DNA from: an uncultured Treponema sp.
GTDB lineage: Bacteria; Spirochaetota; Spirochaetia; Treponematales; Treponemataceae
Length of the DNA: 49,985 nucleotides
Assembly (NCBI GenBank): GCA_947170195.1
Contig: CAMVSS010000003.1
Span: 1-49,985, forward strand
Direction of reading: 5' to 3'
Position 1 is the stretch's first letter; each line of letters begins with the position of its first letter. Positions 1-49,985 of this stretch are shown in pieces. Under the pieces are notes generated by a model. It was not told the origin of the DNA. It saw nothing but the letters and a program-made list of their open reading frames with translations, and did no database searches. The translations under genes were made by a program, and so were the position numbers.

Positions 1-25
1 CCGATAAAAGAGGTAAAAATCGAAT

Positions 26-265
26 ATGTCTGAAAAAGAATTGGAAAAAATCGCTGATAACGCAAAAATTATAGTAAATGGATATGCTTTCTCAATAAGG
101 GAAGACGGATTCATCAGTATTTTAAATCTTGAGCATCCAGACTGTGCGATTGTAATAAGCCATGATTTTGAAATCATCGAAACAAATATGGATGAAATAG
201 AACAAGGTATTGTTATTGAGCTTGCTAAAAGGAACCTTCAATTTTTAGAGGAACATAATGCCTAA
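26..265 (+). CDS. Small hypothetical protein (79 aa), first gene of a two-gene module
   Basis: I do not recognise this protein. It is acidic, with no signal peptide or membrane segment. The middle alternates beta-like stretches (KIIVNGYAFSI, GFISILNL, CAIVISHDFEII) and the C-terminal 25 residues look helical. An AGAGG ribosome site lies about 10 bases before the ATG. Its last codons overlap the next gene by 8 bases, so the two are translationally coupled. The size and pairing with a DUF4160-like partner recall small toxin-antitoxin-like or island cargo modules, but nothing in the sequence proves that. The area reads as more AT-rich than the flanking operon, which fits acquired DNA. Confidence 0.6.
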   Translation: MSEKELEKIADNAKIIVNGYAFSIREDGFISILNLEHPDCAIVISHDFEIIETNMDEIEQGIVIELAKRNLQFLEEHNA

Positions 266-536
266 ATATTTCAGAGATAAAATCGCCGACCATTATTTAT
301 ACTTCACAGCAAAATGTATCGTCGAGGCAATGCATGTTCATGCAAGCGACAAAAAACTAACCGAAGCTGATTCTGCGAAGTTTTTTGTAAAGGCTGATGG
401 AACGGCAGTCTTGCAAAAACGCGGGGATTTGACTGATTCCCAGATTACTACAATAGAAAAATTCATCAAAGCGAACTATGTCGATATGTACAAAACTTGG
501 AAAGATTTTGGTGGCGGAGAGTTTTACGGAAAGTAA
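258..536 (+). CDS. Small DUF4160-like protein (92 aa)
   Basis: The protein has the layout of the DUF4160 family: an N-terminal strand region, a histidine motif (MHVHAS, residues 25-30), an AKFFVKADGT strand, then a helix ending in a conserved Trp (residue 81). It overlaps the preceding gene by 8 bases (ATG inside the upstream stop region). Its stop codon abuts the stop of the convergent XRE gene with no base between. DUF4160 genes often sit beside small DUF2442-type partners and are suspected toxin-antitoxin modules, though the function is unproven. The family assignment is by eye. The alternative is an unrelated small island protein. Confidence 0.55.
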   Translation: MPKYFRDKIADHYLYFTAKCIVEAMHVHASDKKLTEADSAKFFVKADGTAVLQKRGDLTDSQITTIEKFIKANYVDMYKTWKDFGGGEFYGK

Positions 537-830
537 TTAGCCGCCTAATTTCTCAATTAAAAAATCCATGCACTTTTTTGCGTCTTGTGGAAGTTTTTCT
601 ATTTTATTTACAAAACTCCTGTATTTATGAAAAAGAATCATTTCTTGGGAAAGATTCTCGCCTGAGAATTCAGAATCTTTGCCTGTTGTTAAATATTCTA
701 CACTAACGCCAAGTACCTGAGCGATTTTTACGGCATTTCCAACAGTTGGTTCATTTCCGTTTTTAGCAAGATAACCATCGAGAGTACGTTTATTTATTCC
801 TGTTTTTTGCGCAAGTTCCTTAGTCTGCAA
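537..830 (-). pseudogene. XRE-family DNA-binding regulator, 5'-truncated
   Basis: Residues 1-50 form most of a Cro/CI-type helix-turn-helix: helix 2 (KELAQKTG), recognition helix (NKRTLDGYLA), then the PTVGNAVKIAQVLGVSVEYL core typical of small repressors. The first HTH helix, normally 10-20 residues ahead of TKELA, is missing. The only in-frame start is a TTG at 828-830 with no good ribosome site, and an in-frame stop lies 10 codons further upstream. Right at this point the sequence becomes amino-acid permease coding on the other strand, so the gene appears cut at a rearrangement junction. The C-terminal 40 residues are helical and of unknown role. Expression as a short protein from the TTG is possible but unlikely. 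Confidence 0.65.
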
Positions 831-1066
831 TTCCTGATGGACAGAGAGAAGCTGCCCTCACATCAGGGCTTACAGAAGCAGAGGCATTCACCAGAATAAT
901 CTTGCCGCAAGCCTTTGTAGTTTCGATTCCGAACTTGGGGAACAGCTTGCTTGTGATACTAAAGGAGGGGTCGCTTGCATTTACGATCGGACTTATAGAC
1001 GTGATGGGCAAGGGAAACCTGATTATCGGACAGAATTATGGGGCGCAGTTCCTACAACGCTTTTGA
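824..1066 (+). pseudogene. 3' fragment of an amino-acid ABC transporter permease (first permease)
   Basis: The plus strand reads, without a start codon, a typical HisM/TcyL-like C-terminal half. It has the EAA loop (GQREAALTSGLTEAEAF), then RIILPQAFVVSIPNLGNSL and a SLAFTIGLIDVMGKG segment. It then runs into QFLQRF and stops, where intact permeases continue for about 30-40 more residues with a last membrane helix. The 5' part is lost at the XRE junction near 824-832. The 3' part is lost where the frame meets the second permease. The TGA stop (1064-1066) overlaps the TTG start of the next frame. It is therefore a remnant broken at both ends. Confidence 0.75.
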
Positions 1067-1746
1067 TTACAATCGTGTCGCTGCTGGCAGGTTCATTCCT
1101 CGGTTTTCTGATTGCATTGGCACGAATCCGAAAAATACCGTTCTTAAGACAAGTTTGCGCAGTCTATGTTTCTTTCATTCGCGGAACTCCTGTCGTGCTC
1201 CAGATTCTTGTCGTGTATTCCCTGCTGCCTTCCGCGCTTAACGCATGGTTTAAGAAAACAGGAATCACGATAGATGTGTTCGCGCTGAATCCGATTATCT
1301 ATGCGTTTTTCGTTTTTTCATTGAGTACAGCGGCAGGACTTTCCGAAGTCTTTCGTTCTGCGCTTCTTACCATAAGCCGAGGTCAGCTCGAGGCGAGTTT
1401 TACGAGCGGACTAACATACTGGCAGGCGTTCAGAAGAATCATAATTCCGCAGGCTCTTGTTGCCGCTCTTCCGAATTTGTGCACGGCAACAGTGAATTTA
1501 ATCAAAAATACTTCGCTCGCATTTATGATGACGGTAAAAGATATCACTGCGGTTGCAAAAATAGAGGCTTCTTTTGGATACAACTACATTGAATCGTATC
1601 TGGATATATTTGTTATTTACATAATTATTTGTTCTGTGGTTCAGGGACTTTTTAAAGTCTGGGAAAAATCGCTGTCCGTATTCCGAACCGGTAAAAAAGA
1701 TGAAGAACAAAGGGCGGAAGAAAAAGGGGGAAAGAAATATGCTTAA
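1063..1746 (+). CDS. Amino-acid ABC transporter permease, N-terminally shortened
   Basis: A membrane component of a polar/sulfur amino-acid importer (HisM/TcyM family). Membrane helix 1 ([19 protein letters not shown]) begins immediately at the start. The EAA motif is [25 protein letters not shown] (quoted in parts: [12 protein letters not shown] and RRIIIPQAL), and the last helix ends near residue 205. The family's usual 20-30 residue periplasmic N-terminus is absent. In-frame sequence upstream (AVPTTLL) looks like the family but then becomes the preceding permease in another frame, so a deletion fused the two genes. Translation could start at TTG 1063, coupled by a TTGA overlap. There is no clear ribosome site, so activity is doubtful. 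It overlaps the ATPase gene by 8 bases. Confidence 0.7.
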
Positions 1747-2491
1747 AATATCTGATGTTCGCAAATCATTTGGCAAGAATGAAATCTTAAAAGGTGTTGA
1801 TTTGACTGTTGAAAAAGGCGATGTCGTTGCAATCCTTGGATCATCAGGTTCTGGCAAGACGACGCTTCTTCGCACGATAGATTTTTTGGAGACAGCTGAT
1901 TCCGGCGAGCTTGAGTTTGACGATATAAAGACGTCGCTTAGGAATGCGTCGAAAAAAACGATCCTGAACGTAAGGCGGAAGACAGGCTTTGTCTATCAGA
2001 ATTACAATCTCTTTGCAAATAAAACTGCGCTTGAAAATGTTATGGAAGGTCTTGTCACCGCAAGAAAGATTCCTAAAGACAAAGCTCGTGAAATTGCAGA
2101 GGCGGCGCTCGAAAAAGTCGGGCTTCTTGACCGCAAAGATTTTTATCCATCGCAACTTTCCGGAGGCCAGCAGCAGCGCGTTGGGATTGCAAGGGCTGTG
2201 GCGCCAAATCCTGATGTAGTTTTGTTTGACGAGCCGACCAGTGCGCTTGACCCGGAGCTTGTTGGCGAAGTTCTGAATGTCATAAAGGAGCTTGCGAAGG
2301 AAGGTACTACGATGATTGTCGTCACTCACGAAATGAGCTTTGCGGAGGAAGTCGCCTCGCAGGTTGTTTTTATGGACGGCGGCGTGGTCGTTGAGAAAGG
2401 TACGAGCTATGAAATCTTCAACAGACCGAAAGAAGAGCGCACAAAACAGTTCCTTCAGCGCGTCCTGAACCGTGTTGAATACGTGATTTAA
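1739..2491 (+). CDS. Amino-acid ABC transporter ATP-binding protein
   Basis: An intact 250-residue ATPase of the GlnQ/HisP type that drives polar amino-acid import at the cytoplasmic face. It has Walker A (GSSGSGKTT, about residue 34), Q-loop (VYQNYNLF), signature [14 protein letters not shown], Walker B ([12 protein letters not shown]), and a switch His in [10 protein letters not shown] chose the ATG at 1739 because it follows GGGGGAAAG at normal spacing and gives the family N-terminus [12 protein letters not shown]. The gene overlaps the permease end by 8 bases. No substrate-binding protein remains next to it. The orphan SBP lipoprotein at 16614-17384 could be a partner, which is inference only. 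Confidence 0.92.
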
Positions 2492-2612
2492 TAATTTTTT
2501 GTCATAATCTTTCTCTCTGTTCGTATTGTCCTTTTATTAAATCAAGATTTATTGTAAGCTAAGAAAACGCTGAACAAAATCCGACATTGGATTTTTCAGT
2601 GTAAACAAAAAT

Positions 2613-2650
2613 GAGTAAGTTTCAAAAGTAACAGATTTTGAAACTTACTC
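2613..2650. repeat. Perfect 15-bp inverted repeat, member of the TTTCAAAA/TTTTGAAA hairpin family
   Basis: The arms GAGTAAGTTTCAAAA (2613-2627) and TTTTGAAACTTACTC (2636-2650) are exact complements around an 8-base loop. The hairpin lies 120 bases after the ABC ATPase gene and has no T-run, so it is not a classic terminator. The core recurs at 28932, 29010, 36912 and 48934. Confidence 0.8.
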
Positions 2651-2740
2651 TAATATTGTTGATTGTCCGCAAAGCCTTTTTGCAAAGCCAATCGCCGATT
2701 TAAAATAATCCCTCAGAAGTGGGGGAAAAAAGGAAAAAAT

Positions 2741-3766
2741 ATGAAAAAAATTTTTGTTGCGTTAACTGCGCTTGGTGTTCTTCTTCTTGCTTCTTGCGGA
2801 AAGAAAATCGATTCTTCGACTTGGATTGACAACTATGCTGATGCCCAAAAAGTAGCCCAGAAATCTGGAAAAAACATGCTCGTCTATTTCTCGGCTCTTG
2901 ATTACAACCCGATGTCAAAGGCTGTTTACGAAAATGTTCTTTCAAAAGATGATTTTACAAAAAAATATTCGAACGAGTTTGTACTTACCCACCTGGATTT
3001 TTCAGAAAGTTTGTATATCGAAGCCGAAGCTGACGAAAACGCTTCTAAATCAGAAAAAGCTGCCGCAGCAGCCCTCAAAGCAAAGCTCGACGGTAACTTC
3101 AAGATCGTTCAGTACTACGATGTCCGCGAGCCGATTGCGCTTCTTCTGCTCTCAAAAGACGGTTATTTCATAAAAGAATTTGATTTGAGCGAGCAGCTGA
3201 CACTGCAGGATTTCGATGATTATTTTGTTTCGTCTGAGGCTGAGATCACAAAATTTAATGAGATTGTGGCAAGCGCACAGAAAGGCTCAAAAGAAGAAAA
3301 AATGCAGGCGATAGACACCTTGTTCGAAATCACGAACCCTGACAGAAATTATGCAATCTGTCCGTTTGCCGAGGAATACATTAAACTTGACACGGAGAAC
3401 ACTTCCGGAAAGCTGTTTGATTATCTTCAGGTGATTGCTTTCAAAAATGCAGTTGACCACTTGATTTCTGAGGATATAAAAGGTGCTGCCGAGGAATTCG
3501 CAAAAGTCGCCGAGAATAACGCCATAAAACCTGAAGAAAAACAGGCTGCGTATATTTCAGCGGCATATTACTTAGTTTCTTCCGGTTATACTGATTATTC
3601 GCTCATGAAGGATTATTTTGAACGCGCTTACACAGCAGCTCCTGAAAGCGAAATCTCTGCCTCAATCCTTTCGTCTATAAATCAGCTTGAAAAACTGATC
3701 GCTGGTTTTGCAGAAGGGGCCGATGGTTTTGAGGGTGCATCTGCTAATTCGGTGGCTGGAGAATAA
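2741..3766 (+). CDS. Exported thioredoxin-fold lipoprotein without a CxxC motif
   Basis: A lipoprotein of 341 residues, with signal peptide MKKIFVALTALGVLLLASC (lipobox LASC). Residues 30-145 resemble the thioredoxin_7/DUF255-type fold: A...VAQKSGKNMLVYFSA, then a strand with HLDFSES, then PIALLLLSKDG with the cis-Pro-like turn. The position of the redox CxxC is LDYNPM, so it has no dithiol and is probably not an oxidoreductase. The C-terminal half (residues 170-320) is helical with TPR-like spacing. The ATG at 2741 follows a GGGGGA/AGGA ribosome site. The stop is 3 bases before the downstream CNNM gene, suggesting one operon. The role is unknown. Confidence 0.75.
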   Translation: MKKIFVALTALGVLLLASCGKKIDSSTWIDNYADAQKVAQKSGKNMLVYFSALDYNPMSKAVYENVLSKDDFTKKYSNEFVLTHLDFSESLYIEAEADENASKSEKAAAAALKAKLDGNFKIVQYYDVREPIALLLLSKDGYFIKEFDLSEQLTLQDFDDYFVSSEAEITKFNEIVASAQKGSKEEKMQAIDTLFEITNPDRNYAICPFAEEYIKLDTENTSGKLFDYLQVIAFKNAVDHLISEDIKGAAEEFAKVAENNAIKPEEKQAAYISAAYYLVSSGYTDYSLMKDYFERAYTAAPESEISASILSSINQLEKLIAGFAEGADGFEGASANSVAGE

Positions 3767-3769
3767 GCG

Positions 3770-5068
3770 ATGGATGAAGGGCCCTCGAAACTCATAGTTT
3801 TTTTACTGACAGCAGCGACTTTTGTAACTCTGTCATTGCTTTTTTCGGCGTCGGAAAGTGCTTTTTTGGCGCTGAACAAACTCCGCGTTCATTTTTTGCG
3901 CGAAAAAGGTGATAAAAAGGCCGTCCGTACCGGAAAATTGCTCGACAAAAAAGAGGAGCTGCTCAATATGCTCCTCGTCGGCAATGAGCTGGTCAATGTC
4001 GCCCTTTCTGTCGTTCTTACATCGGTCTTCCTGAAGCTTTTCGGCCCTGCCGGTCTTGGAATTGCAACGGGAATCTCGACCCTTCTCCTTCTGATTTTTG
4101 GCGAAATCACTCCAAAGAGCGTCACGACGCGCCATCCGGAGTCTATCGCGTTCGGGCTAAGCGGTTTCGTCACTTTCTTTTTTTATTTTCTGCGCCCGCT
4201 GGTCGTTTTCTTTACTTTTATCTCCCGTTCGATTTTGAAACTTTTTGGAATTGATACCAAAAAAAAATCAGTTTCCTTTACCGAGGATGAAATAAAAACT
4301 TTTATCGATGTCGGTGCGGAAGAAGGTGTGCTCGAAAACAATGAAAAAAAATTGATGAGCAGGGTTTTTAAGTTCACCGATCTGGAAGCGACGGATATAA
4401 TGATTCCTCGCACAAAAATCGTAGGAATCCAGCCTAATTTGAATTATCGCGATGTGGTCCAGCTTTCCGAACGGACCAGACTTTCAAGATTTCCGGTGTT
4501 CAGAAAAGATCTGGATGACATAATCGGCGTTCTTTATGTAAAAGATTTGCTGAACTATGCATCTTGCAGGGAAGATTTTTCCGTTGAAAAGGTCATGCGC
4601 GATCCGCTTTTTATACCTGGCTCGACAAAAATGTCATCAATTCAATCCATGATGACAGAAGCGAAAGAAAATTTTGCTGTCGTAATTGACGAATATTCCG
4701 GAACTGATGGAATTCTGACCACCGAGGATATCGTCCGGGAAATTTTTGGCGGAATCGTGAGCGAGGTGGATGAAAGCGGGCGTGCAACCGATGTAAATGC
4801 GAAGACTTTTGACAGCTCGGATCTTGAAGGTTCCGTCAGACTTTCAGATTTGAGCGAATTCCTGCACATAAATTTTGATCCGTGCAAAAACGAGACTCTT
4901 GCCGGATTTATCCTTGAAAAACTTGACCGGATTCCGACTCCGGGCGAATCACTTGAATATTCAGGCTATAAATTTACCGTAACCGCCATGGAAGGTCTCA
5001 GGGTGGATCAGGTTCATTGCACTAAATTAAAGAGCGGTGGGGAGGACTCCGATGAAAATATTGATTGA
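3770..5068 (+). CDS. CNNM/CorC-type membrane protein (DUF21 + CBS pair + CorC_HlyC), first of two
   Basis: Of 432 residues, the first 150 form the DUF21 membrane domain, with ASESAFLALNK after helix 1, VGNELVNVALS, and the hallmark FGEITPKSV. Residues 155-205 are an acidic connector (FTEDEIKTFIDVGAEEG). A CBS pair follows, with IMIPRTKIVGI and VIDEYSGTDGILTTEDIV. The final 80 residues are the CorC_HlyC domain (GSVRLSDLSEF ... LAGFILEKLDRIPTPG). Proteins of this family are linked to Mg2+ or Co2+ homeostasis. The older hemolysin label is not supported by the architecture. The next gene begins inside its last 17 bases. Confidence 0.9.
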   Translation: MDEGPSKLIVFLLTAATFVTLSLLFSASESAFLALNKLRVHFLREKGDKKAVRTGKLLDKKEELLNMLLVGNELVNVALSVVLTSVFLKLFGPAGLGIATGISTLLLLIFGEITPKSVTTRHPESIAFGLSGFVTFFFYFLRPLVVFFTFISRSILKLFGIDTKKKSVSFTEDEIKTFIDVGAEEGVLENNEKKLMSRVFKFTDLEATDIMIPRTKIVGIQPNLNYRDVVQLSERTRLSRFPVFRKDLDDIIGVLYVKDLLNYASCREDFSVEKVMRDPLFIPGSTKMSSIQSMMTEAKENFAVVIDEYSGTDGILTTEDIVREIFGGIVSEVDESGRATDVNAKTFDSSDLEGSVRLSDLSEFLHINFDPCKNETLAGFILEKLDRIPTPGESLEYSGYKFTVTAMEGLRVDQVHCTKLKSGGEDSDENID

Positions 5069-6380
5069 TGTTATTTTCCCGCTGATCCTCGTGATTATTC
5101 TGGTTGCAATCGTGGCATTTTTTGCGGCGAGCGAGACCGCTTTCCTTTCGATAACAAAGGTCACTTTGAAGCAGATGCTGAAGGAAGATCGGCATGCGGG
5201 CAAGAAAAATCCGTCCCGCAAGGTCGCGTTCCTAAAAAAAGATACGGACAGGCTTCTCTCCCTGATCCTTATAGGCATAAATTTTATAACCTCTCTTGCG
5301 TCAGGTCTTGCGGCTACTGTCGCGATAAATCTCTTTGGCGAGGCAGGTTCCGCATACGCGACTTTCGCGATGGTCTTTGTCCTGATTATTTTCGGTGAGA
5401 TCACTCCGAAGACTGTCGCGTCGGTATTTCCTGTGGCGGTTTCAAGAAAATTCGCAGCTCCCCTGATATTTTTGCAGAAAGTTTTCTTTCCTGTCGTTTG
5501 GATTTTTGCAAAAATCTCCTTGTTTTTGACGCTGATCTTGAATTCTCTTTGGAAAGATGACAAGAATGCTGTGACTGAAGAAGAGCTGAAGTCGCTTATC
5601 GATGTCGGTGAGCATGAAGGAACCCTTGAGCATAACGAAAAGAAGATGCTCTATCGGATTTTTGATTTTACCGACCTGAACATACGCGATGTTATGCGGC
5701 ATAAAAGCCTCGTTAAGTGCGTCGCTTATTCTGCCGGCTATGATGAAGTCATACAGGCTTTTATCGACACCGGATATTCCCGCATCTTGGTCTGCGGCTC
5801 TGATCAGGAAGAGACGACCGACTGCAGCTTTGACAACGTTCTCGGCGTTATTTATTACAAAAACGCGCTCATCAGAAGCGGAAGCGGTGAAAAAAACGCA
5901 AAAAATTTCGCAAGAAAATGCATGAGCCGGGTTTTGTTTGTTCCGGAATCACTTTCTGCAATCGAAATCCTTCAGAAATTCAAGAAGGAGAAGGTCAGTT
6001 TCGCCGTGGCCGTGGATGAGAACGGCTGCAACACCGGAATCGTAACGATGGATGATATACTCCGGGTCGTTTTCGGAAGAAGCGTGAATCCTTTGAATGA
6101 TGAGACTCCTCCTGAGAACCGCATAAAAGCAGTTTCTCCGCTGGAATACATTGTCCCTGGCGACATGAAGATAAGCGATCTCAACGATTTTCTTTATCTG
6201 GGGCTTGAGAGCGAGAATTACGACACCCTTGCAGGCTGGCTTCTCGAAAAATTTGACAAGCTTCCCGACTCCGGAGAGGTGCTGAAACATGACGATATTG
6301 TGTTTGAGATACTCGAACAGTCCCAGCGGCGCATCCAGAATGTCAAAATTCTCTTTCGGACGGCTCCAAAAGTCCTTTAA
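5052..6380 (+). CDS. CNNM/CorC-type membrane protein, tandem paralogue
   Basis: A 442-residue paralogue of the preceding gene with the same order: DUF21 (ASETAFLSITK, GINFITSLASG, FGEITPKTV), acidic connector (VTEEELKSLIDVGEHEGTL), CBS pair with a longer loop around GSDQEETTDCSFD, and CorC_HlyC domain (PGDMKISDLNDFLY ... LAGWLLEKFDKLPDSG). I chose the ATG at 5052 over the upstream one because GGGGAGG lies 8 bases before it. It overlaps the upstream gene by 17 bases and is translationally coupled. The adjacent pair could form a heteromeric transporter. That is inference from the pairing alone. Confidence 0.9.
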   Translation: MKILIDVIFPLILVIILVAIVAFFAASETAFLSITKVTLKQMLKEDRHAGKKNPSRKVAFLKKDTDRLLSLILIGINFITSLASGLAATVAINLFGEAGSAYATFAMVFVLIIFGEITPKTVASVFPVAVSRKFAAPLIFLQKVFFPVVWIFAKISLFLTLILNSLWKDDKNAVTEEELKSLIDVGEHEGTLEHNEKKMLYRIFDFTDLNIRDVMRHKSLVKCVAYSAGYDEVIQAFIDTGYSRILVCGSDQEETTDCSFDNVLGVIYYKNALIRSGSGEKNAKNFARKCMSRVLFVPESLSAIEILQKFKKEKVSFAVAVDENGCNTGIVTMDDILRVVFGRSVNPLNDETPPENRIKAVSPLEYIVPGDMKISDLNDFLYLGLESENYDTLAGWLLEKFDKLPDSGEVLKHDDIVFEILEQSQRRIQNVKILFRTAPKVL

Positions 6381-6432
6381 ATTTTGAAAATTCCGCACTT
6401 TTTTTATTTTTGGATTTGACAAGACGAAAAAT

Positions 6433-6461
6433 TTGACACATGATAAAACAATACAAATAAT
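6433..6461 (+). promoter_or_regulatory. Sigma70-type promoter of the TRAP operon
   Basis: TTGACA (6433-6438) is separated by 17 bases from AATAAT (6456-6461). The predicted start is near 6468, about 26 bases before the dctP ATG. It lies just after the CNNM gene ends and so separates the two units. Confidence 0.6.
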
Positions 6462-6493
6462 TTATTTTTCATAAATTTTTGGAGGAAAAAAAT

Positions 6494-7483
6494 ATGAAAA
6501 AAACGTTGGCTATTGCAACAAGTGTAATTCTTGCAGCTGGCTTAGCTCTTACAGGTTGTAGCAAAAAAGCACCAGAGAAGATGGTGCTCCGCTATGCAGA
6601 AAACCAGCCACAGGACTATCCTACGACAAAGGCTGCATATGAATTTGCAAAATTGGTAGAGGAGAAGACTGGTGGTCGAATCCATATCGATGTTTATTAC
6701 GGTGCACAGCTTGGCGATGAGAAATCTGTTATCGAGCAGCTTCAGTTTGGTGCTATCGATTTGACTCGCGTTTCTCTTTCTCCACTTTCTGAATTCGAGA
6801 AATCATTGAACATCCTTCAGCTTCCATACCTTTACAAGGATGCTGCTCAGATGTGGCGTGTTCTTGATGGCGATATCGGTGAAAAATTCCTTAACTCAAT
6901 GGGTAAAAACAACCTCATCGGTCTTTCTTGGTTTGATGCTGGTGCTCGTAACTTCTACAACTCAGTTCGCCCAATCACAAAACTTGAAGATGTAAAAGGT
7001 CTCAAGATTCGCGTTCAGGAATCACAGCTCATGATGGGCATGGTTGCTGCTCTTGGTGCTAACGCAACTCCGATGCCATACGGCGAAGTTTACTCTTCAC
7101 TCCAGACTGGCGTTATCGACGGTGCTGAAAACAACTGGCCTTCATACGAATCAACTTCACACTACGAAGTTGCAAAGAACTTCGTTCTCGACGAGCACAC
7201 ACGTGTTCCAGAGATGCAGTTGGTTTCAAAAATCACTTGGGAAAAACTTTCTCCAGCTGATCAGAAAATCTTCAAAGAGTGTGCTTTCGAAGCTGCTAAA
7301 ATCGAGCGACAGCTCTGGGCAGAAAAAGAAGCTGAGTCAGAAGCAAAAGTTCGCGCTGCTGGCTGCCAGATTACAGAACTTGCAGCTGGAGAGAAAGAAA
7401 AATTCCAGGCTGCTATGGCTCCTTTGTATTCAAAATTCGGCGCTGGATACGAAGATCTTATCAAAGATATTCAGTCACGCTAG
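6494..7483 (+). CDS. dctP: TRAP transporter substrate-binding lipoprotein (DctP family)
   Basis: A periplasm-facing solute receptor of a tripartite (TRAP) symporter for an organic or sugar acid. Its lipobox is ALTGC (residues 19-23). The family core is clear: LRYAENQPQDYPTTKAAYEF, the substrate-loop LKIRVQESQLMMGM, then GANATPMPYGEVYSSLQTG and VIDGAENNWPSY. The Arg of KIRV normally binds the substrate carboxylate. The ATG at 6494 follows TTGGAGG. The gene uses a limited codon set consistent with high expression. It precedes dctQ and dctM, with a terminator hairpin between. Neighbouring GntR control and other uronate genes hint at a uronate or aldonate substrate, which is not proven. Confidence 0.93.
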   Translation: MKKTLAIATSVILAAGLALTGCSKKAPEKMVLRYAENQPQDYPTTKAAYEFAKLVEEKTGGRIHIDVYYGAQLGDEKSVIEQLQFGAIDLTRVSLSPLSEFEKSLNILQLPYLYKDAAQMWRVLDGDIGEKFLNSMGKNNLIGLSWFDAGARNFYNSVRPITKLEDVKGLKIRVQESQLMMGMVAALGANATPMPYGEVYSSLQTGVIDGAENNWPSYESTSHYEVAKNFVLDEHTRVPEMQLVSKITWEKLSPADQKIFKECAFEAAKIERQLWAEKEAESEAKVRAAGCQITELAAGEKEKFQAAMAPLYSKFGAGYEDLIKDIQSR

Positions 7484-7501
7484 TTTAACGGCATAAATAA
7501 T

Positions 7502-7535
7502 AAAAAGGCATAAGTGAAAATGCTTATGCCTTTTT
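7502..7535 (+). terminator. Partial terminator between dctP and dctQ
   Basis: AAAAAGGCATAAG (7502-7514) pairs with CTTATGCCTTTTT (7523-7535) around an 8-base loop, ending in a T-run. Because dctQM follow in the same direction 60 bases later, it probably lowers their transcription relative to the abundant binding protein. Confidence 0.85.
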
Positions 7536-7548
7536 GCGTCTTTATTTA

Positions 7549-7570
7549 CTGATATTTTAGTATACCAGTA
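7549..7570. promoter_or_regulatory. Imperfect palindrome, possible operator upstream of dctQ
   Basis: ACTGATAT (from 7549) pairs, apart from one mismatch, with ATACCAGT (to 7570). It sits between the dctP terminator and the dctQ start. It could be a site for the nearby FadR-type regulator, but no second copy was found to support that. Confidence 0.25.
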
Positions 7571-7594
7571 AGATACTTTTTCTGAAGGTTTCAC

Positions 7595-8272
7595 ATGAAT
7601 TCAATCATTGAAAAAATCAAAAACTTCATCAAATCAGTTCCTGGGGAAGTCTGCAAACCGGGCTACACCATGGCTGAAAAAATCATTTCGGGCATTGCTT
7701 TTGTCTTCGACTGTATCTATCGTGCTTTGCTTGAACTTTCAAAAGTTGTTCTGCTTTTTATCATCATAATTGTCAGCGCGCAGGTTTTCTGCCGATTCTT
7801 CAAGCACTCAATCATGTGGTCTGAAGAGGTTGCTCTTCTCCTGATGGTTTGGACAGCATTTATCGCACTCGCAATCGGTGTAGAAAAAGGTCTGCATATC
7901 GCAATCACTCTTTTCTACAACCGTTTTCCGAAAAAAGTTCAATGGGCTATCAATAAAATCATTCTCGCATCTATGATTTTCTTCGGATATATTCTTATCG
8001 TGTACGGCGCAAGGCTTGTATCAACAGCTATGGCAAACACTTTGCCTGCAACCCAGTGGCCGAACGGCATAAAATTCATAATGATGCCTGTTTCAGGTAT
8101 TTTCGTATGCTATTTTGCAATCTTTGATTTTTTCGGATTGACAAAGTATCGTCACCAGAATATTGAGGACGGAAATCGCGGTACGGAAAAAACAGACCAG
8201 CAGATTATTGATGAGATGCGCGCTCAGCAGGCTGAGGAAGCCGCAGTTGCTAAGGAGGAAAAGAATGTTTAA
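7595..8272 (+). CDS. dctQ: TRAP transporter small membrane subunit (DctQ family)
   Basis: A 225-residue small permease subunit with four membrane helices: about 48-68 (VVLLFIIIIVSAQVFCRFF), 77-97 (EEVALLLMVWTAFIALAIG), 117-137 and 158-178. The DctQ signature SEEVALLLMVWTAFIALAIG is followed by HIAI, as expected for the family. An N-terminal extension of about 35 residues precedes helix 1 and is longer than usual. The C-terminal tail (after residue 185) is charged and rich in Gln, Glu and Ala. The start has AAGG upstream. It overlaps dctM by 8 bases. Confidence 0.92.
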   Translation: MNSIIEKIKNFIKSVPGEVCKPGYTMAEKIISGIAFVFDCIYRALLELSKVVLLFIIIIVSAQVFCRFFKHSIMWSEEVALLLMVWTAFIALAIGVEKGLHIAITLFYNRFPKKVQWAINKIILASMIFFGYILIVYGARLVSTAMANTLPATQWPNGIKFIMMPVSGIFVCYFAIFDFFGLTKYRHQNIEDGNRGTEKTDQQIIDEMRAQQAEEAAVAKEEKNV

Positions 8273-9569
8273 TCCTGATGTTGCCATGTGGCTTTTGCTT
8301 GGAACATTTGTTCTTTTTATTTTGTGCCGAATGCCGGTCATTTTCGCGATCGCCGTTTCTTCTTGTATTACGATGTTCTATATCGGAACTCCGCTCATGG
8401 CTTTCGTTCAGCAGATGGCAAAAGGCGTTGACAGTTTCAGCCTTATGGCGATTCCGTTCTTCGTTCTTGCTGGTGAAATCATGGGTGCCGGCGGTATTTC
8501 TGACCGACTCCTTCAGGCTGCAAATGCAATCGTCGGACGTTTCCGTGGCGGTTTCTCTTACGTAAACGTTCTTGCTTCAATGTTCTTCGGTCATCTTTCT
8601 GGCTCTGCTGTTGCTGACGTTTCTTCACTCGGATCAATCGAGATTCCGATGATGGTGAAGGGCGGATATGACAGGGACTTCTCTGTAGCCGTTACAGTTG
8701 CGACATCTTGTCAGGGGGTATTGATTCCACCTAGCCACAACATGATTATTTATTCTGTAGCTGCCGGTGGTGCTTCTGTTGGTGCTCTGTTCATGGCAGG
8801 TCTCATTCCTGGCGTTATGCTTGGTATCCTGATGCTTGTTCTTTGTGCTGTAATCAGCATCGTTCGTCACTATCCAAAGGGAGACATCTTCAGCCTCAAG
8901 GAAACTTGCAAAATCGTTTTGAGCGCAGTTCTTGCATTGTTCACGGCCGTAATTATTTTGGTCGGCGTTACCGCAGGTCTTTTTACAGCTACTGAATCTG
9001 CTGCAATTGCTTGTATCTACGCATTCATCATTTCGGTATTTGTTTACAAAGAGCTTAAGATTTCGATGATGCCGAAGCTCCTGATGAACACAATCAAGAC
9101 ACTCGCAATGGTATTCTCGCTGATTGCCGCTGCCGCTGCATTCGGTTGGCTGCTCGCATTCCTTAGGGTTCCAACACTGATTACTCAGGGTCTCATGTCA
9201 ATCAGCCACAACAAGATTGTCATTCTTCTTCTGATCAACTTCATGTTGCTGATTCTCGGATGTATCATGGATATGGCTCCTCTTATTCTTATCGTTACTC
9301 CGATTTTGATTCCTGTAATCACTGCTCTTGGAATGAGCAAGATTCAGTTCGGCGTTATGTTGATTTTCAACCTCGCAGTAGGTCTCTGTACACCTCCTGT
9401 TGGTTCAGCTCTATTCGTCGGATGTTCGGTCGGAAAAATCAGCATCGAGAAGACCGTAAAGGCCATGCTTCCGTTCTATGCGGTCATGGTAATCGGTTTG
9501 CTCCTCGTAACGTTCGTTCCAGAAATCTCGCTCTTCCTTCCGAAGCTGCTCGGTTTCGCGGTAAACTGA
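8265..9569 (+). CDS. dctM: TRAP transporter large membrane subunit (DctM family)
   Basis: A 434-residue channel-forming subunit with about 12 membrane helices. Family motifs include FLLAGEIM-like FVLAGEIMGAGGIS, FGHLSGSAVADVSSLG, VATSCQGVLIPPSHNMIIYS and LCTPPVGSALFVGCSVG. The ATG at 8265 is chosen because AAGGAGG lies 7 bases upstream and it overlaps the dctQ end, the usual arrangement. It uses a sodium or proton gradient to move the DctP ligand inward. A hairpin with CTAAAAAC/GTTTTTAG arms lies just after the stop. Confidence 0.94.
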   Translation: MFNPDVAMWLLLGTFVLFILCRMPVIFAIAVSSCITMFYIGTPLMAFVQQMAKGVDSFSLMAIPFFVLAGEIMGAGGISDRLLQAANAIVGRFRGGFSYVNVLASMFFGHLSGSAVADVSSLGSIEIPMMVKGGYDRDFSVAVTVATSCQGVLIPPSHNMIIYSVAAGGASVGALFMAGLIPGVMLGILMLVLCAVISIVRHYPKGDIFSLKETCKIVLSAVLALFTAVIILVGVTAGLFTATESAAIACIYAFIISVFVYKELKISMMPKLLMNTIKTLAMVFSLIAAAAAFGWLLAFLRVPTLITQGLMSISHNKIVILLLINFMLLILGCIMDMAPLILIVTPILIPVITALGMSKIQFGVMLIFNLAVGLCTPPVGSALFVGCSVGKISIEKTVKAMLPFYAVMVIGLLLVTFVPEISLFLPKLLGFAVN

Positions 9570-9580
9570 TTTTAGGCAAT

Positions 9581-9620
9581 TCTAAAAACATTAGTCGCGT
9601 TGCGACCGCAAGTTTTTAGA
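9581..9620. repeat. Nested hairpin (CTAAAAAC family) after dctM
   Basis: The outer arms TCTAAAAAC (9581-9589) and GTTTTTAGA (9612-9620) are perfect. An inner perfect stem GTCGC/GCGAC spans 9594-9606. A related CTAAAAA/TTTTTTAG hairpin occurs at 13071-13091. It may end the TRAP transcript, although no long T-run follows. Confidence 0.6.
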
Positions 9621-9638
9621 TGTTCCTTTTATAGATAG

Positions 9639-9700
9639 CTGAAAAGACGGTTTTTTCGTGCAGCTTTCTGTTGCCCACGGCGGAACCGTTTTTTCAGCTA
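9639..9700. repeat. Long hairpin directly upstream of the GntR-type gene
   Basis: AGCTGAAAAGACGGTT at the left pairs with AACCGTTTTTTCAGCT at the right, allowing small mismatches and bulges. The right arm ends 22 bases before the chosen regulator start. Possible roles are terminator of the TRAP operon, operator, or leader structure. It makes the upstream TTG start (9671), which lies inside it, unlikely. Confidence 0.55.
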
Positions 9701-9721
9701 AAGACCATAGACACTACAGCA

Positions 9722-10393
9722 ATGAAGAATTCAGTACCTTCAGTTTATGAATTTTTACACGACAAAATAATCAATCTTGAATACACTCCGGGACAGGAAC
9801 TGAACATAAAATCCATCGCTGAGGAGCTTGGAGTATCCCGTTCCCCAATTCGTGATGCTCTTTTGCGTCTGGAATTGGACAAACTCGTCGATATTTTCCC
9901 GCAGAAGGGAACCCGGGTATCTTTTTTGGAAAAAAATATCATCAAGCAGGAGCGCCTAATGCGTTTTACCCTGGAGATTGGAATCTTGAAACTGTTTCTC
10001 CAGAAAATGTCAGATGAAAACGAGCGGAAAATTTGTTGCACGAAGCTGCGCGCGATAATAATGCAGCAAAAAGCCGCGATGCTCAGCGGAGATAAAAAAG
10101 AATTCCTGCATCAGGACGATAATTTCCATCATTTTTTTTACGAGGCTACGGACAATCAGTGGATTTGGGATGTGATGAAATCTCATACAGGAAATGATTT
10201 CAGAATCCGTTTGCTGAGTTTTTACTCCGAAATTGTCATCGGAAATGCAAAAAATGAGCATTCCTTGATTGTGGATGCGATAGAGAAGGGTGATTTTGCC
10301 CATGCCCTTGAGCTGACGGAGGACCACCTCCAAAAAGTTTCAGAAGTGGTCGGTTCTCTTTATTCCGATTATTCGGATTATTTTTCTGCCTGA
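9722..10393 (+). CDS. GntR-family (FadR/FCD type) transcriptional regulator
   Basis: A 223-residue DNA-binding regulator. Residues 1-70 carry the winged helix of the GntR family (PGQELNIKSIAEELGVSRSP and IRDALLRLELDKLVDIFPQKGT). Residues 80-215 form the helical FCD ligand domain with metal-type ligands (DDNFHHFFYEATDN and the later SLIVDAIEKGD, DHL). FadR-type regulators with FCD domains usually sense small carboxylic acids. Its place just after a TRAP operon suggests control of that operon. I chose the ATG at 9722 because the earlier TTG lies in a hairpin and adds residues not typical of the family. No clear ribosome site is visible for either start. Confidence 0.85.
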   Translation: MKNSVPSVYEFLHDKIINLEYTPGQELNIKSIAEELGVSRSPIRDALLRLELDKLVDIFPQKGTRVSFLEKNIIKQERLMRFTLEIGILKLFLQKMSDENERKICCTKLRAIIMQQKAAMLSGDKKEFLHQDDNFHHFFYEATDNQWIWDVMKSHTGNDFRIRLLSFYSEIVIGNAKNEHSLIVDAIEKGDFAHALELTEDHLQKVSEVVGSLYSDYSDYFSA

Positions 10394-11349
10394 TTTGCAG
10401 ATTCTGTCATAAAATCGATTACCCGTTTGTGATATTTTTCTTCGTCCACGAGGTTTGCGATTGCATGCGGGCAGCCTTCCACAAGATATAAATCTTTTTT
10501 TGCGCGGCAGAACTGAAAATTAGCTATTGTCATTTCTATAGGAACAAAATCATCTGCAGTCCCGTGAATGAACAGCACCGGAATCGAATTGTGTTTCAGT
10601 GCTGTCAGGGTTGAGTAATCATCAAAATCAAAATCCGCGAACATATTTGCCATTTTATTGCCGAGCTTGAAAATCAGCGGCGCCGTCGGAATTTTTCGGT
10701 CTTTTTTCAGAACTTTCCAGATGATTTCGGACGGTGTTGTGAATCCGCAGTCGGCGATAGCTCCGAGGACGTTTTTAGGAAGATCGAAACCGAGAGTCAT
10801 CAGCGTTGTTGCACACCCCATGGATATTCCCTGAAGATAGAGAGGATTTTCTGATCCGTAAAGCGAGTTCGCTTTAAAAACCCAATCCCGCAGGTCGTAA
10901 CGTTCCTTAACCCCAAAAGTGATATATTTTCCTTCGCTTTTTCCGTGCGTGCGGTGGTACGGAAGAATTACGTTGTAACCAGCTTCGTAATAGAATTTTG
11001 CGAGCGACGCATATTCTCGAAGCGGGTCGGAATGGTAGCCGTGAAGAAGAATCAATGTGCCCTTTGCGTTTTCGGCAGGAAAGTTTATTCCGACCAGTTT
11101 GAGATTATCGACGGAAGTTATTGATATTTCTTCGTGAGGGAATTTTAGCAGCTCTTCCTCATCCTGCAGGTGCTTTTTGTAATTTTCCTGAGTCTTAAAA
11201 TATTTAATCGGTTTTTTGGTCGAAACGTCCTGACGCAAAAATGTCGGTCGGAAGACGAAAAGATACACCGCCGCAATGTACAGCACGATTGTGCCTGCGA
11301 TTACGGCGATGGTTTTTACAACGGTAATTATAGTTTTTTTAGCGGCCAT
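10378..11349 (-). CDS. Membrane-anchored alpha/beta hydrolase
   Basis: A 323-residue serine hydrolase of unknown substrate, similar in style to the YqkD/BAAT-like or abhydrolase_12 groups. An N-terminal membrane anchor spans about residues 7-33. The fold markers are LLHGYHSDPLREYA (oxyanion region, from 101), nucleophile Ser176 in GISMG, acid Asp266/267 in GTADDFVP and His295 in EGCPHA. RTHGKS at 133-138 matches the usual R.hG.S loop. It is convergent with the GntR gene, whose 3' end it overlaps by 16 bases. The start ATG has AAGGA 12 bases upstream. It is transcribed in the same direction as the beta-CASP gene, which ends 60 bases upstream. Confidence 0.85.
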   Translation of the reverse strand: MAAKKTIITVVKTIAVIAGTIVLYIAAVYLFVFRPTFLRQDVSTKKPIKYFKTQENYKKHLQDEEELLKFPHEEISITSVDNLKLVGINFPAENAKGTLILLHGYHSDPLREYASLAKFYYEAGYNVILPYHRTHGKSEGKYITFGVKERYDLRDWVFKANSLYGSENPLYLQGISMGCATTLMTLGFDLPKNVLGAIADCGFTTPSEIIWKVLKKDRKIPTAPLIFKLGNKMANMFADFDFDDYSTLTALKHNSIPVLFIHGTADDFVPIEMTIANFQFCRAKKDLYLVEGCPHAIANLVDEEKYHKRVIDFMTESANQAEK

Positions 11350-11408
11350 GATGTGAATATTCCTTGTTTCAGTATTGAGCCCCGAAAAACTGTGGTTTTC
11401 GAGATAGT

Positions 11409-13013
11409 CTATTCTACATCATAAGTCTTGCCATATTCTATAATCTCGACGTTAGGGAATCCCTGCGAGTTGAGATATTCCTTGAAGAACGCCTGGGATT
11501 TCGGCTCTCCGTGCACCATAAAAATCTTCTTGAGGCGGCTTGTGTCAATTGATTTGAGCCATTTCGTGCTCTCTTCGTAATCGGCGTGTGCAGAGAAAGC
11601 GTTTATCTGCTCGACATTTGCTTTTACGTCGTAATCGTTGCCCATTATCCTTACGACTTTTTCTCCGTCTCGGATTTTTCGTCCGAGCGTGTTTTCTGCC
11701 ATGTAGCCGACTATGAGAATTGTATTTCGCGGATCGGAGATGTTGTTTGCGATATGATGTACGACTCGACCGCTTTCACACATACCGTCCGCTGATATTA
11801 TGATCATCGGACCGTCTTTTTTGTTCAGATTCTTTGACTCGTCAACGCTGGTGACAAAATTCAGCGAGCCGAAGCCGAACGGATTTTTGTGATGCTGGAG
11901 GAAGGCATTTTGGATGTCCTCGCTGTAGCATTCCTGATGCACCTGAAAAATCGATGTTGCATTTACCGCCATCGGAGAATCGACGTAAATCGGGATCGGC
12001 GGAATCTTTTTCTGGTCTACGAGAAGGTGGAGATAATATACGAGTTCCTGCGTGCGCTCAATCGCGAATGACGGAATGATAATCTTTCCTTTTTTCTCGA
12101 TTGCACGACGGACAACTTTTCTGAGCTCGTCCATTGCAATGGCGGTGTCCTCGTGCTTTCTGTCACCGTAAGTACTCTCGATTACGATATAATCAGGCGG
12201 CGGCAATTTTGTTGCCGGATCCCGGATGATAGGCTTCATTTTGCGGCCAAGGTCGCCCGTGAACAAAATCCTGAGCTCATCCTTGCCGGCGCGTCTGTCG
12301 TAACCGCTCCTTCGCTCAACTCCGCCGTTTGCGAAATATTCTGCCTGTTCCTCAGGAGATGCCTTTCGTCTGTCCGGAGTTTTGCGCTTTTCGTCTTTTT
12401 TCCATCCAAAAAGCTTGTTCCAGATCGCAATGAGATCTTTCGAAGTGTTTTTGAGAGGTTTCCCGTTCTGGTCGCGCTGTCCCTTTATTGTTATGTATGC
12501 AAACGCAGAGCCGAGAATGTGTCCCGCGTCAAAATATTCAAGCTCCACGTCCGGCGCGATGAACATTTTGCGGTTGTAAGAGAGCGTTATTATCTGATTT
12601 GCTGCTTTGAGGCAGTCTTTTTCGTTGTAGAGCGGAGTCCAGGTGAATTTCTCGCCTTTTTTTGCAGCTTGCTTTCTGAGATATTCAGCATCGCGAGCCT
12701 GAATGCGCGCGCTGTCCATCATTATGAGGTCGGCGAGATCTCGGGTCGCAGGAGTTGCGTAGATGTTTCCGTTGTAACCCTTTTTTATAAGAACAGGAAG
12801 GAGTCCTACGTGATCAAAATGTGCGTGCGTAAGAATTACAGATTCAATCCTGTCGATGGCAATTTCAAATTCCCTGTTTTTTCGGTCTGATTCCGCACGT
12901 TTTCCTTGGAATGCGCCGCAGTCAATCATGAATGAGCGTCCGTCAATTTCGAAAATATGCTTAGAACCGGTAACTTCCTGGGCAGCGCCAAGAGAATAGA
13001 GTGTAACAGACAT
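11409..13013 (-). CDS. Metallo-beta-lactamase/beta-CASP nuclease-like protein with a basic insert
   Basis: A predicted RNA-processing nuclease (534 aa) of the YsiA/CPSF-like group. Metal ligands are H63, H65, D67 and H68 (HAHFDH), H165 (DAGHILGSA) and D254 (FTGDLGR). The beta-CASP part has PSFAIERTQEL, DSPMAV, the DGMCESGRVVHH block and NAFSAHADY, and ends with MVHGEP. Between H165 and D254 there is an insert of about 68 residues (179-246) with PDRRK and ERRSGYDRR, not part of the core fold. I chose the ATG at 13013 because AGGAGG lies 7 bases before it. Long ORFs on the opposite strand are shadows. Confidence 0.88.
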   Translation of the reverse strand: MSVTLYSLGAAQEVTGSKHIFEIDGRSFMIDCGAFQGKRAESDRKNREFEIAIDRIESVILTHAHFDHVGLLPVLIKKGYNGNIYATPATRDLADLIMMDSARIQARDAEYLRKQAAKKGEKFTWTPLYNEKDCLKAANQIITLSYNRKMFIAPDVELEYFDAGHILGSAFAYITIKGQRDQNGKPLKNTSKDLIAIWNKLFGWKKDEKRKTPDRRKASPEEQAEYFANGGVERRSGYDRRAGKDELRILFTGDLGRKMKPIIRDPATKLPPPDYIVIESTYGDRKHEDTAIAMDELRKVVRRAIEKKGKIIIPSFAIERTQELVYYLHLLVDQKKIPPIPIYVDSPMAVNATSIFQVHQECYSEDIQNAFLQHHKNPFGFGSLNFVTSVDESKNLNKKDGPMIIISADGMCESGRVVHHIANNISDPRNTILIVGYMAENTLGRKIRDGEKVVRIMGNDYDVKANVEQINAFSAHADYEESTKWLKSIDTSRLKKIFMVHGEPKSQAFFKEYLNSQGFPNVEIIEYGKTYDVE

Positions 13014-13070
13014 GGGAAACCTCCTGTTGAATTTTTTCAGCTGTCCGCCTATTAAGAGCATCTCTAAAAA

Positions 13071-13091
13071 CTCGCTTGTGCAATTTTTTAG
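13071..13091. repeat. CTAAAAA/TTTTTTAG hairpin upstream of the beta-CASP gene
   Basis: TCTAAAAA (13071-13078) faces TTTTTTAG (13084-13091). The surrounding text (GCATCTCTAAAAACTCGC, GGTTCC) is shared in inverted orientation with 9581-9630, indicating a dispersed element rather than a gene-specific terminator. Confidence 0.5.
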
Positions 13092-13150
13092 GGGTTCCCT
13101 TAATTTTCTATCATAAATATGAATTTCACAATGTTTTTTTAAGATATTTA

Positions 13151-13159
13151 TGCTATAAT
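13151..13159 (+). promoter_or_regulatory. Extended -10 promoter element
   Basis: TGCTATAAT is a consensus extended -10. No good -35 lies 17 bases upstream, as usual for extended -10 promoters. The predicted start is near 13166, about 80 bases before the DUF2804-like gene. Confidence 0.5.
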
Positions 13160-13248
13160 ACGCAACACTAATGAGCCAGTTTTAAAAATTCGCTTGAGTT
13201 TTGAAACTTTATCTAAAATTTTTTGAGGTTGTTTTGTATACACGTGAA

Positions 13249-14304
13249 ATGACAATGCCTCCGGCAAAGATTGTTCATAACGGAAGAATTCAATTCGGTT
13301 CTTTTTGCGGATTCCCGGCTAAGCTGGATATCCGAGGGGTAAGGGGACCATTCGTCGGAGTTCCGCTTCCAAAGTTCATTACGAATTTTCGCATTCACAG
13401 TTCGCTGATGTTTTTGTTCAATATTGGTTCTTATGTCGGATCGGTTGATTTTTATGATCACAAGATTTTCGGTTTTGCAGATGTAATCCTATGGAACAAA
13501 GATAATGGAAGGAAAATCGCTTACCGTTCTTTTATGGGACCGAGAAGACGATTCATCCCCCACAACATGCTTTTCGGATTTTGCGCAAGTTTTAATAAGA
13601 ATCGCTATATCCGAATCAGCTGGGATCATCCGCATGACCGCCTTTCGCTTATCTTCAATCTTAAAGGGGACTCCTCGCGTCCGTTTGCCCAGGCAGCGTT
13701 TATAGCTCATTTTTCAGATCAGGATATGTGCGAAATCTCATCCGTAGTTCCGGCTCCGTCAAAGAGACGTTGTTCTGCGACCTGCATTTCAAATCCGCAG
13801 ATACATGGTTCGATTTCACTGGACAGAACAAAGCTTTCCGATGCTGTCACAAATGCGGATATGGATGGTCAGGCATTAATCTCCATAAACAGAACCTATT
13901 ATAATTTCCATGCATTTACAGAATTCGTTGCCGCGGCCGGACTTTGCGGCGAAAAAAAGTTTGCATTCCAGATTTTTACCACACAAGAAAACGCTGTAGA
14001 TGCCGAAAATATAAATGGAAATTTTCTTATTGTGGATGGTGTTTGTACGCCGCTTCCTCCGGTAAGAATAACACACCCATTTGGCGTTTCAAAAAAATGG
14101 GTTATCCAAGATTTTGAGAACATGGTTGATTTGACATTCATACCGGCTTCCAACGTTCAAAGAAATATAAGTTTCCTTATAATGCGTTCAAAGCTCAGAA
14201 CAATTTACGGAACTTTTGAAGGAACGATAAAAACAAAAGACGGGGACAGCATCGTCCTGCATAATTTTGTGGGGCTTGCGAAAAATCAACTGTTGAGATT
14301 GTAA
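13249..14304 (+). CDS. DUF2804-like protein
   Basis: A 351-residue protein I assign tentatively to DUF2804. That family tends to show an N-terminal PAKIV.NG-like strand, FGFADVILWNKDNGRKIAYRSF-type text in the first third, and a GP.RRF motif (here MGPRRRFIPH). It lacks a signal peptide and membrane helices and is rich in beta strands, like lipocalin-type folds. The function is unknown. I favour the ATG at 13249, but a second ATG two codons later is equally possible. The upstream TTG at 13201 lies close to the promoter and is less likely. It is followed 18 bases later by the large unknown gene in the same direction. Confidence 0.6.
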   Translation: MTMPPAKIVHNGRIQFGSFCGFPAKLDIRGVRGPFVGVPLPKFITNFRIHSSLMFLFNIGSYVGSVDFYDHKIFGFADVILWNKDNGRKIAYRSFMGPRRRFIPHNMLFGFCASFNKNRYIRISWDHPHDRLSLIFNLKGDSSRPFAQAAFIAHFSDQDMCEISSVVPAPSKRRCSATCISNPQIHGSISLDRTKLSDAVTNADMDGQALISINRTYYNFHAFTEFVAAAGLCGEKKFAFQIFTTQENAVDAENINGNFLIVDGVCTPLPPVRITHPFGVSKKWVIQDFENMVDLTFIPASNVQRNISFLIMRSKLRTIYGTFEGTIKTKDGDSIVLHNFVGLAKNQLLRL

Positions 14305-14322
14305 TTCGTTTCAGGGGATTAT

Positions 14323-16368
14323 ATGGCGGATAAGATTGAATCAAGCTGGGAACCGGGAACTCTCGACAACACAAGGCGCAACATCGGACCCATCGACGAG
14401 AACGAAGCAAAGAAAATGATGAAAAAGCTCGGCGGCGAAATCCTTCAGGAAAAATCGGCGCCGATCGATTACTCTGCATTTCCGAGAGCAAAAGAATTTT
14501 CAAAACGTGCCGTAGGAAAATCTGCTTCAACTGTTTCTGCATCCACGGCCGCTGCCAAAATCGCTGCAGGTGGCGCAAAAGCCGGAAACAAGGTCGGATT
14601 TGCCACCGTCGAAAAAAAAGCAAAACCAAATCTGATTCTGCCTGAACTCACATCAAAAGAACGCTCGCTGATGGATCGCATCATGATGAGCGAAGATTAT
14701 AAAATCAAGACAAACCTCGGTCTTTTCAATTTTATGCGCCGTTTCAAGAAAAATGGTGCTGAGCTTGTCAGAAAGGGATTCGTTGAGTACGATCTTCAGA
14801 AAGACATCGAGCATTTGCAGGAATTCATCACCGCGGTAAAATCTCTGATTCAGATCTGTCCGGACACTTACAAAACCAAGATTATTTCAGCAAACGAAGA
14901 TAAATTCAGATTCTTGAAAACCGTCGGCAGCTGGACCATGAAGGACATCAAGCTTCTGGCACTGAACCTCAAGGACAATGCGGACGAGACGACGGTCGTA
15001 ATGCTGATTCCGATTATAAAGACAATCTACCGAAACCTCATAAAGATTTATTACCTCGGCGAAAACCGAATCTCGAACTTTTTCAAGGAAATTTACGGGG
15101 ATCTCATAAAATACCCTAAATTCGATCAGAAAAAAGCTCTGGTTCTTGCAAAGAGCGCAATGAATGAATGGTTCTTTATCTACAGCCATGTTATCCGAGG
15201 CCTTTATCCGCTCCTTATGAGAATGTGTTCCTCTAAATTTGATTATTTTCAGGATTTCTTCATGGGGCAGAGCACTAACATCCTTAACTTCCTCGAACTG
15301 ACAAAATTCGACCTGCTTCTCCCGAACAAAAAAGCAGAAAAGCGAAGCGAGGAAAAGAAAGAAGAAGAACAGAAAAAAATCGAAGAAGATAAAAAAGCTG
15401 AGGAGCAGAAAACAGCTGAAAAAAACAAGGATATGGAGATCGTTGAGGCGGGCTTAAAGCTGCTCGACAATCTTTTCCCGGACGCAGGATTTTTGCATCT
15501 CGACACCATGCCGGACATGTATCCGTATTTCCAGCCGCTTTATCAGTTCCGCGACGGATACAACCTGCTTTCTCCATACAATCCTCTTCAGATTACCGTG
15601 ACTCTCTTGAGAATTACGGAAGATTTCTTCCAGGGCTGCCGAAACATAGTTTTCACCGAAGAAAACGAAGAGGAAGATACAAAAATAAAGGATCAGCTGT
15701 CGCTTGTTTTGAGCGAATGGTCAGTATATCGTGAAGATTTGTTCGAAAAGCAGTATGGCGATCAGATTCGTGATTTTGTGAACAGCGAGTACAGTCAGGG
15801 GGATTTCAAATCCAGCCTTTTCGGTAAAAAAATGATCACAACTATGCTCTGGCAGACCAAGTACAATTTTCTTCCTCATTTTGAATTCGAGCAGCTGCTC
15901 CTTGAGAAGCCGAAAAACGACAGTCAGTACCGCCCGCTTTGTATCCGAACGGAATTCATGTACAGGCTGTTCCTTAATTTTTCTAAGAACATTGATGCAG
16001 CCGCAAAGACAAAGGATTCTGTCCTTGGAATCAAAAATCCGTGGGAAAGATACACTTTCGATATTCCGAACGTCATTTCGAAGCGCCTCGATGTACTGCT
16101 CGGGGCAAAGCGCATGACTGATACCGCCGCAACGAACGCCAACCTTATCAAGTATTCGCTTGGTGCCATTGCCGTCCTCAACTGGTGGGTTAATGACAAG
16201 GCAAGCCCTGCGTACTCAACGGACTCCACAAAAATTTATCGTGTCAACGAAACTGACGGAGGCCCTGCATTTAGCCAGCCGTTGCGCTCTGATCAGAACA
16301 AACTTTTTGCTGACAGGGTTAAGAAAAACATCGAACGACAGAAGGCCGCAGCAAATGAACAACAGTGA
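14323..16368 (+). CDS. Large hypothetical helical protein (681 aa)
   Basis: I do not recognise this protein. It has no signal peptide or membrane helix. Residues 1-30 are charged, 60-90 are an Ala/Lys/Ser-rich low-complexity linker (SASTAAAKIAAGGAKAG), and 110-320 are helical with many aromatic residues (LFNFMRRFKK, TYKTKIISAN, NRISNFFKEIYGDL). Residues 340-372 form a Lys/Glu coiled coil (KKAEKRSEEKK onward). The C-terminal 300 residues are again helical (MLWQTKYNFLPHFEFEQLL, NPWERYTFDIPNVIS). A cytoplasmic scaffold is possible but unsupported. Its last 14 bases overlap slyX. Such large genus-restricted proteins are common in treponemes. Confidence 0.8.
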   Translation: MADKIESSWEPGTLDNTRRNIGPIDENEAKKMMKKLGGEILQEKSAPIDYSAFPRAKEFSKRAVGKSASTVSASTAAAKIAAGGAKAGNKVGFATVEKKAKPNLILPELTSKERSLMDRIMMSEDYKIKTNLGLFNFMRRFKKNGAELVRKGFVEYDLQKDIEHLQEFITAVKSLIQICPDTYKTKIISANEDKFRFLKTVGSWTMKDIKLLALNLKDNADETTVVMLIPIIKTIYRNLIKIYYLGENRISNFFKEIYGDLIKYPKFDQKKALVLAKSAMNEWFFIYSHVIRGLYPLLMRMCSSKFDYFQDFFMGQSTNILNFLELTKFDLLLPNKKAEKRSEEKKEEEQKKIEEDKKAEEQKTAEKNKDMEIVEAGLKLLDNLFPDAGFLHLDTMPDMYPYFQPLYQFRDGYNLLSPYNPLQITVTLLRITEDFFQGCRNIVFTEENEEEDTKIKDQLSLVLSEWSVYREDLFEKQYGDQIRDFVNSEYSQGDFKSSLFGKKMITTMLWQTKYNFLPHFEFEQLLLEKPKNDSQYRPLCIRTEFMYRLFLNFSKNIDAAAKTKDSVLGIKNPWERYTFDIPNVISKRLDVLLGAKRMTDTAATNANLIKYSLGAIAVLNWWVNDKASPAYSTDSTKIYRVNETDGGPAFSQPLRSDQNKLFADRVKKNIERQKAAANEQQ

Positions 16369-16564
16369 GATAGAAGAACGCTTCATAGCCCTTGAGACAA
16401 AAATCGCCTACATGGAAGATTTTATTGAAAAACTTCAGGACGTGGCTGTGGAGAATCAGAAAACGATAAGAATCCTGCGTGAAGAAAATCAGATTCTTTC
16501 TGGCCGAATTCAGGATTTGCAGGACAATGTTGAGATTCCCAACAGGCGGCCGCCTCATTATTAA
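16355..16564 (+). CDS. slyX: SlyX-family small coiled-coil protein
   Basis: A 69-residue protein with the SlyX pattern: IEERFIALETKIAYMEDFIEKL, then a long heptad helix (VENQKTIRILREENQILSG) and a Pro-rich tail NRRPPHY. SlyX function is unknown. I chose the ATG at 16355, which gives the standard length and overlaps the upstream gene by 14 bases, so the two are coupled. Confidence 0.8.
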   Translation: MNNSEIEERFIALETKIAYMEDFIEKLQDVAVENQKTIRILREENQILSGRIQDLQDNVEIPNRRPPHY

Positions 16565-16613
16565 TCAGGATCTTTTTGGCGGACAACATCCCCGGCTTAG
16601 GGCTGGGAGATTT

Positions 16614-17384
16614 TTATTTTCTGATGATAACGACCTGATGGCTTGTGTAATACGGTATTGAGAAATCCACAATCTTTTTTCGCTCCTCGGTTATAGTCAT
16701 GCCGGCTGCAACAAAATCAATTGGTCCGTAGATCATTGCCTCAATCACCGAGTTGAATGCCATATCAATCACTTTGAATCTTTTGCCGCAGTCTAAGGCT
16801 ATGCATTGTCCGAGCGCGATGTCAAATCCTACGACATCTGTTCCCCGCGTGAACTCAAACGGCGGAAATGATGCATTTGTTCCCATGAAAATGCGCGGAG
16901 CATCGCTGCTTACGCTTTCGACCTCAAATTCGGCGACAGCATCTTTTCCCATGAACGCTTCCATCATTTTTAGGAAAGTGCCGTCATTTTTGATTCTTGT
17001 GATCGTATTGTTGATGGAATCGAGGAGTTCTTTATCGCCTTTTTTTACGGCAACGGCATATTCTTCTTTTGGAAATTTGAGCTTTGAGATTGTAAGATCT
17101 TTGTTTTCTTTGACGATTTCTTTTGCAGGAAGCTCGTCAATCATAACCGCATCAATTTTTTTATTTTTGAGGGCAAGAGACGCATCATTTCCGGTTTGGA
17201 AGAGTACGACATTTACATTCGGAAAGTTTTCCCGCAGGAAAAATTCCGAGGTTGTGCCGCTCTGACAGCCGATTGACAGACCGTTCAGATCATTCGTCGT
17301 GTTGATGATTATTTTATTTTTTGAACAATTTACCAGACAGAGCGCAACTGATATAATCAAAGCTATAAAAAATAACCTTTTCAC
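16614..17384 (-). CDS. Amino-acid ABC transporter substrate-binding lipoprotein (SBP_bac_3)
   Basis: A 256-residue periplasmic solute receptor. The signal peptide ends at the lipobox LVNC (Cys20). The mature part follows the two-lobe family 3 fold, with LNGLSIGCQSGTTSE, KKIDAVMIDELPA, FPPFEFTRGTDVVGFDIALG and VAAGMTITEERKKIVDFSIPYY. The start codon is GTG at 17384 with AGGAG 6 bases ahead. The FEF, GFDIA and ITEER motifs fit polar amino acids. Curiously, the usual order of lobes looks permuted: the FPPFEF/GFDIA block, normally N-terminal, lies in the C-terminal half. It has no permease neighbours here, so it is orphan. Confidence 0.85.
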   Translation of the reverse strand: MKRLFFIALIISVALCLVNCSKNKIIINTTNDLNGLSIGCQSGTTSEFFLRENFPNVNVVLFQTGNDASLALKNKKIDAVMIDELPAKEIVKENKDLTISKLKFPKEEYAVAVKKGDKELLDSINNTITRIKNDGTFLKMMEAFMGKDAVAEFEVESVSSDAPRIFMGTNASFPPFEFTRGTDVVGFDIALGQCIALDCGKRFKVIDMAFNSVIEAMIYGPIDFVAAGMTITEERKKIVDFSIPYYTSHQVVIIRK

Positions 17385-17485
17385 TTTAACTCCTGATGTA
17401 TTTTAAGTATATTTTAAAAAACACATCTTGAAAAGGTTAAAAAAATAATAAAAAGGTCGGTTTTAATGCCGATAATGAGAGAGAT

Positions 17486-18826
17486 ATGGATTCAACTTTT
17501 TTTACTTTAGTTGCAGTAGTTATAATTGTCGCTTTCGGAGCTATCTTAATCACTTTTTCCACGCGAAAGAAAGGTTCTGGAAAAAAACAGAAAGGTCGCG
17601 CCACGATTATAAAAGAGGCGACTAGAAAACTTGCTCAGGATCCTCACAACCCGGACGGTCTTCTTGCACTTGGCGAACTGTATTTTAATGAACGGGCTTG
17701 GGATAAAGCTTATCCGATTTACGAGACGCAGATGAGCGTTGCTCCGGCTCACAAAGAGCTGGATCCTTTCCTCGCTTCGCTGAGGCAGGGAATTTGTGCC
17801 GTAAAGCTGAATAAAATCCAGGAAGCTTTCAAAGGTCTTGGAGCCGCATATCAGATAAATAAAAATGATTTTGAAGTAAATTATTATCTTGGTTCCGCAT
17901 TCTACAAAAACAATGAATTTGAAAAAGCGATCCCGCACTTCAAGAGGGTGATTGTTTTAAAACCGGATGCTCAGAATATTAATTCTCCGCTCGGACTTTC
18001 TCTGTACAAGGCAAAACATTACAAGGAATCGCTCGGCTATCTCAAGAGGGCTTTGGACGAAAATCCAGAGAATAAAGAGCTGCTTTTTGCGATGGCTGAT
18101 GCCATGAACGAAAGCGGCTATGGTGACAAGGCGATGAAAGTCTTTATGCATCTGCGACCTGATCCGGAGTTTGGCGCAAAATCTTGTCTCGCGGCAGGTT
18201 TGTTCCACTTGAAGATTCAGCAGCCGGACAAGGCCATTCAGGATTTCGAAATCGGTCTTCGTCATCAGAACGTTCCTCAGGATACTGCCCTTGAAATCAG
18301 ATACCGGCTCGCCAATGCATATTTGAATTCAAAGGCGATTTCAAAGGGCCTGGAAGTACTTACCGAGATTCAGGCTATAAATCCGTCTTACAAGGATGTT
18401 CCGCAGCTCTTTACAAGGTATCAGGAGCTGAACCAGAACAAAAATCTCCAGATTTATTTGATGGCAAGCACCAGTGATTTTGTTGCTCTTTGTCGTCGCG
18501 TCGTAATGAAATATTATCAGCGTGCGGTCGCAAAGGTCGTCGATATTTCTGTTACTCCGGAATGCGTTGAGGTCTTGATGAACATTGAATTTGTCCGCTC
18601 GGAGGAGATTCATGTGTTCAGATTCTACAGAACGACAGGCGTTGTTTCCGATCTTTATATCCGCGATTTCCATGCAAAAGTCACGGAGACAAAGGCCGAC
18701 AGGGGCGTTTGTATTACAGCCGGTCTTTTCAGTGAGGAAGCCAGACGCTATGCAGAAGGCCGTCCGATCGACCTTGTAGAAAAAGAAGGTTTGATCAGAA
18801 TCCTCAAAAAAGTTGATATGTCATAG
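17486..18826 (+). CDS. Membrane-anchored TPR-repeat protein
   Basis: A 446-residue protein with an N-terminal membrane helix (residues 5-25, TLVAVVIIVAFGAILITF) and a basic stretch (STRKKGSGKKQKGR). TPR repeats then run from about 40 to 300, for example PDGLLALGELYFNERAWDKA, FEVNYYLGSAFYKNNEFEKA and AKHYKESLGYLKRALDENPE. The last 120 residues are a separate mixed domain with no family I recognise (YYQRAVAKVVDISV, VFRFYRTTGVVSD). TPR arrays mediate protein contacts, so an envelope assembly role is plausible. GAGAGA precedes the ATG. A strong bidirectional terminator follows. Confidence 0.85.
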   Translation: MDSTFFTLVAVVIIVAFGAILITFSTRKKGSGKKQKGRATIIKEATRKLAQDPHNPDGLLALGELYFNERAWDKAYPIYETQMSVAPAHKELDPFLASLRQGICAVKLNKIQEAFKGLGAAYQINKNDFEVNYYLGSAFYKNNEFEKAIPHFKRVIVLKPDAQNINSPLGLSLYKAKHYKESLGYLKRALDENPENKELLFAMADAMNESGYGDKAMKVFMHLRPDPEFGAKSCLAAGLFHLKIQQPDKAIQDFEIGLRHQNVPQDTALEIRYRLANAYLNSKAISKGLEVLTEIQAINPSYKDVPQLFTRYQELNQNKNLQIYLMASTSDFVALCRRVVMKYYQRAVAKVVDISVTPECVEVLMNIEFVRSEEIHVFRFYRTTGVVSDLYIRDFHAKVTETKADRGVCITAGLFSEEARRYAEGRPIDLVEKEGLIRILKKVDMS

Positions 18827-18842
18827 AACCAGCTTAAAAACG

Positions 18843-18904
18843 AAAAAGGCTGCCAGAAAGTTTATTCTACAGGTCGTGTAGTTATTCTTTCTGGCAGCCT
18901 TTTT
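18843..18904. terminator. Bidirectional terminator between the TPR gene and the acyltransferase gene
   Basis: AAAAAGGCTGCCAGAAAG (18843-18860) pairs perfectly with CTTTCTGGCAGCCTTTTT (18887-18904). A-runs and T-runs flank both sides, so it can stop both convergent transcripts. Confidence 0.92.
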
Positions 18905-18967
18905 TATTTGTGCGGAGGGGCATTCCGACGGTTTGTGCCGGAAAATCGCCTGTCAGCTCTGCATCAG

Positions 18968-19864
18968 TTATTTTATCTTTTCGATCTCGTCGTGCTGCTT
19001 GTCAAACAGCTCCATAACATGGTCAATCATCTTCTGTTTTGGATCCGCTTCATCGGCAGGAAGCGTCGCAAGATATTCTTTTCGGAATGGCTTGCATTCG
19101 ATTACCGGGCTTGCGGCAAATACCTGCACAGCCGGCTCACAGATATCTGCGAGCATGTCGTCAGGATTGTTCATGTCGATTGTGAGCGCGCTTCCGTTGA
19201 TCGTTACAAGAATCATAACGTCGAACATTCGGAGGTATGAATCGATTTCGCGAAGTCCGCGCTTTGTTTCAGGATGGCCAGGACGATAGCGCGTACCTGA
19301 CGGGAATACGAGGATAACCTCTCCGTCGCGCTTGCATTTGTCCATTGCGCGCATTGAAGCAAGGTTGATTGCGCGCGCGCGTTTTTCTTCGGCGATTCGC
19401 TCTTCTTCGGTCTGGGCATTTGCCTCGGCTTTGTCGAGCGAGCGTGTCGGATAGATGACAACTCGGGTAAAGCTTTCTGCGAATGCACGAACCATTGGGT
19501 TCGCTTCGTTTAACTTCATTCCGGCAATTGCAACGATTCTTTTTGAAAGGTCTTTGCCCTCATCTCCGAGGTCGTGCTCGAGAAGGTAGCAAAGTGCCGG
19601 AAGGTCTGTGTTTGAATAATGTTCCATCAAAATAAGACCGTGCTTTCCGGCCTTTACCGCATCAAGGAATGCCTTGAAATTTTCTTTTCCTTCAAGGCGG
19701 CTTCCAGGAGCCATGTTGTCTTCGACGAGCTTATCCATTAATTTTCTGGTTTTTGGATTTTCTTTTTGATATACGTTTGTCTCGTCGATTTTGGCAGCAG
19801 CTACAGAAAAATTTGCAAGGCTTTTGAACATGTCTGCATATTTTTCACGAATTGAAAGTCCCAT
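18968..19864 (-). CDS. PlsB/PlsC-like glycerolipid acyltransferase
   Basis: A 298-residue acyltransferase for membrane lipid synthesis. It has the catalytic HX4D box (MEHYSNTDLP) and a block III-like VFPSGTRYRPGHPE, the variant of FPEGTRS in which Ser replaces Glu. Other hallmarks are IVAIAGMKL and RVVIYPTRS. The acceptor (glycerol-3-phosphate or lysophosphatidate) cannot be told from sequence. I chose the ATG at 19864 because AGGGG lies 8 bases upstream. The longer reading from a TTG at 19927 would overlap nrdG and lacks a ribosome site. The gene sits 44 bases behind nrdG in the same direction. Confidence 0.78.
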   Translation of the reverse strand: MGLSIREKYADMFKSLANFSVAAAKIDETNVYQKENPKTRKLMDKLVEDNMAPGSRLEGKENFKAFLDAVKAGKHGLILMEHYSNTDLPALCYLLEHDLGDEGKDLSKRIVAIAGMKLNEANPMVRAFAESFTRVVIYPTRSLDKAEANAQTEEERIAEEKRARAINLASMRAMDKCKRDGEVILVFPSGTRYRPGHPETKRGLREIDSYLRMFDVMILVTINGSALTIDMNNPDDMLADICEPAVQVFAASPVIECKPFRKEYLATLPADEADPKQKMIDHVMELFDKQHDEIEKIK

Positions 19865-19908
19865 AAGTACCCCTAAAATAAAATTTATTATAGCAAAATA
19901 AGCGTTAA

Positions 19909-20415
19909 TTACAAGTTCATAAGACAATTGTCTTTCAGGTTTATGATTCGCTGATTCCTTGAGCCGCGGAATTTAAGCGTCAGGTCGCGAAGGCTTTCGA
20001 TGTATGGTCCGTCCACAAGTACATCGATGCATGAAAGCATTCTTGCCGTGTAGGGCGTGTGTTTACGTCCTTTTTGTGGAAGCAAATCTTTGTCATAGAG
20101 ATAGCCCGTGAAGCACCAGATGTTTTTCTGGGGATATGCGGCGCGGACTCTTTCTAGGAAAGGTGTCAGAACTTTCTGATTTTCCTCTTCGAAAGGTTCT
20201 CCGCCGAGAACGGTAAGCCCGGAAATGTAGCTGGGTTTCAGAGCCTCAAGAATTTCATCTTCAGTCTCTTTTGTAAATTCCTTTCCGAAGCAAAAATCCC
20301 ATGTAATCTGATTGTGGCATCCCTTACAATGAATTCTGCAACCGGAAACAAAAATTGAAACGCGGACACCAAGCCCGTCAGCAATATCTATTTTTTTTAT
20401 CGCACCGTAATTCAT
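19909..20415 (-). CDS. nrdG: Anaerobic ribonucleotide reductase activating protein
   Basis: A 168-residue radical-SAM enzyme that installs the glycyl radical on NrdD. The [4Fe-4S] cysteines are C26, C30 and C33 (CRIHCKGC). The SAM-contact GGEP lies in VLGGEPFEEEN. The length and N-terminus (GAIKKIDIADGLGVRVSIFVSG) match the family. It follows nrdD by 72 bases with a terminator hairpin between, so it is probably made at a lower level by read-through. No clear ribosome site is visible before its ATG. Confidence 0.93.
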   Translation of the reverse strand: MNYGAIKKIDIADGLGVRVSIFVSGCRIHCKGCHNQITWDFCFGKEFTKETEDEILEALKPSYISGLTVLGGEPFEEENQKVLTPFLERVRAAYPQKNIWCFTGYLYDKDLLPQKGRKHTPYTARMLSCIDVLVDGPYIESLRDLTLKFRGSRNQRIINLKDNCLMNL

Positions 20416-20433
20416 AAAACTAAGCCCGTCAGC

Positions 20434-20463
20434 AAAAAATAAGCGGAGACATCTGCCTCCGCT
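20434..20463 (-). terminator. Terminator between nrdD and nrdG
   Basis: On the minus strand AGCGGAG (20463-20457) pairs with CTCCGCT (20448-20442), followed by ATTTTTT (down to 20434). It ends nrdD transcripts and would leave nrdG dependent on read-through. Confidence 0.8.
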
Positions 20464-20487
20464 TTCGTTACGACAAATACAGCAGAT

Positions 20488-22665
20488 TTACAGATGAAGA
20501 ACTCTTTCTTTGATTTCCTGGGTTCTTCCCTGATTCCAATACTGTGTTCCGATGTATCCGCATGTTCTGCGCGCAACGTTCATCGTTGTCTGGTCGGTAT
20601 TTCCACAGTTCGGACACTGCCATACGAGCTTGTTGTCGCTGTCCGTGACAATCTGGATTTCACCTGTGTAGCCACATTTCTGGCAGCAGTCTGATTTTGT
20701 ATTCAGCTCTGCATACATGATGTTGTCATAGATATGTTTGAGCAGAGCCATTACAGCCGGGATATTGTTTTCCATGTTTGGAACTTCAACGTAGCTTACT
20801 GCACCGCCCGGAGAAAGCTCCTGGAACTGGCTTTCGAAGGTAAGTTTCGTGAAAGCATCCATCTGCTCTGTGACATGAACATGGTAACTGTTCGTGATGT
20901 AGTTTTTGTCTGTAACGCCCGGAATCTCACCAAAGCGTCGTTTGAGACATTTTGCGAATTTGTATGTCGTTGATTCGAGCGGCGTACCATACAGAGAGAA
21001 ATCGATATGGCTTGCAGCCCTCCATTCAGCACATTTTTCGTTAAGGTGCTTCATGATTTCGATTGCAAACGGCGTTGCGTCAGGATCGGTGTGCGGTTTT
21101 CCTGTCATGAATCGCACGCACTCACAAAGTCCTGCGTAGCCGAGCGAAATCGTTGAATAACCGTTATAGAGGAGCTTGTCGATTTTTTCGCCTTTTCCAA
21201 GTCGGGCAAGAGCACCATTCTGCCAGAGAATCGGAGCTACGTCGCTTGGAGTGCCCAAAAGACGCTCGTGACGTTTCATAAGCGCTCTGTGGCAAAGTTC
21301 AAGGCGGTCATCAAATATATCCCAGAATGCTTTGTAATCGCCCTTTGAAGAACATGCTACGTCAACAAGGTTGATTGTTACGACACCCTGATTAAAGCGT
21401 CCATAGTATTTCGGTTTTCCGTTTTCGTCGAGGTAGGTCGTGAGGAATGAGCGACATCCCATGCAAGGATAGCACTGGCCGTTTCCGTTTTTGTCTACCT
21501 TGAGTTCCAGCATCTTCTTTTCTGAGATGTAGTCAGGAACGAGACGTCGGGCTGTACATTTTGCAGCGAGTTCCGTGAGATAGTAGTATTTAGTGCCCTC
21601 GACGATGTTGTCAGGTTCGAGAACGTAGATGAGTTTAGGGAATGCAGGAGTTACCCAGAATCCCTTTTCGTTCTTTACGCCCTGATATCTCTGTACGAGA
21701 ACTTCTTCGATAATCATTGCGAGATCGGCTTTTTCCTGCTCGTTCTTTGCCTCGTTGAGGTACATGAAGACAGTTACGAACGGAGACTGGCCGTTTGTCG
21801 TCATGAGAGTGACAACCTGATACTGAATCATCTGAACGCCGCGCGTGATTTCGTCCTTGAGGCGCATGTCGACGATTTCTTTGAACTGGTCATATGTGTA
21901 ATGCAACCCTGTCTTTTCTTCGATGAGCCGCATTTCTTTTTCAATCTTTTTTCTGCTGACATCAACGAACGGAGCCAGGTGTGTGAGCGAAATTGACTGA
22001 CCGCCATACTGACTTGAAGCTACCTGAGCGATAATCTGAGTTGCGATGTTGCAGGCTGTAGAGAATGAGTGCGGCGTGTCGATTTTTGTGCCGGAGATGA
22101 CTGTTCCGTTCTGCAGCATGTCCTCGAGATTTACGAGGTCGCAGTTGTGCATGTGCTGGGCGAAATAGTCCGCATCGTGGAAGTGAATCAAACCTTCTTC
22201 ATGGGCTTTTACGATGTCTTCGTCGAGAAGGAATCGTTTTGTGATGTCCTTTGAGACTTCTCCTGCCATATAGTCGCGCTGAACTGATACGACGGTTGAG
22301 TTTTTGTTTGAATTCTCCTGTTTGACCTCTTCGTTATTGCATTCAAGAAGGGAAAGAATCTGACTGTCAGTTGAGTTTGCCTTTCGCATGAGCTGATGCT
22401 GATAGCGATAAGTGATGTACTTTTTGGCTATGTCAAACGCTGATGCCTTCATGATGGCTTTTTCAACGAGATCCTGAATTGCCTCAACGTTCATCTCATG
22501 ATTCTCAGCTGCGCACTGTTTCTCGATGTCGTCGGCAATTTCTTCGATTTTCTTAGCGGAAAGCTGTTCTGACTGTGGAACCTCTTTGTTCGCCTTCGAA
22601 ATTGCGGTGATGATTTTGTTTACATCAAAAACAACTTCTTCACCATTGCGTTTAATGATCTTCAT
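20488..22665 (-). CDS. nrdD: Anaerobic (class III) ribonucleoside-triphosphate reductase
   Basis: A 725-residue glycyl-radical enzyme that reduces ribonucleoside triphosphates without oxygen. Residues 1-90 form the ATP-cone (IIKRNGEEVVFDVNKIITAI). The catalytic barrel follows (DYFAQHMHNCDLVNLEDML, GQSISLTHLAPFVD, CYPCMGCRSFL). The C-terminal zinc site has CCQKCGYTG and CPNCGN, and the radical glycine is Gly703 in RRTCGYIG. GAGGGG precedes the ATG. Upstream lies a TTGACA/TATAGT promoter with NrdR boxes, so regulation by the nucleotide sensor NrdR is expected. No oxygen-dependent reductase is present in the window. Confidence 0.97.
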   Translation of the reverse strand: MKIIKRNGEEVVFDVNKIITAISKANKEVPQSEQLSAKKIEEIADDIEKQCAAENHEMNVEAIQDLVEKAIMKASAFDIAKKYITYRYQHQLMRKANSTDSQILSLLECNNEEVKQENSNKNSTVVSVQRDYMAGEVSKDITKRFLLDEDIVKAHEEGLIHFHDADYFAQHMHNCDLVNLEDMLQNGTVISGTKIDTPHSFSTACNIATQIIAQVASSQYGGQSISLTHLAPFVDVSRKKIEKEMRLIEEKTGLHYTYDQFKEIVDMRLKDEITRGVQMIQYQVVTLMTTNGQSPFVTVFMYLNEAKNEQEKADLAMIIEEVLVQRYQGVKNEKGFWVTPAFPKLIYVLEPDNIVEGTKYYYLTELAAKCTARRLVPDYISEKKMLELKVDKNGNGQCYPCMGCRSFLTTYLDENGKPKYYGRFNQGVVTINLVDVACSSKGDYKAFWDIFDDRLELCHRALMKRHERLLGTPSDVAPILWQNGALARLGKGEKIDKLLYNGYSTISLGYAGLCECVRFMTGKPHTDPDATPFAIEIMKHLNEKCAEWRAASHIDFSLYGTPLESTTYKFAKCLKRRFGEIPGVTDKNYITNSYHVHVTEQMDAFTKLTFESQFQELSPGGAVSYVEVPNMENNIPAVMALLKHIYDNIMYAELNTKSDCCQKCGYTGEIQIVTDSDNKLVWQCPNCGNTDQTTMNVARRTCGYIGTQYWNQGRTQEIKERVLHL

Positions 22666-22763
22666 TTTTTCCCCTCTTCAAAAATTTTTTAAATTTTTAT
22701 AAAAAAACACTTGACATTTTTAAAAATGTGGTAGTGTTATTATTTTTATTATCGACACAAAAG

Positions 22764-22779
22764 ACGCTATATTTAGTGT
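22764..22779. promoter_or_regulatory. NrdR box (downstream site)
   Basis: The 16-mer ACGCTATATTTAGTGT matches the NrdR consensus acaCwAtATaTwGtgt at 14 of 16 positions. It lies just after the predicted nrdD transcription start on the minus strand. Confidence 0.75.
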
Positions 22780-22797
22780 TTTTTTGAACAATTGAAA

Positions 22798-22813
22798 ACA
22801 CTATATAGCTACA
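22798..22813. promoter_or_regulatory. NrdR half-site overlapping the nrdD -10
   Basis: ACACTATATA matches the left ten positions of the NrdR consensus, while the right part (GCTACA) diverges. It begins 34 bases from the first box, about three helical turns, the usual pair spacing, and it overlaps the -10 hexamer. Confidence 0.55.
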
Positions 22814-22828
22814 GGTTTTTGATGTCAA
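22800..22828 (-). promoter_or_regulatory. Sigma70-type promoter of nrdD
   Basis: On the minus strand TTGACA (22828-22823) and TATAGT (22805-22800) are separated by exactly 17 bases. The predicted start is near 22793. The -10 overlaps one NrdR site and the other lies downstream of +1, consistent with repression. Confidence 0.75.
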
Positions 22829-22932
22829 TGAAAAATACGAAGAAAAATAGGGTATTTCAAAAAAAAGTCAGTTTTGTCTAAACAAGTGGAGATTTTTAAT
22901 TTTTTTAAATTTTCAAGCTGAAATAAATGTTG

Positions 22933-22961
22933 TTGACACAAAATGAAAATTAGCATATTCT
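22933..22961 (+). promoter_or_regulatory. Sigma70-type promoter of the DUF3793-flavodoxin unit
   Basis: TTGACA (22933-22938), a 17-base spacer and TATTCT (22956-22961) predict a start near 22968. The operator-like repeats begin at the -10. Confidence 0.7.
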
Positions 22962-22993
22962 AACAGTGTAAGTTAGCCACAACTAACTGTTAG
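22960..22993. promoter_or_regulatory. Clustered GTTAG/CTAAC operator, DtxR-like
   Basis: In 34 bases there are four alternating CTAAC and GTTAG half-sites: CTAAC at 22960, AGTTAG at 22971, CTAACT at 22983 and GTTAG at 22989. They form overlapping palindromes over the -10 and +1. AGTTAGCC resembles the middle of the DtxR consensus (GGTTAGCCTAACC). An iron-sensing repressor of the DtxR family is the best guess. Confidence 0.6.
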
Positions 22994-23044
22994 TACCTCT
23001 TTAGACAGAAAATCAGTTCGGTTTTTTGTTGAGACGGATTCAGA

Positions 23045-23108
23045 TTGAACGTCGTTTGATGTGATCCGTTCAAAGATTCGCCGCATGGCGCTCGCCAATT
23101 TTGCGGTG
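23045..23108 (+). ncRNA. Structured 5' leader (two hairpins) before DUF3793
   Basis: Between the promoter and the leader terminator there are two clear stems. TTGAACG (23045-23051) pairs with CGTTCAA (23067-23073). CGCCGCA (23079-23085) pairs with TGCGGTG (23102-23108), with one mismatch and an inner TGGC/GCCA stem. An 18-codon ORF (23085-23141) begins in the second hairpin and stops in the terminator loop, but it has no convincing ribosome site. It does not match a riboswitch class I can recall. Confidence 0.5.
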
Positions 23109-23117
23109 GTCTTTTAT

Positions 23118-23173
23118 ATCCCGGGCAGGTTGAAAATTTAGACTGTTTCATCAGCCTGTCCGGGATTTTTTTT
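23118..23173 (+). terminator. Terminator inside the DUF3793 leader (attenuator candidate)
   Basis: ATCCCGGGCAGGTTGA (23118-23133) pairs, with two mismatches, with TCAGCCTGTCCGGGAT (to 23166), followed by eight T residues. It ends about 40 bases before the DUF3793 start, so most transcripts from the upstream promoter would stop here unless the hairpin is prevented. Confidence 0.8.
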
Positions 23174-23214
23174 CTGATTTTTATTTTGGGTTTCCATGCA
23201 AGGAGTTTTCAGGA

Positions 23215-23784
23215 ATGGGCTTTGATGAGACGATTGTTCATTGTTCGGCTCCGTCTTTGTGCGGAATAAAGCCCGCGTCGCTTTTCTCGATGGACGGAAA
23301 ATGTTTTTTAAGCGGAAAGGAAAAACTCCACGAGTGGCGCGATGTTTTTCTGAAATCCAAACGCTATTTTGTGCCAATAAAAAAATCCGACGGAAGGATT
23401 TTGTTTTTTGTGTTCGATAAAAATCTTCTTCAGTCCGTCTGCGCTGACAAAAAAAATCTGCTTTACCTGAGGGAAAAGGGATATCAGGTTGAGAAGGGGT
23501 TCAACGCAATATTGTGCGAGCTGATCCATCGGCTGAGTCACGGGGAGAATTTTCCGCATGAAGTGGGACTTTTTCTCGGATATCCGCTGACCGACGTGGA
23601 GGGCTTTGAGCACAATCGCTCCGGATTCAAATATTCAGGATTTTGGAAGGTCTACGGAAATCTTGATGAGGCTGAGCGAAAAATGAAATTGTACAAATCA
23701 TGCAGCGAAATCTGTATGAAATGGCTCAATTCGGGGCTGAGCGTCCCTAAATTGACCAAAAAATATGAAGAGACAGGAGTGTAA
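23215..23784 (+). CDS. DUF3793 family protein
   Basis: A 189-residue cytoplasmic protein of DUF3793. Recognisable parts are the N-terminal CSAPSLCGIKPASLFS, central LLYLREKGY and FNAILCELIHRL, and the strongly conserved FPHEVGLFLGYPLTDVEGF followed by FWKVYGNLDEAE. The C-terminus ends in a helix with two Cys (SCSEICMKWL). The function is unknown. The family commonly sits beside flavodoxin genes, as here, with the next start 3 bases after the stop. AGGAG lies 9 bases before the ATG. The long leader carries an iron-box-like operator and a terminator, which suggests control by metal status. Confidence 0.85.
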   Translation: MGFDETIVHCSAPSLCGIKPASLFSMDGKCFLSGKEKLHEWRDVFLKSKRYFVPIKKSDGRILFFVFDKNLLQSVCADKKNLLYLREKGYQVEKGFNAILCELIHRLSHGENFPHEVGLFLGYPLTDVEGFEHNRSGFKYSGFWKVYGNLDEAERKMKLYKSCSEICMKWLNSGLSVPKLTKKYEETGV

Positions 23785-23786
23785 AG

Positions 23787-24182
23787 ATGGTTGCAATCGT
23801 TTACGCATCTACAACTGGAAACACAGAGGCTATGGCAAATGCTGTAAAGGAAGCGGCCGGTTCTGATGTTTATTTTTCTACAGCTGATTCTGCTGACAGC
23901 GCGAAGGTTCTCGCTGCGGATTTGATTCTGCTGGGAAGTCCTGCAATGGGTGCCGAGCAGCTTGAGGATTCTATGGAATCTTTCTTCAGCTCGATCGAGG
24001 ATAAACTCGGAGGAAAAAAGGTCGGTCTTTTTGGTTCGTATGACTGGGGCGACGGACAGTTCCTTTCTGACTGGAGCGACAGAGTTAGTGCCGCAGGTGC
24101 TGAGCTTGTCGGAACTGCAAAATCGCAGCTTGCCCCGGATGCTGATGCTCTCGAGGCAGTAAAAAAACTTCTTGGTGCATAA
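23787..24182 (+). CDS. Flavodoxin
   Basis: A 131-residue short-chain flavodoxin, a soluble FMN electron carrier that can replace ferredoxin when iron is scarce. The phosphate loop is STTGNTEAMA (about residues 8-17). The 50s loop is GSPAMGAEQLED and the 90s loop is GSYDWGDGQFLSDW, the tryptophan position typical of clostridial and Megasphaera flavodoxins. The gene starts 3 bases after DUF3793 and is co-transcribed. Coupling to an iron-box-like operator supports iron-limited expression. Confidence 0.93.
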   Translation: MVAIVYASTTGNTEAMANAVKEAAGSDVYFSTADSADSAKVLAADLILLGSPAMGAEQLEDSMESFFSSIEDKLGGKKVGLFGSYDWGDGQFLSDWSDRVSAAGAELVGTAKSQLAPDADALEAVKKLLGA

Positions 24183-24240
24183 AAAGAATTTTTCCTATGC
24201 ACAGCTGTAGGAAAGTCTTTGAGTCCATTCTAACCTGATA

Positions 24241-24285
24241 AAAAAGCCATGCGTGTGTTGAAATCTCTCCACGCATGGCTTTTTT
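24241..24285. terminator. Bidirectional terminator between flavodoxin and the MIO lyase
   Basis: AAAAAGCCATGCGTG (24241-24255) pairs with CACGCATGGCTTTTT (24270-24284). A and T runs flank both sides, serving the convergent genes. Confidence 0.9.
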
Positions 24286-24326
24286 TTGTTTTGCGAACAG
24301 AATTCTAAGTCGGTTCTGCCGAAATT

Positions 24327-25901
24327 TTATGCAAAAAGCTCGGTTTTCTTGAGCCATTCTGCGACGGCTGTTGCTTCTTTATCCAAAGCACGGTCGTCTT
24401 CTACGAATGCGCTCATCTTGCGTACTTCGTCATGAACTTTCTTTGTGAACGGAGCGAAGTCTTCTTTTCCTGCCAGATCCACTGCCTGCATTGCTGCAAG
24501 AAGATGTGTCGCAAACTGGAGGAATACGAGTTCAATCTGCTCGGAAAGTTTTCTTGCTGAAATTGTACCCATCGAAACCTTATCCTGATTCAAAGCTTCT
24601 GTAGGTGCGCTGGTGAGCGAAACCGGGAAGCAGTATGTCGCAACTTCACCGCGGATTGCAGAAATGGTAATCTGAGCGGCCTTAAATCCGAGCCTGAGTC
24701 CTGCGCGCGGATGATCTGCCGGAGTAAACGGAATGAGGTTTTCTGTCAGTCCGTTGAATTTTCCGTCGATGATTACTTCTGCCTGTTTGTCGCTCAGGTC
24801 GGCGATGTTTGCGAGTGCTGTTCTGAGGTAATCGCAGGCTGCGCAGATGTGTCCGCCGTAGAAGTTTCCTGTGTTGTAGAGCTGCTGTGCATCAATATCT
24901 ACAAGCGGGTTGTCGTTTGCACTGTTGAGTTCTTCGGTAATCCATTCGCGGGCAATTCTGAGTGTGTCGCGGTAAACGCCTGTAATCTGAGGCGCACAGC
25001 GGATTGAATATCTGTCCTGAATCTTATTCTGCTGGGCAACGAATCCCTTTCCGTCGAGTTTTTCAATCTGATTCTTAAGGAAGTCTTCGTATCTCCATAC
25101 GCGTTTTGATTCAGTGATGATGTTGTGAACGTAAACTGCCGATTCCATCTGGCCGCGGTGATTCTTGAGCTGGCTTACCTTTGTGATGAAAGGAGTGTCT
25201 TTTCCGCGTGTGATTTCTGAAGTTACGGCCGTCAAAAAGTCCGAAATATTTGCAAGGCGCTGGGCTTTTTTCCATGCGAGCGAAGCAACTGCCGTCATTA
25301 CGCTGGTTCCGTTCATCAGGGCGAGGCCTTCTTTTGCTTCGATAGGAAGCGGCTCAATTCCTTCAGCCTTAAATGCCTCGGCTGCCGGAACGATTTTTCC
25401 CTTGTAGTAAACGTCGCGCTGCCCCATGATTACGGCTGCAAGGTATGAAAGCGGAGTCAAATCTCCTGAAGCTCCGACCGAGCCGAGCTGCGGAATCACC
25501 GGAATGATGTCCTTATTGAGCAGGGTGAGCATCATTTTTGCAAGCTGCGGTCTGATTGCAGAATGTCCGCCCTTGATGTTTCCGTTGAGACGTGCGAGGA
25601 CGACTGCGCGGCCTGTTTCGTGGTCGAATTTTGGTCCGAGGCCGATTCCGTGGTAAGTACAGATTGTGCGCTGAAGCTCTCCAGCCTTGTCAACGCTTAT
25701 CTGGTTGTGGCAGGAATCTCCGAAGTCTGTCGTAACTCCGTAGGTAGGAACTCCGGTTGCGATATATTCCTCAAGGAATTTTCGTGATTTTTCAAGTCTT
25801 TCCCAAAAAGCCTTGTCCTCAGGCAGTGCAACTTCTTCATTTTTGTATGCAACGTCGCATACATCTTCGATTGTGAGTTCATTTCCGTTAATCGTTTTCA
25901 T
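24327..25901 (-). CDS. MIO-type aromatic amino-acid ammonia-lyase (annotated as HutH, substrate uncertain)
   Basis: A 524-residue enzyme of the histidine/phenylalanine/tyrosine ammonia-lyase family. The self-made MIO cofactor forms from Ala144-Ser145-Gly146 (GSVGASGDLTPL). The catalytic Tyr54 sits in TYGVTTDFG, where histidases have NTGFG. Tyr83-His84 occupy the selectivity position (histidases: Ser-His). Asn438-Gln439 with Glu435 (TEALNQDK) resemble PAL/TAL rather than histidase QEDH, and GNFYGG replaces GNFH. No hutU, hutI or hutG is near. I chose the ATG at 25901, which gives the family N-terminus. It lies 107 bases after DUF1846, probably in one operon. Confidence 0.85.
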   Translation of the reverse strand: MKTINGNELTIEDVCDVAYKNEEVALPEDKAFWERLEKSRKFLEEYIATGVPTYGVTTDFGDSCHNQISVDKAGELQRTICTYHGIGLGPKFDHETGRAVVLARLNGNIKGGHSAIRPQLAKMMLTLLNKDIIPVIPQLGSVGASGDLTPLSYLAAVIMGQRDVYYKGKIVPAAEAFKAEGIEPLPIEAKEGLALMNGTSVMTAVASLAWKKAQRLANISDFLTAVTSEITRGKDTPFITKVSQLKNHRGQMESAVYVHNIITESKRVWRYEDFLKNQIEKLDGKGFVAQQNKIQDRYSIRCAPQITGVYRDTLRIAREWITEELNSANDNPLVDIDAQQLYNTGNFYGGHICAACDYLRTALANIADLSDKQAEVIIDGKFNGLTENLIPFTPADHPRAGLRLGFKAAQITISAIRGEVATYCFPVSLTSAPTEALNQDKVSMGTISARKLSEQIELVFLQFATHLLAAMQAVDLAGKEDFAPFTKKVHDEVRKMSAFVEDDRALDKEATAVAEWLKKTELFA

Positions 25902-26008
25902 GGCTGTTTTAGAATCTCTCCCTATATCTTTTACGTTTTTATTGATTTCAGGGAGCCTTGAAAAATTCAGACTTTTCGAGGTTCCCATTTATAGATATTA
26001 CCGGACGA

Positions 26009-27490
26009 TTATCCGATAAGGCTCTTTTTTTCTTTGCTTACAGGCTCGCACGTTACGTTTACGCCGAGCTTTTTGAAGATTTTTCTGTCAACTTCGCTGA
26101 GCATTACCGTTGAGTGAACCTGGCACCCATTGAGCTTTGGAAGCTGCTCGAGAGCCTTTTTGCAGTTTTCGTCGGTGTTGCTGAGCATTGCGAGCGCGAC
26201 AAGAACCTCATCTGTGTGAAGACGAGGGTTGTTTCCCGAAAGATAAGAGACTTTCATGTTCTGAATAGGCTCAATCATTTCTTTCGGAATGAGTTTCAGG
26301 TTGTGGTCAAGGCCTGCCAGATGTTTTGTTGCGTTCAAGAGCAATGCTGCGCTCGTACCAAGCAGCGGAGAAGTCTCGGAGGTTATGATCGTTCCGTCAT
26401 CAAGCTCGATTGCAGCGCACTGGAGACCTGATTTTGCGGCGCGTTCCTTTGCTGCGATTGTGACTTTTCTGTCATCAGTCGTGATTTTTGCCTGCTGCAT
26501 CAGAAGCTCGATTTTATCGACCTCATCCTCTGTTCCGTCGCCTTCGACCAGCTGGTTCAATGCGGTGTAATATCTGCGGATTATTTCCTGATTTGATGCT
26601 TCCCGGCATGCGTCATCGTCATAAATGCAAAGGCCCGCCATGTTTACGCCCATGTCCGTCGGGGATTTGTAAGGATTTTTTCCGTAGATTCCCTTGAAGA
26701 TTGCGTCGAGGACAGGATAGATTTCGATGTCGCGGTTGTAGTTTACCGTCGTCTTTCCGTATGCTTCGAGATGCCACGGATCAATCATGTTTACATCGTT
26801 CAAATCTGCTGTTGCGGCTTCGTATGCGATGTTTACAGGATGTTTGAGCGGCAGGTTCCAGATCGGGAATGTCTCGAATTTTGCATAGCCGGCTTTTATT
26901 CCGCGCTTGTTCTCGTGGTAGAGCTGGCTCAGGCATGTAGCCATTTTTCCAGATCCTGGTCCTGGAGCCGTAATGACTACGAGCGGACGTGATGTTTCTA
27001 TGTAATCATTTTTTCCGAATCCTTCATCGCTTACGATTAAAGGAACGTTTGAAGGATAACCCGGAATCGTGTAGTGATAGTATGCTTTGATTTTGAGTTT
27101 TTTGAGCTTGTCCCTGAAAGCCTTTGCCGATTGCTGGCCTGTGTAATGAGTTATTACGACGCTGCCTACCATGAGACCGCGCTTTTGGAATTCATCGCGA
27201 AGTCGGAGGACGTCCTTGTCGTAGGTGATGCCGAGATCGCCGCGAATCTTGTTTTTTTCGATGTCAACTGCGCTTATGACGATTACGATTTCTGCATAAT
27301 CAGCGAGCTGCATGAGCATTTTTAGTTTGCTATCCGGATGAAAGCCTGGTAAAACTCTGGAAGCATGATAGTCATCAAAAAGCTTTCCGCCGAATTCCAG
27401 ATACAGCTTGTCGCCGAATTTGGCGATTCTTTCTTTAATGTGCTCTGATTGAATCTTCAGATATTTTTCATTGTCAAAACCGTTTTTCAT
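26009..27490 (-). CDS. DUF1846 family protein (UPF0371)
   Basis: A 493-residue protein of the DUF1846 family. It is clear from GFDNEKYLKIQSEHIKERI, GGKLFDDYHASRVLPGFHPD, KIRGDLGITYD, ITAPGPGSGKMATCLSQLYH (a P-loop-like GPGSGK) and YNRDIEIYPVL. The family has a known fold but no settled biochemical function. The GSGK motif and its companion regions suggest nucleotide binding, which is inference. The ATG at 27490 has no strong ribosome site. It is followed by the MIO lyase in the same direction. Confidence 0.92.
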   Translation of the reverse strand: MKNGFDNEKYLKIQSEHIKERIAKFGDKLYLEFGGKLFDDYHASRVLPGFHPDSKLKMLMQLADYAEIVIVISAVDIEKNKIRGDLGITYDKDVLRLRDEFQKRGLMVGSVVITHYTGQQSAKAFRDKLKKLKIKAYYHYTIPGYPSNVPLIVSDEGFGKNDYIETSRPLVVITAPGPGSGKMATCLSQLYHENKRGIKAGYAKFETFPIWNLPLKHPVNIAYEAATADLNDVNMIDPWHLEAYGKTTVNYNRDIEIYPVLDAIFKGIYGKNPYKSPTDMGVNMAGLCIYDDDACREASNQEIIRRYYTALNQLVEGDGTEDEVDKIELLMQQAKITTDDRKVTIAAKERAAKSGLQCAAIELDDGTIITSETSPLLGTSAALLLNATKHLAGLDHNLKLIPKEMIEPIQNMKVSYLSGNNPRLHTDEVLVALAMLSNTDENCKKALEQLPKLNGCQVHSTVMLSEVDRKIFKKLGVNVTCEPVSKEKKSLIG

Positions 27491-27605
27491 AACGGAATTT
27501 AATTGTAGTGATTTTTTTGACTCTGAACAATTACCGTCGGGGCAATTTATAAAATTCCGTCATAAAACAGTGGAAAGCGAATGATTTAAAAGATATATTT
27601 TTATT

Positions 27606-27869
27606 ATGAAAATAAAGATATTTGCATTGGCGGCGGCAACCTGCCTTATAGCTTCGTCAGCGACGTTTGCTGAATCGTCAAAAAATGAAAGCGCAAAAGA
27701 AAGCGCGCAGGAAATAAAAGAAGACATCATTCAAGTCGGAAAAGAAATCGGGAAGGTCGGCAAGAAAGTCGGCAAAGAAATCAAGGACAGCAGCGGCGAC
27801 GTAAAAGAAGCGTTCGTGAATCTCGGAAAGGATATCAAAAAATCCGTTTCCGATACAAAAAAAGACTAG
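27606..27869 (+). CDS. Small exported helical protein
   Basis: An 87-residue protein with a Sec signal peptide (MKIKIFALAAATCLIASSATFA). The mature part is Lys/Glu-rich and built of short repeats in which GKEIGKVGKKVGKEIK and KEAFVNLGKDIKKSV alternate Gly, Lys and hydrophobics, so it should form amphipathic helices. I do not recognise it. A periplasmic or outer-membrane-associated role is possible. No good ribosome site is visible, so a small uncertainty remains about expression. Confidence 0.6.
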   Translation: MKIKIFALAAATCLIASSATFAESSKNESAKESAQEIKEDIIQVGKEIGKVGKKVGKEIKDSSGDVKEAFVNLGKDIKKSVSDTKKD

Positions 27870-27981
27870 CACTTTTGGTGGTTGAGCTTATCGTGAAGAC
27901 CACACAGTAAAAAATTTGGTGATTCTTCAGTCCGCGCATACAGCCGGGCAAGCTCGGTCACCACATTGGAGAAAATAAACT

Positions 27982-28824
27982 ATGGATATTCGCTATTCAA
28001 CAGGAAAAGAGCCATTCAAAAGAATGACTACAGATGAAATCCGCAAGGAATTCCTCATTTCAAACATTTTCATCAAGAATGATGTAAGCGCAGTTTACAG
28101 CCACATCGACCGAATCGTAACTCTCGGATGTATGCCTGTGGACAAAAAAGTTAAGCTCGACAAGAACATCGACGCAATGAAAGATTTCGGCGTTGACTTC
28201 TTCCTTCAGAGACGCGAGCTTGGAATGATCAACATCGGCGGTGACGGTGTTGTTGTCGCTGACGGTGTTACTTATGAAGTAAAGCACTACGACGCTCTCT
28301 ATCTCGGTGCCGGAACAAAGGACGTTACTCTTGAATCAAAAGATTCAAAGAATCCTGCAAAATTCTATATGAACTCAACTCCTGCTCACTGCACATATCC
28401 TTCAAGAATCATTACTTATGAGCAGGCAAACCATGTTCACATGGGAACAAAAGAAGAGATCAACGACCGCACAATCAACCAGTACATTCACCCGGATGTA
28501 TTGGAGACCTGCCAGCTCTCTATGGGAATGACTCACCTCGAGACAGGTTCTGCATGGAACACTATGCCGGCTCATACACACGAGCGCCGCATGGACGTTT
28601 ACTTCTACTTTGACTTCCCGGAGGACGACGTTGTATTCCACATCATGGGTGAGCCTCAGGAGACACGCCACATGATCATGCACAACGAAGAAGCTGTAAT
28701 CAACCCGTCATGGTCAATCCACTCAGGTTTCGGAACAAGAAACTACACATTCATCTGGAGCATGGGCGGCGAGAACCGCACTTACACCGACCAGGACTGG
28801 ATTCGCAAGCAGGATTTGCGCTAG
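27982..28824 (+). CDS. kduI: 4-deoxy-L-threo-5-hexosulose-uronate ketol-isomerase
   Basis: A 280-residue cupin isomerase that converts the unsaturated-uronate product DKI to 3-deoxy-D-glycero-2,5-hexodiulosonate in pectin and glycosaminoglycan breakdown. Its zinc site by alignment to E. coli KduI is H198 and H200 (HTHERRMD), position 205 and H247 (SIHSG). Position 205 is Asp where E. coli has Glu203. The family blocks MGMTHLETGSAWNTMPAHTH and ETRHMIMHNEEAVINP are intact. GGAG precedes the ATG. The RpiB-like isomerase at 45254 may do the same reaction. No kduD is nearby. Confidence 0.95.
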   Translation: MDIRYSTGKEPFKRMTTDEIRKEFLISNIFIKNDVSAVYSHIDRIVTLGCMPVDKKVKLDKNIDAMKDFGVDFFLQRRELGMINIGGDGVVVADGVTYEVKHYDALYLGAGTKDVTLESKDSKNPAKFYMNSTPAHCTYPSRIITYEQANHVHMGTKEEINDRTINQYIHPDVLETCQLSMGMTHLETGSAWNTMPAHTHERRMDVYFYFDFPEDDVVFHIMGEPQETRHMIMHNEEAVINPSWSIHSGFGTRNYTFIWSMGGENRTYTDQDWIRKQDLR

Positions 28825-28844
28825 TCGATATCGCTTCGGCAGAT

Positions 28845-28929
28845 AAAAAAAAAGGCTGCCTGATAAGTTCATGTCATTGCTGCGTTTTGCGCATTGTAAG
28901 CAGATGACATTTAAGCTTATTGGACAGCC
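28845..28929 (-). terminator. Long hairpin with T-run on the minus strand (outer-membrane gene terminator)
   Basis: GGCTGCCTGATAAGTT (28854-28869) pairs with AAGCTTATTGGACAGCC (28913-28929). An inner stem ATGTCAT/ATGACAT lies within, and an A-run at 28845-28853 gives a T-run on the minus strand. It fits the 3' end of the outer-membrane gene, which implies an untranslated tail of about 230 bases. Confidence 0.65.
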
Positions 28930-28931
28930 GG

Positions 28932-28982
28932 GCAAGTTTCAGAAGTTTGTTAGTTTTGAAACATTGCTTACAAAAACCTCAT
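28932..28982 (-). repeat. 51-base dispersed repeat, copy 1 (inverted relative to 36912-36962)
   Basis: It contains the GTTTCAGAAG/GTTTTGAAAC hairpin and the flank TTACAAAAACCTCAT. Read in reverse complement it matches 36912-36962 at 48 of 51 positions. Confidence 0.85.
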
Positions 28983-29009
28983 ACCATTGTGGCTTTTGAT
29001 GTAAACTTG

Positions 29010-29057
29010 GAGGCTGTTTCAAAAATCGTCTGACTTTTGAAACAGCCTCTGCTTTTT
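29010..29057 (+). terminator. Terminator-like hairpin, TTTCAAAA family, after kduI
   Basis: GAGGCTGTTTCAAAA (29010-29024) and TTTTGAAACAGCCTC (29035-29049) are perfect complements followed by TGCTTTTTT. It can end kduI transcripts about 190 bases after the stop. Confidence 0.75.
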
Positions 29058-29082
29058 TCTGTTCTAATCTCTCTGATGGAGT

Positions 29083-29715
29083 TTAGATAGCTTTTCCTCT
29101 TGATTTTGAAGAACGTCCGCTTGATGAGGAATGACTTACGAAGATATTCATTTTGAGCTGATATCCGACATGGAAATCAACTCCCTGAATGTGATGTCCT
29201 TCCTCTGTTGTGATGGAAACAAAATATCGTACGCCTCCGACGATGTCTCCAGGTCCAAGCGCATATTCTCCGCGTGCGCCCGTTGCGAAGACCAGATGCA
29301 GGTTGTGGTCTGGGCTGTAATCGCCGCTGTCGATAATGTAATCGAGCTGAAGACCTGCTTCCGGTGTGATAGCAAGGCTGTCGTTGATTTTGAATGTGTA
29401 CGTTGCCATCGCAGGCAGCTCAAGTACGGTATAATCCGCTGTGCCTGATACTTTCCAGAATGGATAGAACCATATAGGAGTGAGCGTTGTCTTAATATAT
29501 CGTCGTGCAATTGTAATTTCTGGCTGAACGCCCAGTCCGTCTACGAATGGGAGCGGAATGTTTGCGTACAAATTGATTCCATGTGATTTAGGAACAAGCT
29601 GATCTGTCAGATCAAGACCGCCCAATGCACGTGCACCGAATTTGATGGTTGTTTCAGATGCGTATGCTGCAGAAAAGAGCATCGCACATAAAAGAAGAGT
29701 GATAATTTTTTTCAT
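29083..29715 (-). CDS. Outer-membrane beta-barrel-like protein
   Basis: A 210-residue exported protein. The signal peptide is MKKIITLLLCAMLFSAAYA. The mature part alternates hydrophobic and polar residues in strands (GINLYANIPLPFV, VQPEITIARRYI, YTVLELPAMATYTFKI, LHLVFATGARGEYAL, DIVGGVRYFVSIT), as small spirochaete barrels do. The C-terminal end is odd: instead of a final aromatic residue for Bam recognition it has a Ser/Arg/Lys tail (SSSSGRSSKSRGKAI). I chose the ATG at 29715 because it follows a GAGG site and starts the signal peptide. The function is unknown. It is convergent with kduI. Confidence 0.72.
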   Translation of the reverse strand: MKKIITLLLCAMLFSAAYASETTIKFGARALGGLDLTDQLVPKSHGINLYANIPLPFVDGLGVQPEITIARRYIKTTLTPIWFYPFWKVSGTADYTVLELPAMATYTFKINDSLAITPEAGLQLDYIIDSGDYSPDHNLHLVFATGARGEYALGPGDIVGGVRYFVSITTEEGHHIQGVDFHVGYQLKMNIFVSHSSSSGRSSKSRGKAI

Positions 29716-29925
29716 TCTTTTTACCTCGTACGGGGAGTTTATCATAAAGTTTTATCTATAAAAATATGAATGAAAAAATACATTTGATTTTTTTTGCGGA
29801 ATATAAGCTAATATAGAGAAGAAATTTGAGTTTTTTGATAAATTTTTTCGCTGAATTGAGTTTGTGGCAGAAATTTTATAGAATCAGAAGAAGTCTGAGG
29901 ATAGCTGTATATCAGGAGCAGACAC

Positions 29926-29986
29926 GACAAAAAGTATTTCCGTGTACTCTTTTATCGCGGACGAGTTCTTGCCGTTGCCAACAACT
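29926..29986 (+). repeat. Two-hairpin dispersed element, copy 1 (before hisD)
   Basis: The first hairpin has AAAAAGTA and TACTCTTTT arms around TTTCCGTG. The second is AGTTCTTGCC...CCAACAACT. It ends 14 bases before the hisD ATG and next to its GGAGGAG ribosome site, and it shares its layout with 39395-39454 and 46682-46738. The rest of the 285-base gap between the outer-membrane gene and hisD holds AT-rich DNA with no other clear element. Confidence 0.8.
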
Positions 29987-30000
29987 TTGGAGGAGTAAAA

Positions 30001-31365
30001 ATGATAAAAATACAGTCTTACAAAGAAATCGAACCTTCCTTTTTTGACGGAAGAGATTTCGGTGGTTCAATTGATATTGTTAAAGATGTTCTTTCCGATG
30101 TAAAAAAACGCGGCGATGAGGCTCTTGGTGAGTACGGAGCAAAATTCGACGTTTCTGCGCCTGCTTCACTTGAAATTCCGCATGCTGAACTTAAGGCCGC
30201 TGCAGAAAAAATGCAGAAGGAAAATCCTGAGCTTTACAAGGCTATTGAATACAGCCACGACCTGGCACTCCGTTTTGCAAAAAAACAGCGGGAATCTTTC
30301 GATGATTTTGAGATTGAGCTTTCTGAAGGTGTTTTTACAGGCCAGAAAAATATTCCTGTTGACCGCGCCGGTGTTTACGTTCCTGCAGGACGTTTTCCGC
30401 TCGTCTCGACTGTTGTAATGACTATAACTCCTGCCGTTGCTGCCGGTGTAAAAGAAGTGATTCTGTGTACTCCGCCACGCGTTCATCCTGATGACAGGGC
30501 CGCTGCTGAAAAAGCCGGAACAGGACTCCCTGGAAAACCGTTTGTTGGCGGAAAGCCTTATGCAGATGAAAACATTATGGCGGCTGCATATATCTGCGGT
30601 GTTACAAAAGCATTCGCCTGCGGAGGTTCTCAGGCAATCGGTGCGCTCGCATTCGGAACTCAGTCAATTCCGCGCACGGATGTAATCGTCGGTCCGGGCA
30701 ACAAATTCGTAGCAGAAGCAAAAAAATTGGTCTACGGAACTGTCGGAATCGATATGGTTGCCGGCCCGACCGAAGTCTTTATAATTGCAGACAAATCTGC
30801 AAATCCTGCATGGGTAGCGGCTGACCTGCTTGCTCAGGCAGAGCACGACATTGTAGCACAGCCTGTCATGGCAACTGATTCACAGGAGCTGGCAAAAGCC
30901 GTAGCGGAAGAAATTGAAAAGCAGCTTGCCGTACTTCCGACCCGCGAAACTGCCGAACAGAGCATTAAAAACTGCGGAAGAATCATTGTCTGCGAAAATC
31001 TTGAACAGGCTGCCGAATGTGCCAACAAAAAGGCTCCTGAGCATCTGGAACTCGCCATGGAAGAAGGAAAGGAGCGCGACAGGATTGCTTCTCTCGTTCA
31101 CAACTACGGCTCGCTTTTTATCGGACATGGAAGCGCGGAAGTATTTGGCGATTATGCGGCTGGATTGAATCACACTCTGCCAACATCAGGAAGCGCAAGA
31201 TTCACAGGCGGCCTGAGCGTCCGTGTATTCTTAAAGACTGTCACAACGCTGCGCACCATCGAGGGAAGCAAAGGTGCTGTTGCCTCTGCAAAAGCATCGG
31301 GAATTCTTGGAGATGCTGAAGGCCTCGCCGGTCATGCCCGTGCTGCACGGATCCGTTTAAATTAG
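30001..31365 (+). CDS. hisD: Histidinol dehydrogenase
   Basis: A 454-residue NAD-dependent enzyme for the last two steps of histidine synthesis. Clear blocks are VDRAGVYVPAGRFPLVSTV, FACGGSQAIGALAFGTQSI, IVGPGNKFVAEAKKLVYG, GIDMVAGPTEV, the zinc-type LLAQAEHDIVAQ, and the catalytic pair in APEHLELAM. YAAGLNHTLPTSG and the terminal His of GLAGHARA complete the site. No other his genes are in the window. Some HisD homologues act on other polyols (for example HpsN), so the substrate is not certain. A two-hairpin repeat lies immediately before GGAGGAG. Confidence 0.88.
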   Translation: MIKIQSYKEIEPSFFDGRDFGGSIDIVKDVLSDVKKRGDEALGEYGAKFDVSAPASLEIPHAELKAAAEKMQKENPELYKAIEYSHDLALRFAKKQRESFDDFEIELSEGVFTGQKNIPVDRAGVYVPAGRFPLVSTVVMTITPAVAAGVKEVILCTPPRVHPDDRAAAEKAGTGLPGKPFVGGKPYADENIMAAAYICGVTKAFACGGSQAIGALAFGTQSIPRTDVIVGPGNKFVAEAKKLVYGTVGIDMVAGPTEVFIIADKSANPAWVAADLLAQAEHDIVAQPVMATDSQELAKAVAEEIEKQLAVLPTRETAEQSIKNCGRIIVCENLEQAAECANKKAPEHLELAMEEGKERDRIASLVHNYGSLFIGHGSAEVFGDYAAGLNHTLPTSGSARFTGGLSVRVFLKTVTTLRTIEGSKGAVASAKASGILGDAEGLAGHARAARIRLN

Positions 31366-31475
31366 TTTTATATAAAATTAGAGATTTTAGTAAAAATGTC
31401 ATAATTGTTCATTGCAAAAAAATAAAGACTATGCAAGAATGAAATCTGAAAATTGTCTGAACTTGGAGTAAAATT

Positions 31476-32285
31476 ATGAAAAGTAAAATCTTAGCTTTTT
31501 TTTCGGTTCTATTCCTGTCGTCTTTTGTTTTTGCCGAAACTTGTCAGGAAGTTTTGACTGTGTTTTGTGATTTGGATCGTGTTCCAGATTACAATTATTC
31601 CACGTTGCTTATCGATAACATTGATGCCAATGGAAAAGTTGAGCACATGGAAGTAAAACAGTTTGGTGGTGGAAGTAACGGTCTTAAAAACACCGTTTTC
31701 GATTTTCAGAGTCCGGCAAGCGTAAAAAGTACCCGAGTCCTTCAGGCAGAAAAAGTTGGAAAGCAGGATGAGCGTTGGATTTATATTCCAAGCCTTCGCC
31801 AGTCACGCCGAATACCGATGTCTGAACGCTACAAGTCATTCGTTGGAACTGAACTTACTTACAACGATATGACAATTCGTGAGCCAGAAGAAGATGAGAA
31901 CGAGATGCTTGCTCAGTCAGAAAAAATCACTGTTTCTGGAACTGAGTACACATGTTGGAAAATGAAGCAGACACCGTACAAGAAAAGCGAGGTCGAATAC
32001 GGCTACCGCATCTCTTGGTACGATAAAAAATCATATATTCCTGTCAGAATTGAATACTATGACAAGAAGAATGATAAAAAAATCATTAAGATTTATGAGT
32101 GTGAGAAGGTTGAATGGGTAAAAGGTGTAACCGGAATCGAATATCCGTTGCGCCGTTCAAACTTGGTTTCAAACCTCGTTACGGGGCGAAAAACTCGCGT
32201 CATGGTAAAAGACTTCAAGTTTGACGATCCTATTTCAGACAGCTACTTCACGCAGTCTTGGTTGATTTCTGGAAAAGCTAAGTAA
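31476..32285 (+). CDS. LolA-like outer-membrane lipoprotein-sorting protein
   Basis: A 269-residue exported protein with signal peptide MKSKILAFFSVLFLSSFVFA. It matches the COG2834-like group often named outer-membrane lipoprotein-sorting protein, with FDFQSPASVKSTRVLQ, WIYIPSLRQSRRIPMSERYKSFVG, TYNDMTIRE, EYTCWKMKQTP and WYDKKSYIPVRIEYYDKK. These proteins have a half-open beta fold like LolA/LolB and are thought to carry lipids or lipoproteins in the periplasm. No RND partner is next to it. GGAG precedes the ATG. A strong terminator follows. Confidence 0.82.
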   Translation: MKSKILAFFSVLFLSSFVFAETCQEVLTVFCDLDRVPDYNYSTLLIDNIDANGKVEHMEVKQFGGGSNGLKNTVFDFQSPASVKSTRVLQAEKVGKQDERWIYIPSLRQSRRIPMSERYKSFVGTELTYNDMTIREPEEDENEMLAQSEKITVSGTEYTCWKMKQTPYKKSEVEYGYRISWYDKKSYIPVRIEYYDKKNDKKIIKIYECEKVEWVKGVTGIEYPLRRSNLVSNLVTGRKTRVMVKDFKFDDPISDSYFTQSWLISGKAK

Positions 32286-32316
32286 AACAAACATCAACTT
32301 TCAATCAATGTTTACT

Positions 32317-32349
32317 AAAAGCCGTGCTCTTGATGAGAGTACGGCTTTT
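32317..32349 (+). terminator. Terminator after the LolA-like gene
   Basis: AAAAGCCGTGCTCT (32317-32330) and AGAGTACGGCTTTT (32336-32349) form a stem with one mismatch and a 5-base loop, then run on as TTAT. Confidence 0.88.
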
Positions 32350-32420
32350 TATATATTCAGCTGATGCGGGCGTATTTTATCCGTGTAGTAACTAAATCCA
32401 TTTTATGATAGAGTGATAAA

Positions 32421-32990
32421 ATGAAAATCTATAAACTTGGTGAAGAAATTTTAAGAAAAAAGTGCGAGCCTGTTGCAGAAGTTAACGATCACTTGCGCGA
32501 AATATTTAACGAGATGTTTGAGACGATGCTGGATGCAAACGGTGTCGGTCTTGCGGCTCCTCAGGTTGGAATTGCCGAGCGTTTTTTTGTTGTGATTTCA
32601 GACGATGATGTTCGACGTGTTTTTGTAAATCCTCAGATAATCGCGACGAGCAATGAAATGTGCGATTATGAAGAGGGCTGCCTTTCAATTCCTGGATTTA
32701 ATGAGAATATTCGCCGCCCGGAAAAAGTCACCGTGCAGGCTTTGGACGAAAACGGAAAGCCGTTCACGCTGGAAGCTGACGGACTCCTTGCAAGAATTAT
32801 TCAGCACGAGAATGATCACCTCAACGGAATTGTGTACATTGACCGCGGAGATCCAAATTTTGCAGCCGATGTAACAGAAAAAATGAAAAAACGTGTTGAG
32901 CGTGCTGCAAAAAAAGAAGCTGAAAAAGCGCGCAAAGCAAAGAGCATTGCCGCAAAATTAGCCGCAAAAGAAGCCAAAAAAAGCAAATAA
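32421..32990 (+). CDS. def: Peptide deformylase
   Basis: A 189-residue metalloenzyme that removes the formyl group from nascent proteins. All three motifs are present: GVGLAAPQVG (41-50), EEGCLS (Cys87) and QHENDH (H129, E130, H133). A Lys/Ala-rich tail from about residue 155 (KKRVERAAKKEAEKARKAKS) extends beyond the core, possibly for ribosome contact. It is paired with fmt 24 bases later, the usual order. A GATAGAG site precedes the ATG. Confidence 0.96.
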   Translation: MKIYKLGEEILRKKCEPVAEVNDHLREIFNEMFETMLDANGVGLAAPQVGIAERFFVVISDDDVRRVFVNPQIIATSNEMCDYEEGCLSIPGFNENIRRPEKVTVQALDENGKPFTLEADGLLARIIQHENDHLNGIVYIDRGDPNFAADVTEKMKKRVERAAKKEAEKARKAKSIAAKLAAKEAKKSK

Positions 32991-33014
32991 TCTGATATAA
33001 TTTAATTTGTCAAA

Positions 33015-34013
33015 ATGCAAAGTCTAAAAATCTTGTATGCGGGCTCTCCGCTCGCATCTGCAATTGTTCTAAAAAATCTCATCGTTGCTCAGGATGAATG
33101 CGGTTTTAAGATTGTCGGAGTGCTTACAAATCCTCCTGCGACTCGTGGCCGCCATTCAGATTTGATTCCGACAGAAGTTGCATCCGCAGCAAGAGAAAGT
33201 TCCATCCCTGTTTTTGAGTTCGACCATCTTTTGAGCGATGCTCGGGAAGCTGTTTCTCCGTTGGGAGCAGATCTTCTCGTCTCGTTCGATTATGGACGCA
33301 TTTTCGGACCAAAATTTTTATCGCTTTTCCCGCTCGGAGGAATCAATCTCCATCCGTCCCTTTTACCAAAATATCGCGGTTGCACACCTGTTCCTGCCGC
33401 CCTTCTTAACGGGGACAAGACTCTTGGTGTGACTGTACAAAAATTAGCTCTTCAGACTGATGAGGGTGATATTCTTGCTCAGACGGAAATTCCGCTTGAT
33501 GGCAGCGAGACAACGCTTTCACTGATGGACGGAGACGGAAACTCAAGCCCGATTACCGAGGCCGGAGTCAAGCTGCTGAAAAAAGTTCTTTCCGAAGCTG
33601 CAAAATCTGATACCGAGCTGATCGGGAAAAAGCAGTCAGGAGAAACAAGCTACACTCCGTTTATTAAAAAAGAAGACGGAATTATTTCATGGACCGAGGA
33701 TGCCCGCACGATTCTGAACAAAATCCGTGCTTACACTCCATGGCCGCTGTGCTCAACCGAGTGCAACGGACAAAAACTTCTGATCCTGAGCGCATCCGTT
33801 TCCGAGGAGCAGACAGAAGAAAAACCTGGCACCGTCCTTCCGTACAGAAAGTCTGTCGGAATAGAAATCGCCTGCGGAAACAAAACTGTGCTGATTGCAA
33901 AAGAGCTTCAGTGGCAGGCAAAAAAAGCTATGGATTATAAATCTTTTATGAACGGAGCGAGAAATTTTATCGGCTCTGTTTTGGGCGTTCCTTATGGAAC
34001 AAAAGAATCATAA
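33015..34013 (+). CDS. fmt: Methionyl-tRNA formyltransferase
   Basis: A 332-residue enzyme that formylates initiator Met-tRNA. The formyl-transfer site is INLHPSLLPKYRGCTPV (the Asn-x-His motif, His113 by my count) and the partner Asp is in TDEGDIL. The C-terminal OB-like domain begins near 215 with TPFIKKEDGIISWTEDA and contains RAYTPWPLCST. The family usually reads HGSLLP, while here it is HPSLLP, a variant seen in spirochaetes. It lies in the def-fmt-PASTA line. No strong ribosome site is seen at 33015. Confidence 0.92.
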   Translation: MQSLKILYAGSPLASAIVLKNLIVAQDECGFKIVGVLTNPPATRGRHSDLIPTEVASAARESSIPVFEFDHLLSDAREAVSPLGADLLVSFDYGRIFGPKFLSLFPLGGINLHPSLLPKYRGCTPVPAALLNGDKTLGVTVQKLALQTDEGDILAQTEIPLDGSETTLSLMDGDGNSSPITEAGVKLLKKVLSEAAKSDTELIGKKQSGETSYTPFIKKEDGIISWTEDARTILNKIRAYTPWPLCSTECNGQKLLILSASVSEEQTEEKPGTVLPYRKSVGIEIACGNKTVLIAKELQWQAKKAMDYKSFMNGARNFIGSVLGVPYGTKES

Positions 34014-34061
34014 CTGCTATTCTAAAGCAGATTTGTCAAAAAACGAAAAAAGGATTTTTGA

Positions 34062-35138
34062 ATGGATTTTAACAATTTCGAATCGACTGAACAGAAAAAA
34101 AATCTAAAAGAAAGACTGAGGCTGTTTTTTAAAAAAGAAAATCTTAAGAAACGCTGCAACGAAATCCTCGATGTGCTCGAAAGACACTGGAAAGTATTTT
34201 TTGGAGTCACTGCTGTAGCGGTGATTTTTATGTTCCTCATCTGCTGGATCGTATTTTTTGTGACGGTTCGCCGTCCCGAGCAGGTGATGGTTCCGAACAT
34301 CGTGGGCAAAGAGCTTGCTTCTGCGCTGCTCGAAATGCAGGCGAAGGAACTTTATCCGAAAATTCAGCTCCGATACACGGATTCCCCTGATGATGCTGGA
34401 AAAATCCTTGCCCAGAATCCTGCTGCTGGTGCAATCGTAAAAGCAGGTCGAAGAATCACTTTGACCGTCAGCCGTGGTGTCATTCTTGATCACGTGGAAA
34501 ATTATGTCGGTCAGAATTTTGATGAAGTAAAAATCAATCTTGAGACTATGTTTACAGGTTCAGCCCGCCCGCTGATCGTTCTTGAGGAGCCGAGTTTTAA
34601 GGCTGATGAATCTCCTAGCGGAACTATTCTTGCGCAGAATCCTCCCGAGGGAACCGTAATATCTGAGCCGGTTTCTGTAAAACTGATTGTCAGCCGCGGT
34701 CCTGCCTATGAGAGCACTCGAATTCCTTCTATAGTTGGAATGAACGTTTCGCAAGTGCTTTCTGTAATGTCGACTTCAAAAGTTATATTTGATTTTACTG
34801 CCCGACCTGCCGCAAACGGGGAGACCGGCGGAACTGTCGTAAGCCAGGAGTCGTCAGGGGCTGAATTCGTGCAGAATTATACTAGAACCGGTGCTGTCTT
34901 GGCGCTTCCTAAAAAAAGTGCGGACGGAAACGTTACGGGGGTATTCACCGCAAATCTGAACGCTTATCCGTATCCGGTTGATATGAGGCTCGAATACAGC
35001 CTTAACGGTGCAAGAATGCCTGTAGTAAGTTTCAGACACACAGGTCAGACTGTTACTGTTCCATATTTCGTTCCAAAGGGCAGCGAGCTGATTCTGAGTG
35101 TTGCCGGAAAAATTGTCGCAAGACAGATGGTAGAATAA
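34062..35138 (+). CDS. Membrane-anchored protein with three PASTA domains
   Basis: A 358-residue protein with a short basic cytoplasmic part (1-44, with KERLRLFFKKENLKKR), one membrane helix (about 47-70, FFGVTAVAVIFMFLICWIVFF) and three PASTA repeats outside. These begin VPNIVGKELASALLEMQ (about 78), HVENYVGQNFDEVKINLE (about 145) and IPSIVGMNVSQVLSVM (about 222), each ending in LTVSRG or LIVSRG. The last 60 residues are a beta domain (LRLEYSLNGARMP). PASTA domains bind peptidoglycan stem peptides and normally sit on kinases. This one has no kinase, so it may be a cell-wall sensor or structural anchor. The next gene starts 2 bases later. Confidence 0.85.
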   Translation: MDFNNFESTEQKKNLKERLRLFFKKENLKKRCNEILDVLERHWKVFFGVTAVAVIFMFLICWIVFFVTVRRPEQVMVPNIVGKELASALLEMQAKELYPKIQLRYTDSPDDAGKILAQNPAAGAIVKAGRRITLTVSRGVILDHVENYVGQNFDEVKINLETMFTGSARPLIVLEEPSFKADESPSGTILAQNPPEGTVISEPVSVKLIVSRGPAYESTRIPSIVGMNVSQVLSVMSTSKVIFDFTARPAANGETGGTVVSQESSGAEFVQNYTRTGAVLALPKKSADGNVTGVFTANLNAYPYPVDMRLEYSLNGARMPVVSFRHTGQTVTVPYFVPKGSELILSVAGKIVARQMVE

Positions 35139-35139
35139 A

Positions 35140-36819
35140 ATGATTCTGAAACTTATTAATTTTGTCGGAAGTTTGTGTTTCCTCCTCTACGGCATGAAGC
35201 TGATGAGCGATGGAATTCAAAAAAGCGCCGGACAGCGGTTGCAGGCGGCTCTTGCCTTTATGACAGGCAACCGTTTTGTCGGGCTTTTGACCGGCTGTAT
35301 TCTCACTATGATCATACAGTCGTCAGGGGCAACCACGGTAATGCTCGTAAGCTTTGTAAACGCGGAGCTTGTTACCGTAGTTCAGGCAATCGGCGTTATT
35401 TTTGGCGCGAACATCGGTACGACGGTTACGGGCTGGATTGTCGCGCTCGGCTCAAGCTTCGAAATCAAAGATTATGCAATCCCGATTTTTGGTTTGGGCT
35501 ATCTTTTCTATATCTTAAAAAAATTCAAGTCAAAAGAAGGATTCTGGCTTGCAATCATGGGCTTCGGCCTGCTTTTCTTTGGACTCGGCGGTCTTTCTAA
35601 CTTCTTTGCAGAACCAATCGTAAAATCTTTTGTAATCAATTTTATAAATCAGGTAAACGACTTCGGAATCATCAGCTATGCGATCGGTCTTTTTATCGGA
35701 ATCGTGCTGACGGCTCTGATTCATTCTTCTTCGGCAATGTCGGCTATCGTAATCGGTATGGCTGTCGCAATGTCAAAGGAAGGAAATGCGAGCATCGAGG
35801 AGCTGAACGAATTCTGGCGGTTCGGCGCGATAATGATTATCGGAAGCTCGGTCGGATCTACGGTTGATGCAATTCTGGCTGCAATTGGGGCGAATGCGAA
35901 TGCGAAGCGAACTGCGGCGGTTCACGTGCTCTTTAATGTGGCAACGGTGATAATCGCACTCATTTTCTTCAAGCCGTTCATCGCTTTCGTAGAGCTTGTT
36001 TCTCCTGGTCATAACATCGTTTTCAGAATCGCAATGCTCAACACGGCGTTCAAAGTCATGGGAACGGTGATTTTTATTCCTTTCGTAAATCAGATTTCAA
36101 AATTTGTCAGCATAATCATCAAAGACGATGTGGTCAGCGAAGAAAACGTTTACAGGCTTGAATTCAACGAGCGAATGGCAATCGAATCTCCTGAAGGTTG
36201 TGTTTTCCGCGCTCAAAAAGAAATCACTGTCTTTTCAGATGTGGTTGTTCAGATGTTCGATGAGCTTCAGACCGGGCTGCTTAAATTCGGGAAGGAATTT
36301 TTGGAAACCGGATATCAGCAAATTGAAAAACTTGAGAACTATTGCGACCAGATGAACGAGCAGCTTACACAGTATCTCGTGCGCTGTACGCACCTCCATT
36401 TGAGCGATGAGGCAAAGGACAATGTTGCGCTCATGATGCAGCTCATAGGCGAGATGGAGAGCATGTCCGACGGATGTCTGAACATCGCTTCTCAGCTCAA
36501 AAAGGCAATTGAAAAAGAAATGTCATTCAGGCAGGAAGATTTCGAGCGTCTTCTTCCTTATTTTGAGCTGGCACGCCAGCTGCTCTATTTTATTCATAAA
36601 AATGTTGCTAAAATTCAGAAGCTCACTCAAGAGCAGTTTGACTTTGCGAGCGAGCTTGAGCAGCAGATTGACGACGAGCGAAAAGCGCTCAAAAAGATTG
36701 CAAGGAAGCGTCTTGAGAGCGGTGCCGATGTCAAATCAGAATTGCTTTACATGGACATCATCCGGCAGATTGAAAAAATTGGTGACAGATGTTTCGATGT
36801 TGCCGGAGATTTGCGATAA
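35140..36819 (+). CDS. Na/phosphate cotransporter with PhoU-like tail
   Basis: A 559-residue protein of the NptA/YjbB family. The duplicated membrane core has the QSSG signatures IIQSSGATTVMLVSF (about 62-76) and LIHSSSAMSAIVIGMA (about 192-207), with GANIGTT in the first repeat and SSVGSTVDAILA in the second. Residues 390-555 form helical PhoU-like segments (MDIIRQIEKIGDRCFDVAGDL). Such proteins import phosphate with sodium or, in YjbB, export it. A 2-base gap joins it to the PASTA gene. Confidence 0.93.
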   Translation: MILKLINFVGSLCFLLYGMKLMSDGIQKSAGQRLQAALAFMTGNRFVGLLTGCILTMIIQSSGATTVMLVSFVNAELVTVVQAIGVIFGANIGTTVTGWIVALGSSFEIKDYAIPIFGLGYLFYILKKFKSKEGFWLAIMGFGLLFFGLGGLSNFFAEPIVKSFVINFINQVNDFGIISYAIGLFIGIVLTALIHSSSAMSAIVIGMAVAMSKEGNASIEELNEFWRFGAIMIIGSSVGSTVDAILAAIGANANAKRTAAVHVLFNVATVIIALIFFKPFIAFVELVSPGHNIVFRIAMLNTAFKVMGTVIFIPFVNQISKFVSIIIKDDVVSEENVYRLEFNERMAIESPEGCVFRAQKEITVFSDVVVQMFDELQTGLLKFGKEFLETGYQQIEKLENYCDQMNEQLTQYLVRCTHLHLSDEAKDNVALMMQLIGEMESMSDGCLNIASQLKKAIEKEMSFRQEDFERLLPYFELARQLLYFIHKNVAKIQKLTQEQFDFASELEQQIDDERKALKKIARKRLESGADVKSELLYMDIIRQIEKIGDRCFDVAGDLR

Positions 36820-36837
36820 ACGGTAGAGGTACTTTCA

Positions 36838-36855
36838 AAAGTCCGGACGGACTTT
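36838..36855. repeat. Small perfect hairpin after the phosphate transporter
   Basis: AAAGTCC (36838-36844) and GGACTTT (36849-36855) pair around a 4-base loop. A weaker GTTG/CAAC stem follows. It may help end the upstream transcript, but no T-run is next to it. Confidence 0.45.
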
Positions 36856-36911
36856 GCTAGTTGCTACGCAACCGCAAATGCTTCCGAATTTACCTCAAAA
36901 AACGCAATGAA

Positions 36912-36962
36912 ATGAGGTTTTTGTAAGCAATGTTTCAAAATTAACAGACTTTTGAAACTTGC
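36912..36962 (+). repeat. 51-base dispersed repeat, copy 2
   Basis: ATGAGGTTTTTGTAA is followed by the GTTTCAAAA...TTTTGAAAC hairpin. It is the reverse complement of 28932-28982 apart from three bases, and shares its hairpin core with 2613, 29010 and 48934. Confidence 0.85.
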
Positions 36963-36985
36963 TCGATATATTTTACGGAGGGTAA

Positions 36986-37018
36986 GCATGTATGAGTCAA
37001 AAGGCGACTCATACATGC
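36986..37018. promoter_or_regulatory. Perfect 13-bp inverted repeat ahead of the DtxR-type gene
   Basis: GCATGTATGAGTC (36986-36998) and GACTCATACATGC (37006-37018) pair around 7 bases. The right arm also matches ATGTATGAGTC at 37037-37047, which covers the real start codon, giving an alternative hairpin with the AAGGAGG ribosome site in its loop. It may be an RNA switch or an operator. Confidence 0.7.
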
Positions 37019-37026
37019 GATATTAA
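36988..37026 (+). CDS. Candidate 12-codon leader peptide upstream of the DtxR-type gene
   Basis: The ATG at 36988 has GGAGGG about 6 bases upstream and reads MYESKGDSYMRY before TAA. Its first four residues equal those of the downstream regulator (MYES), and its stop overlaps the edge of the downstream ribosome site (AAGGAGG, 37025-37031). It spans the whole 13-bp inverted repeat, so its translation would unfold that hairpin. The arrangement is typical of leader-peptide control. It could instead be a chance product of a local duplication. Confidence 0.4.
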   Translation: MYESKGDSYMRY

Positions 37027-37036
37027 GGAGGTAAGT

Positions 37037-37399
37037 ATGTATGAGTCGGGCGAAGATTATCTTGAAGCGATATTGCGGCTTCAGCTTGAGAACGGATTTG
37101 TTCGTTCTGTAGATGTTGCTCACAAACTCAATGTTTCACGTCCGAGCGTGAGCCGGGCAATGGGCTTACTCCAAAAAGACGGATATATTGAATTTGTCAT
37201 GGGAAACATGATCAAACTGACGGAAAAGGGTAAATCTGCCGCAGAAGATATTTATGGGCGACATAAGCTCCTTACAAAATTTCTTGTTAAGATTACTGGT
37301 CTTCCTGAAGATCAGTGTGAGGAAAATGCTTGTCGCATTGAGCATGATGTCGATGCGGATGTAGTTGCCGGTATACAGAAGTGGGTTTCCGAAAATTGA
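37037..37399 (+). CDS. DtxR/MntR-family metal-dependent repressor
   Basis: A 120-residue winged-helix regulator of the short MntR type (no SH3-like domain). The DNA helix is VAHKLNVSRPSVSRAMGLLQKDGYI. Metal ligands by alignment are Asp7 and Glu10 (GEDYLEAI), His in YGRHKLLTKF, and Cys, Glu and His in ACRIEHD. Cys at the fifth position follows DtxR (Cys102), whereas the Asp near the N-terminus follows MntR (Asp8). This mixture makes Fe2+ or Mn2+ hard to choose. I use the ATG at 37037, 6 bases after AAGGAGG. A leader ORF and inverted repeats precede it. The downstream lipoprotein starts 15 bases after the stop. Confidence 0.88.
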   Translation: MYESGEDYLEAILRLQLENGFVRSVDVAHKLNVSRPSVSRAMGLLQKDGYIEFVMGNMIKLTEKGKSAAEDIYGRHKLLTKFLVKITGLPEDQCEENACRIEHDVDADVVAGIQKWVSEN

Positions 37400-37413
37400 G
37401 GATAAATCTCTCC

Positions 37414-37938
37414 ATGAAAAAAATCAGTATTTATAGCGCGATTTTAGTTTGTGCGATCGTACTTTTAAGCTCGTGCAATCAGAAAGACGCAAAAAATGAT
37501 TTTGCATCTTCCGTTTCTGCTCAAGATGCTCCTGCGCAAGAAGATATTCCAGAAACGACGGAATCAAAGCCTGTGGCGGAAGACAAACCTTTTACAGGTG
37601 TGGTCGACCGTGATTTTACCCGGATGAATTCCAACATGGTTTATGCGGAAGTTTTCAATATGATGATCGACCCGGAAAGCTATGTCGGAAAATATTTCAA
37701 GATGAAGGGCAAAATCAAAACTTTTGAGGATGGCGCGCTATCATCTCCGTCTTATGCGGTTATAGTTTCCGATGCTCTTGCCTGCTGCCAGCAGGGAATC
37801 GATTTTGTGTACGATTTCAACGGAAATCCGCCTCCGGAGGATTCTGAGATTGTCGTCGTTGGAAAATTTGTCCTTGCTGAACTGAACGGTGGAATTTCTT
37901 ACATCTATCTTGATGCGATAACTGTGGATAGGGCGTAG
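37414..37938 (+). CDS. Hypothetical lipoprotein
   Basis: A 174-residue lipoprotein (lipobox LLSSC, Cys about 21). A Ser/Ala/Glu/Pro-rich linker of about 40 residues follows (SAQDAPAQEDIPETTESK). The folded part shows YAEVFNMMIDPESYVGKYFKMKGKI, SYAVIVSDALACCQQGIDFVYDF and EIVVVGKF, an OB-like pattern of strands. I do not recognise a family. It contains a CC pair (ALACCQQG). It lies 15 bases behind the metal-dependent repressor, probably in the same operon, so a role in metal handling at the envelope is possible but unproven. Confidence 0.78.
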   Translation: MKKISIYSAILVCAIVLLSSCNQKDAKNDFASSVSAQDAPAQEDIPETTESKPVAEDKPFTGVVDRDFTRMNSNMVYAEVFNMMIDPESYVGKYFKMKGKIKTFEDGALSSPSYAVIVSDALACCQQGIDFVYDFNGNPPPEDSEIVVVGKFVLAELNGGISYIYLDAITVDRA

Positions 37939-37995
37939 GTGACGCTGAAGGCGCTGCGAAACATCAAAACTGATGACTTTGTATCGTCTTTTCAG

Positions 37996-38001
37996 TATAA
38001 T
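37996..38001 (+). promoter_or_regulatory. -10 element before the SEC-C gene
   Basis: TATAAT lies 38 bases before the start codon. The region 17 bases upstream (ATGACT) is a weak -35. A TTAGAAGGA ribosome site follows. Confidence 0.4.
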
Positions 38002-38038
38002 CTTAACAATTTTATTTTTTTAGAAGGAATTTACGAAA

Positions 38039-38539
38039 ATGGCTGAAAAAAACTTGTGTCCATGCGGCTCTGGAAAAGCTTACGGTGAATGCTGTGAGCC
38101 AATCATCAAAGGAAAGACAAAGGCTCCGACCGCAGAAGCTTTAATGCGCGCACGTTATTCATCATACGAAAAACAGGAAATTGACTTTATCATCAACTCT
38201 TGCGAGGAAGGCGAAAAAATCGCAGAAATAGACCGAAAGGCGACTGAAGACTGGGCAAAAAATTCAACATGGCATGGTCTCAAGATTCTCCGCACAGAAA
38301 AAGGTACAGAATCTGATGATGAGGGAATCGTAGAATTCGAGGCAACATACACCGACAAGGCTGGTCTCCGTGACATCCACCACGAAATCGGATATTTCAA
38401 GAAGGTGAACGGCGAGTGGCTTTACTCAGTCGGAAACGTAAAGCCGATGACCGTAGTCCGCGAGGGCGCAAAAATCGGACGAAATGATCCTTGTCCGTGC
38501 GGCTCTGGAAAAAAATACAAGAAGTGCTGCGGACGATAG
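38039..38539 (+). CDS. YchJ-family protein with two SEC-C zinc motifs
   Basis: A 166-residue cytoplasmic protein. SEC-C motifs occur at both ends: [13 protein letters not shown] (about 7-19) and [13 protein letters not shown] (C-terminal). The middle is the YchJ domain ([39 protein letters not shown] and [14 protein letters not shown]), an NTF2-like fold. The same motif on SecA binds zinc and SecB. The role of YchJ proteins is not established. AAGGA lies before the ATG, and a strong terminator follows. Confidence 0.92.
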
Positions 38540-38547
38540 CATGAAGG

Positions 38548-38580
38548 CGGTTGAGTTTATCATGGCTCAACCGTTTTTTT
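38548..38580 (+). terminator. Terminator after the SEC-C gene
   Basis: CGGTTGAG (38548-38555) and CTCAACCG (38566-38573) form a perfect stem followed by at least seven T residues. It overlaps the false extended start of rlmB. Confidence 0.88.
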
Positions 38581-38607
38581 TACCTCATGATTTTGGGAGA
38601 AACAGTT

Positions 38608-39378
38608 ATGACACAAATCATTACGGGATTTCATGCAATAGAAGAAAAGGTACGAAATGCGTGTGAATCAGGTGAATCCACCGGAATTTCTATTTCCTAT
38701 GCAAAGGCGGGGCCTCGCATAAAAAAAATCCTTGAGATCGCAAGGACGGCGAACATCCCTGTCTCTCAGGTTGAACCAAAGACGTTGGATTTCCTCGTTC
38801 AGAATTTGCCCGAAGTTGCCCGCGACCACAGGGGAATCGTTCTCGTTGCTGAGGGCGTCGAAGAAAAAAAATCAGTAGATTTTGATCAGTGGATTGCGCA
38901 GTCAAAGATTTCTGACGAGAAATCCACGGTGATCATCCTTGATTCGGTGACAGACCCGCATAATGTCGGAGCTATTATACGCTCATCGGATCAGTTCGGA
39001 GCATCGCTCGTCGTGATGCCGGTTCGACACAGCGCGAATGATTTTGCAGATAACGATGTTATTGCCAGAGCTTCTGCCGGTGCGAATGCTTATGTGCCTG
39101 TCAGCATAGTGCGCAACCTGACACGGGCGGTTCAGCAGCTCAAGGATGCCGGATTCTGGGTGTACGGAGCTGATGCGGGTGGCGAATCCGTTCAGAAGAT
39201 TCAGTTTCCGAAAAAGACCGCCATCGTTATGGGCAGCGAGGGAACGGGAATTTCCCGACTGCTGGAAGAGCACTGCGACTCCATCGTATCGATCCCGACT
39301 TGCGGAAAAATCGACAGTCTGAATGTTTCTGTCGCTGCAGGCGTGCTTTTGTACGAAATTTACAGGCAGACATTGTAA
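38608..39378 (+). CDS. rlmB: 23S rRNA 2'-O-ribose methyltransferase (SpoU/TrmH family)
   Basis: A 256-residue SPOUT methyltransferase, most like RlmB, which methylates G2251 of 23S rRNA. An N-terminal L30-like substrate domain (ITGFHAIEEKVRNACESG) precedes the knot domain. Motif 1 is HNVGAIIRSSDQFGA, motif 2 is AIVMGSEGTGISRLLEEHC, and motif 3 is SLNVSVAAGVLLYEI. The ATG at 38608 is used because GGGAGA lies 8 bases upstream and the earlier start overlaps the upstream terminator. The family can also hold tRNA enzymes, so the exact target is slightly uncertain. Confidence 0.85.
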   Translation: MTQIITGFHAIEEKVRNACESGESTGISISYAKAGPRIKKILEIARTANIPVSQVEPKTLDFLVQNLPEVARDHRGIVLVAEGVEEKKSVDFDQWIAQSKISDEKSTVIILDSVTDPHNVGAIIRSSDQFGASLVVMPVRHSANDFADNDVIARASAGANAYVPVSIVRNLTRAVQQLKDAGFWVYGADAGGESVQKIQFPKKTAIVMGSEGTGISRLLEEHCDSIVSIPTCGKIDSLNVSVAAGVLLYEIYRQTL

Positions 39379-39394
39379 TCTTTAAGGAAGGCAG

Positions 39395-39454
39395 GATAAA
39401 AAGTACATCCGTGTAATTTTTATCCTGGGCGAGTTCTTTTCGATGGCAACAACT
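39395..39454 (+). repeat. Two-hairpin dispersed element, copy 2 (before the GDT1 gene)
   Basis: GATAAAAAGTACATCC then GTGTAATTTTTATC form the first stem, extended outward to AGGATAAAAA/TTTTTATCCT. GAGTTCTTTT...GGCAACAACTC gives the second. It ends 59 bases before the transporter start. Confidence 0.8.
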
Positions 39455-39512
39455 CGCTGTCCGCTGCTTCAATACACTGTCACTAACGCGAAGTTTATAA
39501 GGAGAGAAAATA

Positions 39513-40220
39513 ATGACATCCTTGACGCTTTTCTTCACGGTCCTTGCCACCGTCTTTATTGCGGAGATGGGTGACAAGACCCAGCTCATGCTCATTGCGC
39601 TTACGTCAAAATATAAAGTTCGAGATATCTGCATCGGGACGGCTGCTGCCATTCTCGTGCTGAATGCGCTTGCTGTAATTGCGGGCGGAATCTTGAATGA
39701 ATTCCTAAAGACAAATCTGTGGATTGTAAAATTCATCGCTGCCGCCGCATTTTTCTTTTTTTCCCTGACTTCGCTTTTGCAGGAAGAGGAGGAGGAAGAG
39801 GAAACCGCGAGCCGATTCTCTTTTGCGCCGCTTGCCGTTTTTACAACATTTTTCGTCGCCGAGCTTGGAGACAAAACTCAGCTTGCGGCCATCACGTTTG
39901 GCGCGACTAACGGCTTGAACTCCGATGCAATACTTATCTGGCTGTCAGCTTCAATCGGTCTGTTTGCCGCTGATATAATCGGTTTGCTGATAGGCTATTT
40001 CCTTCATGGAAAAACGCCGGATTGGTTCTTTAAAACGCTTGCGTTCATCATCTTTGCGGCATTTGGTTTTTGCAGTCTTCCTGAGGGAATACGGATGCTC
40101 AACGAAGCAAAAAATCTTTCCGTTCCGGTCATGATTCCGCTTGTCATCGCCGCGGTGATTTTTGCAGGAGCTGTAGCATTCATAATCTTTTTTCAGCGAC
40201 TGGCAAAAAAACATCAATAG
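39513..40220 (+). CDS. GDT1/UPF0016 family cation exporter (probably Mn2+)
   Basis: A 235-residue membrane protein with two homologous halves, each with the EXGDKT signature: EMGDKTQ (Glu18) and ELGDKTQ (Glu117). Six helices are expected; an acidic stretch EEEEEEE at about 90-96 links the halves. Bacterial and eukaryotic GDT1 proteins move Mn2+ or Ca2+ out of the cytoplasm. Manganese riboswitches (yybP-ykoY) often precede such genes, but here the leader holds a two-hairpin repeat with no match to that class. AGGAG precedes the ATG. Confidence 0.88.
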   Translation: MTSLTLFFTVLATVFIAEMGDKTQLMLIALTSKYKVRDICIGTAAAILVLNALAVIAGGILNEFLKTNLWIVKFIAAAAFFFFSLTSLLQEEEEEEETASRFSFAPLAVFTTFFVAELGDKTQLAAITFGATNGLNSDAILIWLSASIGLFAADIIGLLIGYFLHGKTPDWFFKTLAFIIFAAFGFCSLPEGIRMLNEAKNLSVPVMIPLVIAAVIFAGAVAFIIFFQRLAKKHQ

Positions 40221-40298
40221 TTTTTCTTGCAATCATATTTTTTATATTGACAAGATTTAATTCATAGGCAAAAATTTACTCTATTCGGAGATGATTGT

Positions 40299-40682
40299 AT
40301 GTTTTACGCTTCTACCAACAAGACAGAAGAATCTTGGTCACGAATGGGAATAAAAAAGGCAAAGCCTAGCGAAGATTCAAACGAGCTGGTTGACCGTATT
40401 GCCCGCCTGAGCATTTCTGGAATGCGCTATGAGACTGTTGTTGATTTCTATAAAACTCAGCTTGCAAGCTGGCGTCGCTTTTACAAGCAGGATGATACCG
40501 TTGAGATAGACGAGACTTTTACCAGCGATCAGATGCGTTGCGCAAGAGTTCAGAGCCTGAACATCGTCTTTTACGTAAAAGAAATGAAAGACGGAACCGT
40601 AAAAACAAAGGTCGGATTTACAGATTTCCCGGTTGACGGCATAGGTGACGAAGAGTCTCAGGAAGAAATCGAAGAGCTGTAA
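40299..40682 (+). CDS. Hypothetical protein (127 aa)
   Basis: I do not recognise this protein. It has no signal peptide or membrane helix. The N-terminal part is basic, a helical middle (SNELVDRIARLSISGMRYETVVDFYKTQLASWRRFYK, given here only as its start ELVDRIARLSISGM) precedes a two-strand stretch (NIVFYVKEMKDGTVKTKVG), and the C-terminus is acidic (DEESQEEIEEL). CGGAG lies before the ATG. It stands alone between the GDT1 gene and the glucuronide cluster. Confidence 0.7.
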   Translation: MFYASTNKTEESWSRMGIKKAKPSEDSNELVDRIARLSISGMRYETVVDFYKTQLASWRRFYKQDDTVEIDETFTSDQMRCARVQSLNIVFYVKEMKDGTVKTKVGFTDFPVDGIGDEESQEEIEEL

Positions 40683-40785
40683 TCTGATAAACGCTCAAAA
40701 AATCAAAAAAATCCTAAAATATCTAAAATTTGTCCGAGTCTGACAATAAAAGTCTCCGTAAACTAAGAATCAAAAGGGGGCTTTT

Positions 40786-42168
40786 ATGGCAAACGAAAAC
40801 ACGGTAAAACCGTTCGGTCTTAAGGACAAAATCGGTTACATGTTCGGAGATTGCGGCAACGACTTCTCATTCATGTTGTGCGCAATGTTCCTTATGAAAT
40901 TCTACACGGACATCATGGGCGTTCCTGCTGCAATTATCGGTCTCATGATGATGGTTGCAAAATTCGTGGATGCGTTTACTGATGTGTTCATGGGACAGGT
41001 CTGCGACCGAAGTCCTGTTACAAAAAAAGGTAAATTCCTTCCGTGGATTCGTCGCATGATGGCGCCGGTCGCTATTTCTTGTGCTCTCATCTTTGCATTC
41101 TGGTTCCGAAACATGCCGATGGGCTTCAAGATCGGCTGGCTGTTCTTCACTTATCTTCTGTACGGTTCTGTCTGTTACACTGCAATCAATATTCCGTACG
41201 GCTCAATGGCATCTGCCATCACATCTGACCCGAAACAGCGCACTTCGCTTTCTACTTTCCGTTCCATCGGTGCGAAAATCGCTATAACAGGTATCGCGTC
41301 TGCACTTCCGCTCTTTGTATTCCATAAAGATGTGGCAACGGGAAAGGTAATTTTCTCAGGTGAGCGCATGTTCACCGCGGCTGTTATCTGCGGAATAATC
41401 GGTATAACTTCTTATTCGCTCTGCTACTTCCTTTCGACTGAGCGCGTAAAGATGAAGCAGGTCACCAAAAAATTCGAGCTTGGAAGCTTCTTCAAGACTA
41501 TTCTTTCAAGCCGTTCACTTTTGGGAATCATCGCATGTGCACTTGTTCTTCTCGTCACACAGCAGATGTTCCAGGGCATGAACAACTACATCTACCCGAA
41601 CTATTTCAAGAACCGTGCCGCTATGTCGATCGTTCCGCTTTTGGGAACAGGCACAATGCTCGTGCTTTCTACTTTCGCAGGTATTGTTTCTGCAAAAATC
41701 GGTAAGAAAGAATTCGCTATTATCGGCTCAATAATCGGTTCGATAGCTATGTTCATCGTACATTTCCTCCATACGACTAACGTCACCGTATGGATTTGTT
41801 TCTCTGTTCTCGGCGAAATCGGTCTTGCATGCTTCAACTTGCTCTGCTGGGCAATGATTACAGACGTTATCGACGACATGGAACTTAAGAACGGCGAGCG
41901 AAATGACGGTTCAGTATACGCTGTCTATTCATTCGCCCGAAAGCTCGGTCAGGCATTCAGCGCAGGTATCACAGGTTTTATGCTTTCAAGCATCGGTTAC
42001 ACAAAGGAGACCGCATTTGATCCGAACGTTACGAACGGAATCTACAATGTTGCGAGCCTTGCTCCGGCAATTTCATTCGGTGTCATGGCTCTTGCTCTCT
42101 TCTTCCTGTATCCGCTTTCAAAGAAGCGCGTCGAAGAAAATACGATCCGTCTGCACGGTTCAAACTAA
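40786..42168 (+). CDS. GPH-family glycoside/uronide:cation symporter
   Basis: A 460-residue transporter with 12 membrane helices of the glycoside-pentoside-hexuronide family (MelB/UidB type). It has GYMFGDCGNDFSFMLCAMFL, FVDAFTDVFMGQVCDR (the DAxxD-like cation loop), KKGKFLPWI, YTAINIPYGSMASAIT and AFSAGITGFML. Its stop is 24 bases from the beta-glucuronidase start, so the two form an operon and the likely cargo is a beta-glucuronide. GGGGG precedes the ATG. Confidence 0.9.
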   Translation: MANENTVKPFGLKDKIGYMFGDCGNDFSFMLCAMFLMKFYTDIMGVPAAIIGLMMMVAKFVDAFTDVFMGQVCDRSPVTKKGKFLPWIRRMMAPVAISCALIFAFWFRNMPMGFKIGWLFFTYLLYGSVCYTAINIPYGSMASAITSDPKQRTSLSTFRSIGAKIAITGIASALPLFVFHKDVATGKVIFSGERMFTAAVICGIIGITSYSLCYFLSTERVKMKQVTKKFELGSFFKTILSSRSLLGIIACALVLLVTQQMFQGMNNYIYPNYFKNRAAMSIVPLLGTGTMLVLSTFAGIVSAKIGKKEFAIIGSIIGSIAMFIVHFLHTTNVTVWICFSVLGEIGLACFNLLCWAMITDVIDDMELKNGERNDGSVYAVYSFARKLGQAFSAGITGFMLSSIGYTKETAFDPNVTNGIYNVASLAPAISFGVMALALFFLYPLSKKRVEENTIRLHGSN

Positions 42169-42192
42169 AATTAAACTAATACGAGGTGAAAC

Positions 42193-44016
42193 ATGCTTTA
42201 TCCTATTCTGACTTCCAGCCGATTGCTCTCTGATTTGAGCGGAGTATGGAACTTCAAACTAGATAAAAACGGCACGGGCTTCAGCGAAAACTGGGCTGCG
42301 TCTCCGCTCACGGGAAGCCGCACGATGGCTGTTCCTGCCTCGTACAACGATTTGGTTGACGATGCGGAAGTGCGCGATCACTGGGGCTGGGTGTTCTATC
42401 AGCGCACGTTCGCAGTCCCTTCGTTTGTCCGCAGTTCGCAGAGAGTCGTCCTCCGATGCGATGCCGTGACTCATTTAGCGAAAGTCTTCGTGAACGGAAA
42501 ACTCGTCGCGGAGCACAAGGGCGGATTCCTGCCTTTCGAAGTCGAGCTGAACGGCTTTCTTTCTGACGGCGAAAATCTTCTTACGATTGCTGTGAACAAC
42601 GAGATTGACTGCTCGACTCTTCCTGTCGGACGGGCCGGCGGCATGTTCAGCGGACGGGGGGCACCGAGCAAGCACAACGAACCGAATTTTGACTTCTTCA
42701 ATTACGCGGGCATCACGAGGGCTGTGCGCATCTACACGACGCCGCGTGCATTCATAAAGGACATCACGCTTTCAAACGAAGTCGAATGGAATGCTGACGG
42801 AAGCGCAAAAACTGCGGTCGTGCATTACAGCGTGGAAACAGCCGGCGAAGCTTGCAACGCAGATTGCAAAGTTTCCGTAAAGGATGCTTCCGGCAAGGTC
42901 GTTGCGGAAGTGAACGGGGCAAAAGGCGAGCTTTCAATCTCCGATGTCCATCTCTGGCAGCCGTTAGCAGCCTATCTCTACGAAGTGACTGTTACCTATG
43001 GCGAGGACGAATATTCACTTCCATACGGAATCCGCACCGTGGAAGTCCGCGGAACGAAATTCCTCATCAACAACAGGCCGTTCTATTTCAAGGGATACGG
43101 CAAGCACGAGGACACTTTCCCTGCAGGACGCGGAATCAACATCCCGATGAACACTAAGGACATTTCGCTGATGAAGTGGCAGGGCGCAAACAGCTTCAGA
43201 ACGAGCCACTATCCTTACAGCGAGGAAATGATGCGCCAGTGCGACGCTGAGGGAATCGTCGTGATTGATGAGACTCCTGCAGTCGGACTGAACTTTGCGT
43301 TCGGCGGCGGAGCTGCATTCGGTGTGAAGACAGTCGACACTTATGACAGTGAGAAGGGATTGCGGACTCAGGAACATCACGCAGATGTCATCCGCGACTG
43401 GATTTCCCGCGACAAAAATTACGCATGCGTTGTCATGTGGAGCATCGCGAACGAGCCTGACAGCTATGCGCCTGGAGCCTATGAGTATTTCGCGCCTCTC
43501 TTTGAGCTTGCCCGAAGCCTCGACATTCAGAAACGCCCTTGCACTCTGGTAAGTGCCCTTGTAGGCGGAAAGCCTGAGGACGATGTGGCGCACCGCTTGA
43601 GCGACGTGTTCTGCATCAACCGCTATTACGGCTGGTATTTCGGAGGCCCTGACCTGGAAGTTTCGGAAGAGATGCTCAGGAAGGAACTTGATTTCTGGAA
43701 GACTACAGGAAAGCCGCTCATGATCACCGAGTACGGGGCAGACACGGTTGCCGGCTTCCATGACACTGTTCCTCAGCTCTACACCGAGGAATATCAGCTC
43801 GAATACTACAAGATGAACAACAGAGTTTTCGACGATTACGATTTCGTGGTTGGCGAGCACGCATGGAACTTCGCGGATTTTGCGACAAGCCAGAGCATGA
43901 TGCGCGTGAACGGAAACAAGAAGGGAATCTTCACCCGCGACAGAAAACCAAAGATGGTTGCGCACTACTTCAAGGAGCGATGGCATTCCATTCCGGATTT
44001 CGATTATAAAAAATAA
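42193..44016 (+). CDS. uidA: Beta-glucuronidase (glycoside hydrolase family 2)
   Basis: A 607-residue cytoplasmic enzyme close in length to E. coli GUS (603). Domain order is sugar-binding jelly roll (1-190), immunoglobulin-like linker and TIM barrel (from about 275). The acid/base is Glu421 in MWSIANEPDS and the nucleophile is Glu513 in ITEYGADT. The glucuronate-specific motif is Asn575-Lys-Lys577 in GNKKGIFTRDRKPK, matching Asn566 and Lys568 of E. coli. The loop between AVGLNFAFGGG and TQEHHADV is about as long as in the E. coli enzyme, suggesting small glucuronides. It is paired with the GPH symporter. Confidence 0.95.
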   Translation: MLYPILTSSRLLSDLSGVWNFKLDKNGTGFSENWAASPLTGSRTMAVPASYNDLVDDAEVRDHWGWVFYQRTFAVPSFVRSSQRVVLRCDAVTHLAKVFVNGKLVAEHKGGFLPFEVELNGFLSDGENLLTIAVNNEIDCSTLPVGRAGGMFSGRGAPSKHNEPNFDFFNYAGITRAVRIYTTPRAFIKDITLSNEVEWNADGSAKTAVVHYSVETAGEACNADCKVSVKDASGKVVAEVNGAKGELSISDVHLWQPLAAYLYEVTVTYGEDEYSLPYGIRTVEVRGTKFLINNRPFYFKGYGKHEDTFPAGRGINIPMNTKDISLMKWQGANSFRTSHYPYSEEMMRQCDAEGIVVIDETPAVGLNFAFGGGAAFGVKTVDTYDSEKGLRTQEHHADVIRDWISRDKNYACVVMWSIANEPDSYAPGAYEYFAPLFELARSLDIQKRPCTLVSALVGGKPEDDVAHRLSDVFCINRYYGWYFGGPDLEVSEEMLRKELDFWKTTGKPLMITEYGADTVAGFHDTVPQLYTEEYQLEYYKMNNRVFDDYDFVVGEHAWNFADFATSQSMMRVNGNKKGIFTRDRKPKMVAHYFKERWHSIPDFDYKK

Positions 44017-44053
44017 GCAAAAAGTCGGGGGACTTGAAATCTGAATAGTGACG

Positions 44054-45238
44054 CTAAAGATTGCGCCGGTATGCGGACGGAGAGACCCCGGTGATTTTCT
44101 TAAAGACTCGTGTAAAATAATTCATGTCTTCAAAACCGCAGCTGTTCGCAATATTTTCGATGCTGCGGTTTTTTTCTGCGAGCAGTGGAAGCGCGTGCTC
44201 AATCCGAGTTTTATTCAGGTAAGAGGTGAGCGTGCAGCCGGTCTCTTTTGTGAACTGAGCCGAGAGATATGATGCGTTTACGTGCAGGGCATCCGCCATC
44301 GATTGCAGGCTTAGCTGCTGCGTGCTATGGAAATTTATGTATGTGATGCAACGTTGAATCAGTTCGCCGTAATCCCTGACGGCGTGGGCGTTCACCTGTG
44401 TGCAATATCCTTTTATCATTCGGACGCTGAGGTCGTTGAGCTGGAGCTGACTCGTGCATTTCTCGATGGCTATGGCGTAATTTCGTGAAATTTCATCTAT
44501 ATACAATGTGTTTACGCCTTTTGATTCAACCGCTTTCCTCATGAGAGTATTGAAAACGATGACAAAATTCTTGCTGTTGCGAAGCGAATTTGGCGTGCGG
44601 GGCGCAAAAGAGAACTGAGTCATTTTCTGATGGGCAAGAATCGCACCGTCCGCGTCGCCTGCACGGACACATTCAAGCATCCGGTTTTCGACCTCGTAGC
44701 GATTTTTTATGAGCTCTGCATGCCGCTCAAGTTCTTCCGGGGTCGGTTGCTCAGCGGAATATAAAAAATCACTTTCTTTTGAAAAATAGTGATATGTGAA
44801 CGTGAGCGGAACTTGAAGAAGATGTGTGAATATTGTGCAGATTGTTGACTGAAACTGATCGCGGGAAGCGACTTTTGGAATTTCGTCAAAAAAGGACTGA
44901 AGAAGTTGCGGATCGTCGATTTTCATGTTTTCATCGACCTGCATTTTCTCAAACGAAAACGGCGCGGCAACAAAATATGCTTCGTCGGAAATTGGAACCA
45001 CGACAGACGAAAGATGCATGAAATCTTCGAGCAGGTAGATTGATCCGAATGTGCAGTTTTCCCGGATCCATGCCACTATCTGCGGATACGATTCTCCAGG
45101 AAAAAAACGCTTCCTCAGCTCCCCGTCAATTTTTGCTCTGTCCTGCTCATACGGGGGGCGAAGGATAAATGTAGGAATGTTCTGGCATGCAAACAGCCGT
45201 GCGGAGAAATCAAGTTCTGTCTCTGATACTGCCTGCAT
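44054..45238 (-). CDS. AraC-family transcriptional regulator
   Basis: A 394-residue regulator. The last 95 residues hold two HTH motifs of AraC: SMADALHVNASYLSAQFTKETG and IENIANSCGFEDMNYFTRVFKKITGVSP. The N-terminal 290 residues are a sensor domain I do not recognise (IYLLEDFMHLSSVVVPI, FTHLLQVPLTFTYHYFSK). GGAGG precedes the ATG. It lies 15 bases behind the DhuI-like isomerase on the same strand and is convergent with uidA, whose 3' end is 37 bases away. Control of the glucuronide and uronate genes is likely. Confidence 0.88.
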   Translation of the reverse strand: MQAVSETELDFSARLFACQNIPTFILRPPYEQDRAKIDGELRKRFFPGESYPQIVAWIRENCTFGSIYLLEDFMHLSSVVVPISDEAYFVAAPFSFEKMQVDENMKIDDPQLLQSFFDEIPKVASRDQFQSTICTIFTHLLQVPLTFTYHYFSKESDFLYSAEQPTPEELERHAELIKNRYEVENRMLECVRAGDADGAILAHQKMTQFSFAPRTPNSLRNSKNFVIVFNTLMRKAVESKGVNTLYIDEISRNYAIAIEKCTSQLQLNDLSVRMIKGYCTQVNAHAVRDYGELIQRCITYINFHSTQQLSLQSMADALHVNASYLSAQFTKETGCTLTSYLNKTRIEHALPLLAEKNRSIENIANSCGFEDMNYFTRVFKKITGVSPSAYRRNL

Positions 45239-45253
45239 GCCGCCTCCAGAAAA

Positions 45254-45889
45254 TTAGCCGATGATTTTCTTTACTGTTTCTGCGATTTTAGCGTCCTTGC
45301 AATCCTTGAAGAACAGCTCGCTGAATTTTTCTCCTGCGAAAGCACCCTTTACGAGGTCTTTGTCCAGAGATTCAAGAATTTCGGTGAACGGTTTGAATGC
45401 GATTTCGCGTACGCCGTCGAGGATTTTCTTGTTGCGCTGTTCAGGTTCTGCGCGCTCGCGAGGATATCCCTGTCCGCTTGGCTCACAGAAAAGTTTCTCG
45501 AAGATGTATTCGAGATTGAGGTCGCCGCCCCAGCCGAAACCGAGTGCGAACGGAATTGAGATTGCATTTCCGTCGTTGATCTGAGCGAACGTGTATGCAT
45601 CGAGCGGAGTTGCGACGTGACCACAGATGACACCCGGGAAACTGTTCAATGCGAGCATTGCGCCTTCTCCAGTGCCGCATCCCGTGATAACGTAATCAAC
45701 AGCCTTTGAGTTAAGGAGCGTTGCCGCAAGGATTCCGTTCTGTACGTAGGTGAGTGACGGTGAGTCAGCAGAGTACATGCCGTAGTTTACGACCTCAAAT
45801 CCGTGTGCGTCAGCAACTTTTTTGAGAGCGTTGAAGATGACTGCATTTTTTGCAGCCTGAGAATTTTCGTTAATCAAAGCGATTTTCAT
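45254..45889 (-). CDS. RpiB/LacAB-family sugar isomerase, DhuI-like
   Basis: A 211-residue isomerase of the RpiB/LacAB fold. The Cys-bearing site TGCGTGEGAMLALNSFPGV and the RpiB-like NGILAATLLNSKAVDYV are clear. The overall sequence (start MKIALINENSQAAKNAV, GNAISIPFALGFGWG, RAEPEQRNKKIL) resembles from memory the streptococcal DhuI enzymes that isomerise 4-deoxy-L-threo-5-hexosulose-uronate, the same reaction as KduI. The 60 extra C-terminal residues distinguish it from classical RpiB (about 150). CAGAGG precedes the ATG. It is followed by araC, and thiE lies 89 bases upstream. Confidence 0.8.
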   Translation of the reverse strand: MKIALINENSQAAKNAVIFNALKKVADAHGFEVVNYGMYSADSPSLTYVQNGILAATLLNSKAVDYVITGCGTGEGAMLALNSFPGVICGHVATPLDAYTFAQINDGNAISIPFALGFGWGGDLNLEYIFEKLFCEPSGQGYPRERAEPEQRNKKILDGVREIAFKPFTEILESLDKDLVKGAFAGEKFSELFFKDCKDAKIAETVKKIIG

Positions 45890-45978
45890 ATAGACCTCTG
45901 TTGAAATGATTTACATTCTCAGTTTAGATGATTTTTTGATTTGCGGATAGGGCAAAATATTTTTCTTTCCGCCTGATT

Positions 45979-46614
45979 TTAGTGCTCCGTCAGCTTTCGT
46001 GCGAGCTGGAGCAGAGTTTCCGCTTCCTTCCGTGGATTTTCTGCGTGCATTATCGCCGAGACCGCGCAGATTCCGCTGATTTTTATTCCCTCAAGAACTG
46101 AAAGATTCGTCTTGTTCAGTCCTCCGATTGCGTTCACTGGAATCGGAACCGCATCGCATATTTCGGACAGCGTCTGTGTTGAAGTGAGCACCGTCTTAAC
46201 CTTTGTCGTCGTGGGATAAATTGCCCCAACTCCGCAATAGTCCGCGCCACCCTCGTACGCTTCCACCGCCTGCGCCACTGTTTTTGTCGTCGCCCCGATG
46301 ATGAAAGAATCCCCGAGGATGCTGCGCGCTGTCTTTATCGGCATGTCGCTCTGCCCGAGATGAACGCCCTCGCTCTTGACTGCCTGCGCCACGTCGATTC
46401 TGTCATCAATGATGAGCGGAACGTTGTGCCTCAGTGCGATTTCGTGCACTTTTTGGGCGAGGTCGATGTATTCCCTTGTCGTCCGGTTCTTTTCTCTGAG
46501 CTGGATGATTGTCGCGCCTCCTGAAAGAGCCTCGTCAACGCGCCTCAGAAATTCTTCCTGCTTGTAAGGTGTGCTGTCAGTTATGAAATACAAAGTCGAG
46601 TCAAAATTCTTCAT
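45979..46614 (-). CDS. thiE: Thiamine-phosphate synthase
   Basis: A 211-residue TIM-barrel enzyme that joins the thiazole and pyrimidine phosphates. Conserved blocks are LYFITDSTPYKQEEFL, IIQLREKNRTTREY, PLIIDDRIDVAQAVKSEGVHLGQSDMP, IIGATTKTVAQA, YCGVGAIYPTTTK and IPVNAIGGL. GGGAG is 6 bases before the ATG. It is the last thi gene here, 150 bases behind thiH with a dispersed two-hairpin repeat between. Confidence 0.95.
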   Translation of the reverse strand: MKNFDSTLYFITDSTPYKQEEFLRRVDEALSGGATIIQLREKNRTTREYIDLAQKVHEIALRHNVPLIIDDRIDVAQAVKSEGVHLGQSDMPIKTARSILGDSFIIGATTKTVAQAVEAYEGGADYCGVGAIYPTTTKVKTVLTSTQTLSEICDAVPIPVNAIGGLNKTNLSVLEGIKISGICAVSAIMHAENPRKEAETLLQLARKLTEH

Positions 46615-46681
46615 GAAAATCTCCCATAAAAATTCAGCGTCTGCGTTATAGTGCGGCGTTGCGTGGAGGCAGCGGATATCG

Positions 46682-46738
46682 AGTTATTGCCAACGGCAAG
46701 AAGTCGTCCGCGAAAAGTACACGGAGGTGCTTTTTATC
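46682..46738 (-). repeat. Two-hairpin dispersed element, copy 3 (before thiE)
   Basis: Read on the minus strand it begins GATAAAAAGCACCTCC, then GTGTACTTTT, then CTTCTTGCCGTTGGCAATAACT. It matches copies at 29926 and 39395 in order and orientation relative to the downstream gene, ending 67 bases before thiE. Confidence 0.8.
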
Positions 46739-46764
46739 ATGCCTCCTGTGGCGGCTTATTTGTC

Positions 46765-48027
46765 CTAGATGTACAGATAGTCGTTCAGAACAGGTTGAAG
46801 TCCTTCCTGAGACATATCCTTGTACATGGTGTTAAAGCTTCGGGAGTCGTTGATTTCAAACTGCTCGTCTCCCTCGTTCTCCCCGGATTTTTTTCCGGTG
46901 TACTTGCTTTCGTGATCGCCGATGCCGGTAGAAACTCCCGCCGAAATCTTTGTCGCCGCAATCTTTACGATTCCGTTTCTGAATTCCGCGCTTTCCCGTG
47001 AGGACACCGTGATTCCGACGTACGGAAGAAAAATTCTGTAGGCGCACAAAATCTGGCAGAGCTGCTTTTCGTGCACGTCGAGCGGATTTATCTTCTCGTT
47101 GTTGATTATTGGGCGTAGCCGCGGACAAGAAAGCGACATCTCCGCCTGAGGATACTTTCGCTGCAGGTAGTGTACATGCAGCGCGCTGGCGAGCGCATCT
47201 TTTCTAAAATCAGAAAGTCCGAGCAAAGCAGAAAAACCGACACCCCTCATTCCGCCACGAAGCGCGCGTTCCTGGGCATCGAAGCGGTATGGCCAGACTC
47301 GTTTGTGACCGAGCAGGTGCAGCTCCTCATATTTTTTTGTGTCATAAGTTTCCTGAAAGACAGTCACGTAGTCAGCGCCGCATTCGTGCAGATACCTGTA
47401 GTCCTCCGTGTTCACCGGATAGACTTCAAGCCCGACCATGCGGAAATATTTCCGTGCAATCTTGCATGCCTCGCCGATGTATTCCACGCTGCTCGCGCTC
47501 CGGCTTTCGCCAGTCAGAATCAGCACCTCCTCCATGCCGCTTTCGGCGATTACCTTCATCTCGTGCTCAATCTGCTCGGCATTGAGCTTCATGCGCCGTA
47601 TGTGGTTGAAGCAGTTGAAGCCGCAATAGACGCAGTAATTCTCGCAATAGTTCGCGATGTAGAGCGGGGTAAAGAGATAGACAGTGTTTCCGAAGTGACG
47701 GCTTGTCTGCGCGCGCGCTTTCTGCGCCATCTGCTCAAGGAAAGGTTCCGCCGCCGGTGAAAGCAATGCTTTAAAATCCTCGACAGAACATGAGTCGTGT
47801 TCCAGCGCGCGCCGAACATCTGCCGCGGTGTATTTTTTATAATCGTAGGAATGCATCTCATCCATGACTTTCTTGCACACGTCGGATTCGATAATTTCCA
47901 TTCCTTCCATATATTCCATGTGATTGGTACGGCTTGCCGGATTGTTTTCAAGCTCGTGCTTTTTTTTGAGCGCGGTCTCGCTGAGAAAATCCGAGTCGAC
48001 GAAAAATGAGTTTTCCACTTTCCTCAT
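46765..48027 (-). CDS. thiH: 2-iminoacetate synthase
   Basis: A 420-residue radical-SAM enzyme that cleaves tyrosine to dehydroglycine for thiazole synthesis, used by anaerobes in place of ThiO. The cluster cysteines are C128, C132 and C135 (CENYCVYC). Other family blocks are VLILTGESRSASSVEYI, VEVYPVNTEDYRYL-like LEVYPVNTEDYRYL, YVTVFQETYD, SCPRLRPIINNEKINPLD and KISAGVSTGIG. The ATG at 48027 is 3 bases after thiG. A start at MEYMEG (about 47919) would also fit part of the family. The C-terminus QPVLNDYLYI is typical of the anaerobe group. Confidence 0.95.
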   Translation of the reverse strand: MRKVENSFFVDSDFLSETALKKKHELENNPASRTNHMEYMEGMEIIESDVCKKVMDEMHSYDYKKYTAADVRRALEHDSCSVEDFKALLSPAAEPFLEQMAQKARAQTSRHFGNTVYLFTPLYIANYCENYCVYCGFNCFNHIRRMKLNAEQIEHEMKVIAESGMEEVLILTGESRSASSVEYIGEACKIARKYFRMVGLEVYPVNTEDYRYLHECGADYVTVFQETYDTKKYEELHLLGHKRVWPYRFDAQERALRGGMRGVGFSALLGLSDFRKDALASALHVHYLQRKYPQAEMSLSCPRLRPIINNEKINPLDVHEKQLCQILCAYRIFLPYVGITVSSRESAEFRNGIVKIAATKISAGVSTGIGDHESKYTGKKSGENEGDEQFEINDSRSFNTMYKDMSQEGLQPVLNDYLYI

Positions 48028-48030
48028 CCC

Positions 48031-48801
48031 CTAGTCGCGCAGAAAACCCGTGAGCGGGTCGGAAGATGATGCTCCGCGCGAAAGAACTCGTCCGAGTCCG
48101 GAAAGATACGCTTTTCGTCCAGCCTCTATTGCCTGACGGAACGCCTGGGCCATGAGCGAGAGATCTCCCGCCGTAGCAAGCGCAGTGTTCGCCATGACAG
48201 CAGCACATCCCATCTCCATCGCCTCACATGCCTGCGACGGACGTCCGATTCCGGCATCAACGATTATCGGAAGGTCGATTTCGTCAATGAGAATCTGGAT
48301 GAAATCACGTGTCGCAAGACCTTTGTTCGAGCCGATCGGAGCTGCAAGAGGCATAATGCTTGCCGCTCCAGCATTTGCGAGGTCGCGGGCTGCGTTCAAG
48401 TCCGGGTACATATAAGGAAGCACAACGAATCCGTCCTTTGCGAGCGTTTCCGTTGCGCGGATAGTCTCCTGATTGTCCGGAAGAAGATATTTTGTGTCTC
48501 GCATGATTTCAATCTTTACGAAATTTCCGCATCCGAGTTCCCGTGCAAGCCTGGCAATGCGCACCGCCTCTTCAGCATTTCGCGCTCCGCTTGTGTTCGG
48601 GAGAAGCGTAACTCCTTTTGGAATATAGTCGAGGATATTTTCATGTTCCTTTGTGTTTGCCCGCCTTACAGCAAGGGTGACAATCTGCGCACCCGCATCC
48701 TTGATGGCTGCCTCAATGAGTTTCATCGAATATTTTCCGGAGCCGAGAATGAATCGTGAGCTGAACTCGTGTCCTCCGAGATTAAGTTTATCTTCCGTCA
48801 T
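48031..48801 (-). CDS. thiG: Thiazole synthase
   Basis: A 256-residue TIM-barrel enzyme that builds thiazole phosphate from DXP, ThiS thiocarboxylate and dehydroglycine. Clear parts are [53 protein letters not shown], the Schiff-base lysine in [10 protein letters not shown], and [26 protein letters not shown] precedes the ATG. It is separated from thiF by a 188-base gap filled with GC-rich hairpins and a TTTCAAAAG repeat, unlike the tight thiS-thiF and thiG-thiH joints. Confidence 0.96.
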
Positions 48802-48825
48802 TTTTTATTCCTTTTTTGGGCGCAT

Positions 48826-48902
48826 CCGCCACAAGTGGCGGTCGGCTGTTCCGCAGTTCCCTCACGGTCAGCCTCTTTTCGAGGCCGGCGGCTTTGCCGC
48901 CG
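48826..48902. repeat. Cluster of GC-rich hairpins inside the thi operon
   Basis: Three perfect stems lie in a row: CCGCCA/TGGCGG (48826-48841), GCCTC/GAGGC (48871-48885) and CGGCGGC/GCCGCCG (48886-48902). The segment is more GC-rich than its surroundings and has no ORF of interest. It may be a repeat element of the genome, but no second copy lies in this window. Confidence 0.6.
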
Positions 48903-48933
48903 CTGCTCCATAGCCTTGCGCTTTCCTGGTTGA

Positions 48934-48970
48934 AGCATTTCAAAAGTAACAGACTTTTGAAACATTGCTC
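48934..48970. repeat. TTTCAAAAG/CTTTTGAAA hairpin repeat, thi operon copy
   Basis: TTTCAAAAGT, then AACAG, then ACTTTTGAAA form a 10-bp perfect stem, followed by CATTGCTCG. The same core and loop (TAACAGAC) occur at 36931-36957. It lies 20 bases downstream of the thiF stop. Confidence 0.8.
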
Positions 48971-48989
48971 GTTTTTTTTACTTTAAAAA

Positions 48990-49625
48990 CTACACATCAA
49001 GTCTTCCGGTCAGAATCCTGATTATTGCGTGCGCTTCGTGGGCGGCACATGCCATGACCCGGCTTGAGATCAGTCCGATTCCATCATTCACGTCGCTTAC
49101 CGTGTCTCCGCAGAGATAGAATTTATCGGAAACCTTTCTTGTCCGTATCATGTTCGCGCTTTCAAAGCCCGCCATTCCCGATGCCGACACCAGATATTTT
49201 TCCGGCATCTTTTCGAGCACGGCATTCACGATCATCGCCTTTGCGTTCGGATTGTCGAAAGCCTCGCAAATAACGTCCGCTTCGCTTGCAATCGAAACGA
49301 TGTTTTCTTCCGTGATTTTTTCCACGTGGCTTTCATATTCGACGTATGGCGCGATTTCCCGGAGATTCTTGACCAGAGCTTCCGCCTTCGGTTCTCCCAC
49401 CTGATCAGCCTTGTACTGCTGCCGGTGCAAGTTCGTGACGTCCACCTTGTCGAAATCAGTGAGAATCAGCTTCTTTACGCCCGCCCTCGCCAGAGAAATG
49501 GCGACGTTTGAGCCAAGCCCGCCGAGTCCGCAGACCGCGACCGTTGCCCGGGAAATTTTCTCATAGTTTTCTTTTCCCTGCTTTAGGATGAGCGCATCCT
49601 GCCATTCAGTTCGTGAAGGAATCAT
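48990..49625 (-). CDS. thiF: ThiS adenylyltransferase
   Basis: A 211-residue E1-like enzyme that adenylates the C-terminus of ThiS. The nucleotide fold is VAVCGLGGLGSNVAISLARAGV, the activation loop is LTDFDKVDVTNLHRQQY, and the central QVGEPKAEALVKNLREIAP and ICEAFDNPNAKAMI are in order. It is the short form common in anaerobes and lacks the C-terminal zinc cysteines of the E. coli protein (about 250 aa). AGGAGG precedes the ATG. The start is 1 base after the thiS stop, so the two are coupled. Confidence 0.93.
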   Translation of the reverse strand: MIPSRTEWQDALILKQGKENYEKISRATVAVCGLGGLGSNVAISLARAGVKKLILTDFDKVDVTNLHRQQYKADQVGEPKAEALVKNLREIAPYVEYESHVEKITEENIVSIASEADVICEAFDNPNAKAMIVNAVLEKMPEKYLVSASGMAGFESANMIRTRKVSDKFYLCGDTVSDVNDGIGLISSRVMACAAHEAHAIIRILTGRLDV

Positions 49626-49626
49626 A

Positions 49627-49821
49627 TCAGCCTCCTCCTACAAAACTGACGACCTCAACGCTGTCCTGATCTTTGAGGACGGTCGAGTCATAGTCTGCTT
49701 TCGGCACTATGGAGCAGTTGATTTCAACTGCGATCCTGTTCCGGTCGTATTTTGTCGTTGCAAGATAGTCGGCAAGCGTTTTTCCGGCTATATCAAGCTC
49801 CGTTCCGTTTACTTTGACCAT
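49627..49821 (-). CDS. thiS: Sulfur carrier protein ThiS
   Basis: A 64-residue ubiquitin-like sulfur carrier ending in Gly-Gly (VVSFVGGG), whose C-terminal thiocarboxylate gives sulfur to the thiazole ring. Typical pieces are VKVNGTELDIAG, RNRIAVEINCSIVPKADY and LKDQDSVEVVSFVGGG. I chose the ATG at 49821 because AAGGAG lies 7 bases upstream, and it gives the family length. It is first in the thi operon after the TPP riboswitch. Confidence 0.93.
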   Translation of the reverse strand: MVKVNGTELDIAGKTLADYLATTKYDRNRIAVEINCSIVPKADYDSTVLKDQDSVEVVSFVGGG

Positions 49822-49871
49822 ACGGACTCCTTTGTTTTGCATAGCAGCAATGATTTTTTTAGGTGGAGCTT

Positions 49872-49903
49872 AAAAAAAAGAAAAGCCGCCTGTTTTGGAC
49901 GGC
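49872..49903 (-). terminator. Riboswitch expression-platform terminator
   Basis: On the minus strand GCCGTCC (49903-49897) pairs with GGCGGC (49890-49885), with one G-U pair, followed by TTTTCTTTTTTTT. It lies between the TPP aptamer and thiS and is the likely off-state hairpin. Confidence 0.85.
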
Positions 49904-49922
49904 AGCGAGCAAAAAAAATGAT

Positions 49923-49985
49923 TTTCCCTACGTTGGCATTATCCAAATCAGGTTATGGGTCAAGGCAAACAGCCTACTCTCAGCC
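49923..49985 (-). promoter_or_regulatory. TPP riboswitch (THI element), 5' end cut by the window edge
   Basis: On the minus strand GGCTGAGAGTAGGC carries the CUGAGA bulge. ACCTGATTTGGATAATGCCA and the following ACGTAGGGAA are the second conserved half. The first strand of helix P1 should lie beyond 49985. It binds thiamine pyrophosphate and turns off thiSFGHE through the terminator at 49872-49903. Confidence 0.96.

Follow-up and report, generated by a model that had tools for sequence, protein, structure and literature searches.

We identified, ahead of the gene for a DtxR/MntR-type metalloregulator of an uncultured Treponema sp., a rare, real and shared rearrangement of a gene start that is probably regulatory. 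In the window, i.e. the whole stretch of 49,985 nucleotides analysed here (GCA_947170195.1, contig CAMVSS010000003.1), the start segment ATGTATGAGTC is present twice, beginning at 36988 and at 37037, and between these lies a perfectly matching inverted copy that can pair with either of the two; the same layout is present in a second Treponema species, both species being from the rumen, and relatives carry an empty site. As the best explanation we propose, tentatively and at rather less than even confidence, that translation of a short leader would be coupled to translation of the regulator and that the arrangement would have originated by duplication with inversion. If the arrangement does work as a switch, it would show how a single replication error can make a device for controlling translation out of the start of the very gene it acts on. 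The two carriers together with their empty-site relatives make both origin and function testable.

Layout of the leader

The 60-nt leader sits between a Na/Pi cotransporter gene (35140-36819) and the regulator gene. The features are as follows.

36960-36976, plus strand: TGCTCGATATATTTTAC, predicted to be able to pair with the start region of the regulator in transcripts that begin at or upstream of about 36960; no counterpart seen in the second species
36977-36982, plus strand: Shine-Dalgarno sequence GGAGGG of the leader ORF, read directly from the sequence, with GGAGG 6 nt from the ATG
36986-37018, plus strand: hairpin 1, formed by the leader start and the inverted copy, with 13 bp around the loop AAAAGGC, -21.4 kcal/mol
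36988-36998, plus strand: direct copy 1 of ATGTATGAGTC, from the sequence and repeat searches
36988-37026, plus strand: leader ORF, MYESKGDSYMRY and stop, from the sequence; counterpart MYESKCDSYIISGG and stop in the second species
36992-37036, plus strand: possible in-frame N-terminal extension of the regulator, MSQKATHTCDIKEVS, judged unused
37005-37050, plus strand: hairpin 2, formed by the inverted copy and the regulator start, with 14 bp and the regulator Shine-Dalgarno sequence in its loop region, -22.4 kcal/mol
37006-37016, plus strand: inverted copy GACTCATACAT, the arm common to both hairpins
37025-37031, plus strand: regulator Shine-Dalgarno sequence, AAGGAGG, with which the stop codon of the leader overlaps
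37037-37399, plus strand: DtxR/MntR-type metalloregulator, 120 aa, with PF01325 and PF02742 and with IdeR, MntR and DtxR as closest structures

Read 5' to 3', the order is GGAGGG, ATGTATGAGTC, AAAAGGC, GACTCATACAT, GCGATATTAAGGAGGTAAGT and again ATGTATGAGTC, the second direct copy (37037-37047) being the regulator start. The leader ORF (ATG TAT GAG TCA AAA GGC GAC TCA TAC ATG CGA TAT TAA) comprises 12 codons, the first 11 nt of which are a copy of the regulator's start; in the window genome its frame differs from that of the regulator, and its stop codon TAA (37024-37026) overlaps AAGGAGG ahead of the regulator ATG. A preceding reading made from the sequence only had described the start segment as occurring three times, once inverted, and had reported the 12-codon ORF with its own GGAGGG, the overlap of its stop with the regulator's ribosome site and a pairing of 13 bp between the inverted and the first copy. 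All of these points hold, the 13 bp being reached when the flanking GC is counted; the 11 bp given for the pairing with the third copy were an underestimate, as we computed 14 pairs.

The idea that the first 13 codons had been copied in tandem and had since decayed to give the whole leader was considered and rejected: the similarity is borderline in the window (p = 0.046), where GGCGA and GCGATATT are common to the leader and these codons, and absent in the second species (p = 0.83), and we therefore claim only the first 11 nt and the Shine-Dalgarno sequence as copies. The leader Shine-Dalgarno sequence is directly abutted by a dispersed intergenic repeat of approximately 30-70 nt (36900-36976), which contains a GTTTCAAAA...TTTTGAAAC hairpin and recurs at 28929-28989 (minus strand), at 48938-48981 (plus strand) and about 25 more times elsewhere in the genome.

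A second carrier and the empty site of its sister

The second carrier is Treponema sp. RGIG4505 from roe deer omasum (JAFUHS010000193.1; genome G023, locus L010/L066), in which the sequence reads GGAGGATACA-ATGTACGAATC-AAAATGC-GACTCGTACAT-TATATCAGGAGGCTAAAGT-ATGTACGAATC, with the same direct-inverted-direct order and the two starts 48 nt apart compared to 49 nt in the window. Three bases (AGT) separate the TAA of its leader from the regulator ATG. The leaders of the two species range from 12 to 14 codons and have in common the peptide MYESK-DSY, i.e. MYESKGDSY in the window and MYESKCDSY in RGIG4505. Alignment of the inserts yields a score of 18.5 versus -2.7 +/- 2.9 for shuffles, and the 40 nt upstream of the insert do not align. 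The loop and spacers alone, with arms and Shine-Dalgarno sequences left out, give p = 0.0004, which argues against two independent origins. Among the remaining 272 of 274 family genomes searched, the leader layout is absent. Of two findings that the sequence-only reading had named as speaking against its proposal, a duplication in one strain only does not apply, as the layout is also found in RGIG4505; the other, relatives without the leader ORF, did appear, most relatives lacking it.

The sister of RGIG4505, L085 (UBA3813), whose neighbouring gene is 90% identical to that of RGIG4505 at the DNA level, has no insert, and its empty site reads GGAGGATTTTATGTACGAGTCGGGCGAAG. The leader Shine-Dalgarno sequence of RGIG4505 aligns with the regulator's own Shine-Dalgarno sequence of L085, so that the leader Shine-Dalgarno sequence and start would correspond to the old ones of the regulator, and the second Shine-Dalgarno sequence and start to the insert. 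The empty site thus points to an insertion duplicating and inverting the regulator's own start as the derived state. No insert is present in L080, L082, L083 (listed a second time as L058, with the same gene start) and the outgroups. In the tree, the window branches first, followed by L080, L082, L083 and the pair of RGIG4505 and L085. Since the carriers are not sisters, the element was probably gained once and then precisely lost several times, each loss needing no more than a deletion between its two 11-bp direct repeats, or it moved between lineages, two origins being less likely. As a separate observation, L053 (G116) has an exact inverted copy of the start (GATTCGTACAT) 49 nt upstream of the regulator, within an apparent promoter (TTGACGATTCGTACATTTTTTGGTATACT) and outside the expected transcript, perhaps by chance.

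The 29-nt leader hairpin is identical at 25 of 29 positions (86%) between window and RGIG4505, compared to 44% of the third codon positions of the regulator and 52% of those of the neighbouring gene, corresponding to p about 3e-6 and 1e-4, respectively, if these values are taken as the expected identity. Because the hairpin is far more alike than the third codon positions of the regulator, the element was probably inherited in common or transferred, and has been retained since. Of its four differences, TAT/TAC, GAG/GAA and TCA/TCG leave the leader peptide unchanged, and GGC/TGC alters it. The arms retain 11 of 11 pairs in the window and 10 of 11 in RGIG4505. For an insert dating back to the split, these pairs would hardly be expected to survive neutral drift (a chance of about 1e-5 at 52% identity), an argument that falls if the element was transferred recently. 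Compensatory changes, proposed earlier as a check, were seen at the pair at position 6, which changed on both sides from U-A to C-G in both hairpins; another pair is broken in RGIG4505 in both hairpins (G-C to A-C), and with two sequences the covariation lacks significance, roughly one in two shuffles matching it.

Rarity of the pattern

The fold of 36970-37060, which the sequence-only reading had suggested as a check, has a predicted energy of -26.2 kcal/mol (z = -5.3), none of 200 shuffles being equally stable. Scanning for similar starts in the 711 kb of loci from the analysis, we found one other exact direct-inverted-direct set of 10-mers, which lies in a dispersed repeat, and none in 1 Mb of shuffled sequence. 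This other set, TTTTGAAACA, is located at 28954-29045 of the window, where the dispersed repeat has one of its copies. A direct repeat with 25-55 nt spacing is present in 2 of 274 family genomes, in both at the regulator gene. Relaxing the inverted-repeat search to up to 2 mismatches gave other matches within the genus, none of them at a regulator start; the one that was read, in L134, appears to lie within coding sequence. The exact pattern and protein searches of viral contigs returned no matches, and no Rfam family matched 36500-37500 at E up to 1.

Predicted balance of the two hairpins

Taken by their energies alone, the two hairpins of the window are predicted to be near-isoenergetic and mutually exclusive, as the sequence-only reading had proposed, and both can also form in RGIG4505, with -14.9 kcal/mol for hairpin 1, which there extends to 15 pairs, and -12.8 kcal/mol for hairpin 2. 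The minimum free energy structure of 36970-37060 is hairpin 2. In these predictions the hairpin balance depends on the transcript 5' end: with the 3' end at 37060, hairpin 2 leads in the window for 5' ends at 36963-36977 (53-86%), and hairpin 1 leads for 5' ends at 36960 or earlier (74-99%), a 5' end near 36960 allowing TGCTCGATATATTTTAC to base-pair with the start of the regulator. When the 3' end is extended by 30 bases, hairpin 1 takes the lead in all window constructs, narrowly for the shortest. For RGIG4505, hairpin 1 leads in every construct (88-99%) and hairpin 2 is nearly absent. Hairpin 2 is thus the predicted default only in some short window constructs and in none of RGIG4505, so that the earlier idea of a regulator start locked in a stem survives as one of two predictions for the window and is not shared by the second species. 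We found no intrinsic terminator or sigma-70 promoter within 36780-37100, which leaves transcription attenuation without support.

Proposed working and rival explanations

The data suggest a model in which an error of the template-switch type during replication or repair, by duplication and inversion, would have inserted a second Shine-Dalgarno sequence, a second start and the inverted copy, the old regulator start thereby becoming the start of the leader. As the inverted copy may pair with either start, only one start could be closed at a time, and the mRNA would be partitioned between hairpin 1 (leader closed, regulator open) and hairpin 2 (regulator closed, leader open). With hairpin 2 formed, a ribosome translating the leader would melt the inverted arm and end on or next to the regulator Shine-Dalgarno sequence, resulting in translation of the regulator and in a weak translational coupling. 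The mutational origin, the translation of the leader and an effect of the pairing on regulator synthesis are what we infer from the arrangement, and a translation-coupling switch in a hairpin leader is plausible. The translation control of a metal sensor by its leader that had been suggested earlier is likewise plausible, the layout speaking for it and the leaderless state of most relatives against it. We regard as doubtful the more specific version according to which a decoy of the regulator's own start and one antisense arm would form a self-derived symmetric switch, made in one mutational step and selected in two species without a good operator box.

A serious rival, with a substantial, if minority, chance of being correct, is that the layout is a mutational relic whose perfect match template switching has preserved. 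It would have no regulatory role, the gene being translated from the new start and the arms being matched by further template switching or conversion. The direct-inverted-direct order is a possible product of template switching, which has been reported to create and to maintain RNA hairpins (PMC8794818), and within each species both direct copies are identical though they differ between the species. The layout is rare in the family (2 of 274 genomes), and in RGIG4505 the inverted arm mirrors the 5' flank of the leader further than that of the regulator, as expected for a copy of the old start. Copy correction, however, leaves unexplained the near-identical loop AAAA(G/T)GC and spacers as well as the predominance of silent changes in the frame of the leader, and a hairpin flanked by 11-bp direct repeats would be expected to be lost readily if it were useless.

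We consider two independent insertions unlikely. They would accommodate the non-sister position of the carriers and the sister of RGIG4505 without insert, and would make the likeness uninformative on age or selection, but the similarity of loops and spacers, the nearly same length and the same breakpoints speak against them.

The regulator and its start

The regulator is, judged from its domains, an ordinary DtxR/MntR-type protein, which bears out the earlier assignment: the N-terminal DNA-binding domain (Fe_dep_repress, 46.9 bits, cut-off 26) and the C-terminal metal/dimer domain (Fe_dep_repr_C, 55.1 bits, cut-off 27) both score above cut-off, and the closest solved chains are those of IdeR, MntR and DtxR. 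The scores of 72.5 versus 153 and 70.8 versus 138 bits for the MntR equivalog (NCBIfam) are below cut-off, so that we describe it as DtxR/MntR-like, not as MntR proper. Its start at 37037, read earlier as MYES, agrees with the relatives, which also start at MYES, most of them with a Shine-Dalgarno sequence at the usual distance. These starts speak against translation from the second ATG at 36992, which lies 10 nt from GGAGG, is in frame with and open into the regulator and would add 15 residues to give a 135-aa protein. No family matches such an extension, and the family scores are no higher when it is included; because an in-frame TAA directly precedes the regulator start in the second species we judge it to be unused and the alternative start to be very unlikely.

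Operator boxes and regulon context

Boxes of the type GTTAGNNNNNNCTAAC lie ahead of the regulator in several relatives, 13 of 93 upstream regions having 9-10 of 10 matches, compared to 0.5% expected from shuffles. The window genome has perfect or near-perfect boxes at other genes. Tandem boxes at 22949-22964 and 22972-22987 precede a DUF3793 gene and a flavodoxin gene and are likely the operator of the DtxR-type regulator and of an iron-limitation operon; near-perfect boxes lie in L152 (1501-1516) just before a NifH-family gene and in L155 (1501-1516) just after a FeoB C-terminal fragment, and the genes at these boxes together suggest an iron-related regulon. Upstream of the regulator itself, the box has 9 of 10 matches in the sister of RGIG4505, 7 of 10 in RGIG4505 (decayed) and 6 of 10 in the window (absent). 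As L083 also has no good box (7 of 10) and no leader, the lack of a good box in both carriers is no more than suggestive. The palindrome acting as a DNA operator of the regulator in place of the box found in several relatives is a very unlikely reading, since with 11-bp arms of ATGTATGAGTC and a 7-nt spacer it is unlike the box, boxes persist elsewhere in the window genome, and L083, without a good box, has no palindrome.

Comparison with known systems

In classical ermC attenuation, a leader peptide and alternative hairpins govern the start of the main gene. Leaders of erm genes (ermC/ermB) combine a leader peptide with alternative hairpins that hide or free the main start (PMC11264731, PMC8274638). 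Judged by sequence, the Treponema leader shares with these attenuators an ORF with its own Shine-Dalgarno sequence upstream of the main gene. Leaders of erm genes react to drug-stalled ribosomes, whereas in the Treponema leader the hairpin arm copies the start of the gene itself, and we recognised no known stalling motif in the leader and know of no drug link. CruR (DUF2946), a copper-sensing upstream ORF, is an example of control of metal homeostasis via translation of an upstream ORF (PMC9426467). It senses copper by CXXC and acts via Rho-dependent termination, whereas the Treponema leader has 12 aa and no conserved metal motif, a single Cys being present in RGIG4505 only.

In uof-fur of Escherichia coli, a short upstream ORF is translationally coupled to an iron regulator (PMC12683245). 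Both systems have a short ORF upstream of a metal regulator and coupling, which is proposed for the Treponema leader, and in both carriers the distance from leader stop to main start would permit coupling, the stop overlapping the regulator Shine-Dalgarno sequence in the window and being separated from the ATG by AGT in RGIG4505. Control of uof-fur differs in acting via the small RNA RyhB on uof, and the regulator is Fur, not DtxR as here. To our knowledge, uof itself contains no copy of the fur start.

For the DtxR family, the terms tried in our literature search retrieved no paper linking its regulators with leader-ORF coupling. TroR of Treponema denticola and T. pallidum is a DtxR-like metal-dependent repressor with a dyad operator, the control described there being transcriptional, with translation and a leader unmentioned (PMC2628430). 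If the proposed coupling is true, control by a leader ORF would be added to the DtxR/MntR family, which is known for control via DNA operators.
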